Source of the DNA: Agapetus fuscipes
Lineage: Eukaryota; Arthropoda; Insecta; Trichoptera; Glossosomatidae
NCBI GenBank assembly: GCA_951799405.1
Contig: OX637351.1
Coordinates: forward strand, 3,504,251 to 3,568,250
Length of the DNA stretch: 64,000 nucleotides
Reading direction: 5' to 3'
In this document: one piece after another, positions 1 to 64,000 of the stretch
Numbering within the stretch: the stretch's first letter is position 1
How the letters are laid out: every line of letters begins with the position of its first letter
The notes under the pieces: generated by a model
Told to the model about the DNA's origin: nothing
What the model saw: the letters and a program-made list of their open reading frames with translations, nothing else
Database searches by the model: none
Translations under genes and position numbers: made by a program

Positions 1-203
1 CTTGACAGTTCTTTATTGATTTTTATTGTATTTTTTTATTTTAAAAACCTTTATGCAAATCTTACAACAATTAAATTTAACTTACTCACGAAATCCTTTC
101 TTTTGTATGAAAAAATATAAGGATTTTGGATTTTATAACTACCTATATCGAATGATTTTGCTGTTGTCTTTTTAAACGTAGAGACTATGGAAGGTCAAGT
201 GAG
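1..203. other. AT-rich spacer, no gene seen
   Basis: AT-rich DNA without a convincing reading frame or a repeat that I recognise. Confidence 0.5.
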
Positions 204-210
204 ACTTGAA

Positions 211-512
211 CCGGTCCGTTGTCCAGTGGCAACACTTCGGACTCGTAAATGGAAGGTTTTGGATTCGAATCCCGGCGGAGCACAAAAATATACCATTTAT
301 ATTTCGAATGTGCTCTTCGCTGAGTTGAAAAACTCATAAACCTTTACCAAAGACCGGTCACTGAAAGGTCCATCCAACCTTACAACAACTGGGTCTTGCT
401 TGAGAATTTGGCGCTTTCTACAGCGACGACCAAGCTCGCAGAGGGCTCTTGAAGTGTGATACACACAAAAACAGCGCTCACCAAATAAATCATCCTAATA
501 TTATTATTATAT
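211..512 (+). repeat. SINE-2 monomer (tRNA-headed SINE, ATT tail)
   Basis: The head is tRNA-like: an A-box-like stretch (TCCAGTGGC) and a B-box-like stretch (GATTCGAATCCC) lie about 45 bp apart. A body follows that recurs about ten times in the window, and the copy ends in ATT repeats. This is the most complete SINE-2 monomer here. Its last part (about 437-480) resembles the 3' end of the L2-like LINE at 45.9 kb. Confidence 0.85.
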
Positions 513-936
513 TAAGTATGCATCGTGAGTATTAAACATTACCTAAATACGTACTCAACCATTATATAATATCCAGCTTCCATTTTACGTGCAGAATCTT
601 TAAAAAAAAAAAGAAATTATCTTTTGAAATTCGTAAAGCCCATAAACTTATTTTTAATGGTATAAAAATGTAATTTGGTTAAGAGCTCGTTCAACATTTG
701 AATTGAAATTTTTTGAGCCGCCACTGGATATGCGTCTTAAATGAATTTAGCACAGACGGCGCTTCAATACTCGAATGTTTTGATGAACGAGTAAGTATAG
801 TATGAATGTTGATTCAAAACACTTTAAAAAGTTGGATTTTATTTTTATTTTGTTAGGAAAAATACAATTCATTAATGTGATTTAGTCTTTTATTTTCATT
901 AATTATTATTAAAAATAATTTTCACAATTATAATTT

Positions 937-1244
937 ATGACCTCTGATTACCAAAGGGTTAAAGTTAACGTCAAGGGGGATCGAACCAGCATATTTATAA
1001 TAAATCAGTACGCACAAGATTTAAGGAACATTCCAGAGCACTCAGAGGCTTATCTGCATACTCTGAGATGGCAGACCATTGCATTGATAAAGACCATACT
1101 TTCGATATTACCAATGTAGAGGTAATGCACTCTGAGTGTGAGGTGAGGAGACTGATGGCTCTGGAAGCATTGGAAATCTACAAAAATAAAAATAAAGACT
1201 TAGTGAATGTGCAGATTCCCTATGTTTCACCAATATTGCAATAA
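937..1244 (+). pseudogene. Penelope-like element ORF remnant (GIY-YIG end), frameshifted
   Basis: Two short overlapping reading frames (937-1119, and from about 1068 to a TAA at 1242-1244) together look like the C-terminal end of a Penelope-like retroelement ORF. The second frame has an HCIDKDHTFD stretch followed by an Arg/Glu-rich helix, as at the end of the GIY-YIG endonuclease of these elements. The two frames are out of phase, so a frameshift separates them, and everything upstream (reverse transcriptase) is missing. A hammerhead-like motif lies about 215 bp downstream, which fits Penelope architecture. The family call rests on pattern recognition of a short segment. Confidence 0.5.
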
Positions 1245-1457
1245 CTTGTTTTTTATTTGTTATTATTATTCTTTTTATTTAACTAACACATTTTATTTTT
1301 ATTGTATTAAAAAAAATTATTTCATTATACCTAACAATAATGCATTTTTGAATCTTACATTTGTGTTTAAATTATTTTTTTTATCTATGAATTTTATTTT
1401 TGTTTTGGAAAAAAAATGTTTTAATAATTATTTTATAAAATATATTTGTAACTATTC

Positions 1458-1497
1458 TGCTCCCGAAGATGCCTCATTAGGCGAAAATATTCGAGCA
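1458..1497 (+). ncRNA. Hammerhead ribozyme-like motif (degenerate)
   Basis: Stem I is TGCTC (1458-1462) with GAGCA (1493-1497). The first core box reads CCGAAGA where CTGANGA is expected, so U4 is changed to C. Stem II is GCC/GGC (1471-1473, 1480-1482). The second core box GAAA is at 1483-1486. Stem III is a 3-bp self-complementary AAT/ATT, and H17 is C at 1492. There is one extra T between the first box and stem II, as in the other copies. Probably inactive because of the U4 change. Confidence 0.5.
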
Positions 1498-1510
1498 AAA
1501 AAGAAGTAAA

Positions 1511-2830
1511 TAAGTGAATTAAAACTTTGTTTCCATTTAATTTTTTTAAATAATTTTATATTTATAATATTTTTTTATGATTTACATACGACATCTAGGT
1601 AATTAAAAGAACTCATTGAGTAATATCATAGAGGAGCAGAAACTAACTTACTGCATTGATACATACTATAGCCCACATTTGTCTCAGTCCTGTCAAACGT
1701 TGCAGTGGTGTCATACGAAAAAATGGCCTTTTTTACAAAATCGTCCACATGCCATAATGTCTTAAAATAATGCCTTTTTCCTTTAAAATTCATCAATTTA
1801 AGCGATCACAATATTTATAACGCGTGTTATCTGTCAACTAGCAGCCATTATTATTTGCAATAGCCCCAACTGTCTAGGAACATTTTTACATTCGCCCGAG
1901 TTTTTTTGTACACATGGAAATGCAACTGTAAAGATCTTTGTTCTCTTTCTTACTAAAGTTAATTTTCGTAAGTTAATTGAAACATATGTATATTTGCGTT
2001 AAAATGAATTTGATAACGCCAAGTTCGGCTTTATCATGTGATGCGTGGGGAGGGTTTATAAACCGTGCTGGTTCTCAATATACCGCGTTCGAGCAAACTG
2101 CCCAAACAATCTGCCAAGGCAGCTAACCATGAAGAGCAAGGGATGGGAATCACGGAATTAATTCAGGACTCACCTAGATCTCAATGGTTGGTTTCTTCGC
2201 GGAGCACTTCTCGCATTTTTCGTATTTTTTCCTTCTATCGCGCGCGATGAATACTGCGATGGTGACAAGTCTGTGCACTACCGCGTTTGAACAAGTACTG
2301 AATCTGGAGACTGGTGATTGGGTTAATTGGATAGGTCAGATTATAGGTACAAGGACAAAGGAGTTTATGGCCAGCTACCCATAACAAACCTACCTAACAA
2401 TCCGCCCAAACAAAATTTCTAGACAAAGATATCGTAAGTCAATAAAATAACTTCTTAATTGTTTTCTGATTACTCTTACGATCATTCATTTTGCGTACGT
2501 CTTATGTAGAGGCATTACTGTACCGCCAAATTACCCGCAAATAATGATTGCAATAATCGTCGGCAGAGGCGCTAACTCCCCCATAACGGATGTCTTCCCT
2601 TAATTCACCCCAATGGTAATTATACCCATCTCCTTACAGCGTAACGCTAGCAGTAAAACAACGCCTTAATAACATCGTTACGGAGCGTATTGATGAGCTA
2701 TTTTTGGAGAAACATTTGTATCCAAATTGCTTAAAATAATATTATGCTGTTACAGATTTTCATTTAATTTAAATTTTGCAAAAGAAAAAAAACTTGTTTT
2801 TTAAAGTTACGCAACTACGCAACTAAGCTA
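1511..2830. other. Unassigned spacer, no gene seen
   Basis: Mixed-composition DNA with only short reading frames that lack recognisable domains. The stretch 1990-2400 has a higher GC content than its surroundings but no frame that I can defend. Confidence 0.4.
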
Positions 2831-2833
2831 AAC

Positions 2834-3112
2834 ATGTAGTGGAATTTCTTGCCGCGTTATCTCCGAAGGGGTCGCATGTGGCGAGTTGAACCTATTTATT
2901 TTTAGAGGTAAGGGAGCCGGCATTACGCCAGCCACTTTAGTTGAAGTGGGGGCTTCCCAGCTCCCAATAGGGCTGGTACTCATTTCTTGTAAAGGCTGAG
3001 TAAACCTTGCCGGTATTTTATTTTGGGGTTTGAAATAAACACCGAAATGGGAAATCATTTCTGACATCCTCGGCGGGATTCGAACCCGAGCTAGCGGCAT
3101 GGAATGCAAGCA
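2834..3112 (-). repeat. SINE-1 copy
   Basis: Read on the minus strand it carries the SINE-1 B box (GGTTCGAATCCC type, here followed by GCCGAGGATGTC), the conserved body and the 3' end near TAACGCGGCAAG. The tRNA A-box end is truncated. Confidence 0.85.
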
Positions 3113-3149
3113 AAGTATTTTTTGTATATAATTTATATTTTTTTTGTTC

Positions 3150-3398
3150 TTCTTGACTGATAGGTTGACCCCCGAGGCTGACCCCCCGTGCTGTAAAAAA
3201 ATTGGTTCACTTTTTTAAATGCCAACCCGGTTTCAGGGAAAGGAGTTGCAAGGTTTATGTTCATGTGAGGTTTTGTTTATCTGTATGCACACATGCAGAA
3301 TGTGAAAGTGCGAACCGACATGTGCCTTTTTCTGTGAGCATGCATTTATTATGTGCCTTGAATGTTGACATATCTTTGCAGCTTAGATTATAGAAAGA
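3150..3398 (+). repeat. LINE-A 3'-end element
   Basis: A copy of the roughly 260-bp unit that begins near TTCCTTGACTTATAGG and ends near TTGCAACTTAGATTA. The same unit forms the 3' UTR of the LINE-A copies (see 39.0-39.6 kb). This copy is diverged. Confidence 0.85.
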
Positions 3399-3799
3399 CA
3401 TATTTTAAGATTTTTAAAATTAGGTTTTCCAAAACAGTCTATCCATTTGAAACAAAAAAAAAACTCAGCGCATTGAATAATGTTTCTTAATATCTTTATT
3501 TTAATTTTAAATATGGTGTATTTTAATTCAAAATGCCGACAATATAAAAGCTCTTTCATTATAGACTTTAAATAACCTGCCACATTTTTAGTTTAAATAA
3601 ATTATGTAAAGCATGCTTTATTATTAATTAATTACTTTCATTTTTAAATTAGAAAACGCTTACAAAGCACTCGAAGGCAAAGAATAAAGGTAGGTTAAGA
3701 ATTATGGAAAAATGACAAATTCAAAGCCATAAACCTGAACTTTCAATACGAGTTTTTGTTTTAGCTTTGTACCTAATAATTGAAAATTATAAGAAACAC
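3399..3799. other. AT-rich spacer, no gene seen
   Basis: No supported gene and no recognised repeat. Confidence 0.5.
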
Positions 3800-4107
3800 A
3801 GTCTTCTTCTTCTTCGTGTCATCTTCACACCGTATTGGCCCAGTAACGAGCAATGTATACAGCTCTTTGGTTTCCCGCAAAGAGATCATCCATGGAGCAG
3901 CTTGTCGGACAGGAGGGACAACACCGCAGGTGCTCCATAGTTTGCTGAGCTCCACACTCACATAGTGTAGAGTCCTCCCGTCCCAGTAATCCCCAGGTCA
4001 ACATGTTGGCCCGGGCTCTTCCAACATTGGTCCTCAATCTGTTCATAGATTTCCACACGGGCCACTCGAGGTTCTTTCCTTGAGGTAGGCTCTCTGCAGG
4101 CTGCACA
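3800..4107 (-). pseudogene. LINE ORF2 C-terminal fragment with GAA-repeat tail
   Basis: The minus-strand frame encodes a C-terminal LINE signature: NRLRTNVGRARANMLTWGL, then a Cys/His cluster (CECGAQQTMEHLRCC, CPSC) and an ARYWANTV-like end. This arrangement is typical of the end of non-LTR retrotransposon ORF2 proteins. The 3' side runs into GAA repeats (about 3803-3818). The copy is strongly 5'-truncated. Confidence 0.75.
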
Positions 4108-4129
4108 AAGCTCTCATTCGCAATCTCAA

Positions 4130-4582
4130 AAGCATAGATGGATGTCGTGGTAGAGGAAGACCGAGAAAGGTAGAAAGAAATGGCGGTTGATCTATAATTC
4201 TAGCGGCTAGGGCTAGGGTTTCTCAAAATTTTAATTTTTTTTGTAAATTTGATTTGAATGTTTATCCATTTGTTTATGTCTAAAACACTATTTGTTGTAT
4301 ATATTCCTTGACTTATAGGTTGGCATGCGGCTGATCATTGAAGTGAACCATTTTCTACAGCATGGGTATGTTGTAGAAAATGGTTCTGACTTTGCCAATG
4401 TCAGGAGTTGCAGGGTGTATGTCCATTTGAGACTTGGTTTCTTTATTGTAGGTTCACATGCGGCATGCGCCAGCGCGAACTTGTACGTGTCTGCTTGTGG
4501 ATATGTATGTAATATGAATCCCCAATGTTACATATCTTTGCAACTTAGATTAGATTCGATTAGTTTAGATTAGATTAGACAG
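4130..4582 (+). mobile_element. LINE-A, 5'-truncated 3' end
   Basis: It starts in the degraded end of ORF2 (a GRGRPRK-like stretch near 4150), passes through a 3' UTR and enters the 3'-end unit at about 4308. It ends in GATTA repeats. At 4345-4386 a small inverted duplication of the unit forms a perfect 15-bp-arm hairpin. Confidence 0.8.
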
Positions 4583-4939
4583 ATCGAAATACATATCTAC
4601 ATCAAGGAGATGAAGACGCAGGCTGAATTTTCCCCTTTTGCACTTTGACTCTAATTTTTGGGGTCTGAATTTTTAATGTCCCTGAAATAAATTATAATTT
4701 TGTACCCTCCTAGGACTAATGGCGCTTCGAAACTTTCCTGACCATTTTTCATTTAAATAAATGCGGCTTTTTAGCAGTAAAAGGTTTTCAGTTTTTTTTT
4801 TATAATAAAAGGGGAACAATTAGAAAAGTGAAAAAAAAAAAACAATTTAATGGTAGTTTTAACATTTTGTCTTTGTACAGAAATAAGCCACAAAATTAAT
4901 TTATTCTTACAATGAGAATAACAACTATCTCATTGATCC
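4583..4939. other. Spacer, no gene seen
   Basis: AT-rich DNA without a recognised feature. Confidence 0.5.
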
Positions 4940-4943
4940 TCAA

Positions 4944-5182
4944 CTTACAGGTTGGTATGCGGCTGACCAAACATGCTGTAGAAAATGGTTCATTTTGCCA
5001 ATGTCACCGCTGTTTCAGGGAAGGTCGGCAGGAGTGGCAGGGTGTATGTCCGTTTGAGATTAGGTTTTTATGATGTAGGTTCACATGCGGCATGCGCAAG
5101 CGCGAACTTGTATGTGTCTGAGAATGCATGTAATGTGGATCCCAAATGTTTCATATACCTTCCATTCGCTATTCTTGCATAA
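4944..5182 (+). repeat. LINE-A 3'-end element
   Basis: It matches the unit from GGTTGGTATGCGG to its last third. The distal end is lost, and no GATTA tail is present. Confidence 0.8.
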
Positions 5183-5892
5183 TCCAGATCATTCAATCTC
5201 TCGCTCATACAAGACCACCGCCGTTGTATGTACCTTACTACTACCATCATACTAGAGACATATTGTTATCACACTAGAGTACATGTATGTATATTAGAAC
5301 ATGTATGTATATTAGACGTATGGATGCGTAGAATAATGTATCTGTGTATTACAATGTTATATGTATTGTGACGTTTTTTTGTCTCACTGTCAGTCCTGTA
5401 CATATTTGTGAAATAAATGAATGTTCACAGTCAAAAATACACGTAATCACGACGGTTTCCTGGAAACTGATTACAGCAATGCCTGTATGAAGATGACGCC
5501 CCATGGCGCACTCTTCTTTAATACATAAAAACGGCATTCATGGCTTAAGACAAATACACCAAGGTTACAACACCCGTTTTTTTATGTATTAAATTAGGTA
5601 AAATATCCAACTTAGTAATCTAGTACACTTTTATGTGCCCTTCAATACTTTATTTCATATTTTTATGAAGCCGTAAAGGTGCTTAGCCGAGATTTCTGGG
5701 AATATTTTTTAATTAATCCGAAGCAAAAAGCGCTAAGTAGAATTCCGCGAAGTCAATCCATTGAAAATTTGAACGTCGAGCTTTTGGGTAGGTATACTGA
5801 TGAGGGGATGAATATTTTGAATACGGGTATCCCAGCATTTCACAGGGTTATTTACAATACATTGGATCCATATCTTATCCATGGATCTTTAA
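5183..5892. other. Spacer with one unrecognised short frame
   Basis: A reading frame at 5679-6065 (+) encodes 128 residues, but its second half runs through an antisense LINE-A 3'-end copy. Only residues 1-70 come from unique DNA and they match no family that I recognise. I see no other gene here. Confidence 0.3.
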
Positions 5893-6067
5893 TCTATAAT
5901 CTAAATTGCAAAGATAAATACATAAACATTCAAAACTCGTATCAAATTCATGCCCACAAACAGACACGTGTAAGTTCACGCTTACAATTACTGAATGTGT
6001 ACTTACAAATTAAAACCAAACCTCAAATGAACATAAACCGTGCAAATTTTACCGACCTTCCCTGAAA
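5893..6067 (-). repeat. LINE-A 3'-end element, partial
   Basis: Antisense copy from the GATTA-like tail (ATCTATAATCTAAATTGC) to the CCCTGAAAC block. The 5' third of the unit is missing. Confidence 0.8.
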
Positions 6068-6117
6068 CTAGCCATCTCATGCGGAATTTTGGCTGGATAC
6101 TCGTAAAATTAGATTAC

Positions 6118-6302
6118 TGTCCCCTTAGTACAAGTTGCAAAACTTGAGTAAAGTAAAGTTTACGGAAAGTATTAAAGAGTGATTTTTCTCAAAATCTGCC
6201 GTTTTTGTTTCTTACACTTTATGGTCTTAGCAAAAGAGAGAAGAAAATCAAGTTCAAACAAACACTCAAATTTTGCAACTCGTACTCAGGGTACAGTATA
6301 CA
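6118..6302. mobile_element. Foldback MITE-1 copy (shortened)
   Basis: It shares the ends CCCTTAGTACRAGTTGC and GCAACTCGTACTCAGGGTAC and the internal AATCTGCCGTTTTTGTTTC block with the copies at 8.26 and 20.39 kb. Most of its right arm is deleted. Confidence 0.75.
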
Positions 6303-6324
6303 GCGAATATTATTAAAGTATGTA

Positions 6325-6506
6325 ACCCCTGTTTCAGGGAATTTCGGCAAGAGTTGCAGGGCTTATGTTCATTTGAGGTTTGGATTTTATTTGTAAGTAC
6401 ACAATCAGCATTTGTGAAAATCAGCAGCGAACTACACGTGTTTGTTTGTGGGCATACATCTGAGAGCTTTGAATGAATATATCCTTGCAACTTTGATTAT
6501 AGATTA
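6325..6506 (+). repeat. LINE-A 3'-end element, partial
   Basis: Starts at ACCCCTGTTTCAGGGAA inside the unit and ends at the ACTTTGATTATAGATTA tail. It abuts the MITE-1 copy. Confidence 0.8.
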
Positions 6507-7032
6507 TGTAAGAAGAAAGGCGTGCACGAACGGTTGAATTTTCCGATCAGCTGCTCAAACGCCGCCATGTTGGATCGCTGAGTTATCAAATGATGAGAAC
6601 AATCGACGCTGTTGAGACTGCATACGGACTGGAAGTCTCATCAATCAAGACCTCTCAATCCAAGATGGCCGCAAGTGAACAACTAATTAGTCTTTATACA
6701 AATATTATCTACCGATATTCGATAGGTAAAAATTACCGTGGTGATGAGACTTACAGCCAAGGGTTGATAACCAAATTACTAATAACCGGTATTACCCAAA
6801 GCAGTTCCATCCCTCACAGACACCAAGTGCCATTGATTATATTATTTTTTTCATTAATCCATTCTACAATCGTGAATTCGAGTAATTTTGAATTTGACCT
6901 CTTCTCACTGGCAATAAAAGAACTGATTGAATATTTCAAAAGGAATTTGAACGATGGAAAAAAACAAAATTAAGCCCTTTTTCTGTTTGTCTCTGCAAAT
7001 ATTTTGTCCACCTTGAATCTTTTAAAAAAAAA
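6507..7032. other. Spacer with an unrecognised frame
   Basis: A 127-codon frame (6590-6973, +) shows no domain that I recognise and could be chance. No other feature is seen. Confidence 0.35.
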
Positions 7033-7129
7033 ATGGTCGATGGCTCAGTTGGTGAAATTCTTGTGTTCCATGCCTGAGGCCTATGATTCGAACCCCACCG
7101 AGAGTGTAAGAAATGCTTTCTCGTTTCGG
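7033..7129 (+). repeat. SINE-1 head fragment fused to a LINE-A 3' unit
   Basis: The tRNA-like head (A box TGGCTCAGTTGG, B box GATTCGAACCCC) plus the first part of the SINE-1 body. It stops at TTTCGG and runs directly into TTCCTTGACTTATAGG of the next element. Confidence 0.75.
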
Positions 7130-7192
7130 TTCCTTGACTTATAGGTTGGTATGCGGCTGACCACCCATGTTGTAAAAAGTGGTTCACTTTGC
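7129..7192 (+). repeat. LINE-A 3'-end element, 5' portion only
   Basis: Only the first 64 bp of the unit are present. It ends where a PLE tail with a hammerhead motif begins. Confidence 0.75.
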
Positions 7193-7441
7193 ACTAGATG
7201 AACTAGAGTTCATCCTCAGTCGTCGTGTAGAGAGGATGTTCTCCTGAAGACGTCGGTTTCGTCGCTGACGAAACGTCGAGAATGATGTAAGTTCTCTCTA
7301 AACGGTTTGTTAATATCCGATTTAAATTAAGTTTTGAAATTTGTCCAAAAAATTAATATAATTATCAAAATGTCAAACGACCGTAATTCTAACTTAAACC
7401 TAACCAAGTTGATAATAGTTAATAATTAATAGTTAAAATAA
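7193..7441 (+). mobile_element. Penelope-like tail region with hammerhead motif
   Basis: It contains the best hammerhead motif of the window, followed by a recurring stretch (GTAAGTTCT, TAATATCCGA and ACGACCGTAATTC blocks). The same stretch is found at 22.6, 27.8 and 42.1 kb, so these are dispersed copies of one element's terminal region. The Penelope assignment is inferred from the hammerhead and from the PLE remnant at 0.9 kb. Confidence 0.5.
7238..7283 (+). ncRNA. Hammerhead ribozyme motif with minimal stem III
   Basis: Stem I is GTTCTC (7238-7243) with GAGAAT (7278-7283), five Watson-Crick pairs and one G-U. Core box 1 CTGAAGA is at 7244-7250, followed by one extra C. Stem II is GTCGG (7252-7256) with CTGAC (7265-7269), loop of eight. 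Core box 2 GAAA is at 7270-7273. Stem III is a 2-bp self-complementary AC/GT and H17 is C at 7277, giving predicted cleavage between 7277 and 7278. Such very short palindromic stem III types are known from Penelope-like elements, where ribozymes may act as dimers. Confidence 0.7.
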
Positions 7442-7684
7442 ATAGGTTGGTATGAGGCTGACCACCCGTGCTGTAAAAATCGGTTCACTTTTGCCAATGC
7501 CACCCCGGTTCAGGGAACGGCGGCAGGAGTTGCAAGGTTTATGTTCATGTGAGGTTTTGTTTATTTGTATGCACACATGCAGAATGTGTAGGCGCGAATC
7601 TACATGTGCCTGTCTGTAGGCATGCGTTTCATATGAGCCTTAAATGTTAACATAATATCTTTGCAGCTTAGATTATAGATTATA
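7442..7684 (+). repeat. LINE-A 3'-end element
   Basis: A full-length diverged copy from ATAGGTTGGTATGAGG to AGCTTAGATTATAGATTA. It belongs to the same diverged subtype as the 3.15 kb copy. Confidence 0.85.
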
Positions 7685-8255
7685 GATAAACAAATAGTTA
7701 TGTAAATGAAAATTAAATATTAAAGCTCTCGCCCTCAAGGCACACAAGCATTCGCTTTCGCCTGAGGTTTAGATTAGATTCTAATAACAACGTTAAAAAA
7801 AAAATGAAAATAAATAATGTAATCTATTTTTAAATTCAATAAATAAAAAATAAAAATTAATAAGTGCTGATGACTTTAGACTCGAAAGACAGCTTTTACA
7901 AAACAGTTTATCAATATATGGACTGGAATCCTTTACGGCCAATTTATCCAGAGCAGCATTAAATATTTTGTACGCATATAAAGGCATCTTTTACATAATT
8001 TATGCGTTAGACAGTTTTACGATTCGCCGGTCCAAAGAGGACACAAAAGCGCTGTGCGGTCAAATTCTTGTACGATGGGTTTGCCTTGAATAACGAGCAA
8101 TGAGATAAAGTGAGGTTTTTGGTCTATAACATACTGTTGCGAACTTGAAATACGTGCGTTTATGATAACACACACTGAAAACACGTAATACAGAAACATC
8201 TAGGAGTATTCGTGCCTTGGAATGACATTCCAGTGATTGTGTGTGCGTTAATGTT
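7685..8255. other. Spacer, no gene seen
   Basis: AT-rich DNA without a defensible reading frame. Confidence 0.5.
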
Positions 8256-8505
8256 CTGTACCCTGAGTACGAGTTGCAAAACTTGAGTAAAGAAAAGTTT
8301 ACGGAAAGTATTAAAGAGTGGCTTTCCCCAAAATCTGCCGTTTTTGTTTGTTTGAACTTGATTTTCTTCATCACTGTAACTCTTTTGCTAAGACCAGAAA
8401 GTGTAAGAAACAAAAACGGCAGATTTTGGGGAAAATCACTCTTTAATACTTTCCGTAAACTTTACTTTACTCACGTTTTACAACTCGTACTAAGGGTACT
8501 GGTGG
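8256..8505. mobile_element. Foldback MITE-1 (most complete copy)
   Basis: The outer ends are TGTACCCTGAGTACGAG and its near inverse CTCGTACTAAGGGTAC. Inverted arms of about 100 bp surround a short centre, so the element would fold into a long hairpin. No coding capacity. Related copies lie at 6.12 and 20.39 kb. Confidence 0.85.
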
Positions 8506-9065
8506 TGGAATAATCCAGGAATTGCGAGAAATACCTCTCCTGTTTACTATATAAGAGGTCAAAATCGTAGGAAAGCATAAGTCGCAAGAAAGCACTTGAG
8601 TAACACATATAACCAGTGACTGTTAAGTGGTGAAATTAATTGTAAATTGTGAAAAAAAAATCTTAAAAAAAAAAATAAAGTCTGCCGTTTTAATTAAAAA
8701 TAAAATCCAGCAAAAAACGTAACAATACTAAATACAAACAAAAATTGGGAGGGTTAACCATTGAATGACTAGAAAAATTAGAAATAAAAAAAGTTTGTTG
8801 TTGGTCATATTTCGATCTATTTTTTTTTAGCCTTTTTCAATTTTAAAACAAAACTTTCATAAAGGGGAAATGTGAGTCGCAACGAAAACGAGAAAGGAAT
8901 GGCTTGATCAAATTGGTGAAATTGTGAACCTGTGAGATATAACAATTTTTTTCTTTGTTAGGGGCTTCAAAGAATCGAAGGCTATTTTTTTCTTCATGAA
9001 ACGAAAATCGGAGGTTTTCAAAAACCTTGGCGAGCCGCGACCAGTGGGTCTAAACTTAACAATTT
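8506..9065. other. Spacer, no gene seen
   Basis: AT-rich, with several A runs. No gene is supported. Confidence 0.5.
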
Positions 9066-9117
9066 GTTTACAGTATGGGTGGTTAGAGTCATACCAACCT
9101 ATAAGTCAAGGAATATT
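9066..9117 (-). repeat. LINE-A 3'-end element fragment
   Basis: Antisense first 50 bp of the unit (TACCAACCTATAAGTCAAGG). Confidence 0.75.
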
Positions 9118-9185
9118 ATCTTAAAACTGCTGTTTGTTTTGCGTTGGCTGCCAAACTTGCAGATGGCTCTTGACGTGTGTGTCTG

Positions 9186-9222
9186 CATAATGTCTGAATC
9201 TTAATTAGATTCAGACATTATG
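9186..9222. repeat. Perfect 16-bp-arm palindrome
   Basis: Arms CATAATGTCTGAATCT (9186-9201) and its exact reverse complement (9207-9222) flank a 5-base centre. Confidence 0.9.
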
Positions 9223-9467
9223 AGCCCTCTTTGCGCTCATTGTTTTTCGTATTATTACTTTTTAAATTCTTTGTTGGCCCGACTAGAAGTTTATCACCGG
9301 CCGGATCAAGTCCATGGACCAATCCCGCAAATATGGCAAGTTGTGACTCAACGATGGCGTTGACTAAAAATGTACAGAATTTAAAAAGAACACCTCTAGT
9401 GAGCGTTTTACTTTCATATATCTTTAGTTAAACGCTATGCTTGAATGTGCTGTTTTATGCTTGGTAT

Positions 9468-10643
9468 TAGTGTTGCAACGAATATTCCAAGCTATTCGGT
9501 ATTCGGCAACTTTTTCACTATTCGACCGAACACCGAATATTAACATTTTGGCCGTGCCAAATACCAATTTAAAAGAATAGAAATAAAAATTGATATGCTC
9601 TCTCCATTACCATTGGGTGGTGCAATTTGAGTTGAATATTTGAAAATACCATTTCGTGAATAAATCTTACATTTTTAGGCTGTAAGAACAAGTCTCCAAC
9701 AACCTCTGTTTTTTTGGGAATTTTGGGTCATTTGACCCCATGGAGTTGCTTATTTCGTGAAGTTTTAAATTAAATTTATTTCATTGAATGTGTACCTAAA
9801 GTTTCATTGTAATTCATTAAAACATTTTAAATTCGAAATTAATTTTAAAAAAGTTACTGTTTGATTTCTTACCTCTACGAATATTAAAAATCTAAACGAG
9901 GCAAGTTGTGATAAAGAAAGGCTCTCTTGTCAGCGTTATCTGGAAGCAGGCGATAAACCTTTTCTTCATAAACGTTTCCAGCTTCCTCCCTGTAGCCTCT
10001 CGCCATGACGCGCGGGATTTAATGGGGTGATCTTGGCAACCAATAGTGAAGACGCCGAATATTCGGTATTCGGTCGGGCTTCATGATGATGATGATTATG
10101 ATGGATGATTTCTTTCCTGTGGCGCCATTTATTGGTCCAGGACCATCTCAAGGGCGCCATGGCTTCTCGAGAAAAGCAGTGTCTTCAGTCCCTTTCTGAA
10201 GATGGTGGTAGGCTGGTTCGCGCGAACACCGACGGACAAATTGTTCAAGGCAACCGGTCCGGCCACCGCAAAGCTCCTGTCTGCAAAATTTGATGTGTTT
10301 GCTCGTTTGGGCACTATGACCTTGTTGACAGCAGTGAGGGCAGAGCGTAGTGGTCGTTTTGAAGGCTTATCGACAGAACATAGCTCAGCGAGACATGTGG
10401 GTGCCGTGCCGTTCAGGGTCTTATGTACAGTGAGACACAATTTAAATTCTACCCTCTCTCGGACCCTCAGCCAGTGCAGTTCTCTCAGCAATGGCGAAAT
10501 ATGACAGCTCTTTCCCTGTCTAAAAATTGCCCTGGCAGCAGCATTGAAAGCCATTTGCAGCCGATCAAATGATTTCTGCGGTAGTTCATGCCGAATATTC
10601 GGTATTCGGTGGATGACCGAATATACTATTCGTTGCATCACTA
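9468..10643. mobile_element. hAT-type non-autonomous transposon (interrupted)
   Basis: The terminal inverted repeats are TAGTGTTGCAACGAATA on the left and TAGTGATGCAACGAATA on the right (one mismatch). They are flanked by the 8-bp direct repeat CTTGGTAT (9460-9467 and 10644-10651). An 8-bp target duplication and TAGNG ends are diagnostic of hAT elements. There is no transposase ORF, and about 500 bp of the interior is an inserted L2-like LINE fragment. Confidence 0.88.
10082..10589 (-). mobile_element. L2/CR1-like LINE 3' fragment nested in the hAT
   Basis: The minus-strand frame 10129-10641 contains the C-terminal end of an L2/CR1-type reverse transcriptase ORF: LQMAFNAAARAIFR, HISPLLRELHWLRVRERVEF, then a SFAVAGPVALNNL block and a GLKTLLF end. 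The element's 3' side runs into ATC/CAT repeats (10082-10106). A 21-bp direct repeat (10054-10074 and 10590-10610) brackets it, consistent with a target duplication inside the hAT. The first codons of the frame belong to the hAT. Confidence 0.8.
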
Positions 10644-10984
10644 CTTGGTATACAGGGTTGGGCCAAACAGTCGTAAAAATATTTTATGATGATAAAAATT
10701 TAAATTATTTTATGGTTACATGTTCATCTGGAGAATATTGCCTCATTGCTGCGGTTACCAACGAAACCACTGCGCTATATGAGAAAAAAACATATCTGAA
10801 GATAAATAATACTCCTTAAATTTATGGCGAATGTATGGAAATAAAAAATCCTACTGAATCATTTTTTATGTATTTTAATTATCTCGGTTTTTCAATTATT
10901 TTGTTTTTTTTTATTATTTTGAAAACAAAAACAATTACAGGAAAACCATATGTACCTACCTATATTTAAAAAATATTGATGAGA
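10644..10984. other. Spacer, no gene seen
   Basis: AT-rich DNA after the hAT target duplication. Confidence 0.5.
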
Positions 10985-11930
10985 AATCTAATCTGATCTC
11001 ATATAAGTTGCAAATATATGTAACATTAAAGATTCACATTATATGTATTTTCACAAGCAGACACGTATAAGTTCGCGCTTAAACATGCCGCATGTGGACC
11101 TTCAATATAAAAACCAGAATCTCAAATGGAAATACACTCTGCAATTCCTGCCGACCCTCCCTGAAACAGGGGTGACATTGGCGAAGTGAGCCATTTTCTA
11201 CAGCATGGGTGGTCAGCCGCATACCAACCTATAAGTCAAGGAACATACACAACAGATTACATTGTTCAAATCTATCAAATTCAAATTGATAAGTAATACA
11301 AATTAAAAATGAGTAAAGTTCAGTGTACAAATAAATCAAAGGTTTTCAGCGTTGTAACTATATCATCAAATTAATCAAATTCAGGAATACTCTAACTGTA
11401 ACTCTGTCGCCATTCCGCTAGGGGTGGCCAGGGCCTCTGCAGAGCTGCCTCCATTTCTTCCTATCCTTACATACCTCTTTCAATTCATTCATATCCATGA
11501 CCTTTTTCGTGCATTTTCTTCTTTTACGCTCGCTTTGTACATCCCATTCTTTCACAATCTCCACAGTCTGATCACTCCATACTTTTCTCGGTCGTCCCTT
11601 CCCTCTTTTCCTTTCACACTGTCTTTGTATCTAAACTTTGTCCGTCTATCATCATTCATTCTTTCCACATGCCCAAACCATCTCATCACATTCTTTTGTT
11701 CCTTAACTTTCACATCCTCTTTCAAATTACATTCTTTCTTTACCCATTCATTCCTAATTCTATCCCTCAGAGTTTTTCCTGTCATGCTTCTCAAATGCTT
11801 CATTTCCACCGTACATACTTAACTCATTTCGCTTTCGTTTACTGTCCATGCTTCACCTCCATACATCAAAGTCGGTATCAATATTCCATTGTGTACCGCC
11901 ATTCTCAGAATGTATTTATTGTATGTGTGA
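10985..11930 (-). mobile_element. LINE-A relative, 5'-truncated, with ORF2 remnant
   Basis: The 3'-end unit (10985-11246, GATTA tail on the left) is followed upstream on the minus strand by an ORF2 remnant (about 11424-11900). It encodes MKHLRSMTGKTLRDRIRNEW and MRWFGHVERMNDD, standard C-terminal LINE blocks. Frameshifts and substitutions show that it is dead. It is a diverged subfamily of the LINE at 39 kb. Confidence 0.85.
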
Positions 11931-12181
11931 CATGTATGTAGCAATAAACATATGGACTTTGTTTTTATGAATACTTTTTTGAAATAATTTTATGTTATTT
12001 TGCCGTGTTTTGCCACAATTATAAAAAACATTCTACATTGTTATCAAATACTATTTGTTATTCTCGTGAGAGAATTGAAGGTGTGGAATTTTTTAGCAGG
12101 CAAAAAAAATCTACGATAATTTTCAACAAATTAAGGTGTAGACAAAATTGTTACTCCAGGTTCAAATCTATCGTCTATATA
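11931..12181. other. Spacer, no gene seen
   Basis: AT-rich DNA. Confidence 0.5.
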
Positions 12182-12325
12182 TTACTAAACTATATTACTA
12201 AACTATATTACTAAACTATATTACTATATTATATCACTAAACTATATTACTAAACTATATTACTAAACTATATTACTAAACTATATTACTAAATTATATC
12301 ACTAAACTATATTACTAAACTATTG
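12182..12325. repeat. 13-bp tandem repeat array
   Basis: About eleven copies of an ACTAAACTATATT unit, with minor variants near 12225-12240 and 12290-12305. Confidence 0.9.
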
Positions 12326-12340
12326 TAGGGTTCTTGGGGT

Positions 12341-12541
12341 TCTAATCTAATCTAATCTAATCTAAGCTGCAAAGATTTATATCATTTAAGATTTATATTG
12401 AATGCATTCCCACAAGCAGATATGTATAATTTTTTTTCGCTAACACATGCCATGCCGCCTGTGGACCTACAATATAAAAACCCAATCTCAAATGAACATA
12501 AGCCCTGCAACTCTTGCCGTCCTTCCCTGAAACAGGGGTTA
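12341..12541 (-). repeat. LINE-A 3'-end element, partial
   Basis: It runs from a tail of TCTAA repeats to the CTGAAACAGGGG block. The first third of the unit is absent. Confidence 0.85.
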
Positions 12542-12559
12542 AATTTATAAAAATTTAGA

Positions 12560-12986
12560 ATGATGAAATGAAAGAAGTATGCAAGGACAGGAAGAAGTGG
12601 CGGCTAATCTGCAATGTAGATTTCTAATCTTGGTGTATTAATTTGCTACATTTTTTGCATAGGAAATTTTTGACTTTTTTTGTATAGATTTCTTTTTAAG
12701 GTTTTGTTCTTTTTTATATTTAAATGTAATTTATTATTCATATTCCTTGACTTATAGGTTGGTATGAGGCTGACCACCCATACTGTAAAAAATGGTTCAC
12801 TTTGCCAATGTCATCCCTGTTTCAGGGAAGGTCGGCAAAAGTTGTGGGGCTTATGTTCATTTGAGGTTTGGATTTTATTTGTAAGTACGCATTCAGCATT
12901 TGTAAGCTCGAACTACACGTGTTGGTTTGTGGGCATACATCTGAGAGCTTTAAATGAATATATCCTTGCAACTTAGATTATAGATT
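12560..12986 (+). mobile_element. LINE-A, 5'-truncated 3' end
   Basis: It begins in the last codons of ORF2 (EMKEVCKDRKKWRLICNVDF then stop) and continues through a 3' UTR of about 120 bp. The 3'-end unit and an ATTATAG tail follow. Confidence 0.88.
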
Positions 12987-13106
12987 ATTATAGATGGTCT
13001 TCTTAATTGAAACAGCCGGAGATTAATTTTAAATTTATTAATTTTAGTTCAAAATTTATTTTACACAGTTTCACTTGAATGGTTGACTTTCACTGTCTGT
13101 CTTGTA

Positions 13107-13356
13107 ATCTATAATCTATAATCTAAGTTGCAAGGATATATTCATTCAAAGCTCTCATATGTAAGCCCACAAACAAACACGTGTAGTTCGCGCTTACAAA
13201 TGCTGATTGTGTACTTACAAATAAAATCCAAACCTCAAATGAACATAAGCCCTGCAACTCTTGCCGACATTTTCTGAAACAGGGGTGACATTGGCAAAGT
13301 GAACCATTTTTTACAGTATGGGTGGTCAGCCTCATACCAACCTATAAGTCAAGGAA
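13107..13356 (-). repeat. LINE-A 3'-end element, full unit
   Basis: Complete antisense unit from the ATAATCTAAGTTGC tail to CCTATAAGTCAAGGAA. No ORF2 sequence is attached at its 5' end. Confidence 0.88.
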
Positions 13357-14655
13357 TGGCTTAGAAAATCTTGGGACTGAACTAATTACACGCAATTCTC
13401 GCTTATATAGCGACTACAATCAGAACATTCTGGGCATAGATTCGTCTGGAAACATTTAACATACTCGTATTCTACAAGGTTCCAATACTTTTACTACTTA
13501 TATCATGGAGGAAGTATTAAATGGAGGGGTCGTACATGTGATTTAGTACCAATCAACATGATTCACCGTCTTTGACACCATACACTGTTTATAGTGCTGT
13601 CTCGCTCACGACATATGAAATGCTTTTCTCATTTTCTATGTAAGCAACGTGTCTCTACTCCGTCTTCAATCTATTTACAAAATATCACCAAGGAAACACA
13701 TGAAATCACTATGGTAACGGATTTGTTAGTAGTGTTGTTGCAAGTATGAAGATATCTGATAAATTCCTAATTCAAAAATGTTCCCACCTCTTTGTGTACG
13801 GGATGATTTCCACAAGTATCTATTACCTCGAGCATAGAAGTTACATACCTACTTGAAGAAGCAAGTACCTATATATTTGAACATCACTAGTTCTAGAAAT
13901 GGCTGTCACTTTCGCGAACAAAATATTTTGACAAACAAAAAATAATTTTTATCAACGTAATCATATAGAATAGTGATTAAAGTGAAATATTATTTCATGT
14001 TCTATAACAAATTTACTCTCATTTGTTGGCACGTTTATAAAATACCCAGTTTGGCATTTATATGTATTTTTTTTCCAATTAGGTAACACAACTGTTCACA
14101 GTTGGAAGGTTACCGATAGAATGAATTTGAATTTTTGTATGATGAGTGGGGTAGCGCATTGCTAATTCTCAAAGGATTGATTTCTTAGCCCATCTAGTTC
14201 TATATATCCATGACTTATATCATATTTGCTAACTTTTACTTAATAATAATTCTTATAACAGCTAGAGTCTTTAACACCTTCACTATTCATTTTGTTTATA
14301 ACTAAGTACTATTTACATAACAGTATATTACTAAACTGAAAAAAAAAATTCCGTCACATTCAATTGAAACCCATCCCTCCAGCTTCACGTATGTATTGTG
14401 TTAGTGATGTATTCTATTCGCGCAGAGTTGTCACATGTGATTTACATAATCCGGTTTTAACCTTAATTCGGTTTCGTAAATGAGCCTGCCATTATTCATA
14501 ATGCGTACTTGTTTAATTCACGCGACGATCCGCTAAGCAAAACCTGAATTATATTTCGGTTTTAATTGACTAAGCCAAAACACAAACACAGCTTTCATTA
14601 TAAAGTATTGTAACATATTGTTGTGAAGCCCGATTGCGTGGCTTGCTTATGTGTA
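13357..14655. other. Unique spacer, no gene seen
   Basis: About 1.3 kb of apparently unique, moderately AT-rich DNA. No reading frame or repeat is supported. It could be intronic or intergenic. Confidence 0.45.
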
Positions 14656-14658
14656 TGT

Positions 14659-15410
14659 GTCTAATCTAATCTAATCTAAGTTGCAAAATATAAGTAACAT
14701 TAGAGATTCACATTATATGCATTTTCATTTAACAAACATGCTTAAGTTCGCGCTTAAACATGCCACATGAAGTCCTACAATATAAAAACCCGAATCTCAA
14801 ATGAACATACACCCTGCAACTGCCGGCCTTCCCTGATCAGAGGTGACATTGGCAAAGTGAACGATTTTCTACAGCATGGGTGGTCAGCCGCATACCAACC
14901 TATAAGTCTAGGAACACACACGGCAAATTACATTTTTAAATCAATAAATTATAATATATATGGACATGAAAACTAAAACAGTAAACAAATTCCAATTTAA
15001 TAAACCGCCAACATTACAGATCAACCGCAATTTCTTTCTGTCCTTACATACTTCTTTCATTTCCTCCAGAGTCATAACCTTCTTTATACAGGCTCTTCTT
15101 TTATTATAACTCTGGATATCCCATTTATTCGCAATTTCGGATATTTAGTCCATCCATACCTTTCTCGGTCTTACCACGACATCCATCTATTTTTGCAGCA
15201 TATACTTTTTCGTTAGTCTTTCCTCATTCATTCTCTCCATATGCCCAAACCATCTTAACTTCTTTTAATCTTTACTTTCACACTTTCTCTTGCACCACAT
15301 TCTTCCCTTACAAAATCATTCCTCACCCTGTCACTCAGTTTTTTCCCAATTATACTTCATTAGAAAGTCCATTTCAACAGTATGGACCTAACTAATTTCA
15401 CTATGGTACG
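14659..15410 (-). mobile_element. LINE-A with degraded ORF2 end
   Basis: The 3'-end unit (14659-14913), the UTR and then ORF2 C-terminal sequence (about 15020-15400) are interrupted by frameshifts. Blocks equivalent to those at 39.2-39.6 kb are easily followed by eye at DNA level. Confidence 0.85.
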
Positions 15411-16169
15411 TTTCTTAAAATGGGATACCATATATTTTCTTTTATATAGATCGATGATAACCGGTCTTTAGTAAAGGCACACGAATTTATGAATTCAGTG
15501 GACACCAATTATTTATAGATATAGATGAAAAAAAAAAAAAGTTGAAATGTCAAATCGTTCATTACACAGATTGCCTGTGAAACAAATAAAAATACAAAAA
15601 AAACAAAAAAAAATCGGGCGCAGAGAAAAGCGCTGCCTAGTCTTCTTTGACATGTTCACGTTACACTCCAATTACCTTCAAGGTGACATATTTCTTACGA
15701 AAATAATATGTTTCCTTCCCACCCTTTTTTTTTGTTTCTCATACATTTTTCTTTGCGTTTTGTCATATTTCACGCGTCAAAAAAATAATGGCGTCTGCTT
15801 TGAATGGAAAACAAACAATAATTATGTTATTGTCGTGGTGTTAAAAATGAGCCCGTAGTGATATTTCGTTTGTAATGTAATGTTTTTAGGTTCGAAAAGT
15901 CTATAAATTAAAACACACAGGACCTCTTTCACGATCTTTATTTACACTTAATTTGTTTCTACAAATTTATATTTATTTTTAACTCTTTTGTTAACACAAA
16001 TTTATTTTTCACAGTTTAGTATCGCTTACACTCTTCGAATCAAAGCCAACTATCGCACTGGCTTAGCACACTCAATTCTCCGCGTTATTACTTCACAGAC
16101 AGTACTTTCCAGTGACTAATTTTGCCAGCACATTCCCGCATATTCTACCAAGTTCGAGACTACAAAAGG
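15411..16169. other. Spacer, no gene seen
   Basis: A 103-codon frame at 15547-15858 has no recognisable domain and is low complexity. Confidence 0.4.
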
Positions 16170-16313
16170 ATCATTTAATTTCTAGATTTCTTAGATCTAT
16201 TGCTACCTAAGGTGTACACCTATATTAACCTACTTTTGACATAATGCTATAATAGCTTTTACTACCTACGATGTATACCTATATTAATCTACTATTTACA
16301 TTACAATAATATG
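16170..16313. repeat. Dispersed repeat, uninterrupted copy
   Basis: The same sequence recurs at 17913-17957 plus 18541-18645, where an RTE fragment splits it. Shared blocks include TTTAATTTCTAGATTTCTTA, GTGTACACCTATATT and CTACTATTTACATTACA. Confidence 0.75.
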
Positions 16314-16317
16314 ATTT

Positions 16318-16588
16318 ATTTAGTGTGCGCTGTTATTGTGTGTATCACACCTCAAGAGCCCCTTGCGAGCTTGGTCGTCGCTTTAGAAAACGTCGATTCT
16401 CAAGCAAGATCCAGCTGATGTAAGGCTGGATGGACCTTTAGTGATCGGTTTTTGGTAAAGGTATATAAATTTTTCAACCAGCAAAGAGCATATTTGAAAA
16501 TATTAATGGTATTTTTTTTGTGCTTCGCCGGGATTCAAGCCCACAACCTTACATTTACGAGTCAGAAGTGTTTACCACTAGACTACGG
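16318..16588 (-). repeat. SINE-2 copy
   Basis: Antisense full copy with ATT-rich tail on the left. The B box (GATTCAAGCCC on the plus strand) and tRNA-like head are on the right. Confidence 0.85.
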
Positions 16589-16595
16589 ACCGTTC

Positions 16596-16902
16596 AAGTT
16601 GGTAAAGTGTTTGCAATTCATGCCGAGAGCCCGGTTTCGAACCCCATCGAGGGTGTCAGAAATGATTCCCGTTTCGGTGTTTCTTTCAAACCCAAAAATA
16701 GAAATACCGGCAAGGTTTACTCAGTCTTCACAAAAATGAGTACCAGACCCCTCGGGAGCTGGGAAACCCTCCCCCTTTATTGAAGCGGATGGCGTAAGGC
16801 CGGCCCCTTTACCTATTAAAATAAATAGATTCCACTCGCCACGTGCGACTCCTTCAGCGAAATCGCGGCAAGAAGTTGCACTAAATGAGTAGCTTCGTAA
16901 CA
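16596..16902 (+). repeat. SINE-1 copy
   Basis: It runs from the middle of the tRNA-like head through the body to the AGTAGCTTCG 3' end. It stands head to head with the SINE-2 copy just upstream. Confidence 0.85.
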
Positions 16903-16904
16903 TT

Positions 16905-17205
16905 ACAGTATTTTTTCATTTTTAATCGTTTTAATGTTGATTTGTTATGTTGGCTCATTCATTTATGTTACATTTTTTGTAAAGGAAAGTATTGACTTTT
17001 TTTTTTTGTATAGATTTATTTTTAAGGTTTTGTTGTTTTTATATACTTAAATGTTATTTATTATTTGTATTCCTTGACTTATAGGTTGGTATGAGGCTGA
17101 CTACCCATACTGTAAATAAAATAATTACTTTGCCAATGACACCCCTGTGTCAGGAAAGGTCGGCAAAAGTTGTAGGGCTAATGTTCATTTGAGGTTGGTC
17201 TTCTC
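16905..17205 (+). mobile_element. LINE-A 3' end, truncated at its 3' side
   Basis: 3' UTR sequence (16960-17067) runs into the 3'-end unit, which stops at TTTGAGGTTGG without a GATTA tail. Confidence 0.75.
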
Positions 17206-17225
17206 TAGGAAAAGCGCCGATTACA

Positions 17226-17470
17226 CAAGAAAGATCCTTGACTTATAGGTTGGTATAAAGCTGACCACCCATAGTGTCAAAAATAATTCACTTTGTCAAT
17301 GTCACCCCTTTTCAATGAAGGTCGGCAATTTTTTATGTTAATTTGAGATATGGTTTTTATTTGTAAGTACACATTCAGCATTTGTAAGCGCGAACTACAC
17401 GTGTTTGTTTGTGAGCCTGCATTTGAGAGCCTTAAATGTTAATATATCTCTGCAACTTAGATTATACATT
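17226..17470 (+). repeat. LINE-A 3'-end element
   Basis: A complete unit that begins at TCCTTGACTTATAGG directly after unrelated sequence. Confidence 0.85.
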
Positions 17471-17912
17471 TTAGTTCACTTTCTTAATTCATATTTTGCC
17501 CAAAAACCACGACTCATTGTTGAAGCGTCTTTTTTCTTTGTAATTTTGAATTGATAATAATAATTAATTACGCTGTCCTACTCCGGTTTATATTCTGGCG
17601 CACAGGACCTTCGGGAGATTATCTCTGGATTAAGGGGGGTGTCGGGGGGGGGGCTCATTGTGCGCCGGCTCGGAGGACCAACAAATTATAAAGCATGGTA
17701 ATTAGAGATTACGTTATACCACCACGTAAAAATTTATTTTTTAAAAAATGTGAAGAGGTGGATGAATTAATTTCATACGTTGGAACTTGGCTAAAATCTG
17801 CACTTTAGACATTTTTTTTTTCAACTTTTTATTAACGCAGTAAGAAGAAAGGTATGTACAATTAGTCGAGTAGTTTAGTCAATGGTTTAGTCGAGTCGAT
17901 CCATTTCACTTT
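17471..17912. other. Spacer, no gene seen
   Basis: It includes a G-rich patch at about 17633-17652. No gene or recognised repeat. Confidence 0.45.
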
Positions 17913-17957
17913 TCATTTAATTTCTAGATTTCTTAGGCCTATAATTATTGCTACCTC

Positions 17958-18540
17958 GAGATAACCAGATAGCAGACTTAAATAGAAGAGTCGGACTAAG
18001 CTGGGCAGCATTCAAAAATCTTGGTCACATTTTGAAAAATCCAAAAATACCCATCAACTTAAAAAGGAAAGTATTCAATGCCTGTGTCCTGCCAGTATTC
18101 ACTTATGGTATTGAGACAGTCACAATGTCACAAAAAAGTGCCCACACGCCTTAGCTCTGTGTGGCTCTTAAGTCACACAGAGAGCAATGGAGAGAGCCAT
18201 GTTGGGTGTCAGTTTGCGGGACAGACTCAGAAATGAGGACATAAGAGTCAGGACAAAGGTTTCCGATGTCATCAAGATGGCCGCAACCCTCAAGTGGCGA
18301 TGGGCGGGACATGTCGCTCGCGATCCAGATGAAAAGTGGACAAAGCGACTGCTGTGCTGGTGCCCAAGGACGGCAAAGCGTGGAGCTGGGCGCCCACAGT
18401 TGCGTTGGCGTGACGATGTTCAGAGAAGTGCAGGACTTGCCTGGATGCGGATCGCTCAGGATAGAAACGAATGGAAAATGCGAGAGGAGGCCTACGTCCA
18501 GGAGTGGACGATCAATACAGGCTGAAGAAGAAGAAGAAGA
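17958..18540 (+). mobile_element. RTE-clade LINE, 5'-truncated
   Basis: Two in-phase-broken segments encode typical RTE ORF2 C-terminal blocks: LNRRVGLSWAAFKNL and CVLPVFTYGIET (17958-18152), then KWRWAGHVARDPDEKW, GRPQLRWRDDV and EEAYVQEW before a stop (18187-18525). The copy ends in GAA repeats. The stop at 18152 and loss of sequence between the segments make it a pseudogene. It lies inside the dispersed repeat that is intact at 16.17 kb. Confidence 0.88.
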
Positions 18541-18645
18541 CGGTGTACACCTATATTCATCTACTTTTGACATAACATTATAATAACTATTACTACCTAC
18601 TATGTACACCTATATTAATATACTATTTACATTACAGTATGTTTA
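18541..18645. repeat. Right half of the repeat split by the RTE copy
   Basis: It continues the repeat left at 17957. Compare 16219-16313. Confidence 0.7.
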
Positions 18646-19344
18646 TGAGTTTTCGGGTAATCCGTTGACAATTTTTGTTTTCGAGCCGACGTTTCAAATC
18701 GGTCACACGATTCATCGTAAGGGTGGCCCTTTTGTGTGCGTGATTCGCCTTCAACTCAAGGCCAACTTCGTCGAAGGGCTTTAAATACCATCAAACACAC
18801 ACGGTAATTTGTATGTATGCTTTGAGGAACTAAATACTAATAAGCGTACACTGAGAATCAGTTAAAAATGCTGTAACTTCGACGAAACTAGGATTTATAT
18901 AACCAGACTTGAAATATATTTATAAAGTAATGCCGTTTATTCATCATAAGATATTTCATAAAAGTATTCAATAAAACACTTCCTTTCTTCCGAATAAAAA
19001 TATAAATCAAATAAATAATAAATTATTTGTGCCACGTACAAGCCATCATTCTTCGGCCGGCTGTGCTTGTGTAACCAGTGGCGGTCAGCGTACGGGGGCA
19101 GAGAGTCCTTGCCTCCCCACAAAACAAAACCACTTTCTCGGGAAAATAATTTAGTGGAGAGAATGAGGTACATGTTGGGAAATTGATAGCGTACGCGTGG
19201 ATAGTCCCATAGGATCAATACATAACAACAAATTATATTTCTTCTTGCCGCGAGTTGAATTCTAAGTTCAAATGTGTTGAAAGTAAAACAGTTTATACTG
19301 CATATAATCTATAACCTTATGTGCAATGATATTGTGATGAGTTT
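18646..19344. other. Spacer, no gene seen
   Basis: No supported gene. A GACGTTTC block near 18690 resembles a decayed antisense hammerhead but fails the core. Confidence 0.4.
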
Positions 19345-19805
19345 GACCGGTCCTTAGTTTGGAAGGTTGTGGGTTCGAATCCCGGCGGAGCACAAAAAAA
19401 TACCATTTATATTTTAAAATTTGCTCTTCGCTGGGTTGAAAAAAATCATAAACCTTTACCAATGCCCGGTCACCAAAGGTGTATGCACAACAACTGGGTC
19501 TTACTTGAGAATTGGCGCTTTGTAGTGACGACGACCAAGCTCGTAAAAAAGGTCGATAGCTCAATTGGTAGAATGCTTGCATTCCATGCCGAGAGCAAGG
19601 GTTCGATCTCAAGGTTTACTCAGCCTTCAGAAGAAATGAGTACCAGCCTCCCCACTTCAACTGAATGTGGTTGGTGTGAGGCCGGCCCATTCACCCGTAA
19701 AAATAAATAGGTCCTGAATCGCCACATACGACACCTTCGGGGATAACGCAGGCAAGAAGCTACACTATATGTGTAGCTTAGTTGCGTTGCGTTGCGTTGC
19801 GTTAG
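19345..19805 (+). repeat. Dimeric SINE (SINE-2 unit joined to SINE-1 unit)
   Basis: The first tRNA-like unit (B box GGGTTCGAATCCC at about 19373) and SINE-2 body run to CCAAGCTCGTAAAA. They join a second tRNA-like head (TAGCTCAATTGG at about 19558, B box GGGTTCGATCTC) with a shortened SINE-1 body. The 3' end consists of GCGTT repeats. The A box of the first unit is lost in this copy. Confidence 0.88.
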
Positions 19806-20087
19806 TTGGGTTCTTTTGAAACAAGAAAGACAAGCCCCGCCCCAAAATCTTATTACACTATTACATGCCATTCAAAAGCTTTAAAACAAACAACTGGTCG
19901 TAGAAATTCAATGTATAAACTTCATTTAGCTGGAAAACGACATGAAAAAAATTCAGTTTGCGACAATTTTGATGTATCCTTACATAAAGAAACAGATGCT
20001 GTCAGTGAATGAAAACCGTTAGTTAACCAAATATTTACTGAAGAAATTCGGTGAGTTAAATTTAAGCTAAAACAATCAAAATTGCTT
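19806..20087. other. Spacer, no gene seen
   Basis: A short frame (19806-20012) has no recognisable domain. Confidence 0.4.
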
Positions 20088-20325
20088 TTCCTTGACTTAT
20101 AGATTTGTATGCGGCTGAAAATGGTTCACTTTGCCAATGTGGCCCCTGTTTCAGGGAAGGACGGCAAGAGTTGCAGGGTGTATGTCCATTTGAGATTTGG
20201 GTTTTTTATGTCGTAGTTCACATGCGGTATTTACAAGCGCGAACTTATACGTGTTTGCTTGTGAAAATGCATATAATGTGAATCCCCAATGTAACATATC
20301 TTTGCAACTTAGATTGGATTAGATT
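20088..20325 (+). repeat. LINE-A 3'-end element
   Basis: It starts at TTCCTTGACTTATAG, lacks about 20 bp of the GACCACCCATGCTG block, and ends in an ATTAGATTA tail. Confidence 0.85.
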
Positions 20326-20387
20326 AATAGCTAGAAAATACTCTCGCTTTTCGTAACTAGTCGTCAACAACGCAAGTTGTCATACAC

Positions 20388-20632
20388 AGTACCCTTAGTA
20401 CGAGTTGCAAAACTTGAGTAAAGTAAAGTTTACGGAAAACATTAAAGAGTGATTTCTTCCAAAATCTGCCGTTTTTGTTTCTTACACTTTATTGTCTTAG
20501 CAAAAGAGTTAGAGTGATGAAGAAAATCAAGTTCAAACAAACAAAAACGGCAGATTTTGGGGGAAATCACTCATTAATATTTTCCGTATACTTTTCTTTA
20601 TTCAAGTTTTGCAACTCGTACTAAGGGTACAG
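20388..20632. mobile_element. Foldback MITE-1 copy
   Basis: Ends GTACCCTTAGTACGAG and CTCGTACTAAGGGTAC. Arms of about 100 bp are mostly complementary. Confidence 0.85.
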
Positions 20633-20647
20633 GTTGCTTTGAAAGAT

Positions 20648-21058
20648 ATCGACGGTTAAAAGGAAGTAAGCGACATAAACTTAATTGTTCAGGAGAGCAG
20701 TTTAAAGTTTGAGATTGCAGAAAAATGGCATAACTTTATTTATTTTTTATCATATCGTTAAAATCAAAACCGCTCTATAATTAAAAAAAAATAAAGGCAT
20801 TTATTGGCATTCTTATTAATGTGATTTTTACGATGTTTTCTATACGTCACAAGCGCAAAAGAATCTTGTCGGCTACACCAAAACTATACTTCGAAAACGC
20901 AGTTGTTTGCTTGGGCATAAACAACAACAAAAAATCATCGTAGAGCTATGGGAGTTAGCGCATTAGAAAGAGCGGAAAATTTCAAGTAGGATAGCATTCA
21001 TAACTCATTTTTGACCAAAACGTCGCTTATGCCCTACTTACTTTTAACCGTCGATATT
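20648..21058. mobile_element. MITE-2 (non-autonomous, inverted ends)
   Basis: The left end ATATCGACGGTTAAAAGG is matched by the right end CTTTTAACCGTCGATAT. The internal sequence recurs in reverse orientation at 52.2-52.5 kb (blocks GCTCTCCTGAACAA and CATAGCTCTACGATGAT). No ORF. Confidence 0.8.
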
Positions 21059-21546
21059 ATATTTGAAGCGCGTGTATATTACATACATTGGAATAGTTTA
21101 GGTCATTTATCAACGCTGAGATGACGGATGGCTGAGTTAACCGCAACACGGCCGCGAGCGGTCTGCGAAACCAACTAAATTAAATATAACTCAAGGAAAT
21201 ACAACGTGCGTAGAGAAAATTACACCGACTGAATATGTGACATAATATGTACTGTAGTTTTCTATTTATTAAATTTAATGGCAACAATAATAATAATATT
21301 GAGATGATTTATGATGTTTTGGGAGTTAGTGGACTGTATGTTTGTGGTTCCTGTATCCACAGGGAGGTTCAATCACTAGGATTCCTTCTTTTCCCCAAGG
21401 GACGGGTTTCTGGTTACGCCAACAGAATCAAAAGGTAAGTGCAGGGACTAACCTGGAGCTTCTTCGGTTCCTGAAGGCAAATCAGATGCGAAGTAGATAG
21501 TTTCTTTCTTTCGATAGTGCAGGGTTAACTATGGCGCGATGCGGGA
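21059..21546. other. Spacer, no gene seen
   Basis: A 63-codon frame at 21247-21438 ends near a possible splice donor (AAAGGTAAGT at 21433). It is too short to call. Confidence 0.35.
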
Positions 21547-22250
21547 ACAAACTATCTGTTACACGATGCGCGCTGTGTTGAGTTAGCGAAAGGGCGATCC
21601 AATTATCGACCTTCGGCGGCGAGTATCAATGTCTAACTGATGTACTGGGCCAAAATGCACCATGCAGGGTGGCCAACGTACATGCTTGTACATACCCGAA
21701 ATTAATCTTATGATTAATTGGCACAACCAGTGTGATACACAGAAAAACAGCGATCACCAAATAAATCATGCCTTTATTATTTTTGTTATCCATGTTTTAT
21801 TTAAACCTTCCGCTATATTCAACAATAGATATAGATAATATTTATTCGACGTTAAACTACTTGTAAAAGGTTTTTTACTACTTGTTTTTTTCCTTTCGGC
21901 AATGCGGGGCGAACTATTGTGCGGGATAACTATTTTGCGCGATGCGCGGTGCGGTAAGTTAGCGAAAGATCGAACGATATCGACCTCCGGTGGCGAGTAT
22001 CTATGTCTAACTCTGGCGTCGATGTAGAGTCAGCTAAAGGCGATCAATGTCGGCCTTCGGCGGGGGCGAACAAAATCTAACTCTCGCTTCGATGCAGAGC
22101 TAGCTAAAGAGCGAACGATTCGTCATTCGGCGGCGAGTGTCAATGTCTAACTGACGTAGGTCAAAAATGCACCATGCAGGGTGGCCAACGTACATGCTCG
22201 TAAATCCCCGAAATCAACCTTATGATGAATTGGCACAACCAATTTATTTG
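21547..22250. repeat. Duplicated block with roughly 70-bp tandem units
   Basis: Units containing GTTAGCGAAAG, TCGACCTTCGGCGGCGAG and ATGTCTAACT recur at about 21585, 21955, 22033 and 22094. The flank ACCATGCAGGGTGGCCAACG occurs at 21659 and 22171. A SINE-2 tail fragment (21724-21786) lies between the two halves. GC content is higher than in neighbouring DNA. Confidence 0.7.
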
Positions 22251-22562
22251 GTGAGCTCTGTTTTTGTAATGAATCCCACCTCAAACAGGGGCGATCATAG
22301 GAATTAAGACCTAGTTCGGCAACTTCTAGGTTTTGGGTGGTTTTCGACAGAACAAGATTATTTTTTGTGCGCAACTCCAAAACAATAAAAATCCGATTTT
22401 TTTCATATTCCATACAGCCAGTGGCATTTACAATTTAATTAAACCAAAAACGAAAAACCGATTTTTCCAGGGAAACCTGTCGGAACAAAATTTGAAATAG
22501 TAATTATCTGAAAACAATGTTAAGAAACATATAACATAGTCCCTTCATGTATAAAACTGAAA
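22251..22562. other. Spacer, no gene seen
   Basis: No recognised feature. Confidence 0.45.
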
Positions 22563-22740
22563 TAATATTTACAATAATTACAGGTAGGTTTTTTTATCGG
22601 ATATTTCACGAACTGTTATAAGAGAATAATGTAAGTTGTCTTATGACGGTTCGTGTAATATCCGTTAAAAAAAACTGTGTAGTTATAATTATTGTAAACA
22701 TGTAAAACGACCGTAATTCCAACCTGAACCTAAAAATGAA
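22563..22740. mobile_element. Inverted pair of PLE tail sequences
   Basis: Arms of about 60 bp (left 22563-22625, right 22640-22706) are imperfectly complementary. They share CGGATATTTCACGAAC and its inverse GTTCGTGTAATATCCG. The right side continues with the ACGACCGTAATTCC block found after the hammerhead at 7.3 kb. Confidence 0.65.
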
Positions 22741-22850
22741 ATAATATTGCATTAGTTGTCTTAAATAAATAACCACCGTGGTTTTTTCTTGCTGTTTCAG
22801 ACGGACCTTTAAAGTATCTATGAAACTCTTACCTTAGTCATTGTAGAATC

Positions 22851-23111
22851 TGTAACGAGATGGATTTGTTTGTTAGGTAAAATGGAACATGAGATTTGAA
22901 TTTGAATGAAAAGGAAAACAAAAGAACGCAGAGAAAAGGAGGAGAAGCTTGCCTGGCGGGATAGCCACAAGCCTGTGTAATTAAGAATAAAGAATATTAT
23001 TGTGCTGTGGTTAATTGTGTATACATTGTGAAAGAAATAAAAGTAAACATATTAAAGTGGCTGTTAATTATTAATTGTGTCAATCAGCAGGACAGAAGAA
23101 AAACCCTCACA
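22851..23111 (+). repeat. Left LTR of element L1
   Basis: 261 bp beginning TGTAACGAG and ending CCTCACA. By eye it is essentially identical to the right LTR, implying recent insertion. Confidence 0.92.
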
Positions 23112-23114
23112 TTT

Positions 23115-23127
23115 TGGCGCCCAACGT
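23115..23127 (+). promoter_or_regulatory. Primer-binding site of element L1
   Basis: TGGCGCCCAACGT lies three bases after the left LTR. It matches the known primer site type complementary to the 3' end of tRNA-Lys over 13 bases. Confidence 0.75.
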
Positions 23128-23571
23128 AAAAGAAAAATCTGTAAATGAAATTCCTATGAAGAAAATTTTCTCAAACAAAAACAAATGACATTCGATTCCA
23201 ATAAATGACATTGAAAACAATACAATATATGAGATGATTAAAATTGGACAGATTTATGGTTGTGAAAGCATCAACACGTTTAAAAGCTAGTGAAGACATC
23301 GACTTATACAATTAACAACAAGAAATTACAAGATTTGAAACGCTGTTTGAAAATATTGAAGGTGAGAGAATTCAAACTACCTACATTACGTTCAGAAGAA
23401 TGGAAATTCAAAAATCGAACGTCGCGGGAGAATGAAGAATGGATATGAACCAGTTTGTTTCAAATCAGTTTAGATAAATATATATAGATGGTGTTATATT
23501 TAATTTGTATGAAAAATTTTTTTTTCAATGAAGTGATTTTTTTAATTGCATAAATTGAAAATATACAGCAA

Positions 23572-24202
23572 ATGACGAAATCTAAAAAAATAAATAATAA
23601 AAAGGATTTAGAAAGTAACACAATGGAGTCCATAAATTTTGATCCTCTCAAATTAAAAATATCTTTTAATGGTGAAAGTGAACCAAATGAATTTATAATA
23701 AGATTAGAAGAATTAGCCAAAGTCTACAAATTAAAATTAGACTATTTGGTAGAGTGTATGCCTATATTTTTAACAGATTTTCCGTTAACTTGGTACAGAG
23801 CAATTAACTGTGAATTTGATTGGAAAATTTTTAAAACCAAATTCTTACAACAATTTGAAAAATATGACTTTCAAAGGAATCTTAAGTTAGAAATTTTAAA
23901 TATGGTACAAGGTCATGATAATGCATCTGTTTATATTTTAAAGGTAAAATCAAAAAATAATTTATTAAATAAAAGAATGCATGATAAAGAACTTATGGAC
24001 ATAATAATTCATGGATTGTCAGAAAAATATGCAACTTTACTGACAACATCTGAAATTAAATACAGAAGAATTATCTACAATATGTAGCAAGTTTGAATCA
24101 TTTTTCAAATTTAATGAATGTAAGAATTTAAATGTAATGAATGACACAGAAGAGAAAAATGTAATGCAAAAATGCAATTTTTGTAATAAATCAAGGACAT
24201 AA
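23572..24202 (+). pseudogene. Degraded gag of element L1
   Basis: The open frame 23572-24087 encodes 171 residues with a retrotransposon Gag core (for example PLTWYRAINCEFDWKIFKTK, then a QQFEKY block). Near 24055 the coding signal leaves this frame, which stops at 24085-24087. It continues in another frame to a TAA at 24200-24202, where a Cys-x2-Cys pair suggests the start of a zinc knuckle. The zinc knuckle's second half is also displaced by an indel. At least one single-base frameshift is therefore present. There is no pol downstream, only AT-rich DNA with a duplicated block. Confidence 0.7.
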
Positions 24203-24475
24203 TCAAATTAGATTAACAAAAAAAAAAAAAAACTTATTTTCATGTGTATGAAAAATTTGAGGTGATGAATGATACGGTGAAAGTTGATATAAAAGTGATC
24301 AGTGAAAGAATGAATTATGAAATATTGCATGAATGAAGGTATGAAACATTAATTAAACAAAGTATTACATATGAAGGTAAAGTTTTTTTTTAAAAAAAAT
24401 TGATGGACTGATAAATTTATTAATGAAAAATAAATTTGAAATAAATTTAAATATTGGGAAAGATGTGATACATAT

Positions 24476-24672
24476 TAAAAAAAAAAAGTTATTTAATGAA
24501 TTGATTAATTAACTGGTGAATGTTTATTATGTATTGTTATTTGATTATTTGAATTGTTGAATTAAGTATTTAAAAAAAAAAAGTTATTTTAATGAATTGA
24601 TTAATTAACTGGTGAATGTTTATTATGTATTGTTATTTGATTATTTTGAATTGTTGAATTAAGTATTTAAAA
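24476..24672. repeat. About 98-bp tandem duplication inside element L1
   Basis: Two adjacent near-identical units, each with an A run followed by AATGAATTGATTAATTAACT and ending GTTGAATTAAGTATTT. Confidence 0.85.
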
Positions 24673-24961
24673 AAAAAAAAACAAATATTTGTTTATAATA
24701 TTGAATATGAAATTTGTGTTAAAAAAAAAAAATATATTAATTTTAGTATGAAAATAATTGGTATTGTTAAAAAAGGTATTAATGACTGAATAATGTATCA
24801 GAAACAGGTTTTTTTTTTATTTTCATATTTTTGAAATTTATCCTTAAAATAAACAAAATATGTGGCGCCGGCTGAGCATTATGATACATTATTTACTCAT
24901 TGTAAAAAAAAAAAAAAAAAAATTGGGAATGTTTTTTTTTTATGAGAGGAAGGAGGTGTAT

Positions 24962-25222
24962 TGTAACGAGATGGATTTGTTTGTTAGGTAAAATGGAACA
25001 TGAGATTTGAATTTGAATGAAAAGGAAAACAAAAGAACGCAGAGAAAAGGAGGAGAAGCTTGCCTGGCGGGATAGCCACAAGCCTGTGTAATTAAGAATA
25101 AAGAATATTATTGTGCTGTGGTTAATTGTGTATACATTGTGAAAGAAATAAAAGTAAACATATTAAAGTGGCTGTTAATTATTAATTGTGTCAATCAGCA
25201 GGACAGAAGAAAAACCCTCACA
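24962..25222 (+). repeat. Right LTR of element L1
   Basis: 261 bp, same ends as the left LTR. A purine-rich stretch (GAGAGGAAGGAGG) lies just upstream. Confidence 0.92.
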
Positions 25223-25226
25223 AATC

Positions 25227-25957
25227 TCTAGCATTATGTAGTTGTTCTGGTCCCACGACACTTACAAATAAATAATGAAAAGCTTAGTGGAAGCCGCCTG
25301 AGCCACATCAAATATCAGAGTAAATGATTGATTATAATAAGACAAGTCAATAACTCGATACTTGAAGTGGCCTTAAGAAATGCCGTTTTTCTCAATTCTT
25401 CCAAACACACACAGTATCTAAGGCATAAAACCACTGACTTAATGATGTTATCAGTTATCCATTGTAATAATTAAGTTTCACAATAAATCACAAAAACAAT
25501 CACAGACGTCAAAAACAACGCGCGCGGGCTTGGAAGAAATTGGAGAATGAACAAAAAGTTAAAACTCACACACTTCTTTTCTGCATCTCTTTCATATATA
25601 TCACCAGTTTATTTCTGTCTCTACTCTACTATGACGTAAGTGCGTTCCCAATTATTATTGTCTTTTGACCCAGGCAAGCCTGAGTTGAAGCGTACAGACG
25701 GTGGCCACATGTGGATGTATGAGTGCAATTTGGTTTAAATGTATTGCCGCGCTGGAACCGAGCTACAGTTTAAAATCTCGTTGCCGGACCGCGCTGAGCG
25801 TATTGCATGCGTGAAAACGGTAGGCGCTAACTTACAAATGTCTAATTCGGGGCTACGAAAATTGCCTATCTTTTAGGCGTCGATTAATATTGTTTCTTAT
25901 TAAAATTATTGTTTCAAAAATATTTTTTCTTTTCTAAAAAGTAAGTTAGGCGAGGAC
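25227..25957. other. Unique spacer, no gene seen
   Basis: No defensible reading frame or repeat. Confidence 0.45.
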
Positions 25958-26159
25958 TAATGGTCTTTATGATATGCACGCCACTGCCTCAAGATCCATA
26001 TGCGAGCTTGGTTGTCGCTGTAAAAAGCAAAAATTCTCAAGCAAGACCCAGTTTCTGTAAATCTGGATGGACCTTTGGTGACCGGTATTTGGTTAAGGTA
26101 TATGAATTGATCACCCAGCGAAGAGCATATTTGAAAATGTAAATGGTATATTTTTGGTG
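25958..26159 (-). repeat. SINE-2 copy, truncated
   Basis: Antisense body from the tail side to GGTGCTCCACCGG. The tRNA-like head is missing and the next SINE follows directly. Confidence 0.8.
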
Positions 26160-26505
26160 CTCCACCGGTCGCTACAAAGCGTCAATACTTAAGCAAGACC
26201 CAGTTGATGTAAGGTTGGATGGACCCCTTTAGTGAACGGTAAAGGTTGTATGAATTTTTCAACCCAACGAATAGCATATTTGGAAATAAAAATGGTATTT
26301 TTTTGTGCTCCGCCGGGATCCAAATCCACAACCTTCCATTTACGAGTCCGCAATGTCGCCACTGGACTACGGACCGATCAAAGAAATGTCAACGAGACGC
26401 GGTGTTCCCAAGCGGTCACACATCCAAGTACTATCCGCGCCCAATGTTGCTTAACTTCGGTGATCGGACGAGAACCGGTGCTTTCAACATGGTATTGTCG
26501 TCGAC
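26160..26505 (-). repeat. 5S rRNA-headed SINE-2 composite
   Basis: On the minus strand a 5S-like segment (26505 to 26388) is followed about 10 bp later by the SINE-2 tRNA-like head and body. The order 5S then tRNA unit is the same as in the full-length composite at 56.9-57.5 kb. Confidence 0.85.
26388..26505 (-). rRNA. 5S rRNA-derived segment (SINE head, not a working 5S gene)
   Basis: About 118 nt on the minus strand align over their whole length with eukaryotic 5S rRNA: GTCGACGACAATACC at the start, CGGTTCTCGTCCGATCACCG and AAGTTAAGCAACATTGG in the middle, ACCGCTTGGGAACACCGCG near the end. Substitutions and its junction to a SINE show that it serves as a retroposon head carrying the 5S internal promoter. 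Confidence 0.85.
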
Positions 26506-26629
26506 AACTTCGATGCTTCACTTAAGGTGAGGGCTTCCCTGTTCTAAGAGGTACAAGCCCTTTATTTTTTATGAAAGCTGTGTAAGGTTTGTTGGTATTT
26601 TTAGTTTGTGTTTATGTTAATGAAATGAA

Positions 26630-26722
26630 ATCAATACCTGACACCCATGGTGAAGATCGAACTCTAGCCTTCACGCATTCAACGCAAGCACTCCGACAAC
26701 TTAACTATCGACCAGGCCGTAT
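26630..26722 (-). repeat. SINE-1 head fragment
   Basis: Antisense tRNA-like head with a diverged A box (TAGTTAAGTTG) and B box (GAGTTCGATCTTC). Confidence 0.7.
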
Positions 26723-26757
26723 AAAGTATAACAAAAAAAAAAAAATTAAGGTAGAAC

Positions 26758-26890
26758 AATCTTTTTTCGTACCACCCAATAATACTAAAATCAACCGATA
26801 CCAAACACGTTGTCTACCGACCGTGGAAAGACAAGAACAAATCTCTCTACGTTTCGTCAGAGTCATATCCGACGTCTTCAGGAGGCGTGT
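26758..26890 (-). mobile_element. PLE tail with hammerhead-like motif, minus strand
   Basis: The minus-strand core reads CTGAAGA (26881-26875), an extra C, stem II GTCGG/CTGAC, GAAA, then the 2-bp AC/GT stem III with H17 = A. Stem I is weak (CTC/GAG only). It faces the related plus-strand motif at 27.25 kb. Confidence 0.55.
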
Positions 26891-26977
26891 GTCTTCTACG
26901 AAAAAGAATCACGAACTGTTGAATTATGGTTTTTTGCTCGAGGTCGAAGGTTATAGGTACATTTATTGACCTTCGGT

Positions 26978-27130
26978 GATGATGATGATGATGATGATGG
27001 ATGATTTCTTTCCTGTGGCGCCATTTAATGGTCCAGGACCATCTCAAGGGCGCCATGGCTTCTCGAGAAAAGTAGTGTCTTCAGTTCCTTTCTGAAGGTG
27101 GTGGTAGGCTGGTTCGCGCGAACACCGATT
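26978..27130 (-). repeat. L2/CR1-like LINE 3' tip
   Basis: The last 140 bp of the same LINE family as at 10.1 kb, including GGCGCCATTTAATGGTCCAG (plus strand) and a GAT-repeat tail. Confidence 0.8.
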
Positions 27131-27250
27131 TCATAGATGCATTCATAGATGCCGCAATAGCTTCACTTGTACAGAAGGATGACATTATATCATCTTGTGA
27201 AACCGTCAGATTAATGAAAGGGTGGAGCTATTGCGACATCTATGAATGCA

Positions 27251-27286
27251 CGCCTCCTGAAGACGTCGGATATGACTCTGACGAAA
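27251..27286 (+). ncRNA. Left part of a hammerhead-like motif split by a SINE
   Basis: CTCCTGAAGA (27254-27263), extra C, stem II GTCGG (27265-27269) with CTGAC (27278-27282), then GAAA (27283-27286), where the dimeric SINE begins. The motif resumes at 27785 with GACGAAACGTA. Confidence 0.6.
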
Positions 27287-27784
27287 ACGCAACTAAGCTA
27301 CACATACAGTGTAACTTCTTGCCTGCGTTATCCCCGAAGGGGTCGCATGTGGCGCTTCGGGACTTATTTATTTTTACAGGTAAGGGGGCCGGCCTTACAC
27401 CAACCACTTTCAGTTAAAGTGAGGGTTTCCCAGCTCCCGGGGGGGCTGGTTCTCATTTCTTGTGAAGGCTGAGTAAACCTTTGAGATCGAACCCTTGCTC
27501 TTGGCATGGAATGCAAGCATTCTACCAATTGAGCTATCGACCATTTTACGAGCTTGATCGTCGTCGCTAAAAAGCGCCAATTCTCAAGCAAGACCCAGTT
27601 GCTGTAAGGCTGGATGGACCTTTGGTGACCGGTCATTGGTAAAGGTTTTATGAATTTTTCAACCCGGCGAAGAGCAAATTTGAAAATATAAATGGTATAT
27701 TTTTTGTGCTCCGCCGGGAATCGAACCCACAACCTTCCCATTCAGAGTCCGCAGTGTTACCACTGAGCTACGGACCGGTCTACG
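27287..27784 (-). repeat. Dimeric SINE (SINE-2 plus SINE-1) inserted in a hammerhead motif
   Basis: Read on the minus strand: tRNA-like head with A box TAGCTCAGTGG and B box GGTTCGATTCCC, SINE-2 body, second head (TAGCTCAATTGG, GGTTCGATCTC), shortened SINE-1 body, and end at TTAGTTGCGTT. The direct repeat GACGAAA flanks it (27280-27286 and 27785-27791). This proves that the two-headed unit moved as one piece. Confidence 0.9.
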
Positions 27785-27870
27785 GACGAAACGTAGAGAA
27801 GATCGTTCTTCTCTTTCCACGCTCAGTAACATCCGTTTTTTTCATTCAAAAAAGTGTCTAACGACCGTAA
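27785..27870 (+). mobile_element. Right remainder of the split PLE tail
   Basis: It begins GACGAAACGTAGAGAAG and carries on with the GTAACATCCG and AACGACCGTAA blocks shared with 7.3 kb, until the LTR element L2 begins. Confidence 0.6.
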
Positions 27871-28343
27871 TGTTATGTAAATATAAATATTGAAATAAGT
27901 ATGGATAGTTATAGTTATAAGAATCCTCAAAAGTATTGGTAGGTAAGATCGATAATTATGTATAAGTGTAGAATTCTCTAGGCTAAGTAGGTATTTGTTA
28001 TAATTATAGGAATACTGTATTGCATTGGTAGGTAGGATTTTGGTTGTATCTCTAGGTAGTACGTGAAGCGTCGAGAAGTAATAATTACTCTGGAACCGTC
28101 TGGCGACTTTAGTTCTGGATCATACTGCTCTGAAGAGTATAAAGGTGCGAATGGCCTGCAGAGCGGGGCAGTATCATAGCGACTAACAAACACATCGAAG
28201 CCATCTGATCAGTGAACCGAAACCAATGGAATAATCGAGAAAGTAGTGTGAAAATAAATTTTGTAACTGTGTAAAATAAATAACTATTGAAGAAGACCTG
28301 TGTATTTTTAATTTGAAGACAATTGAACCCTAATTTCGTAACA
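27871..28343 (+). repeat. Left LTR of element L2
   Basis: 473 bp, TG...CA. By eye it equals the rejoined right LTR, which suggests recent insertion. Confidence 0.93.
28138..28144 (+). promoter_or_regulatory. TATA-like box in the L2 LTR
   Basis: TATAAAG in a GC-richer surrounding about 205 bp before the LTR end. The same sequence is present in the right LTR at 37830-37836. A plausible core promoter for the element's transcript. Confidence 0.5.
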
Positions 28344-28345
28344 AT

Positions 28346-28360
28346 TGGCGTCAGGTGCGG
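28346..28360 (+). promoter_or_regulatory. Candidate primer-binding site of element L2
   Basis: TGGCGTCAGGTGCGG begins two bases after the left LTR, the expected position. I cannot assign the tRNA. Confidence 0.5.
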
Positions 28361-29019
28361 AATTGTCAAGAAAAATTAAGATCTTCTGTCTAAAAATAAA
28401 TAAAATAAATTAAATAGTGTTAAAATGAACTTTATTCAAATTGAACTTTGTGTGAACTGACTTTTGTGAAAACAAGTGTTTAAATAAATTTTTGTTAAAA
28501 GAAAAGACGCAAAAGCAAGTTGCTTATAAATTCTGGAACATCATATGGAACATAATTCTGGACATAATTCTGGACATAACATAATGACTATTTTACCGCA
28601 TTGAGAAAGTCATCAAATTGGACCATAGTTTTTTTATTATTGTGTGTGATTAAAAAAATAAAATAAATAAATAAAAATCTTGAAAAATATTACAAAAGAA
28701 CGTTCCAGATTCATCGAGAAAAAGTTTTTGAATAACTATCCTTTGTTTACAAGTGTGTGAATGTACATTAAGTACCTACCTGTGTGTTTGAAAGACTTGA
28801 GACGAAATAAATAATTATGTACTATCAGACATTATTATGTTAAAAATATTGGTGAATTAAAAATAAATATTAAAAGACAGTACCTACCAATCAGTGTAAT
28901 CAGACAAATTATTATTTTTGCTAAAGTACGTATTCAAAACAGCTATATATATAAAACTCAAAACTTGTATTAAATAAATTTGAAAATATTTTTGTTTTGA
29001 CGTAAATTTTGAAAAAAAA

Positions 29020-31335
29020 ATGGCAACTAAAGTGAACGTCAAGGACCTCAAAGTCACTGAGCTTAAAAATGAGCTTCTGGAGAGGGACCTGGAGACCTCA
29101 GGAGGAAAGGCAGCCTTACAAGCACGCCTCATAGAGGCCTTGGAACAGTCAGGCGAAGACCCGGCATATTTTGTCATGGCGTCTGGAGGGGACCGCGCCT
29201 TGGACGAGCTAAATATCAGCATCAACAGTAACCTGACAGGACTGAAGACTGAGATGGCTGACAACGCCAAGACCCTGGAGGAGAAGATGGCTGACAACGC
29301 CAAGACCCTGCAGGAGAACCTGACGGACCTGAAAGTGGAGATGGCTGAAAACGCCAAGGCCCTGCAGGAAGACCTCGCCAACATGAAAGAGAAGATGAAC
29401 GAGAATCTCACAACCCTGAAGGGAGAAATGGAGGAGAAGATGACAGCCCTGAAGGGGGAAATGGAGACTCGGATGTCAAATCTGGAGGTACATCTGCGTG
29501 CCGAGCTGGCCGACAAGGGCCAGATGGAGTCCACCAGAATATCCCCCAAAGGCCTTCACGACGAGACCGACCAGGGATGCTCAACTCCAACCAGGGTCAC
29601 TAGAGGGGATGATGACCCTTCGCTGGCGAAGCACAACCTCCCGACCTTCGACGGGAAGACGTCGTGGGAGGAGTATTTGACCCTCTTTGAAACGGCTGCC
29701 ATGATGGGAGCCTGGAGCCAGCAGAAGAAGGCTTCGGTTCTCAGCCTGTCGCTCCGAGGAGACGCTCTCAGGGTTCTGCAGGCCATACCCCTGGACAACC
29801 GTGGTGACTTTGGGCAGCTGAAGCAGCGCTTGGATATGCGCTATGGCCACAAGTGCCTGGGGCAGCTGTACAGGTCACAGCTGAACACAAGGGTGCAGAA
29901 GCCCAACGAGAGCCTCCAGGAGTTTGAGATGGACATCGTCCACCTAGTACGAGACGCTTACCCGACATTCCCTGATGACATCTGCGAGAGCTTGGCAGTG
30001 GACAAGTTCCTGAACGGATTGAGAGAATGGGAGACGCAGCAAGCAGTGAAGCTGGCTCTTCCGAAGACGTTGAACGAGGCGCTAAGCCGAGCTCTCGAAT
30101 TTGAGGCTGTCAAACAGTCCATCAGGGGCCACGCCAGGGTTTGTGCAATCAAGGCAGAGGAGGTCAAACTACCTACAACCGAGGAAACAATAGAAAAAGT
30201 GCTGCAGCAACTGGAGCCAACGAGACAGAAGGCGCACTGCTGGACGTGTGGCCAGCAAGGACACCTGAGCGCGAGGTGCCCAAAGTCTCAAGGACCGGAG
30301 AAATTGGAAGACGACCGCAAGGATGTAGAGACCACCATGGAGATGAACAAACGGCTGAGGAAACAGCTCCAGGATGCCGAGAGAAAGGTCAAAGTCATGG
30401 AGACGGAGAACAGGCAGCTGACGAAGAACTTGGCCAGCAGTGAAAGGGTCCGGCGAACAGCGGAGGCCGAGAGGGACGAGTTGCACGAGACTGTGCTGAG
30501 CCTGGAGAGACAGAACAAGGGGCTTAAGACTAAGCTCCAGCAGCTGGAAGCTGGGCAGGGGCCCAGGACGAAGGACACCATCGCCAACCTGGTGTCCAAG
30601 ATCAGCAACACCAAGGAGGCGGGAGCTCGAATGAAGGATAACCACCGGCCAACTCAAAGAGCAAAGTGGTCAAACAATGACCAGCCCGCCCAGAGAGTAC
30701 AAAAATGCGTCGCATCCAAAGAAGCGCCCCTGTTTGAGACGTTCTGGAGCAAGGTGCAAGAGGGACAGAAGATTCGCCATGGGGTGACCACAGAAGTCCA
30801 CAAGGACTTATTTGAGGTCACTGGGGACCACACACTGGCATGCAGTGTACCGGAAGATCTAGATATGTCTAGAGGAATTGCACGGGTCTTCCGATACAAA
30901 TTCGGAGAACCGCAACCCTCGAGCAGCCCGCAAGGAAGAGCTCTGAGACTACCGAAGGGGCGTCAACAAGCATACTGCCTGGTTGTCCCGGATTCCAGCA
31001 ACCTGGAAGAGGACTACAAGGCATTGTGGGACGGCCTTGTTGAGCTGCGTGACTACATGTTGGAGGATCAGCAGGCGCGTCTGGCAATACCGAAGATGGG
31101 TGGCGGCCGCGCTAATCGAGACTGGCGGATAATCCGGAGTATGATTGAAGCAGTGTTCTCGGGAGTCGGCATCAGCGTCATGGTGTGCTGCGAGCAAGCG
31201 CAGCCGAGAGCCAGTGGGGAGAAATCCGTGGACTGCCACTTCTTCCTGACCACAGGGTGTCGACGTGGATCAGCATGCCCCTACCTACACAGAGTCAAGA
31301 CTGTTCCGGGACGAAACAGTCTAGGTGGGGGGTAG
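29020..31335 (+). CDS. Gag polyprotein with SAP, CCHC, macrodomain and CCCH finger
   Basis: The 771 residues are read in order as follows. A SAP-like N-terminus (about 7-41; SAP motifs usually bind DNA) is followed by a coiled-coil with repeated heptads (about 60-165) and a Ty3-type Gag core (about 205-345). A zinc knuckle has C407-x2-C410-x4-H415-x4-C420, and a second coiled coil covers about 430-512. A macrodomain (about 590-724) and a C-terminal CCCH finger (C739-x7-C747-x5-C753-x3-H757) complete it. The macrodomain resembles the TARG1/OARD1 class: D596 in the DLF motif, DMSRGIARVFRYKFG (615-629) and AIPKMGGG (689-696) before W702. The positions equivalent to the catalytic Lys and Asp of TARG1 appear to be P657 and A698. 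I infer ADP-ribose binding without deacylation, or a structural role. The ATG at 29020 follows an A-rich leader, and the stop abuts the 3' LTR. Confidence 0.85.
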   Translation: MATKVNVKDLKVTELKNELLERDLETSGGKAALQARLIEALEQSGEDPAYFVMASGGDRALDELNISINSNLTGLKTEMADNAKTLEEKMADNAKTLQENLTDLKVEMAENAKALQEDLANMKEKMNENLTTLKGEMEEKMTALKGEMETRMSNLEVHLRAELADKGQMESTRISPKGLHDETDQGCSTPTRVTRGDDDPSLAKHNLPTFDGKTSWEEYLTLFETAAMMGAWSQQKKASVLSLSLRGDALRVLQAIPLDNRGDFGQLKQRLDMRYGHKCLGQLYRSQLNTRVQKPNESLQEFEMDIVHLVRDAYPTFPDDICESLAVDKFLNGLREWETQQAVKLALPKTLNEALSRALEFEAVKQSIRGHARVCAIKAEEVKLPTTEETIEKVLQQLEPTRQKAHCWTCGQQGHLSARCPKSQGPEKLEDDRKDVETTMEMNKRLRKQLQDAERKVKVMETENRQLTKNLASSERVRRTAEAERDELHETVLSLERQNKGLKTKLQQLEAGQGPRTKDTIANLVSKISNTKEAGARMKDNHRPTQRAKWSNNDQPAQRVQKCVASKEAPLFETFWSKVQEGQKIRHGVTTEVHKDLFEVTGDHTLACSVPEDLDMSRGIARVFRYKFGEPQPSSSPQGRALRLPKGRQQAYCLVVPDSSNLEEDYKALWDGLVELRDYMLEDQQARLAIPKMGGGRANRDWRIIRSMIEAVFSGVGISVMVCCEQAQPRASGEKSVDCHFFLTTGCRRGSACPYLHRVKTVPGRNSLGGG
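31324..31335 (+). promoter_or_regulatory. Candidate polypurine tract of element L2
   Basis: GGTGGGGGGTAG ends at the gag stop and touches the right LTR. It sits where plus-strand priming is expected and overlaps the last codons. Confidence 0.55.
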
Positions 31336-31373
31336 TGTTATGTAAATATAAATATTGAAATAAGTATGGATAG
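31336..31373 (+). repeat. Right LTR of element L2, first 38 bp
   Basis: It repeats 27871-27908 and is cut by the L3 insertion after GGATAG. Confidence 0.92.
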
Positions 31374-33321
31374 TGTAGAGTTCCCCCCCTGATGAAAAGA
31401 TGGAGTAGTGGACGAGTGGTCCATCTTGGGTATTCTGGAAATGGTGTTATGGTATGGTGGTACAGGCGAGCCAAAGGCCGTGCTCCTGCCTCCATAACAT
31501 TTAAATGATGAGGTCTCCATAGTTCTCCAAATGGTGTGATCTTCCCTCTCAGAGAGATTGTTGAAGACCTTTCCTTGGTCCATGATGAAGGTGAAGGTAG
31601 ATCAGAGATCTTGGAACGCTGGTAGATGCTGGTACTGCTCGTACTGGAACTGAAAATGCTGGTGTGCTGGGAATCCCTCGTTGATGAAGAAAGATCAGAG
31701 ATCTTGGAAGGTGGAAGTTCCCTCGCTGCCTCCTCGAAGGATCATCGTCGTAGTTTTGGCCATTTGTGTGATCGTCTAGCTAAGGTTAGGACTGCTCGTC
31801 GTGTGGAAGATTATGAAACAGAACGTTGTGTGATTTTTTGTTTTACCGTTTCAAAATCTACTTTAGTGGCAAACCCAAATTCGTTATCGTTTGGTGTGGA
31901 ACATACGCATTTTCTAACTAAATTGTAAATTCAAAATTATAATTAAAAAGCTTACGAGATTTAAGTTACGTGTATTGTAAAATGACTATATGATATTAAA
32001 ACCGATTTTAAAACAAGTGACTTTAATTTTTAATGGGATTTTGTTTTCTGTGAAATTACTAGAACCCGCTCTGGTAAGGTCACGGCGTATAGAAAAAAAA
32101 CACGGCAGTCAACGTATTCAAGGGCGTATACAAAATAGGGAACAAGGAAAAAGGGGGGACGTAGATCGCGAAAAGTTACTTGATGTGTTAATTTTTGTTA
32201 GTCTTTTTATTTGACAGATTACATAAATTTACAAAATAACATTATAATAACAATATGAATAAATTACATTGCGTCTAAATATATTACGTATAAAATATTT
32301 ATAATAATATGAAAAATCTACCTCCACCCACCCCATAATTATTTTAATTAAAAATCCCACCTCTAAGTAGAAAATCTGCCTGCTAGCTCCAATGGAGAAG
32401 TCGGGGACTTGCGACCCCGAAGTGAGATTAACCGATCGGTTTACAAGCTTGACGCTCTCTCTCTTCTACCAAAGAATCGTCACAGGACTTTAGCACGCTA
32501 ATTTTTGGAAAAAGGAAAGGAAGTCTTGTCACCAGCTTCGACTAAGTGTTACCCCACTGGGTCGGATATTTCAGCATTCCCGTTACCAAAACTTAACGCG
32601 CGCCTACTCCATACTCTATTCCAAGCTGCTTTTGTTAGGGAAGACAGCTTCTAATTTACCCCATCATTCCACCAAAATTCGCAATACCATGGCACCGTCT
32701 GATGCTCAGCAAGTCCGGCCAAGTAGACCCGAGACAGATGCCAAAATAAAGAAAACCTGGCAAAACAATAATTGTGGAAATATCTACTCCATAACCTGTT
32801 CCTGGTGCACCTCAATATCGGGAAAACCCGATATGGGTGGAAGACCCGAAGCACAGACTACGAAAGACCTTTCCACATCCCCATAAATAATGCCTTAACC
32901 AATCGAAATTCGAATGGTAGAAAAATAATTGTGCAAACCGCTTTACTCACGGACAGGAACACGCCACTGGTTTTAAGTTTGTATTAATGTCGCGACATTA
33001 GTTATTTTTAATGCAATCAGCCTAATTATTTTCTCCCGGCAGCATCTCAGGTCCATTTTCAGCTCCATCTCCACACAAACACCCACAAATCAAATATTAA
33101 ACAGCAATTTCAGATTTTATCTAGAAGAGACGCGTCACTCCCGGGAAACAGATCGAAACTGAATTCAACCCAGCAATGGAGTTGTCAAAGGACAGCTCAA
33201 GGTTTTTTTTATGAGGGTACCTTTTTTTGTTCCAAGTTTTTAAGTACCATAGAAAGATATATTATACTTTGTACAGAATTACGGATGTATAAACGAATAT
33301 AGATGGAGTCAGATCTTTACA
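31374..33321 (-). repeat. LTR of element L3 (3' LTR in element orientation)
   Basis: 1,948 bp. It differs from the other L3 LTR by one T in a T run as far as I can see. Reading frames of up to 100 codons inside it are duplicated in the other LTR and show no domains. Confidence 0.93.
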
Positions 33322-33330
33322 TTCCCCCCT
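33322..33330 (-). promoter_or_regulatory. Polypurine tract of element L3
   Basis: On the minus strand AGGGGGGAA directly precedes the LTR start TGTAAAG. Confidence 0.7.
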
Positions 33331-33872
33331 AATTTTATGGAAGGTTTTCAAGAGTTTACGAATGGAAAAGTTTTCAGAAAATTCTTTAGTTAAAGATATG
33401 AAAAAAATAATTAATGCATCAATATTAATTCCGAATTGAGCTCGCGCACAAATATTTGTATCATTTTACTTCATTTATGTTTATCTTCGAACGAATTTGT
33501 AGAACAATCGATATTTTTATTTTCCATCACTGGATTTCCATGCTTTGGTTACCGCACTGCTCTGTTGTGTCGTTCGCTCTGTCCGCTGCATTCCTCCTTC
33601 CAATATCTCACACACATCTGGAAGCGCTTAGGGTTGCGTCAGTCCCCACTCCCCTCGCTCTTCTCCCCCCTAAAAGTCTTACCCCGTGGACCATTTCAAC
33701 ATAATATTATGCGTGTACTTTTGTGGGCGAGAATTTAAAATAAAAAATGATATATGCACTTGTGTTCATAAATCAGTAATGTTTATTTTCCAAATCAGAA
33801 CATATTATCATCGCATTGGCACAACGTATTATATCAATTGAAGGTAATAGTCATAAATAAAATCAGACAAAA
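33331..33872. other. L3 interior, no ORF recognised
   Basis: Non-coding part between gag and the 3' LTR of L3. Confidence 0.5.
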
Positions 33873-34577
33873 TTATTTTTCAAATGCAATCGTGTTCAAT
33901 TCTTTTAAGGCGTTGACCTTCTCCTTCCCATTTCTTTTTAACCGTCGCCGCAACTTTGTCCTTCGTCTCCGCTTGGTGTAGTCAGCATTCGTCTTTCGTG
34001 GACATGACTCTTCATGTTTAGGACATCTGGAATCCTCTGCGGTTGAGTTCACTCTAGCTCTCGTGATTTCCTCTATGTCTTGTATCATCCTCAGGTATTC
34101 AGCGGCTTCACAGGCTGTAGATTTTCCGGTCACACTCCACATTCTCCATACATCGTCTGGATAATGTCTCATCACGTCTTCAACAGCTTGGGTTTTATCC
34201 TGGGGTGGTATCACGGATTGCGACAGCATGTAATGCTCGCAGAAATGTTCCACCATATCTTTGTTTCCTTGAGGGTCCCATTTTCCTGTTAATATTTTTA
34301 TCCTCGCCTCTCGCTGCTCAATATATCCCCAATATCGTTTCAAAAAGTCTTTCTTGAATTCTGCAAAACATGCCCATTTTGAACGATAAATATCCGCCCA
34401 TAGCCGAGCATTTCCAATCAAACATTCATCAACAACCTGCATTGCACGTCCCCCGGCATCCGTTAGTCTTATAAATGTTTCCAATTCTTCTAAGAACCGT
34501 AAAGGGTATTCGTCAAACCCCGCGAATATCGGCCTCTCAATTTTCAATGGAAGAATCGTCTCCATCTGTTTTTCCAT
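33873..34577 (-). CDS. Gag-like protein of element L3
   Basis: 234 residues on the minus strand. The N-terminal part (about 10-100) has the form of a retrotransposon Gag/capsid-type domain: PIFAGFDEYPLRFLEELETF, then ARLWADIYRSKWACFAEFKK and a KRYWG block. The C-terminus (about 196-225) is strongly basic, with runs of Lys/Arg, and could bind RNA. No complete CCHC knuckle is present, only scattered Cys (SRCPKHEESC). No protease or polymerase follows in the remaining 0.5 kb of interior, so the element is presumably mobilised in trans. The start ATG is the first of the frame after about 1 kb of leader. Confidence 0.72.
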   Translation of the reverse strand: MEKQMETILPLKIERPIFAGFDEYPLRFLEELETFIRLTDAGGRAMQVVDECLIGNARLWADIYRSKWACFAEFKKDFLKRYWGYIEQREARIKILTGKWDPQGNKDMVEHFCEHYMLSQSVIPPQDKTQAVEDVMRHYPDDVWRMWSVTGKSTACEAAEYLRMIQDIEEITRARVNSTAEDSRCPKHEESCPRKTNADYTKRRRRTKLRRRLKRNGKEKVNALKELNTIAFEK

Positions 34578-35631
34578 TTATTTTAAAAAAAATGCCTTCC
34601 AAAAGCTTCCAAATTACGACAAATTCTGTTGCACCTCAAAACAACACAAAGCAAATACAATCACTCAATGATCACTTATGACGTTCGTTTTTCGAACTTA
34701 ATAAGATATATTATGTAAGTCACTCAAGTATATTATTATTTCTAATAAACTAAACGCACGTATATCACAAAATCACTTCACCCAAAATATAAAAACACTC
34801 AACACTTAAAATATATTTTGTTCACATGAAAACCTATATCACTCACACGAAAGCAAAAAAATAAACTATAACTCTCACTTGAAACGACGCAAGTTATAAA
34901 ATTTTATCACATTGGCTCGGGATTTATGGTTTTTAAAACAAAAACGATAATATTATTTGAACTAAGGGTTTCTTTCTTACGCGTTTAAACACATCTTGCA
35001 TTCATCTTAATATTGAAATAGTATTCCTAAAACAACAAATCCTTGTTTCAAACAAGTTCAAAACCTTTTTCAAATGAAGGAAGGCAATAAATTATTTCCA
35101 AAGTGGAAATAATGAACAAAAAAAAACCCTTGCCTCGACCCCAGACCAAAATTCTAAAATCACACAAAAAAATCGACACATGTGTCGCAGCAAGATCAGG
35201 GCCGCGCGCGTAAAAAAGCAGCCCTAGGCGATTTTAACCAAATTTAAAATACACTCTTTTTTTCTCGCGAAGTTTTAGATTTCATAAAATTAAATGCGAC
35301 TTTACAAATCAACTATTAAATTTTTAAGAAAGATACGTTAACATTTTACTCGTGAAGTTTTCAATTAAAGAAATTTAAACGCGATTTTACTAAACTATTA
35401 TTGAGTTTTTTAGATACGTTAAACATTTAAAATACGTTATTCTTTTACTAGTTAAATTTTCGCTTTAAGAAGTTAATACTCGATTTTACAATTTATTATT
35501 AAATTTTTATCAAAAATTAATTCAGTAACCGTGACATTTTCGATTTAAGATATTTAAAAGGGATTTTACTGATTTACTATTGAATTTTTAACAAAATACG
35601 CATGTTCCACTTGTCTAACCAAACGATCCTT
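34578..35631. other. L3 leader, AT-rich, no gene seen
   Basis: Untranslated leader of L3. Several near-repeats of TTTTACTNGTTAAATTTTCG type occur at 35270-35560, suggesting old tandem amplification. Confidence 0.5.
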
Positions 35632-35645
35632 GGTCACGGATACCA
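35632..35645 (-). promoter_or_regulatory. Candidate primer-binding site of element L3
   Basis: On the minus strand TGGTATCCGTGACC begins two bases after the 5' LTR end. Confidence 0.55.
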
Positions 35646-35647
35646 AC

Positions 35648-37596
35648 TGTAGAGTTCCCCCCCTGATGAAAAGATGGAGTAGTGGACGAGTGGTCCATCT
35701 TGGGTATTCTGGAAATGGTGTTATGGTATGGTGGTACAGGCGAGCCAAAGGCCGTGCTCCTGCCTCCATAACATTTAAATGATGAGGTCTCCATAGTTCT
35801 CCAAATGGTGTGATCTTCCCTCTCAGAGAGATTGTTGAAGACCTTTCCTTGGTCCATGATGAAGGTGAAGGTAGATCAGAGATCTTGGAACGCTGGTAGA
35901 TGCTGGTACTGCTCGTACTGGAACTGAAAATGCTGGTGTGCTGGGAATCCCTCGTTGATGAAGAAAGATCAGAGATCTTGGAAGGTGGAAGTTCCCTCGC
36001 TGCCTCCTCGAAGGATCATCGTCGTAGTTTTGGCCATTTGTGTGATCGTCTAGCTAAGGTTAGGACTGCTCGTCGTGTGGAAGATTATGAAACAGAACGT
36101 TGTGTGATTTTTTGTTTTACCGTTTCAAAATCTACTTTAGTGGCAAACCCAAATTCGTTATCGTTTGGTGTGGAACATACGCATTTTCTAACTAAATTGT
36201 AAATTCAAAATTATAATTAAAAAGCTTACGAGATTTAAGTTACGTGTATTGTAAAATGACTATATGATATTAAAACCGATTTTAAAACAAGTGACTTTAA
36301 TTTTTAATGGGATTTTGTTTTCTGTGAAATTACTAGAACCCGCTCTGGTAAGGTCACGGCGTATAGAAAAAAAACACGGCAGTCAACGTATTCAAGGGCG
36401 TATACAAAATAGGGAACAAGGAAAAAGGGGGGACGTAGATCGCGAAAAGTTACTTGATGTGTTAATTTTTGTTAGTCTTTTTATTTGACAGATTACATAA
36501 ATTTACAAAATAACATTATAATAACAATATGAATAAATTACATTGCGTCTAAATATATTACGTATAAAATATTTATAATAATATGAAAAATCTACCTCCA
36601 CCCACCCCATAATTATTTTAATTAAAAATCCCACCTCTAAGTAGAAAATCTGCCTGCTAGCTCCAATGGAGAAGTCGGGGACTTGCGACCCCGAAGTGAG
36701 ATTAACCGATCGGTTTACAAGCTTGACGCTCTCTCTCTTCTACCAAAGAATCGTCACAGGACTTTAGCACGCTAATTTTTGGAAAAAGGAAAGGAAGTCT
36801 TGTCACCAGCTTCGACTAAGTGTTACCCCACTGGGTCGGATATTTCAGCATTCCCGTTACCAAAACTTAACGCGCGCCTACTCCATACTCTATTCCAAGC
36901 TGCTTTTGTTAGGGAAGACAGCTTCTAATTTACCCCATCATTCCACCAAAATTCGCAATACCATGGCACCGTCTGATGCTCAGCAAGTCCGGCCAAGTAG
37001 ACCCGAGACAGATGCCAAAATAAAGAAAACCTGGCAAAACAATAATTGTGGAAATATCTACTCCATAACCTGTTCCTGGTGCACCTCAATATCGGGAAAA
37101 CCCGATATGGGTGGAAGACCCGAAGCACAGACTACGAAAGACCTTTCCACATCCCCATAAATAATGCCTTAACCAATCGAAATTCGAATGGTAGAAAAAT
37201 AATTGTGCAAACCGCTTTACTCACGGACAGGAACACGCCACTGGTTTTAAGTTTGTATTAATGTCGCGACATTAGTTATTTTTAATGCAATCAGCCTAAT
37301 TATTTTCTCCCGGCAGCATCTCAGGTCCATTTTCAGCTCCATCTCCACACAAACACCCACAAATCAAATATTAAACAGCAATTTCAGATTTTATCTAGAA
37401 GAGACGCGTCACTCCCGGGAAACAGATCGAAACTGAATTCAACCCAGCAATGGAGTTGTCAAAGGACAGCTCAAGGTTTTTTTTATGAGGGTACCTTTTT
37501 TTTGTTCCAAGTTTTTAAGTACCATAGAAAGATATATTATACTTTGTACAGAATTACGGATGTATAAACGAATATAGATGGAGTCAGATCTTTACA
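35648..37596 (-). repeat. LTR of element L3 (5' LTR in element orientation)
   Basis: 1,949 bp, partner of 31374-33321. Confidence 0.93.
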
Positions 37597-37600
37597 ATAG

Positions 37601-38035
37601 TTATAGTTATAAGAATCCTCAAAAGTATTGGTAGGTAAGATCGATAATTATGTATAAGTGTAGAATTCTCTAGGCTAAGTAGGTATTTGTTATAATTATA
37701 GGAATACTGTATTGCATTGGTAGGTAGGATTTTGGTTGTATCTCTAGGTAGTACGTGAAGCGTCGAGAAGTAATAATTACTCTGGAACCGTCTGGCGACT
37801 TTAGTTCTGGATCATACTGCTCTGAAGAGTATAAAGGTGCGAATGGCCTGCAGAGCGGGGCAGTATCATAGCGACTAACAAACACATCGAAGCCATCTGA
37901 TCAGTGAACCGAAACCAATGGAATAATCGAGAAAGTAGTGTGAAAATAAATTTTGTAACTGTGTAAAATAAATAACTATTGAAGAAGACCTGTGTATTTT
38001 TAATTTGAAGACAATTGAACCCTAATTTCGTAACA
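37601..38035 (+). repeat. Right LTR of element L2, remaining 435 bp
   Basis: It continues the LTR from 31373 and matches 27909-28343, ending TTTCGTAACA. Confidence 0.92.
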
Positions 38036-38407
38036 GTTATCATAATTTAAAATCTTTAACGTTGTCTACCTTTTGAAATTCAAAACGTAGAACTATGTTA
38101 CCCACCTCAGACCATGGGCATATTCTACTGAGGACCATGGCCTACCCTTAATGGTTCTCTCTAGGGTCGAGGTCACCCCTTCATTATTTCTGAGACGTCT
38201 TAGGGTCACCAGCCACCCCCGGGGGCAGTTTGATTTGAATTGAGGGTTGAATTACGGATTTACAGGGTTACAGTTTTTGTTTTGGGGCTTGGAAAGTTTT
38301 GGGAATGTATCGACTGTAAGAATGTATGAGTCGTATAGAACCAAAGGTGGAAATTTAGATTTTTTAATGATATAAATGTTGGGAATATCAGGGAATCATT
38401 TTCTGAC
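38036..38407. other. Spacer, no gene seen
   Basis: Unique-looking sequence without a defensible frame. Confidence 0.45.
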
Positions 38408-38500
38408 CATTTTTTTTTAAATAGGTTTGTAAAGAGGAATGCGATTCACCAACCTTTTCTGCCTGGCCGGAAACAGGTATCAATTAATAATTAATTATTT
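38408..38500 (-). repeat. SINE-3 3' fragment
   Basis: It shares ATTCACCAACCTNTTCTGCC and GGCCGGAAACAGGTAT with the SINE-3 copies at 53.5 and 62.5 kb. Confidence 0.7.
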
Positions 38501-38589
38501 TATTATAGATTTGTGAAGAGGAATTATTAAATTGGAATTGGTTTTCTGTTTGTTGTCCATAGATATTATTATTTAGTGATGTTTAAAAT

Positions 38590-38790
38590 GTAATTTGACG
38601 TGTATGTTCCTTGACTTATAGGTTGGTGTGCGGCTGACCACCCATGCTGTAAAAATGGTCCACTTTTCCAATGTCACACCTGTCTCAGGGAAGGACGGCA
38701 AGAGTTGCAGGGTGTATGTCCATTTGATATTTGTTTTTAATGTTGTAGGTTCACATGCGGCATGTGCAAGCGCGAACTTGTACGTCTCTA
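38590..38790 (+). mobile_element. LINE-A 3' end, left part, split by a second LINE-A
   Basis: UTR plus most of the 3'-end unit up to GCGCGAACTTGTACGT. The unit resumes at 39637 (GGTTGTGAGAATGCATG) after an antisense LINE-A copy. Confidence 0.85.
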
Positions 38791-39635
38791 ATCTAATCTA
38801 ATCTAATCTAAGCTGCAAAGATATATATCATTTAAGATTTATACTAAATGCATTCCCACAAGCAGATATGTATAATTTCGCGCTAACACATGCCGCATGT
38901 GGACCTACAATATAAAAACCCAATCTCAAATGAACATAAGCCTTGCAACTCTTGCCGTCCTTCCCTGAAACAGGGGTGACATTGGCAAAGTGAACCAATT
39001 TTTATATTATGGGTGGTCAGCCGCATAACAACCTATAAGTCAAGGAACATACATGACAAATTACATTTTTTAAAATCAAAGAATAAAAATAACAATATAT
39101 ACATGGACATAAAAAACTAAATCATAAAACCAAATTCACTTTAACAAACCCTAGCCGCCAACATCACAGATCAACCGCCATTTCTTTCTATCCTTGCATA
39201 CTTCTTTCATTTCCTCCAGAGTCATAACCTTCTTCATACAAGCTCTTCTTTTATTATGACTCTGGATATTCCATTCATTCGCAATTTCGGATATTTGGTC
39301 CATCCATACCTTTCTCGGTCTTCCTCTACCACGACATCCATCTATTCTACCAACATATACTTTCTTCGTCAGTCTTTCCTCATTCATTCTCTCCATATGC
39401 CCAAACCATCTTAACAAACTTCTTTTAATCTTCACTTTCACACTTTCTTTTGCACCACATTCTTTTCTTACAAAATCATTCCTCACCCTGTCACTCCGTT
39501 TTTTCCCAATCATACTTCTTAGAAAGTCCATTTCAACAGTATGGACTTCACTAATTTCACTTTCATTCACCGTCCAGGCCTCGCTTCCATACATCAAGGT
39601 GGGTAAAAGTATGCCACTGCGTACCGCCAATCTCT
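38788..39635 (-). mobile_element. LINE-A copy with longest ORF2 end
   Basis: From a TCTAA-repeat tail (left) through the 3'-end unit (to 39047) and UTR into ORF2. The open frame 39151-39633 encodes about 160 residues: GILLPTLMYGSEAWTVNE, the MDFLRSMIGKKRSDRVRND region, LLRWFGHMERMNEERLTKK, GRGRPRKVWMDQI, and the end WRLICDVGG. These are classic C-terminal blocks of insect non-LTR retrotransposon ORF2. The catalytic reverse transcriptase core lies upstream and is missing. Confidence 0.9.
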
Positions 39636-39636
39636 G

Positions 39637-39716
39637 GTTGTGAGAATGCATGTAATGTGAATCTCCAATGTAACATATCTTTGCAACTTAGATTAGATTA
39701 GATTAGATTAGATTAT
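39637..39716 (+). repeat. LINE-A 3'-end unit, right part of the split copy
   Basis: It completes the copy begun at 38590 and ends in five GATTA repeats. Confidence 0.85.
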
Positions 39717-40127
39717 TATAGATCTCTGAGCGATTCTCCTATCACGCTGTTCAAATGCTTCAATTCTTAACAAAATTGATTCTTAGAAACGGTTCCTTGA
39801 GTTGTTTTGATGGACAAAATTAATGAAAAGTTAATTTTCACATTTATTACTATAAATTCAAGGGCAAACCTTCTGAGTATTTCGAAAATAGAAGCCTGGA
39901 AGATAAGGTATTAAATATTGGCAAATAAATTAACTACGTTTTGGTTGGTTAGTCTGGCTCTATAACAGGTCGTTTCAATTAAACGAAGAATTTATCTACG
40001 AGTATTTGCGATCGTCGAGAGACTCTGATAATGGTTACGCATTAAGTTTCGACCTGTCTATTGTTTTGAAACGCTTGAAGAGAGTCCAAGGTTTCTTAAA
40101 TATTTTCATTTTTAAAAGTGTTAACGC
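39717..40127. other. Spacer, no gene seen
   Basis: No recognised feature. Confidence 0.45.
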
Positions 40128-40218
40128 GGTCGATAGCTCAGTTGGTAGAGTGCTTGCATTCCGCCCCGCGAGCTCGGGTTCGAATCCCCCCTAAGGGTGT
40201 CAGAAATGATTTCCTTAA
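40128..40218 (+). repeat. SINE-1 head fragment
   Basis: tRNA-like head with A box TAGCTCAGTTGG and B box GGGTTCGAATCCC. It stops shortly after TCAGAAATGATTTCC. Confidence 0.85.
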
Positions 40219-40481
40219 GACAATTACATCTTAAGGTCACCTTTGAATCTAATGGTAGATAAGACAAACAAGCACTAGAGGGACGAACAGTTGACAGACA
40301 CAAAGACTGTTTATCCTCGACGTGCGCAATCGACAGGAAACTGAAGAAAATAATTTAAGCAGAACAGTCCTGAAATTCGGTGAGTCCTGTCTAATAATCC
40401 TTGACTCCTATCCTTATTCCTGGATGATATACTACTCTGAAAGATTTGTTTTTGATAAACTCAGAATAATTTTATGATGTT
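40219..40481. other. Spacer, no gene seen
   Basis: No recognised feature. Confidence 0.45.
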
Positions 40482-40823
40482 GGTCCGGTCGCTAGCTTAG
40501 TTGGTAGAGTGCTTGCATTCCATGCCGTGAGCTCGGGTTCGAATCCCACCGAGGGTGTCAGAAATGATTTCCCGTTTCGGTGTTTATTTTAAACCCCAAA
40601 TAAAATACCGGCAAGGTTTACTCAGCCTTCACAAGAAATGAGAACCAGCCCTTTCGGGAGCTGGGAAACCTCCACTTCAACTGAAGTGGTTGGCGTAAGG
40701 CCGGCCCCCTTCCCTGTAAAAATAAATAGGTTCAACTCGCCACATGCGACCCCTTCGGGGATAACGCGGCAGGAAGTTACACTATATGTGTAGCTTAGTT
40801 GCGTTTTGCGTTTGCGTTGCGTC
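40482..40823 (+). repeat. SINE-1, full length
   Basis: Complete copy: tRNA-like head (A box TAGCTTAGTTGG, B box GGGTTCGAATCCC), body, and 3' end GTGTAGCTTAGTTGCGTT with GCGTT-type repeats. Confidence 0.92.
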
Positions 40824-40845
40824 AGAATAATTTTATGATGTTGTT

Positions 40846-40889
40846 TCGGTCGATAGCTCAGTTGGTAGAGTGCTTGCATTCGATGCCGC
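40846..40889 (+). repeat. SINE-1 head fragment
   Basis: The first 44 bp of the head, preceded by a stretch (GAATAATTTTATGATGTTG) that also precedes the full copy at 40.46 kb. This indicates a local duplication. Confidence 0.8.
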
Positions 40890-41101
40890 TTGCACATGCC
40901 GCATCTACAATATAAAAACCCGAATCTCAAATCAACATAAGCACTGCAAATCTTGCCGACCTTCCCTGAAACTAGTGTCGTAATTAAATTTAAGGAGAAA
41001 GCTGTTCCTGTGAAAAGGTTCCTACTTGCACAGCGCCTCTGACATAACTGTTTTTATTTTGACTTGATAGGTAGTTGTATAAATTAGCATTATTTTGCTA
41101 C

Positions 41102-41133
<32 letters not shown>

Positions 41134-41182
41134 CACTTTACAGTATGGGTGGTCAGCCTCATACCAACCTATAAGTCAAGTT
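40889..41182 (-). repeat. LINE-A 3'-end unit, interrupted
   Basis: Two antisense parts (40889-40974 and 41136-41182) are separated by about 160 bp ending in a run of about 30 A. This suggests insertion of a polyadenylated retroposon. Confidence 0.65.
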
Positions 41183-41308
41183 TCTTTATCTTAGCAAATA
41201 AATACATATGTTTCATTCGCGAAATGATCCTGAGAGAACAACGTAGTGTGGATTTGGAAACTGAAGATCTTACGAGTACATTAAGTTGCGTTTTTTACGT
41301 ATAAATTT

Positions 41309-41574
41309 CTTCCTTGACTTATAGGTTGAAATGCGGCTGACCACCCATGCTGAAGAAAATGGTTCACTTTGCCAATGTCACCCCTGTTTCAGGGAAGGTC
41401 GACAGGAGTTGCAGGGTATATGTTCATTTGAAATTCGGGTTTTTATATTGTAGGGCCGCATGCGGCATATTTCAGCGTGAACTTATACGTGTCTGCTTGT
41501 GAAAATGCATGTAATGCGAATCTTTAATGTTACATATATTTGCAACTTAGATGAGATTAGATTTGATTAGATTA
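41309..41574 (+). repeat. LINE-A 3'-end element
   Basis: A complete unit starting TTCCTTGACTTATAGG directly after unrelated DNA, with a GATTA-repeat tail. Confidence 0.88.
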
Positions 41575-42055
41575 GAAATAAAAATTGGGTCCGCACATGA
41601 ATGGGAATACGCAAAATTATGACGTAACACGATCGGATTGCTAGGGAAAACCCTTTTGTTGTTATTGGTTGCTCAAATTTCTAATTGATAAAAATGTGAC
41701 GTTTTCTTTCCGAGAAAAAGCTGATTCCGTTCGGAAAATCGAAAATCAAATTAAATGATGCACATTTATACGTGTTTTCTACATTTGCGTAAATTTATTA
41801 GTAGATTCTAATGGAAATTAATAATTTTAATTTCGCCATTTATCAAAAGTAGGCCTTTGCGTAAGATCAACCCAGAATAATTATTATTTAATTATACTAA
41901 AACACTTTAATTTTCGTCATGGCTTTACAAGAAGTACTCGACCTCCGAGACAAAAAAAATTAGCAATTCTCATTTCCTGTGTGATATAAATCAAGAATAC
42001 ATTACTGATACAGGGATAAAAATTTATGTTGAGTGAAGTTGTTAACGTAAGACTG
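41575..42055. other. Spacer, no gene seen
   Basis: No recognised feature. Confidence 0.45.
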
Positions 42056-42190
42056 GCTAGCTAAGAGAGGGTGTCTCCTGAAGACGTTAGCTACATCACT
42101 AACAAAACGTCGAGGATAAAGTAAGTTCTTATAACGGATCGTCTAATATCCGATAAATAAACTTTAACTGTGTAATTATTATTATTGTAA
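42056..42190 (+). mobile_element. PLE tail with inactivated hammerhead motif
   Basis: CTGAAGA is at 42078-42084, extra C, stem II GTTAG/CTAAC (42086-42090, 42099-42103). The second core box is AAAA instead of GAAA (42104-42107), followed by the AC/GT stem III and H17 = C. The G12 change should abolish activity. Downstream blocks match 7.3 kb. Confidence 0.6.
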
Positions 42191-42287
42191 GTAAGACTGG
42201 CGTTTTTAGGCGTACTTTTAGCGGTTCTGGACATTATTTTTTGTTTAATTTATAATTTTTGAATGAATTCAAACAAAACACTGTTTA

Positions 42288-42532
42288 ATGATAAAGGAAA
42301 AACAGTTTGGTTTTCGATTACGTGAGTATATTTTTATAAACCACAACCGGTTTCGCAAACATCCGTTCGCATCATCAGGTGGATTAATTTATCCACCTGA
42401 TGATGCGAACGGATGTTTGCGAAACCGGTTGTGGTTTATAAAAATATACTCACGTAATCGAAAACTAAACTGTTTTTCCTTTATCATTAATGATGAACGA
42501 TTACAAAGTTAATGCCTCTACAATCAATAAAA
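42288..42532 (+). mobile_element. Foldback retroposed unit carrying a hammerhead motif on each strand
   Basis: The arms 42287-42384 and 42391-42488 are exact reverse complements except for one base, with a 6-base centre. The 245-bp unit ends A-rich and is flanked by the 13-bp direct repeat AAAACACTGTTTA (42275-42287, 42533-42545). Confidence 0.85.
42388..42442 (+). ncRNA. Hammerhead ribozyme motif (right arm of the foldback)
   Basis: Stem I is CCAC/GTGG (42393-42396, 42431-42434), extended by TTTAT/ATAAA across a 3-base bulge. Core box 1 CTGATGA is at 42397-42403, then an extra T. Stem II is GCGAAC/GTTTGC (42405-42410, 42415-42420) with one G-U pair and loop GGAT. Core box 2 GAAA is at 42421-42424. 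Stem III is ACC/GGT without loop and H17 is T at 42430. The loopless palindromic stem III could form only between two molecules. The left arm carries the mirror copy on the minus strand (core boxes at 42372-42378 and 42351-42354). Confidence 0.65.
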
Positions 42533-42721
42533 AAAACACTGTTTATTTTCACAATAAAAAAAAAAAAAAAAAAATTGTATATTTTTTAGTGTTGATCTGT
42601 TAACACAGTGAAAGTCCATTTTTATAAATATTGAAAAATATTTGAGCAAACCAAAAATAAAAAAGGGAATTAAAACCATGGTTTTACCATTTTAATTTTT
42701 AAATATTTATAAATATTTTTT

Positions 42722-44140
42722 TGTTTTTAGGTACACTGCAAGCGGTTTCAGGCGTATGTTTACCGCTTTAAAGCATAGTTTTTGCGGTTACAGGCTCACT
42801 TTACTATTTTCAGGCGCGATAAGTGTTTTCAAGCGCACTTTAAGTGTTTTCACGCACACTGTTAGTAGTTTCAGGCCTACTTTCGTTGATTTCAGGCACA
42901 CTTTTAGTGTTTTCAGGCGTACTTTTACTGTTTTCACGCACACTGTTAGTAGTTTCAGGCCTACTTTCGTTGATTTCAGGCACACCTTTAGTGTTTTCAG
43001 GCGTACTTTTACTGTTTTCACGCACACTGTTAGTAGTTTCAGGCCTACTTTCGTTGATTTCAGGCACACCTTTAGTGTTTTCAGGCGTACTTTTACTGTT
43101 TTCACGCACACTGTTAGTAGTTTCAGGCCTACTTTCGTTGATTTCAGGCACACCTTTAGTGTTTTCAGGCGTACTTTTACTGTTTTCACGCACACTCTTA
43201 GTAGTTTCAGGCCTACTTTCGTTGATTTCAGGCACACCTTTAGTGTTTTCAGGCGTACTTTTACTGTTTTCACGCACACTGTTAGTAGTTTCAGGCCTAC
43301 TTTCGTTGATTTCAGGCACACTTTTAGTGTTTTTAGGCGTACTTTTAGTGTTTTCAGGCGTACTTTTACTGTTTTCACGCACACTGTTAGTAGTTTCAGG
43401 CCTACTTTCGTTGATTTCAGGCACACCTTTAGTGTTTTCAGGCGTACTTTTACTGTTTTCACGCACACTATTAGTAGTTTCAGGCCTACTTTCATTGATT
43501 TCAGGCACACTTTTAGTGTTTTTAGGCGTACTTTTAGTGTTTTCAGGCGTACTTTTACTGTTTTCACGCACACTGTTAGTAGTTTCAGGCCTACTTTCGT
43601 TGATTTCAGGCACACCTTTAGTGTTTTCAGGCGTACTTTTACTGTTTTCACGCACACTGTTAGTAGTTTCAGGCCTACTTTCGTTGATTTCAGGCACACT
43701 TTTAGTGTTTTCAGGCGTACTTTTACTGTTTTCACGCACACTGTTAGTAGTTTCAGGCCTACTTTCGTTGATTTCAGGCACACCTTTAGTGTTTTCAGGC
43801 GTACTTTTACTGTTTTCACGCACACTGTTAGTAGTTTCAGGCCTACTTTCGTTGATTTCAGGCACATTTTTAGTGTTTTCAGGCGTACTTTTACTGTTTT
43901 CACGCACACTATTAGTAGTTTCAGGCCTACTTTCATTGATTTCAGGCACACTTTTAGTGTTTTTAGGCACACTTTTAGTATTTTTCGGCTTACTTTCAGT
44001 GTTTTAAAACACATGTTTAGTGTTTTCAGGTGTACTTTTACTGTTTTCAGGCTCACTTTCAATGATTTCAGGCGTATTCTCACTGTTTTCACGCACACTT
44101 ATAGTGTTTTCAGGTGTATTTTTACTGTTTTCTTGCACAA
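42722..44140. repeat. Satellite: 21-bp monomer in 84-bp higher-order units
   Basis: Monomers of the form GTTTTCAGGCGTACTTTTA are arranged four at a time (84 bp). There are 13 higher-order units between about 42886 and 43970, two of them five monomers long (105 bp, starting near 43306 and 43495). Diverged monomers form both edges, and an isolated one lies at 42196-42226. Because 21 and 84 are multiples of three and stops are absent, long frames are open on both strands (up to 498 codons). This is a by-product, not evidence of a protein. Confidence 0.93.
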
Positions 44141-44452
44141 CCCAACACTAAAATTAAACGTTAAGAGCATCCAAAAGACTATGATGCACAGCGATTATCA
44201 AAGCAGACGATTATTGAGGTGTCCCAGTATATTATCAGCAATATTCCAGTGACCTTTTTTCTTGGCCCAATTAAGGGCCCCTGAACCTTTAATCAGCTTT
44301 CCGTCCTTCCAGAAATCTGCCTGATAAATAAAATTAAATTCAAAAGACTCCCGAATTTAATCTGAAAATGTTTATTTTTAAAACAAATATCAGAAAGCAC
44401 ATTGGTCTTACGAATATTCTACGAATCATTTTTGAGTGGTTGTGATTCCTTG
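44141..44452. other. Spacer, no gene seen
   Basis: No recognised feature. Confidence 0.45.
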
Positions 44453-44484
44453 ACTTATAGGTCGGTATGAGGCTGACCACCCAT
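44453..44484 (+). repeat. LINE-A 3'-end unit, left part of a split copy
   Basis: ATTCCTTGACTTATAGG to GACCACCCAT. It resumes at 45096 (ACTGTAAAAA). Confidence 0.8.
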
Positions 44485-45095
44485 CTAATCTAATCTAATC
44501 TTATCTAAGTTGCAAAGATATGTTACATTGGAGATTCACATTACATGCATTTTCACAAGCAGACACGTACAAGTTCGCGCTTGCACATGCCGCATGTAAA
44601 CCTACAACATAAAAATCAAATCTCAAATGGACATACACCCTGCAACTCTCGCCGTTGTCCCTGAAACAGGGGTGCCATTGGCAAAGTGAACCATTTTTAC
44701 AGCATGGTTGGTCAGCCGCATACCAACCTATAAGTCAAGGAACATACACGACAGATTACATTTTTGTATCAATAAATAATAATATGTATGAACATCAAAA
44801 CTAAAACAGAAAAAAAAATCCAATTTAGTAAACCCTAGCCGCCAACATTACAGATCAACCGCCATTTCTTTATGTTCTTTCATACTTCTTTCATTTCCTC
44901 CAGAGTCATAACCTTCTTGATACACGCTCTTTTTTTATTATGACTCTGGATATTCCATTCATTCGCAATTTCGGATATTTGGTCCATCCATACCTTTCTC
45001 GGTCTTCCTCTACCACGACATCCATCTATTCTTGCAACATATACTTTCTTCGTCAGTCTTTCCTCATTCATTCTCTCCATACGCCCAAACCATCT
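44485..45095 (-). mobile_element. LINE-A copy inserted in another LINE-A 3' unit
   Basis: TCTAA-repeat tail, 3'-end unit (to about 44746), UTR and ORF2 end (44880-45080). The ORF2 blocks are MERMNEERLTKKVYVARIDG and GRGRPRKVWMDQI. 5'-truncated. Confidence 0.88.
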
Positions 45096-45267
45096 ACTGT
45101 AAAAAAAACAGAGTTGCAGGGTGTGTGCCCATTTAAGATTTGGTTTTTATGTTGTAGGTTCACATGAGGCATGTGCAAGCGCGAACTTGTACGTGTCTGG
45201 TTGTGAGAATGCATGTAATGTGAATCTCCAATGTAACATATCTTTGCAACTTAGATTAGATTAGATG
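45096..45267 (+). repeat. LINE-A 3'-end unit, right part of the split copy
   Basis: It completes the unit begun at 44453 and ends in GATTA repeats. Confidence 0.8.
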
Positions 45268-45269
45268 CC

Positions 45270-45291
45270 GTACTGCCTTTTAACCGTCGAT
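45270..45291. repeat. MITE-2 end fragment
   Basis: CCTTTTAACCGTCGATAT, the MITE-2 terminus. A matching inverse end is at 47612-47632. Confidence 0.55.
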
Positions 45292-45884
45292 ATATATTTA
45301 AATATTTATTCATGAAAAGGATCAAATAGGAAGAAAAATCAGAGTTTCCCCCCACTTGCATTAGAATATTTTTTGTTTGTCGTAAAATAATAAACACATT
45401 TGACCCGGAAAATGCGGACTCCGCAAATAGCGTTCCGGTAATAATAATAACAATAATAATACTAGCTTGTTTTTGTTTCTCCGCCGAAGCCGCCTCGTTT
45501 TGGATTAAGCCCGGCTTCCACTTACAGCCCGACCCACGTGCCGGCTCTGTGTGCGGCAGACATACAACAACTTAATATTCAAGCGCAGAATCAACAGTCA
45601 GCCGTAGCCGCCTATTGTAAAAAAGCTGTGAGTGTAAGACAGTTAGTTAGATGTAGTAGTCCGAATCTCTTTCTCAGTAAGGTTTTCATGGTTTTTCGTA
45701 ATTAACTGTTTATAATTGCCCCTTTTCAGTCGTGTTTTACATTTAGGTTCTGATTATTTTATTTTATTCAGAAATAAAAACAAAATTATGCATGTATGTA
45801 TAAAGTATATTTTTAATAAGAAAATAGACAATGATATATTATATATATATATAAGGCTATTTTTTTTTATAATTACACATGATA
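45292..45884. other. Spacer, no gene seen
   Basis: It includes a GC-richer patch (45480-45620) without a defensible frame. Confidence 0.4.
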
Positions 45885-46445
45885 AGAGAGCGCCGTTTTT
45901 GTGTGTGTCACACCTCAAGGGCCCTCTCCGATCACGGATAAGACTTTTTGAAAAGGTGCGTCTTGAGAGCTCCGCGAAATATACCCATAGATTTGGAGTT
46001 CTTCACTCCGGGTGGCAGTCTGTTCCACTCTACCGGATCCGCAACACAGAAAGCACGGTCTCCAAAATTTGTACGGATCTGACGGTGCGGCTGAACCAAA
46101 TTGATTGCACCATCGCCCGCAGATCTGAGTGTCTGCCTTCTAACACCCATCTCAACAGGCGAAATCATGTCAGTCAGATAAGGTGGAGCCAAGCCATTGA
46201 TGGCTTTATATACCATCAGACAAACACGGTAGACCACCCTCTCCGGGAAACGAAGCCAGTGTAGTTTTTTTAACAGCGGAATGATGTGAGCGAATTTGGA
46301 TATCCCGAATATGAGCCTTGCTGCTGAATTCAACACAGATTGAAAGCGGTTGAAATGCTTCTTTGGCTACCCACTATAAAGCGTTGAGCAATAATCAATC
46401 CGAGACATCACAAACGCGCTCACCAGGGTCTTAACCGCATGATAT
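45885..46445 (-). mobile_element. L2/CR1-like LINE, 3' part
   Basis: Minus-strand frame to a stop near 45932: LNSAARLIFGISKFAHIIPL, a KKLHWLRFPERV block, AINGLAPPYLTDM, and the end FRGALKTHLFKKSYP. These are the standard C-terminal blocks of L2/CR1 ORF2. The 3' UTR (45885-45931) contains GAGGGCCCTTGAGGTGTGAC, nearly the same as the SINE-2 tail. Confidence 0.85.
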
Positions 46446-46449
46446 CTAT

Positions 46450-46665
46450 AATAATTATATCCATAATCTAAGTTGCAAGGATAAATTCATTTAAAGCTCT
46501 CAGATGTATGCCCAATAAAAACACACACGTGTAGTTCGCGCTTACAAATGCTGATTGTGTACTTACAAATAAAATCCAAACCTAAAATGAACATAAGCCC
46601 TACAACTTTTGCCAACCTTCCCTGAAACAGGGGTGACATTGGCAAAGTGAACCATTTTTTCCAGT
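46450..46665 (-). repeat. LINE-A 3'-end element, partial
   Basis: Antisense, from the ATAATCTAAGTTGC tail to GTGAACCATTTTTTCCAGTA. Confidence 0.85.
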
Positions 46666-47231
46666 ACATGAAGACCAATATAAGCAGAGATTATCAACTT
46701 TTGTAAATTGTGAACCGAACCGTGTAAAATATATTCTGTTAAAGTAAATAATTGCAGTTTAATTGAAAGAGAACCCCAACTACACTCATAACAATACTAA
46801 TCCTCGCCATAAAAATGCATTATCCAAAGCTTCAAGCTACAACAAGTCCCCCGCGGCTCTGCTCCAGTATCATCTGAAGTGGCCTTTTCTCTCTTTCCAC
46901 GCACAACAATGGCCGACGCGCGAGTGGCACTTTCATTCAATTTTACAAATTGAGAACCGTACAGAGTGGCCGAGTGTTTGCGCGCCATTATTGTTAGCAG
47001 CGAATTTAAATAAACCCGTGGCTTAGCGCCCCCTCCACAGGTTTTCCATCGAGACTTTGGCAAACTTTGCTTTCATCGTGGAAGGCAAGATCAAGTCTTC
47101 AATCTTGAATGAAGTTAAATCCATTTAATAAGATTTTAGCTGTATGGCTAAATGAAATCGATTTGTGTATATCAAAATAAACTGTTAAATAATTATATTT
47201 GTTAGGGTTTGGTGGTTCACGCAGTGAAAGT
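46666..47231. other. Unique, CpG-containing spacer
   Basis: Segment 46840-47050 is richer in GC and CpG than its surroundings. Two overlapping frames of about 88 codons (one per strand) show no known domain. It could be an exon or promoter region, undecided. Confidence 0.35.
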
Positions 47232-47466
47232 CTAATCTAATCTAATCTAAGCTGCAAAGATATATATCATTGAAAATTTACATTAAATGCATTCCCACAA
47301 GTAGACATGTATAATTTCGCGCTCACACATGCCGCATGTGGACCTACAATATAAAAGCCCAATCTCAAATGAACATAAGCCCTGCAACTCTTGCCGTCCT
47401 TCCCTGAAACAGGGGTGACATTGGCAAAGTGAACCATTTTTTACAGTATGGGTGGTCAGCCTCATA
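47232..47466 (-). repeat. LINE-A 3'-end element
   Basis: Antisense, with TCTAA-repeat tail. It is cut at the CAGCCTCAT block, so the first 20 bp are missing. Confidence 0.85.
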
Positions 47467-47550
47467 TCTCATACATGACAAATAACATTTTATAAATCAA
47501 TAAATAATAATATATGCATGGGCATCAACAAAAAATAAATAAATAATAAT

Positions 47551-47632
47551 CTAGTTGCAAAGATATGGATCATTCGGGATTCACGTAGATGCATTTTCAC
47601 AAGCAGACACATATCGACGTTTAAAAGGCAGT
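47551..47632 (-). repeat. LINE-A 3'-end fragment and MITE-2 end
   Basis: A 60-bp antisense piece of the unit is followed by ATATCGACGTTTAAAAGG, a MITE-2 terminus. Confidence 0.6.
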
Positions 47633-47635
47633 AGA

Positions 47636-47998
47636 CCAGTCCATATTTCAGTGGTAACACTTCGAACTCTGAATGGAAGGTTGTGGTTTCGAATCCCGGC
47701 GGAGCACAAAAAAATTACCAGTTATATTTTCAAATTTGCTCTTCGCTGCGCTGGGTTGAAAAATTCATAAACCTTTACCAATGGCCGGTCCCCAAAGGTC
47801 CATCCAGCCTTACAGCAACTGGGTCTTGCTTCAGAATTGGCGCTTTGTAGCGAAGACGATCAAGCTCGTAAAAAGGTCGATAGCTCAATTGGTAGAATGC
47901 TTGCATTCCATGCCGAGAGCAAGGGTTCGATCTCAAAGGTTTACTCAGACTTTACAATAAATGAGAGCCGGTGTACCACTGAACGACGGACCGGTCAC
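47636..47998 (+). repeat. Dimeric SINE, 3'-truncated
   Basis: SINE-2 unit (B box GGTTTCGAATCCC) joined to the SINE-1 type head (TAGCTCAATTGG, GGTTCGATCTC). It breaks off in the SINE-1 body. Confidence 0.85.
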
Positions 47999-48372
47999 AA
48001 AAACCGGTCCACTTTGAAAATGTCACCCCTGTTTCAGGAAAGGTCGGCAAGAGTAGCAGAGGGTATGTTCATTTGAGATTTGAGTTTTTATATTGTTAGT
48101 CCACATGCGGCATCATGTTTAAGCGCGAAACTATGCGTCTTTGCATGCAATCCACCAACCTATTTTGTCTGGCCAGTTGTCTCCATGCGAAAGCAGTAGC
48201 TTGTGTGCATGCAACGGCATCTGTTGAACCAGGGTCGATGTTATGGTCAAGTGGGATAGACGCAGATTCGAACCAACGTTATCCGGTTTCAAATACGCTA
48301 GTCGAACATGCGCCTCTACCCCTCGGCCATAACACCGACGAAACATATCTTTGAAACTTGGATTAGATTACA
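47999..48372 (+). repeat. LINE-A 3'-end unit interrupted by an antisense SINE-3
   Basis: The unit runs 47999-48144 and ends at 48343-48372 (ATATCTTTGAAACTTGGATTA). The intervening 48145-48342 is an antisense SINE-3 with head features GGTTCGAATCTGCG and GTTATGGCCGAGGGG on its own strand. Confidence 0.75.
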
Positions 48373-48664
48373 TTGAAAGTTTGAAATTAATTCGGCAATA
48401 CAAATAGTACACTTTTAATTTTTTCTCCCGTTTCTTCCCAGGGAGGCAACTTTTCTATTCCACTTATCTTTGCCGCAGAGAGGGATAGAAGGAAGAAAGA
48501 TAGAAAAAGATATGTCTAATGTCCGGACACAATGCGGTGGTAGAAAAGAAATGGAGAGGACAGCGTTAAGTCTGTTACATTTATTTCTGACCCAGAGATG
48601 TGGGAGTTAATTAAAAATGTAAGGAATTCCCAATGTCTTAGAATCCGATTATTCCTGGAATCTA
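48373..48664. other. Spacer, no gene seen
   Basis: No recognised feature. Confidence 0.45.
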
Positions 48665-49085
48665 ATATAATCTTATCTAATCTAATATAAGTTGCAAAAT
48701 ATAAGTAACATTGGAGATTCATATTATATGCATTTTCACAAAACAGACATGTTTAAGTTCGCGCTTAAACATGCCGCATGTAGTCCTGCAATATAAAAAC
48801 TCAAATGAACATACACCCTGCAACTTCTGCCGACCTTCCCTGAAACAGGGGGACATTGGAAAAGTGAACCATTTTCTACAACATGGGTGGTCAGCCTCAT
48901 ACCAACCTATAAGAAAAAGGAATACAAGCAATTAATTACATTTGATATATAAACACTAAACAATTAAACAGTAAAAATTAAAACCTACCAAACATATTCT
49001 GTAAAAAAGTAAAAAATATTTTTAAAAGCCTCAGCTTAAACGCCAGCATTACAGATCAACCGCCATTTCTTTCGGTCCTTGCATT
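48665..49085 (-). mobile_element. LINE-A, 5'-truncated
   Basis: Tail, 3'-end unit (to 48920), UTR and the last codons of ORF2 near 49045-49085. Confidence 0.8.
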
Positions 49086-49104
49086 CTTATAATTTAATTT
49101 GCAA

Positions 49105-49378
49105 AATAATAATATTAGGATGATTTATGCGGTGAGCGCTGTTATTGTGCATATTACACCTCAAGAGCCCTCTGCGAGATTGGTCGTCGCTGTACAAAGC
49201 GCCAATTCTCAAGCAAGACCCAGTTGCTGTAAGGCTGGATGGACCTTTAGTGACAACTCATCGAAGAGCAAATTTGAAAACATACATGGTATATTTTTGA
49301 TGCTCCGCAGGGATTCGAACCCACAATCTTCCATTTACGAGTCAGAAGTGTTAACCACTAGACAACGGACCGGTCAAT
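49105..49378 (-). repeat. SINE-2, full length
   Basis: Antisense copy with AAT/ATT-rich tail (left), body, B box and the head ending ACGGACCGGTC. Confidence 0.88.
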
Positions 49379-49399
49379 CTTAATGTAGAAATTGGATCT

Positions 49400-49580
49400 T
49401 TTTACCAACGTCGCTCCTGTTTCAGCGAATGGCGGTAAAAATTGCATAGTTTATACCCATTTGAGGTATTTTTTTATTTTATTTTTTTTATACATGCAAT
49501 CTGTGCAAGTGCGCTCTCGCGTCTGCTTGTAAGCATGCAGTAATTGTGAATCTTAATTGTTAACTCATCTCTTTCATTTG
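49400..49580 (+). repeat. LINE-A 3'-end element, highly diverged
   Basis: It retains CTCCTGTTTCAGCGAA, CCCATTTGAGG and GTCTGCTTGTAAGCATGC. An old copy. Confidence 0.6.
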
Positions 49581-49599
49581 TATATTGTAGAGTTGACTT

Positions 49600-50148
49600 T
49601 CCCAAAAGATACCATTTATATTGTCAAGTTTGCTCTTCGCTGGGTTTACAAAATCATAAACCTTTACCAGACACCGAACATCAATAGGTCCATCCAACCT
49701 TACAGCAAATGGGTATTCCTTAAGAGTTGGCGCTTTCAACAACCAAGCTCATTAACAGTCCGGTCAATAGCTTAGTTGGTAGAATGCTTGCATTCCATGC
49801 CGAGAGCAAAGGTTCGTTCTCCCCCGAGGGGGTCAGAAATGATTTCCTGTTTAGGTACATATATATTTCAAACCCTAAATAAATACCCGAAAGGTGTACT
49901 CAACCTTCACAAGAAATGAGAACCAGCCCCTCCGGGAGCTGGGAAAAGGCCCACTTCAACTGAAATGAAATAAGCGCCTTTGTAAGTGACACACTGTCAT
50001 AAAAGGCGCTATATAAATTTTGTATTAATAATAATAATTGGTGTCTGGCCGGCCCCCTTCCCCGTAAAAATAAATTAGTCCTAAATCGCCACATGCGACC
50101 CCTTCGGGGGTAACGCTGGCAATAAGTTAACCTATATGTCGCACGCTT
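49600..50148 (+). repeat. Dimeric SINE with internal insertion
   Basis: SINE-2 body, then SINE-1 head (TAGCTTAGTTGG) and body. Bases 49968-50040 are foreign and end in GGCGCTATATAAATTTTGTA plus AAT repeats, a typical L2/Deu-type retroposon 3' end, so they mark an insertion. Confidence 0.75.
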
Positions 50149-51181
50149 AATAATGAAGAAAAATAACTAAAAAATTGGGAAAATCGAGATTTTGTAATAA
50201 AACGCAAGAACAATGCGAGAAGAATAGGTAGAATGCGAAAGCCGTTCAATTTGGACGAATATGACCGAGATAAAACATCGGTCGCCTTTTTCATCCCATA
50301 CAAGTTGTACTGGTTGTCTGAACTTCAAACGTGATTTCCCAACATTCTTTTTTGAGTTTATTTATTTATTTATTTATTTATTAACGGCACTTAGTGCCTT
50401 TTACATGAAATGGTTACATAGTTTCAAAAATAACACAAATACATAAAAATACCAAAAAGATGTAAAGTATATGAAAGTAAAATGAAACAAATAAACACAA
50501 TAACAAAAACTATATAAAAATAAGAATAAAAATCAAAGTTACTATTTAGAGAAAAAATATAAATCAAAAAATATAAATCAAAAATCAAATGAAATATACA
50601 AGCAACAGAAATAAAAACAGAGTTATTGCTCTTTATGATTAAGCGGGCGTGCGATGTGTAACTTAGTTGCTTTGCTTCAGGGAAAATTAAAAAAAATGTG
50701 GGGAATCGTGAAACTACCGAAAAAAATATCGGGAATTCGAGAACTTCCCTACTTTTAGGGAAACAAAAAAAAACCACAGCACACCGAGAATGTGGGATGA
50801 AAAAAAAATGTGTCGCGCAGTAGTACATCGAGTATAAAGCATTGCGTTAATACTTAACCATCGCGTTAACATAAAAAAATAAAGAAAGTTAAAACACTCG
50901 CTAGAGGCGCTGTTCTAACTTCCATACTTTTTTTTTTATTCCCGCAAAGTTTTGTGTACTCGGTGTACAGTTTCTTATTGTACCAGTGGTGGTTCTAGGA
51001 ATTCAGTCCCGCACAGACTTTTCCCAAAAAAAAAATTTCCCGCAATCAAGTTTGGATTTTTTAAGTCTCGTGTAATTGAAGTGTCCTGAAAGAAATCAAT
51101 GCTGGAAATAAGAAATGTTAACGATTTTCCCAATTTTGTATTTTTTTTACAATATTAATGTCATGCTTCATTTTAGTCCAT
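50149..51181. other. Spacer with a TTTA microsatellite, no gene seen
   Basis: About seven TTTA repeats at 50357-50385. The 134-codon minus frame (50424-50828) is AT-rich and Phe/Ile-rich without a domain, and I regard it as chance. Confidence 0.5.
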
Positions 51182-52150
51182 CCATATATTATAATCGAAG
51201 TTGCAAATGAATCGATACTATCTAAATCTAAGTTGCAAAGATATGGATGTATCATTTGAGATTCATATAAAATGCATTCCCACAAGCAGACACGCATCAC
51301 TACGAGCTCACACATGCCGCATGTGGACCTACATTATAAAAACCCAATCTCAAATGAACATAAGCCCTGCAACTCTTGCCGACCTTCCCTGAAACAGCGG
51401 TGACATTGGCAAAGTGAACCATTTTCTACAGCATGGGTGGTCAGCCACATACCAACCTAAAAGCCAAGGAACATAAACAACAATTTACATTTGTTGAAAT
51501 CACAAATAAAAATAAAAATAAATGTATAAACATAAAAATTAATACTCGATACAAAATTCTAATTTAAAAAAAAAACCCTAGTCCTAGCCGCCAACATTAC
51601 AGATAAACCACCATTTCTTTCTGTCCTTACACACTTCTTTCGTTTCTTTCGACTCTGGATGACCAGAGTCATATCATTCTTCATACAAGCTCTCCTTTTA
51701 TTATGACTCCGGATATTCCATTCATTCGCAATTTAAAAAATTCGCAATAAAAAAAAAGTCCGGTCGATAGCTCAGTTGGTAGAGTGCTTGCATTCTACCC
51801 CGTGAGCTCGGGTTCGAATCCCACCGAGGAGGGTGTCAGAAATGATTTCCTATTTCGGTGTTTATTTCAAACCCCATAATAAAAATACCGGCAAGGTTTA
51901 CTCAGCCTTCACAAGAAATGAGTACCAGCCCCCTTGGGAGCTGGGAAACCCCCACTTCAACTGAAGTGGCAAGAAGTTACACTATATGTGTAGCTTAGTT
52001 GCGTTGCGTTGCGTTGGTCCATACATACCTCTCTCGGTCTTTCTCAACCACGACATCCATCTACTATTGCAACGTATACTTTCTTCGTCAGTCTTCCATC
52101 ATTCATTCTTTCCATATGTCCAAACCATCTTACCAGACTTCTTTTAATTA
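51182..52150 (-). mobile_element. LINE-A copy interrupted by a SINE-1
   Basis: 3'-end unit (51225-51475), UTR and ORF2 end (51590-51740). The ORF2 sequence resumes at 52017-52150 after the SINE-1. Confidence 0.85.
51763..52016 (+). repeat. SINE-1 nested in LINE-A
   Basis: Full head, body with a deletion of about 70 bp after CTTCAACTGAAGTGG, and GCGTT-repeat tail. Confidence 0.9.
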
Positions 52151-52207
52151 TTTAAAAAAGAGTGGTTACAAAGTAAACGCCTTATCTATTAACGATACTG
52201 CTCGAGT

Positions 52208-52548
52208 TTTTAAATCGATGGTTAAAAGGAAAAAGGGCATAAGCGACTTTCCATAAGCGAGATATAAACGCTATCCTACTTTTTAAAAAATCCGCTCATT
52301 CTAACGCGCCAACTCCCATAGCTCTACGATGATTTTTTTGTTGTTTATGCTCCAGCAAACCACTGCATTTTCGAAGTATCGTTTTGGTGTAACCGACAAG
52401 ATTTTGGCGTTTTTTGTTCTAAAGGCGCTTGTGACATAAATAGTTATGTCCATTTTTCTGCAATCTCCAACTTTAAACTGCTCTCCTGAACAATTTAGTT
52501 CTTTGTCGCTTATGCCCTATAATCTATCTCCTTTTAACCGTCGATGTA
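52208..52548. mobile_element. MITE-2 copy, reverse orientation relative to 20.65 kb
   Basis: Ends ATCGATGGTTAAAAGG and CCTTTTAACCGTCGATG. The inner blocks match 20.65-21.06 kb in reverse. Confidence 0.8.
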
Positions 52549-52561
52549 TTTTTTACCACTT

Positions 52562-52938
52562 TTAAATTCCTAAAACCTTTACCAATGACCGGTCACCAAA
52601 GGTCCATTCAGCCTTACAGCAACTGGGTCTTGCTTGAGAATTGGCGTTTTGTAGCGACGACGATCAAGCTCGTAAAAAGGTCGATAGCTCAATTGATAGA
52701 ATGCTTGCATTCCATGCCGAGAGCAAGGGTTCGATCTCAAAGGTTTACTCAGCCTTCACAAGAAATGAGAACCAGCCCCCTCGGGAGCTTGGAAACCCCC
52801 ACTTCAACTGAAAGTGGTTGGTTTGAGGCCGGCCTCCTTACCTGTAAAAATAAATAGGTCCCGAAGCACCACATGCAACCCCTTCGGGGAAACGCAGGCA
52901 AGAAGTTACACCATATGCGAGCTTAGTTGTGTTTTTTT
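52562..52938 (+). repeat. Dimeric SINE, 5'-truncated
   Basis: It starts in the SINE-2 body (AAACCTTTACCAATGACC) and continues through the SINE-1 type head to the 3' end. Confidence 0.85.
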
Positions 52939-53034
52939 TTAAGTAGGTACCTAGCTTATTCACACATAATTCGTGCCACCATAAACTCACACAACTCTGC
53001 TCACGCATGACGTAATATTTTAATAGGACATCAA

Positions 53035-53225
53035 ACTCCATGTCGCGCGCACTCCTCGTCTTGGCGGGCTTTCTTAGCGCCCAGCGCCCCCAGCAGCCTC
53101 GGCACATCTCCCTGCGTGACCCCCCTGAGACATAAAAATGCTTTCAGCAACCCGGCTGCCATCAGACACGGGGTATTGCGTGCTAGTGCCTTGTACAGAC
53201 CAAGGCAGTATTCTAACGCGCGTTA
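53035..53225 (-). other. Coding-like GC-rich patch, unrecognised
   Basis: A minus-strand frame open over about 61 codons ends at a TGA near 53033-53035. It includes GLYKALARNTPCLMAAGLLK and a Lys/Arg/Glu-rich end, and is preceded by an AG that could be a splice acceptor. A second minus frame through the same DNA is also open for about 90 codons. GC content is well above the surroundings. It could be a terminal exon of a host gene or an exon fragment, and I recognise no family. Confidence 0.25.
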
Positions 53226-53236
53226 ATTGAGTAAGT

Positions 53237-53472
53237 CTAATCTAAGTTGCAAAAATATGTAACATTAGGGTTTCACATTATTTGTATTGTAACAAGCAGA
53301 CACGTATAAGTTTTCGCTTAAACATGCCGCATGTGGACTTACAATATAAAAACCCAAATCTCAAATGAACATGCATCCTGCAACTCTTGCCTGAAACAGG
53401 GGATACATTGGCAAAGTGAACTTTTTTGTACAGTATGGGTGTTCAGACTCATACCAACTTATTAGTCAAGTA
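53237..53472 (-). repeat. LINE-A 3'-end element
   Basis: Antisense full-unit copy with a short internal deletion around the TTGCCTGAAACAGG block. Confidence 0.85.
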
Positions 53473-53486
53473 AATTATTAAAATTA

Positions 53487-53775
53487 ATCGGTGTTATGGC
53501 CGAGGGAGTCAAGTGGCTCATCTTTCTAGCGTATTTGGATTAGAATAACGTTGGTTCAATCCCCGCTTGGGTCATTAGCGTAGAATAACGTTGGTTCAAT
53601 CCCCGCTTGGGTCATTTGACCATAACTTTGATCCTGGTTCAACAGATGTCATAGGGTAATTATTAATTCATTAAAATATGCAATAATTATGAATTATTAC
53701 TTTATGATATCAATACCTGTTTCAGACCAGGCAGAATAGGTTGTCGAATTGCATTCCTCTTCAAAAAAATATATT
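53487..53775 (+). repeat. SINE-3 with duplicated B-box segment
   Basis: The head is GGTGTTATGGCCGAGGGAG, like a serine/leucine-type tRNA. The segment around GGTTCAATCCCCGCTTGGG occurs twice (53539-53576 and 53580-53617). The body ends at TTGCATTCCTCTTC with A-rich DNA. Confidence 0.8.
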
Positions 53776-53875
53776 TTTAAAATAAGAATAATAATAAAAA
53801 CGATAAATTATTCATTAATCATGTTAATACCTGTTTCTGGACAGCCAAAAAGAAGTGGTATTTTTTTTTTTAAAA
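53776..53875 (+). repeat. SINE-3 3' fragment
   Basis: TTAATACCTGTTTCTGGACA and a T/A-rich end, the terminal part of a second SINE-3 copy. Confidence 0.55.
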
Positions 53876-53949
53876 AACGTACCTATATTGCTATCAAAAG
53901 TTTCAATAAGTATTCAAAACATATTGCGAGAGTCGAAAATATTTTTTTA

Positions 53950-54213
53950 TAAATTCTACAAATTGAGCTATCGACCTTTTTACGAGCTTGGTCGTCGTCG
54001 CTACAAAGCGCCAATCCTCAAGCAAGACCCAGTTGCTGCAAGGCTTGATGGACCTTTTAGTGACTGGTGATTGGTAAAGGTTTATGAATTTTTCAACCCA
54101 GCGAAGAGAAAATTTGAAAATATGAATGGTACATTTTTTGTGCTCCGCCGGGATTCGAACCCACAACCTTCCATTCAGAGTCCGAAATGTTACCACTGAA
54201 CTACGGACCAGGA
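53950..54213 (-). repeat. Dimeric SINE, partial
   Basis: Antisense: start of the second head (TTGAGCTATCGACC), then SINE-2 body, B box and first head ending ACTACGGACC. Confidence 0.85.
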
Positions 54214-54524
54214 ACGAAATAAAAAGTATTTTTTCCAAAGTACATAAGTGCAAGACCGATGTCTTTTTTTAATTTAATACTCTAGCCCGAACATACTGAA
54301 CTGCTTACCTTTCTCACTGGTACCATCTGTAGAGCGGATAGTAAAAGCATATGGTGCGAAGTCGTATGTATTTGTTTATGGAGGTCTATGCTTTTTACAT
54401 GGGTTCCCCTGGTAGTGCAAGCAATTTGAGTTTATTTTAATAGACCTACTCGACGTCTTCACAAAACCTATGTTAGAATTATTCTAAGAAATTATTTTTT
54501 CCTTGTATTAATATTTTTCATACA
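54214..54524. other. Spacer, no gene seen
   Basis: No recognised feature. Confidence 0.45.
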
Positions 54525-55330
54525 TCTTGTATGCATTTTCACAAGCAAACTCGTACAAGTTCGCGCTTGTACATGCCACATGTGAACCTACAACATAAAA
54601 CCCAAACCACAAATGAACATGTTATGTTTTCATTGAAAGATACCTTCCAGGATGTACCTACAGGATACTTAGTCCGGCTAGCTATCATCAGCATCACTCT
54701 CAGGGCGTGGGGTTCTTTCCTTGGGTTGCTTACTTGTATTTTGGGAAGGGTTGTATATTAAAAGATAAGTTTAACATGAACAAATAAGGGTTTATTTACT
54801 TTAGTAATATGGGGGGAAAAGGGGAAATAAGGGAATGGCCCGACCTACACCTTGTCACTAAAACACTCCCTACTCTGTTGACTGGAGTTCCGAACTGAAG
54901 GCCTGGGGCAGCGCCCCAGGCTAGTGGCGGCTCACGAGGCGGACGCCTCCACACGTTTGAGCCCCTGGGTGGGCGCTCCTATGAACGTCTCTGGTCCACT
55001 AGGCCTTGTTGGCAGGAAATCCAAGTAGATGGGGAGGAGGGAGCTCCATGGTAATGCCCCCTCTTACACTACTTGGTGCTTGGTCGCCGACGTCTGACTC
55101 TCTTCACCTCTTGCCGAGAACTGATGAACGAAGGCCCGATTAGTTCGCACGGCGCAGTTCGGCCGCTTCCGAGACCGTTCGGCTCCGTTCGACCCACAAA
55201 ACACAATGTACACTTCGAGATTGTTCTTTCTATGTTATTTTAAAATAACATAACAAACATACACCCTGCAACTCTAGCCGACCTTTCATAAAACAGCGAT
55301 GACATTGGCCAAGTGAACCACTGTTTAATG
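54525..55330 (-). repeat. LINE-A 3'-end unit split by a solo LTR
   Basis: Antisense parts 54525-54619 and 55256-55330 join at AATGAACA/TACACCC once the LTR is removed. Confidence 0.85.
54620..55255. mobile_element. Solo LTR (636 bp)
   Basis: Ends TGTTATG...CATAACA (7-bp inverse), flanked by the 4-bp direct repeat AACA (54616-54619 and 55256-55259). The interior is GC-rich. A perfect hairpin GCCTGGGGC-AGC-GCCCCAGGC lies at 54901-54921. No ORF. It is probably left by recombination between the LTRs of a full element. Confidence 0.85.
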
Positions 55331-55829
55331 GAAAAAATACAAAAAACAAGTATTGAGTTACATCTCGAAAAATTCACGTCACAAATGTAACATAACAAAA
55401 TGATGAAAAAAATTCAGAGATGTGAGCATTTTTTTCATAACGCTATTTTGTTTGTGAAAATAATGCTGGGAATTTATTTTCAGCTACAAAAGCCTTTCCA
55501 ACACATTGTTGTGGGCTCTCCTTAAAAATGTTGAAAAATAAACCTTTTAGGAGTAAATTATTATTTTTTTAATGTAAGAATATGTTTATTGAAATCACAA
55601 TAGAGCGTTCTTCTTTTACTTTCTCTCCTTGCTATTTTTTTTAAGTGCCTGTTTCAATCTCAAAAAATATATAAGTGCCGGAAAGGTTTATTCATCTTTC
55701 ACAAAAAAAAAAATAGAAAAACCTACTTCAACTGAAATGGTTGTCGTAAGTCCGACCCCATTATCTGTGAAAATAAGTATTTTCCACTTTTACTAATCTG
55801 TATAACCACTAAGTTTAAATATATATATA
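55331..55829. other. Spacer with a decayed SINE-1
   Basis: 55640-55790 retains SINE-1 blocks (GCCGGAAAGGTTTATTCA, CTACTTCAACTGAAATGG). The rest has no recognised feature. Confidence 0.5.
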
Positions 55830-56070
55830 TTGGACCGGTCCGTAGTCCGTAGTGGCAACACTTCGGACTCGTAAATGGAAGGTTGTGGATTCGGATCCCG
55901 GCGGAGCACAAAAATTTACCATTTATATTTCGAATGAGCTCTTCGCTGGGTTGAAAAATTCATAAACCTTTACCAATGACCGGTCACCAAAGGTCCATCC
56001 AGCCTTACAGCAACTGGGTCTTGCTTGAGTATTGGTGCTTTGTAGCGACGACCAAGCTCGTACACCTCTG
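55830..56070 (+). repeat. SINE-2 copy
   Basis: Head with a small duplication (CCGTAGTCCGTAGTGG), B box GATTCGGATCCC and body to CCAAGCTCGTA, where it breaks. Confidence 0.88.
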
Positions 56071-56199
56071 CGGCACTACAACAAGTGTCATAGTCTCATA
56101 GACCCCTAGAGTCTTTAGAATCTAGGGAGTCTCCCGCACAGGATTTCATAAAAAAAATAAAAGAATTGTATTGAAAAGTATTTTAAAGAGAAATAAAAA

Positions 56200-56285
56200 A
56201 TATTAAATAAATAAATACATAGATTCCACACGCCACGTAAGAAGTTGCACTATGTATGCAGCTCAGTTAGGTTTACATATTTTTT
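56200..56285 (+). repeat. SINE-1 3' fragment
   Basis: AATAAATACATAGATTCCAC to GCAGCTCAGTTAGG, matching the SINE-1 end. Confidence 0.55.
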
Positions 56286-56303
56286 ACGTTTCACATATTT
56301 TAT

Positions 56304-56552
56304 AAGTTTCACCCTTGACTTATAAGTTGGTATGCAACTAACCACCCATGCTGTAGAAAATTATTCACTTTGCCAATGTCACCCCTATGTCAGGGAAGTT
56401 CGGCAAAAGTTGTAGGGTTTATGCTCATTTGAGGTTTGCATTTTATTTGTAAGTACACATTCAGCATTTGTAAGCGCAAACTACACGTGTCTGTTTGTGG
56501 GCATGCATTTGATATGAGCTTCAAATGTTAATATATATTTGCAAAAATTATA
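56304..56552 (+). repeat. LINE-A 3'-end element
   Basis: Full-unit copy from CCCTTGACTTATAAG to a degraded ATTATAG tail. Confidence 0.85.
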
Positions 56553-56570
56553 GACATAGAGTAGGGTGGC

Positions 56571-56842
56571 CATCCGGGATGCAATAATTATTAAATAAAA
56601 AAAATAAAAACAATAAATCTCTCGAAAAGAACAAAAAAAGAGAGAAAAAAAAAGTAATACAATAGTTGGAACCAACGGGGTGACAACGCGTTGTAACCGG
56701 GCGATTATTTAGGACTTCCATCCCCCCCAATTAAGCGCCGAGTGGGAATTCCTTTTCCCTAATTTATGGTCACCGGATAAATTATCCTTGTGAGATAATA
56801 AATAATACGATACAAGTGCTTGTGAATTATTGTCACCCTACT
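56571..56842. mobile_element. Possible small inverted-repeat transposon
   Basis: AGTAGGGTGGCCA and TGTCACCCTACT at the two ends are nearly inverse and have the TAGGG start common in hAT elements. I could not find a clear 8-bp target duplication. Confidence 0.35.
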
Positions 56843-56907
56843 GGCGGCAGACCATCCGCAATTTTTTTTCCAAGAAATATACTTCTCATTGTTTTATTTT
56901 TTTGTAA

Positions 56908-57479
56908 CGCAACTAAGCTACGCATATAGTGTAACTTGTTGCCTGCGTTATCCCCGAAGGGGTCGCATGTGGCGTTTCGGGACCTATTTATATTCACGGA
57001 ACCCCTTTGTATTGGGGTGTGGGTTCTCATTTCTTGTGAAGACTTAGTACACCTTAGAATTGAACCATTGCTCTCGGCATGGAATGGAAGCATTATACCA
57101 ATTGAGCTATCGACCTTTTTACAAGCTTGGTCGTCCTCGCTACAAAGCGCCAATTCTCAAGCAAACCCAGTTGCTGTAAGGCTGAATGGCCCTTTCAGTA
57201 ACCGGTCTTTGGTAAAGGATTTGTGATTTTTTTCAACCCAGCGAAGAGCATATTTGGAAATATAAATGGTATACTTTTGTGCTCCGCTGGGATCCGAATC
57301 CACAACCTTCCATTTACGAGTCCGAAGTGTTGCCACTGGAACACGGATCGGTCCAAGATGCAAACGACACGCGGTGTTCCTGAGCGGTAACCCATCCAAG
57401 TAGCATCCGCGCCCAATTTTGCTTTTAACTTCGGGGATCTGATGGGAACCAGTGCTTTCAACATGGTATCGTCGTTGAC
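56908..57479 (-). mobile_element. Full-length 5S-tRNA-tRNA composite SINE
   Basis: Read on the minus strand: 5S-derived head (57479-57361), short spacer, SINE-2 tRNA-like head (about 57353-57285) and body. Then a SINE-1 type tRNA-like head (about 57117-57050) and shortened body lead to TTAGTTGCGTT. A 36-bp direct repeat (56872-56907 and 57480-57515) starts exactly at the 5S 5' end and ends at the SINE 3' end. The three-part unit was therefore retroposed as one RNA. No ORF; it must use LINE enzymes. Confidence 0.92.
57361..57479 (-). rRNA. 5S rRNA-derived SINE head
   Basis: 119 nt colinear with 5S rRNA: GTCAACGACGATACC start, AAGCACTGGTTCCCATCAGA, ACCGCTCAGGAACACCGCG end. It is diverged from the copy at 26.4 kb and not a functional 5S gene. 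Confidence 0.85.
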
Positions 57480-57569
57480 AAGAAATATACTTCTCATTGT
57501 TTTATTTTTTTGTAAACAATTTAAAAGATAACTAATGTATGCACAACAACAACCAAAAATATACTAATC

Positions 57570-57900
57570 TCCGGTCGATAGCTCAGTTGGTAGAGTGCTT
57601 GCACTCCATGCCGTGAGCTCGGGTTCTAATCCCACCGAGGGTGTCAGAAATGATTTCCCGTTTCGGTGTTTATTTCAATCCCCAAAATAAAATACCTGCA
57701 AGTTTTACTCAGCCTTCACAAGAAATGAGTACCAGCCCTCTCGGGAGCTGGGAAACCCCCACTTCAACTGAAGTGGTTGGCTTAAGGCCACGGCTCCCTT
57801 ACCTGTAGAAATAAATAGGTTCAACTCGTAACGTGCGACCCCTTCGGGGATAACGCGGCAAGAAGTTACACTATATGCTTAGCTTACTTGCGTTTTTTTT
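57570..57900 (+). repeat. SINE-1, full length
   Basis: Complete copy with head (TAGCTCAGTTGG, GGGTTCTAATCCC), body and the AGCTTACTTGCG end. Confidence 0.9.
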
Positions 57901-58376
57901 AAGTTGCATTGGACTATTTTTTTGTTTTTCAATGGGAAATAAGCTGCATATATAGTGCAACTTCATATCGTGTTGTAAGATGGTTGGCAGAGTCCTATTC
58001 ACGAAATTTTAAATCTGAATTTAGAAAGTAAAATATAGTTTTTTTATTATACTTTTGCTTCTATAGAGTGCTAGACTTGAAAAAAAGTTATAAAACGTCT
58101 TTGAATACCTAATCATTATTGAATAAAAAAGCAATTTAAAATTCTTACAACCAAATTATCAGAGAAAAATCAAATTAGTAAAAATAAGTCTTACAAAAAA
58201 TACAAAATAAAGTTTGAAAATAACTTTCTGATCTCGGCAATTTACATTTTCAATTTTAATTCCAATTTGGTATTTCAAGAAAAATATATCTCATTTATTT
58301 CTTAATTTAATTTGTGAATACATTGTTTTATTAAAATCTTACATTTATTTTTTCTCTTTGTTTCAGATCAATGCAG
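57901..58376. other. AT-rich stretch upstream of the GPCR, putative intron end
   Basis: AT-rich DNA ending in a strong pyrimidine tract and TTTCAG (58349-58376), which would serve as a 3' splice site for a GPCR leader exon. Confidence 0.4.
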
Positions 58377-59481
58377 ATGGCAGAAAAAAAAAACAACATT
58401 TTTTTTTAATAAAATCTTGAGAATAACTCTTGAAGAAAAAAAACAGATATTCCCGACTCAATGAAATACATTTGGAAATAAATCTCTTTGACAATTAAAT
58501 GATAAATGATTCTCTATTGAATGAGAAATATCACCGCTCGAGACATCTCATCGATTTGTCAACTAATTGAAAATGTCATCTCGTTTCATAAATATCCCCT
58601 CGAGATATTGTATGACATCTTGCGACTGTGAAAAGATATCGTATATCCTACAAGACTTCAATGGAAATACACAATAAGTAACCAGAAAACGAGATAGAAC
58701 ATTAATAAATAAATGAAAAAGCTCATCAAAGAAATTGTTTTATCAGAGGTAAATAAATTGATCAACTTTTATTTATTAATACAAACAAAAACTGAAATTG
58801 ATATTTAGAATGTGATTAAAGTTATTTCATTTTAAATTATTAATATATTAAAAATAAAAAAATAAGGAAATGCAATAGTGAAAATAAATTTGTGAATTTT
58901 TATCTTAAAAAAAATAATCTTCTCCGAGATGCTTAAAAGATAAATTAAATTTATTAAAATATGAATTTTAAATAAGCTTTTGAATTTATGGTAGAAGTGT
59001 GTTTTAAGAGTTTTACATGAATTAGATTCTGTAGTAAAATTTTTAACACACTGTAACGCGGATGTTTTAAAAAGGAACGCCAGTGAAACTTCAAGTCTTC
59101 CCAAGGGGCAAATTCTTTTTAAAAACAGTCCACAAAGTAACAGTAAAAATTGCATAAATTGTAAAGGCGTACGAGAATAAAAAATGTGAAAAAAACATGG
59201 GAAAATTGTGAAAAAAAAAACAGCAGTTTTTTCAGTGACTTTGAGGAAAAGTTCACAAGCTATAAAAAATAGATTGGGAGTTGTGAAAAAAAATTGGTCC
59301 CGAAAAAACTGTGCTTTAAAAGGAGAATGTGGATATTTTAATAAAAATGTGTTTAAAAAATGTAAAACCATGTGTAAAACACATTTTGTATTTGATTAAT
59401 ACAAGAACAAATAATATTAATAAGGATTTGAAAAAACTACTCTTAAATAATCGTTAAAAGAATGGACGAGTAAGCTTCAAG
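58377..59481 (+). other. Putative 5' untranslated exon of the GPCR gene
   Basis: It follows the splice-acceptor-like TTTCAG and runs without interruption into the GPCR start codon. It is AT-rich, and frames within it are short or low complexity (including an antisense 179-codon frame that I regard as chance). Proof would need transcripts. Confidence 0.35.
59462..59473 (+). promoter_or_regulatory. Upstream mini-ORF of the GPCR mRNA
   Basis: ATG GAC GAG TAA ends eight bases before the main start codon. A three-codon uORF this close could lower or gate translation of the receptor by reinitiation. Confidence 0.45.
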
Positions 59482-60846
59482 ATGAATTCAACACTGTCGA
59501 CATCGCTGCAAGATGCGTTCAACTACTATGAACAAAATCCTGATGGATCCACCTTGGATCCAAACGACCAGAGATCCCCAGACTTCGATGTCAACATGAC
59601 CTGTCTGTACGTGAACCCAGATTCCACAAACAACCTCTTCGAGTTCATCATCAATGGAATCATGCTCAACATAGTCGGGGTCTTTGGCATTTTCGGCAAC
59701 GTCATATCAATGATCATCCTTTCCAGACCCCAAATGAGATCCAGCATCAACTATTTGCTGATTGGCTTAGCAAGATGTGACACCGTTTTAATCATAACAT
59801 CAGTTTTGCTTTTTGGACTGCCTGGAATCTATCCACAAACTGGCTATCTGTTCAACTACTACTATTTAGTGTACCCTCACATATCACCGTTTCTCTTTCC
59901 GTTAGCCTTGACAGCTCAAACTGTTTCAGTCTACCTTACTTTGACAGTAACTTTAGAAAGGTTTGTGGCTGTTTGTCATCCACTCAGAGCGAGATCCCTT
60001 TGCACATATGGTAGAGCAAGGTGGTACGTTGTTGTTATCATAATTTTCTCATTTCTCTACAACTTGCCAAGATTCTGGGAGGTTTCTTTGAAAAGATACA
60101 CCCACCACGTGTACAATATAACAGTTTACTGTGTGGAAGCTTCAAACATGAGAGCAGACCCTTTGTACATCACAATCTACATCCACTGGTTGTACCTTGT
60201 CTTTCTGTATTTCCTGCCATTTACATCGCTTGCAATCTTAAACTCTTGCATTTACAAGCAAGTTAGAAGAGCAAACGCTGAAAGGCAGAGACTCTCTCGT
60301 CTCCAGAGAAGGGAAATTGGCTTAGCGACCATGCTTTTGTGCGTTGTCATTGTCTTTTTCCTTTGCAACATTTTAGCGTTAGTCTCAAATATCTTAGAAG
60401 CATTTTACGACATTATTTATGATCCTCTAGTCAAAACCAGCAACCTTCTAGTCACCATTAACAGCAGCGTCAACTTCATTATTTACGTCATCTTCGGAGA
60501 GAAGTTCAAAAGGTTGTTCTTGCGTCTTTTCTGCACGCATTCTTTTATGGTTGCTTCTGGAAGAGAGTCACCAGATGGCACACACGATGACTCCTTGATA
60601 TCAAATGGGGAAAACAGGCATTCTTTGCGTTTGCACAGGCAAAACACAACTTGCAGCAGGAACGGTGGGACGATCAAGTTCAATGGGAAAGACAGAAGGT
60701 CCATGAGGATCACGAGAGCTCCAAGTCCTGGACCTTGCGTCTACTATCCTGGAAACACCAGAGTCACGTACGCCACATCTTTAGCTGCGCCAAGTGAATG
60801 GGAGGCGGGAAACGGAAGTAGCACCTCCACCACAACCGTATTTTAA
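59482..60846 (+). CDS. FMRFaR: FMRFamide-type neuropeptide receptor (class A GPCR)
   Basis: 454 residues in a single exon. An extracellular N-terminus has N-glycosylation sites at N2 and N38. Seven membrane spans lie at about 54-80, 90-113, 136-160, 180-198, 228-256, 278-304 and 316-338. Class A marks are N73 in TM1, D100 in TM2 and E159-R160-F161 at the end of TM3 (DRY position). N331-F-I-I-Y335 stands in place of NPxxY, followed by an amphipathic helix 8 (EKFKRLFLRLF). LCTYGRARWY and YNLPRFWEV are stretches that I associate with insect FMRFamide receptors. There is no Cys at the usual start of TM3, so the common disulfide partner of C217 is absent. The Ser-rich tail (357-454) could be phosphorylated. 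Expected role: plasma-membrane receptor for FMRFamide-like peptides coupling to G proteins. The start has A at -3, and a mini-ORF lies just upstream. Confidence 0.92.
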   Translation: MNSTLSTSLQDAFNYYEQNPDGSTLDPNDQRSPDFDVNMTCLYVNPDSTNNLFEFIINGIMLNIVGVFGIFGNVISMIILSRPQMRSSINYLLIGLARCDTVLIITSVLLFGLPGIYPQTGYLFNYYYLVYPHISPFLFPLALTAQTVSVYLTLTVTLERFVAVCHPLRARSLCTYGRARWYVVVIIIFSFLYNLPRFWEVSLKRYTHHVYNITVYCVEASNMRADPLYITIYIHWLYLVFLYFLPFTSLAILNSCIYKQVRRANAERQRLSRLQRREIGLATMLLCVVIVFFLCNILALVSNILEAFYDIIYDPLVKTSNLLVTINSSVNFIIYVIFGEKFKRLFLRLFCTHSFMVASGRESPDGTHDDSLISNGENRHSLRLHRQNTTCSRNGGTIKFNGKDRRSMRITRAPSPGPCVYYPGNTRVTYATSLAAPSEWEAGNGSSTSTTTVF

Positions 60847-61967
60847 AAGCTTTTTTACTGAAATTTGCAAAGACAAGACCAGTTATATTTTTATTGTAGT
60901 CATGAAATCAAGTCATTTTAAATAAGTATTATAGTTTAAAATTTGTACATAAAGTTGTGAAAAGCATAATATTTTTAAATTAAATGGAGTGTGGTATAAA
61001 ATAATGAATTGTGGTATGAAATAATGAATTTTGGGATGAAAGAATAAATTAATTATTGATACGGATTGATTATGCGTATTCCTAGTCTAGTCAAAAGCTC
61101 AGAATTTTTGTATATTAATGACTAGTTCAACGCAATCTTAATTGCCTATTTATTTTACCAGAATTATTTTTCTAATTTATTTTATTTACACAATCGAGTA
61201 AAAACTTAGAATGTATATTATTTTTTATCCCTATTTCTTAAAGAACAGATTATAAATCCATGAAAAATCAGTTTATCGTGTTTGTATCTCATGTGAGAGT
61301 TACATAAAAAGAAAATAATGATATTTATATTTTTGACATTTTTTGATCCGAAACCAAACAAATTTTAATTTTAAGTGAATTTTGTAACAAAAAATTTAAA
61401 GTATGGACTTCATTTTGTTTCATTGAATTTTTTTTTTTTTTTCATTTTTTTAAGGGTTTATCAAATCACAAATTTTTAGAGTCTTCTCTGACCTAGAGGT
61501 TTTCTATTTTGTTGTCCCGTTTCTTTTAACTTCAAGAGAAGGCCTTCCAGGCTTCCACCACATGAAAAGAAAGATAGCTTTGTATCGTTATAGTTTGAAC
61601 GTTCATGTACTGCAGGTCCTTCTAAATTTATGATTTTAACATATACCTACCTTTAAATTACAAATGGCCAAAATTTTTAAAATTTGATTTCCGTGTTCCA
61701 AAATTAAACCAGATTAAAAAAATAACATTGTATTAATGAGAGCATTTCAGAATCACGCAAAATAAATTACATGTTAAAATTGTATAATTCACTTTAAATA
61801 TAAATTGAAATTAATATAAATTCAAAGCAAATTGTAATCACAACATTTAAAATTTAATCTCATTTTTAATTTATGGGAATAAAATTTCCATCACAAAATT
61901 CAATACATATTGGAAATTAAAACAATATTATCATTTTAACGTAAGTAGTACTTTGATATGTTATTAG
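60847..61967. other. 3' flank of the GPCR, AT-rich
   Basis: Likely 3' UTR and intergenic DNA. AATAAA at 61043-61048 is one of several candidate polyadenylation signals. No other gene is seen. Confidence 0.45.
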
Positions 61968-63022
61968 AAGGGACTGGAAAAAAGTGGTGTTATTTTTTGC
62001 GAAATTCGCTTTATTTTTTTGGGAAATTCGCGTTATTTTTGATCAAAAACATGGAAATTCGCGTTATTTTTCATGATAAACGGGGAGATTCGGTGTAATT
62101 TTTAGGGTTGATTTGATCGAAATAAAAGTTTATGTAACTGCAAAACTATAGATATTACTAACATTTACAATTTATTATATAAACAACAATATGTAACTTC
62201 AAAAACAATGAATAAACAACATCTGAATCAATACGAGTTACAACTTAGAAAAAACCATTTATTAAAAAAGTATTAATATTTCAATGACACTCCGAATACC
62301 CTGCAATATCCTTTTAAAATATTTAATTTTTGTGCATTTAGTCTCTAGATGAGGGCTATCTAATTTTTTTGAGGGATGTTGGCTTTTATGAAAGCCTCAA
62401 GTTGTGCTCTTGGCTAATCCAGCAGCAGCTTCACTCCTTGATGTATTTTCCTTCATTGATGTCACGATTCAAGTCTGTTTGGATGTCCAGGACAGTTCTG
62501 CTTATCATTTTTTTTTTTTTAATAAAATAGATTTGTGAATAGGAATGCAATTCACCAACCTACTCTGCCTGGCCAGAAACAGGTATTAATATCAATAATG
62601 AAAAAATCATTACGAGTATTGTTTATTTTAATTAATTATTAATTTATAATTACCCAATTACATTTGTTGAACCAGGGTCAAATTTATGGTCAAATGACCC
62701 AGGCGGGGATCGAACCCCGCGTCTAGCGTTCTAGCGTGTTTCAACGTTGAAAGATCAGCCCACTTGGCCCCCTCGACTATAACACCGACCAATTTTCCTG
62801 TGCTTTGCACCTTGCAAAGGGTTTTCACAGGAATCTTTTATTTTCCACAAAATAGTTGCGTTGCTGAAGCGACACATGACAACTTTTTCGCACAATTTCT
62901 ACCGAAAGTACGAAAATTCGCGATATTTGCGTAAAACCTCAAATTTCGCGTTATTCGCGTAAAAACATCAAAATTCGCGAATAAATTCGTTTTATCGCGA
63001 TCGCGAAATTTTCCAGTACCTA
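61968..63022. mobile_element. hAT-like non-autonomous element with GCGAAATTCGCG-type ends
   Basis: The ends AAGGGACTGGAAAA and TTTTCCAGTACCTA are inverse with few mismatches. The flanks GTTATTAG (61960-61967) and GTTATTAC (63023-63030) look like an 8-bp target duplication with one change. Subterminal regions are packed with AAATTCGCG motifs on both sides. No intact transposase. Confidence 0.65.
62512..62792 (-). repeat. SINE-3, full length, nested in the hAT-like element
   Basis: On the minus strand: GGTGTTATAGTCGAGGGGG head, B box GGGTTCGATCCCC (62712-62724 on the plus strand in inverse), CATTTGACCATAAATTTGAC, body, and an A-run end at 62512-62522. Confidence 0.85.
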
Positions 63023-63030
63023 GTTATTAC

Positions 63031-63850
63031 TTATGTAATATATTCATTATTTTTAATAATTAATATGTCAAATTTGAACACAAATATCAGAAAAAACAAA
63101 TCAAAAAACAAATATTCATCAACAAATGAAATTGTATTTAATAATTGTATTTACAAAATACCAGTATCCATTCGGAAAAAGTTAAATTAAGCCTTGTAAG
63201 ATTTCATCTATCCAGTATTAACCTTTAAATTTACAAAATAACTACCATTTTAAATTGAGGATCTGAAAGATTGATTATTATTATTTTTTTTTTTATTATT
63301 TTTTTTTTTTAAATTCATTTATTTATTTTTATAAAAAGCTACTCAGTTTCATGGTGGTTAAACTGAGAAATAGAGGAAAACGTATATGAAATACTTACAA
63401 ACATTTATTAGATGTTTATACAAAAATCAACAGATACAGCTCACATGACGCGCTCATCTCCGCCGTCCATTTTTCTACAAATTTTCATTTACCGTGCGTG
63501 GTATACATGTACTTTTAATATACAGAATCCAACCCGCATAGTATAAATCAGTTTTGTGGAAATATTTTTTATGGATAAAAAATAATTTACATTGGCATTT
63601 TGGAAAAATAAATAGCATACCGTGGGTTAACATTAAAATTTTCGATATTGCTCTCGATACTGTACCACAAATCTGTATTTGATTTTAAAACAATTTTTAA
63701 TATTGAAATATTTCATGAATTTTTCAATAACATTTTAATTCAAATTTAACTAGGTACATTATTCCATGCGCGGTGTTTGCCAAATTCCAAATGCGAATAA
63801 ATAAAAATAGGAATATTTGAGAATTTTGTGTGAAATGCAAATCACAATGC
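63031..63850. other. AT-rich spacer, no gene seen
   Basis: T-rich tracts at 63285-63315. No supported feature. Confidence 0.5.
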
Positions 63851-64000
63851 AGTCCGTAGTCCAGTGGCAACACTTCGGACTCGTAAATGGAAGGTTGTGG
63901 GTTCGAATCCCGGCGGCGCAGAAAAAATATACCATTTTTATTTTCAAATATGCTCTTCGCTGTGTTGAAAAATTCATACAACCTTTACCAAAGACCGGTC
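63851..64000 (+). repeat. SINE-2, cut by the window end
   Basis: Head (GTAGTCCAGTGGC, GGGTTCGAATCCC) and the first part of the body. The tail lies outside the window. Confidence 0.88.

What the first reader, a model, noticed from the sequence alone, without database searches (positions are those of the whole stretch)
30760..31335. Macrodomain and CCCH finger fused to an LTR-retrotransposon Gag
Seen: the single 771-residue Gag of element L2 continues past its CCHC knuckle and a coiled coil into a segment (about 590-724) with the landmarks of a macrodomain, closest by eye to the TARG1/OARD1 class (DLF motif with D596, DMSRGIARVFRYKFG, AIPKMGGG before W702). A CCCH finger (C739, C747, C753, H757) follows. 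Known: macrodomains bind or remove ADP-ribose, and CCCH fingers bind RNA. Inference: the element captured a host gene and may use it to bind or counter ADP-ribosylation-based (PARP/ZAP-like) defence or to package RNA. The two TARG1 catalytic positions look replaced (P657, A698), which favours binding or decoy over catalysis. Both LTRs look alike, so the gene arrangement is young and under recent use.
Basis: partly seen in the sequence, partly recalled or inferred. Interest (0 to 1): 0.87.

Follow-up and report, generated by a model that had tools for sequence, protein, structure and literature searches.

The report
Retrotransposon carrying macrodomain and myosin pieces
A mobile element in an insect-like genome makes one protein that joins its own coat protein to a shortened copy of a host myosin tail and to an ADP-ribose-type domain shared with the polymerase of its partner element, hinting that ADP-ribosylation matters to insect retroelements.

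The parts
27871..28343 (+). 5' LTR of element L2 (TGTTATG...GTAACA, 473 bp)
   Evidence: repeat with 37597-38035, 439/439 identical; start and end read; 8 of the 18 3' LTRs measured are also 473 bp
28346..28360 (+). putative primer-binding site TGGCGTCAGGTGCGG, 2 nt after the LTR
   Evidence: read from sequence; primer tRNA not tested
29020..31335 (+). single ORF of 771 aa: Gag - myosin-like coil - macrodomain - CCCH
   Evidence: domains
29038..29145 (+). SAP domain of Gag (residues 7-42)
   Evidence: Pfam PF02037 E 3e-8
30238..30285 (+). CCHC zinc knuckle (residues 407-422)
   Evidence: Pfam PF00098 E 1.6e-3, 18.9 bits, below its cut-off of 20.8; above it in relative L049, E 8e-6
30291..30676 (+). 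captured coil: intron-free, internally shortened copy of a host myosin II heavy-chain tail, standing where PR-RT-RNaseH-IN stand in the partner
   Evidence: no match in the five long pol-type loci L049, L050, L051, L052, L058; Myosin_tail_1 E 7e-10, 37.9 bits, cut-off 38.1; matches to exons a, b, c, d, e of G000:C13:6393368-6414727 in order; 199 exact copies of a coil 36-mer
30677..31335 (+). Pol-derived tail, 659 bp (Pol C-terminus of the partner element)
   Evidence: 100% identical to L049 4347-5005, the end of a 1422-aa Pol frame
30775..31194 (+). TARG1/OARD1-class macrodomain (residues 586-725), K84->P657 and D125->A698
31222..31290 (+). CCCH zinc finger (residues 735-757; C739, C747, C753, H757)
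   Evidence: Pfam zf-CCCH E 1e-3 / 2e-4; CPSF30 fingers E 2e-3
31323..31332 (+). purine-rich stretch AGGTGGGGGG (one T), probable polypurine tract, inside the last codons
   Evidence: read from sequence next to the 3' LTR start; not tested
31336..31373 (+). first 38 bp of the 3' LTR, before the nested insertion
37597..38035 (+). rest of the 3' LTR after the nested insertion (its first 4 bp ATAG repeat 31370-31373)

Best explanation
L2 is a gag-only (non-autonomous) Ty3/gypsy element derived from a family whose Pol ends in integrase - TARG1-like macrodomain - CCCH finger. SHOWN by sequence: the Pol core is missing; Gag is joined through an intron-free, shortened piece of a host myosin II heavy-chain mRNA to the Pol C-terminus; tails of gag-only and pol-bearing copies form mosaics of near-identical and clearly different blocks. 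INFERRED: the hybrid arose by template switching of reverse transcriptase between element RNA and a packaged myosin mRNA; the mosaics are recent exchange of the same kind; L2 supplies its own Gag and RNA and borrows RT and integrase from the macrodomain-bearing partner. INFERRED, weaker: the macrodomain no longer hydrolyses ADP-ribose and acts with the CCCH finger as a binding module for ADP-ribosylated protein or nucleic acid, giving the particle or the integration complex a foothold or a shield on ADP-ribosylated chromatin or RNA. The ancestral form (sequence kept in beetle relatives and in the errantivirus-like lineage of this genome) looks like a working ADP-ribose hydrolase. Odds: origin about 0.93, mobilisation in trans about 0.85, binding module about 0.45.
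For: Tail identity to Pol C-terminus: L2 30677-31335 = L049 4347-5005 at 100% while the gag part is 90%; L049 Pol pieces give PR, RT, RNase H, integrase H2C2+rve, SH3-like C-end, CCCH. Myosin: pairwise DNA matches of 82% over 101 bp to one exon (E 8e-25), 77.5% over 80 bp to another (E 4e-15), 75% over 52 bp and 79% over 38 bp to two more, same gene, same order; frame continuous across splice junctions b|c and d|e; 0 of 1000 shuffles reached the scores for exons c and d. Exchange: tails of L050, L073, L074, L075, L076 differ from L2 by 20% in the first 150 alignment columns and 0-0.4% after that, L071 by 20% and 0-0.7%; coil-bearing L068 is 4.7% from L050 but 15.3% from L2 in that first block. 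Constraint: macrodomain dN/dS L2/L058 0.17 (0.08-0.30), L2/L067 0.10 (0.03-0.24), L2/L057 0.17 (0.04-0.47). Catalysis: 14 of 14 C-terminal-form rows of this genome (L2 included) lack both K84 and D125, 6 of 6 internal-form rows and 2 of 2 host OARD1 rows keep both (L030 and L045 left out by me, identical strings collapsed); three of three beetle proteins keep both. Passenger: 133 of 150 scored tails lie in frames of 709-834 aa, gag-fusion size, one in a 1422-aa frame (counted).
Against: No call tests ADP-ribose binding; 12 of 25 near-invariant TARG1 positions are changed, so binding may be lost as well. dN/dS may reflect selection in the Pol context, because tails are exchanged; other pairs have wide intervals (L2/L072 0.16, 0.03-0.65; L067/L057 0.25, 0.06-0.76). 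Coil dN/dS (0.34-0.38) has intervals that reach above 1, and two coil comparisons with L072 failed in the script. Exon e alone is within shuffle range (150 of 1000), and a piece of the other myosin gene (C9) also scores above all shuffles (112, against 132 for exon c and 88 for exon d), although its DNA match is poor (E 0.022). The partner is inferred from shared LTR (96-97%) and tail, not from an experiment; gene conversion could also make mosaics. The window copy has an imperfect target duplication (GTAA/GTTA).
Confidence: 0.6

Rival explanations
1. The tail in L2 is kept for cis reasons only: it holds the probable polypurine tract and gives homology for recombination with the partner. The open frame through the macrodomain is a by-product, maintained in the Pol context and copied back into L2.
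For: The purine-rich stretch lies in the last codons; tails of pol-type and gag-only copies are near-identical over most of their length, so constraint in Pol would explain the dN/dS values.
Against: A cis role would not need 659 bp in frame with Gag; 150 of 150 scored tails have no stop and 134 of 150 lie in frames of 700 aa or more, though these copies are young; in the coil, found only in copies without pol here, the gaps between copies are 3 or 9 nt.
Confidence: 0.3
2. Counter-defence: host PARP-type ADP-ribosylation restricts insect retroelements; forms with intact residues (internal form, beetle form) strip the mark, and the form of this genome with lost residues acts as decoy or shield.
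For: Intact K84/D125 in the errantivirus-like lineage and in beetle relatives; TARG1-like domains sit at two separate Pol positions; recalled: macrodomains of alpha- and coronaviruses counter PARPs.
Against: No test of host restriction; loss of both residues in the abundant C-terminal form argues that hydrolysis is dispensable there.
Confidence: 0.3
3. Integration tether: after integrase, the macrodomain-CCCH guides the integration complex to ADP-ribosylated chromatin (for example DNA breaks), as chromodomains do in chromoviruses (recalled); in L2 it is a leftover.
For: Position directly after the integrase C-terminal domain in L049; binding without hydrolysis suits a tether.
Against: In the internal form the domain lies before integrase. 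16 of 18 3' flanks begin with RTAY (counted): a short sequence preference, which says nothing for chromatin marks.
Confidence: 0.25
4. Chance or artefact: a coiled-coil composition match misread as myosin, or a mis-assembled copy.
For: Coiled coils give biased matches; the PDB myosin hit is only E 0.0017; the paralogous C9 myosin also scores above shuffles.
Against: DNA-level matches to separate exons of one gene in order, a poor DNA match to C9 (E 0.022); 199 exact copies of the coil 36-mer, reversed control 0.
Confidence: 0.02

Closest known systems
TARG1/OARD1 (C6orf130) macrodomain hydrolase
   Different: Both catalytic residues replaced; 12 of 25 near-invariant positions changed; part of a retroelement protein.
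Maize Bs1 retrotransposon with pieces of three host genes
   Same: LTR element that carries host-gene pieces; a hybrid reading frame (passages of PMC13317346).
   Different: Here the host piece is a myosin II tail and a Pol-derived macrodomain-CCCH tail follows; 199 exact copies of the coil 36-mer.
Crocodilian ERVs with captured KIT-ligand or nectin3 mRNA
   Same: Host mRNA captured by a retroelement, in the nectin3 case at the cost of env (passages of PMC4299795).
   Different: Vertebrate ERVs, separate ORFs; here an in-frame linker inside a Gag fusion.
Fish epsilon-like ERVs with macro-domain ORFs
   Same: Retroelement with a macrodomain protein (one sentence citing Basta et al. 2009, passage of PMC4977317).
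   Different: Described there as additional ORFs in vertebrate ERVs; here domains embedded in Ty3/gypsy Pol and in a Gag fusion, TARG1 class.
Gag-only non-autonomous LTR elements (TR-GAG type; name recalled)
   Same: LTRs, probable PBS and PPT, one gag ORF, no pol.
   Different: Gag is extended by host- and Pol-derived domains.

Membership tests
TARG1/OARD1 macrodomains | macrodomain alpha/beta/alpha fold closest to TARG1 | tested here: met
TARG1/OARD1 macrodomains | significant sequence homology to TARG1 | tested here: met
   (E 2.2e-10); profile search lists OARD1 proteins
TARG1/OARD1 macrodomains | catalytic K84 and D125 (roles recalled) | tested here: not met
   P657 and A698 in L2; met in the internal form L053 and in beetle relatives. 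So: homologous to TARG1, not filed as a TARG1 hydrolase
TARG1/OARD1 macrodomains | binding and hydrolysis of ADP-ribose | not testable with these tools
   needs an assay
CCCH zinc fingers | C-x7-C-x5-C-x3-H with family score | tested here: met
   above the cut-off when the tail is scanned alone (21.7 vs 20.5 bits), slightly below in the whole protein (19.3)
Ty3/gypsy LTR elements | pol order PR-RT-RNaseH-IN in the related pol-bearing copy | tested here: met
   L049 pieces; LTR 96% identical to L2's
Gag-only non-autonomous LTR elements | LTR pair, gag ORF, no pol between LTRs (nested insert set aside) | tested here: met
   L057 likewise has LTRs 1127-1540 and 4602-5016 with no pol frame between
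Gag-only non-autonomous LTR elements | mobilised in trans by a partner | tested here: inconclusive
   inferred from shared LTR and mosaic tails, no assay
Retroelements with captured spliced host mRNA (Bs1-like) | intron-free host exons joined in frame | tested here: met

The most novel reading that the evidence does not exclude
ADP-ribosylation is a front line between insects and their LTR retroelements: insect Ty3/gypsy lineages carry TARG1-class domains at two separate Pol positions, first as working erasers (still so in an env-bearing errantivirus-like lineage and in beetle relatives), later turned into non-catalytic readers, which a gag-only passenger then placed on its own coat protein beside a captured cytoskeletal myosin coil.
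Probability: 0.35. Interest if true: 0.88.

Novelty: new variant of a known kind. Interest (0 to 1): 0.73.

Why it matters
Macrodomains of RNA viruses are known PARP antagonists (recalled); a like module built into Pol of insect retroelements would extend that conflict to genomic parasites. The case offers a natural series: intact residues inside Pol, intact in beetle relatives, lost at the Pol end in this genome, lost on Gag. It also shows, exon by exon, how a passenger element is put together from three sources, and gives a mosaic signature between passenger and partner that can be looked for elsewhere. Pfam's Macro model missed the L2 domain and scored the internal-form domain below its cut-off (13.4 vs 22 bits), so more may lie unseen.

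Tried and rejected
Rejected: host macrodomain captured by Gag (the tail is Pol's). Rejected: chance coil. Phylogeny cannot settle the origin: internal form and C-terminal form as one clade are not rejected (p 0.37), internal form with the host OARD1 gene is rejected (p 0.02), C-terminal form with the host gene is not (p 0.14); one or two captures stay open and this host's own gene is not shown to be the source. The protein search with the tail in the full-Gag length range gave 0 hits among 538 candidates; the 198-aa tail gave 1 hit among 180, P0001, 95% identical, on a 996-bp ENA contig. Viral contigs: 0 relatives for the L2 domain; the single hit for the internal form, L065, matched only query residues 57-77 and I saw no macrodomain in the 400 bases read, without a further test. 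The second myosin gene (C9) gave no convincing DNA match; my notebook first guessed the muscle/non-muscle types the other way round, and the type remains an inference. Papers: ten searches listed no macrodomain in an insect LTR element and no myosin capture; four of the lists were capped (20 of 3,867; 12 of 7,583; 12 of 32; 12 of 32), and most subscription papers are not held. Passages read: PMC4977317, PMC8195603, PMC5982333, PMC4299795, PMC13317346; all other papers only as search listings. Basta et al. 2009 is known to me here only through PMC4977317.

Full report
What is there. The window lies in a 618-Mb, 148-contig eukaryotic genome. Tandem TTAGG repeats begin at the first base of contig C1; an insect host is my inference from that, from the baculovirus-F-like env of relative L053 and from beetle relatives. 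Element L2 has a 473-bp 5' LTR (27871-28343), one ORF of 771 aa (29020-31335) and a 3' LTR that starts right after the stop codon at 31336. That LTR is interrupted by a nested LTR element (31374-37596, flanked by a 4-bp ATAG duplication) and resumes at 37597. No pol-like frame lies between the LTRs outside the nested element; the other frames of 120 aa or more over gag are antisense.

Catalytic positions. TARG1 K84 and D125 (roles recalled) align with P657 and A698. In the 70-row alignment 68 of 69 other rows have K and 68 of 69 have D; the exception is P0001, a 95% relative of L2. Of 25 positions that are at least 90% conserved among the other rows, L2 keeps 13 (among them LF of the DLF motif, D40, the GIA loop, P118, G123) and has changed 12. 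Loss of hydrolysis is likely; retained binding is possible but unproven.

Where the tail comes from. A search of the own genome with human TARG1 letters (150 of 995 candidates scored) returned host OARD1-like exons (43-45% identity) and many retroelement ORFs. C-terminal form: in the pol loci fetched at length the frames have 1422 (L049, L050), 1424 (L058), 1445 (L051) and 1453 aa (L052), with the macrodomain near the C-terminus; that it follows integrase is shown by Pfam for L049 and read by eye in L042-L044 and L046. Internal form: Pol frames of up to 1253-1266 aa with the domain between RNase H and the integrase zinc-binding domain, shown by Pfam for L053. L053 also has a gag and two adjoining frame pieces that match Baculo_F at E 5e-14 and 4e-36, so it is errantivirus-like; its domain matches human TARG1 at E 1.5e-20. 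L2's last 659 bp are 100% identical to the end of the 1422-aa Pol of L049, whose LTR is 96% identical to L2's; the upstream gag part is 90% identical. L2 has none of L049's PR, RT, RNase H and integrase.

The coil is a second capture. The 386 bp between Gag and tail (30291-30676) have no match in the five long pol-type loci L049-L052 and L058. They match, in order, five exons of one host myosin heavy-chain gene (C13:6393368-6414727, located with Pfam Myosin_tail_1): exon a 75% over 52 nt, the end of exon b (about 17 nt), exon c 82% over 101 nt (E 8e-25), then after a skip exon d 77.5% over 80 nt (E 4e-15) and exon e 79% over 38 nt. Frames run through b|c and d|e without intron. In 1000 shuffles of the L2 coil the scores for exons c and d were never reached; those for a and b were reached 3 and 5 times, e 150 times, the skipped exon 192 times; a 139-aa piece of the other myosin gene (C9) was also never reached (score 112, against 132 for exon c), as expected of a paralog, but its DNA match is poor (E 0.022). 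The coil of relative L057 scores higher than that of L2 against exons b, c, d and e and lower against a. That the gene is the non-muscle type is inferred from its short exons and from Myosin-10/-9 as best PDB hits.

Numbers and age. An exact coil 36-mer occurs 199 times and an exact macrodomain 36-mer 826 times, reversed controls 0. Of the 11 coil sites on C1, 10 have the macrodomain 36-mer 653 bp downstream (my comparison of the two tables, both complete for C1). In one search (150 of 1400 candidates scored) all 150 tails lack stops; 133 lie in open frames of 709-834 aa, one in 1422 aa, 16 in shorter ones (counted). The LTRs of the window copy are identical over 439 bp. A second gag-only subfamily (L057, L067, L072) has coils about 92% identical to L2's, so the fusion predates the latest burst.

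Mosaics with the partner. Against L2, the tails of pol-type L050, L074, L075 and L076 (1422-aa frames) and of L073 (no coil found) differ by 20% in the first 150 alignment columns and by 0-0.4% in the rest; L071 (no coil found) by 20% and 0-0.7%. Coil-bearing L068 and L072 resemble L050 in that block (4.7% and 5.3%) more than L2 (15.3% and 19.3%). Such mosaics are expected from template switching between co-packaged RNAs and are the main evidence that L2 travels with the macrodomain-bearing family; gene conversion in the genome is not excluded.

Selection. By Nei-Gojobori counting with bootstraps over codons, macrodomain dN/dS is 0.17 (0.08-0.30) for L2/L058 at dS 0.98, 0.10 (0.03-0.24) for L2/L067, 0.17 (0.04-0.47) for L2/L057, 0.16 (0.03-0.65) for L2/L072, 0.25 (0.06-0.76) for L067/L057 and 0.24 (0.15-0.45) for L058/L052; for the internal form L053/L032 0.08 (0.05-0.17) or 0.11 by the cut, at dS 1.6-2.0, near saturation; gag capsid part L2/L057 0.21 (0.12-0.35); RT-RNase H of L050/L058 0.05. 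L2/L049 and L2/L050 have no synonymous change. The CCCH piece is too short to judge (0.31-0.97). The coil gives 0.34-0.38 with intervals reaching above 1. Because tails are exchanged, constraint cannot be assigned to the Gag context with certainty.

Evolution of catalysis. In this genome all 14 C-terminal-form rows (L2 and gag-only or partial copies among them) lack both residues (K to P or R, D to A); all 6 internal-form rows and both host rows keep them (L030 and L045 left out by me, identical strings collapsed). Beetle proteins P0007 (Pyrocoelia), P0010 (Brassicogethes) and P0118 (Acanthoscelides; names) group with the C-terminal form (100/99 support) and keep both residues; P0007 begins with a Pol-like stretch, P0118 has a full CCCH finger, P0010 a finger with the first cysteine replaced (by eye). 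Hence the C-terminal form was probably catalytic and lost this on the branch to the present host.

Mechanism, with odds. Origin by loss of the Pol core and gain of a spliced myosin piece: about 0.93. Mobilisation in trans: about 0.85. A binding rather than hydrolytic role of the tail: about 0.45. Whether the target is a defence mark, chromatin at the integration site, or RNA is open; the rivals list what would decide.

Known or new. Host-gene capture in LTR elements is known (maize Bs1, crocodilian ERVs), as are macrodomain ORFs in fish ERVs (passages). TARG1-class domains inside Ty3/gypsy Pol at two positions, one kept on a Gag fusion with a myosin coil, did not appear in the listings of ten full-text searches (some lists capped). 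I rate it a new variant of a known kind.

Noticed in passing
window 31374-37596: Nested LTR element inside the 3' LTR of L2: LTRs of about 1948 bp (31374-33321, 35648-37596) identical apart from one base in a T-run, TG...CA ends, 4-bp ATAG target duplication; a gag-like ORF runs antisense (33873-34577, Retrotrans_gag E 0.01, below its cut-off).
   Followed up: partly
L053 (G000:C30:6579000-6586000): Errantivirus-like element whose Pol carries a TARG1-like domain with K84 and D125 intact between RNase H and integrase; the env-like frame of this copy is in two pieces.
   Followed up: partly
P0012: A TARG1-like protein of a fish virus (Scale drop disease virus) falls within the vertebrate OARD1 group of the tree, perhaps a separate viral capture of the same gene.
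   Followed up: no
BFVD: The best viral fold match of the L2 tail model is a predicted VP8 protein of Kadipiro virus (E 2e-11), which hints at TARG1-like domains in a mosquito-borne segmented RNA virus (biology recalled).
   Followed up: no
G000:C31:266644-353238 and C52:33000: Host OARD1-like exons occur at least three times, two of them 86 kb apart in opposite orientation on C31.
   Followed up: no
window 42822-44139: Tandem array of 42-bp units (31 copies) with a 189-bp period also reported.
   Followed up: no
window 42285-42490: Directly abutting inverted repeat, 103-nt arms, 98% complementary.
   Followed up: no
L049 near 5006-5060, also L006 and L013: Some copies start the 3' LTR with a roughly 40-bp duplication of the LTR start, perhaps a strand-transfer scar.
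   Followed up: no
window 27867-27870 and 38036-38039: The window copy has GTAA/GTTA instead of a perfect 4-bp target duplication; L057 has a perfect CTAT; 16 of 18 3' flanks seen begin with RTAY.
   Followed up: partly
window 26299-26379 and 27700-27780: Two 83% alike short repeats that look to me like a tRNA-derived SINE head (not scanned with the tRNA tool).
   Followed up: no
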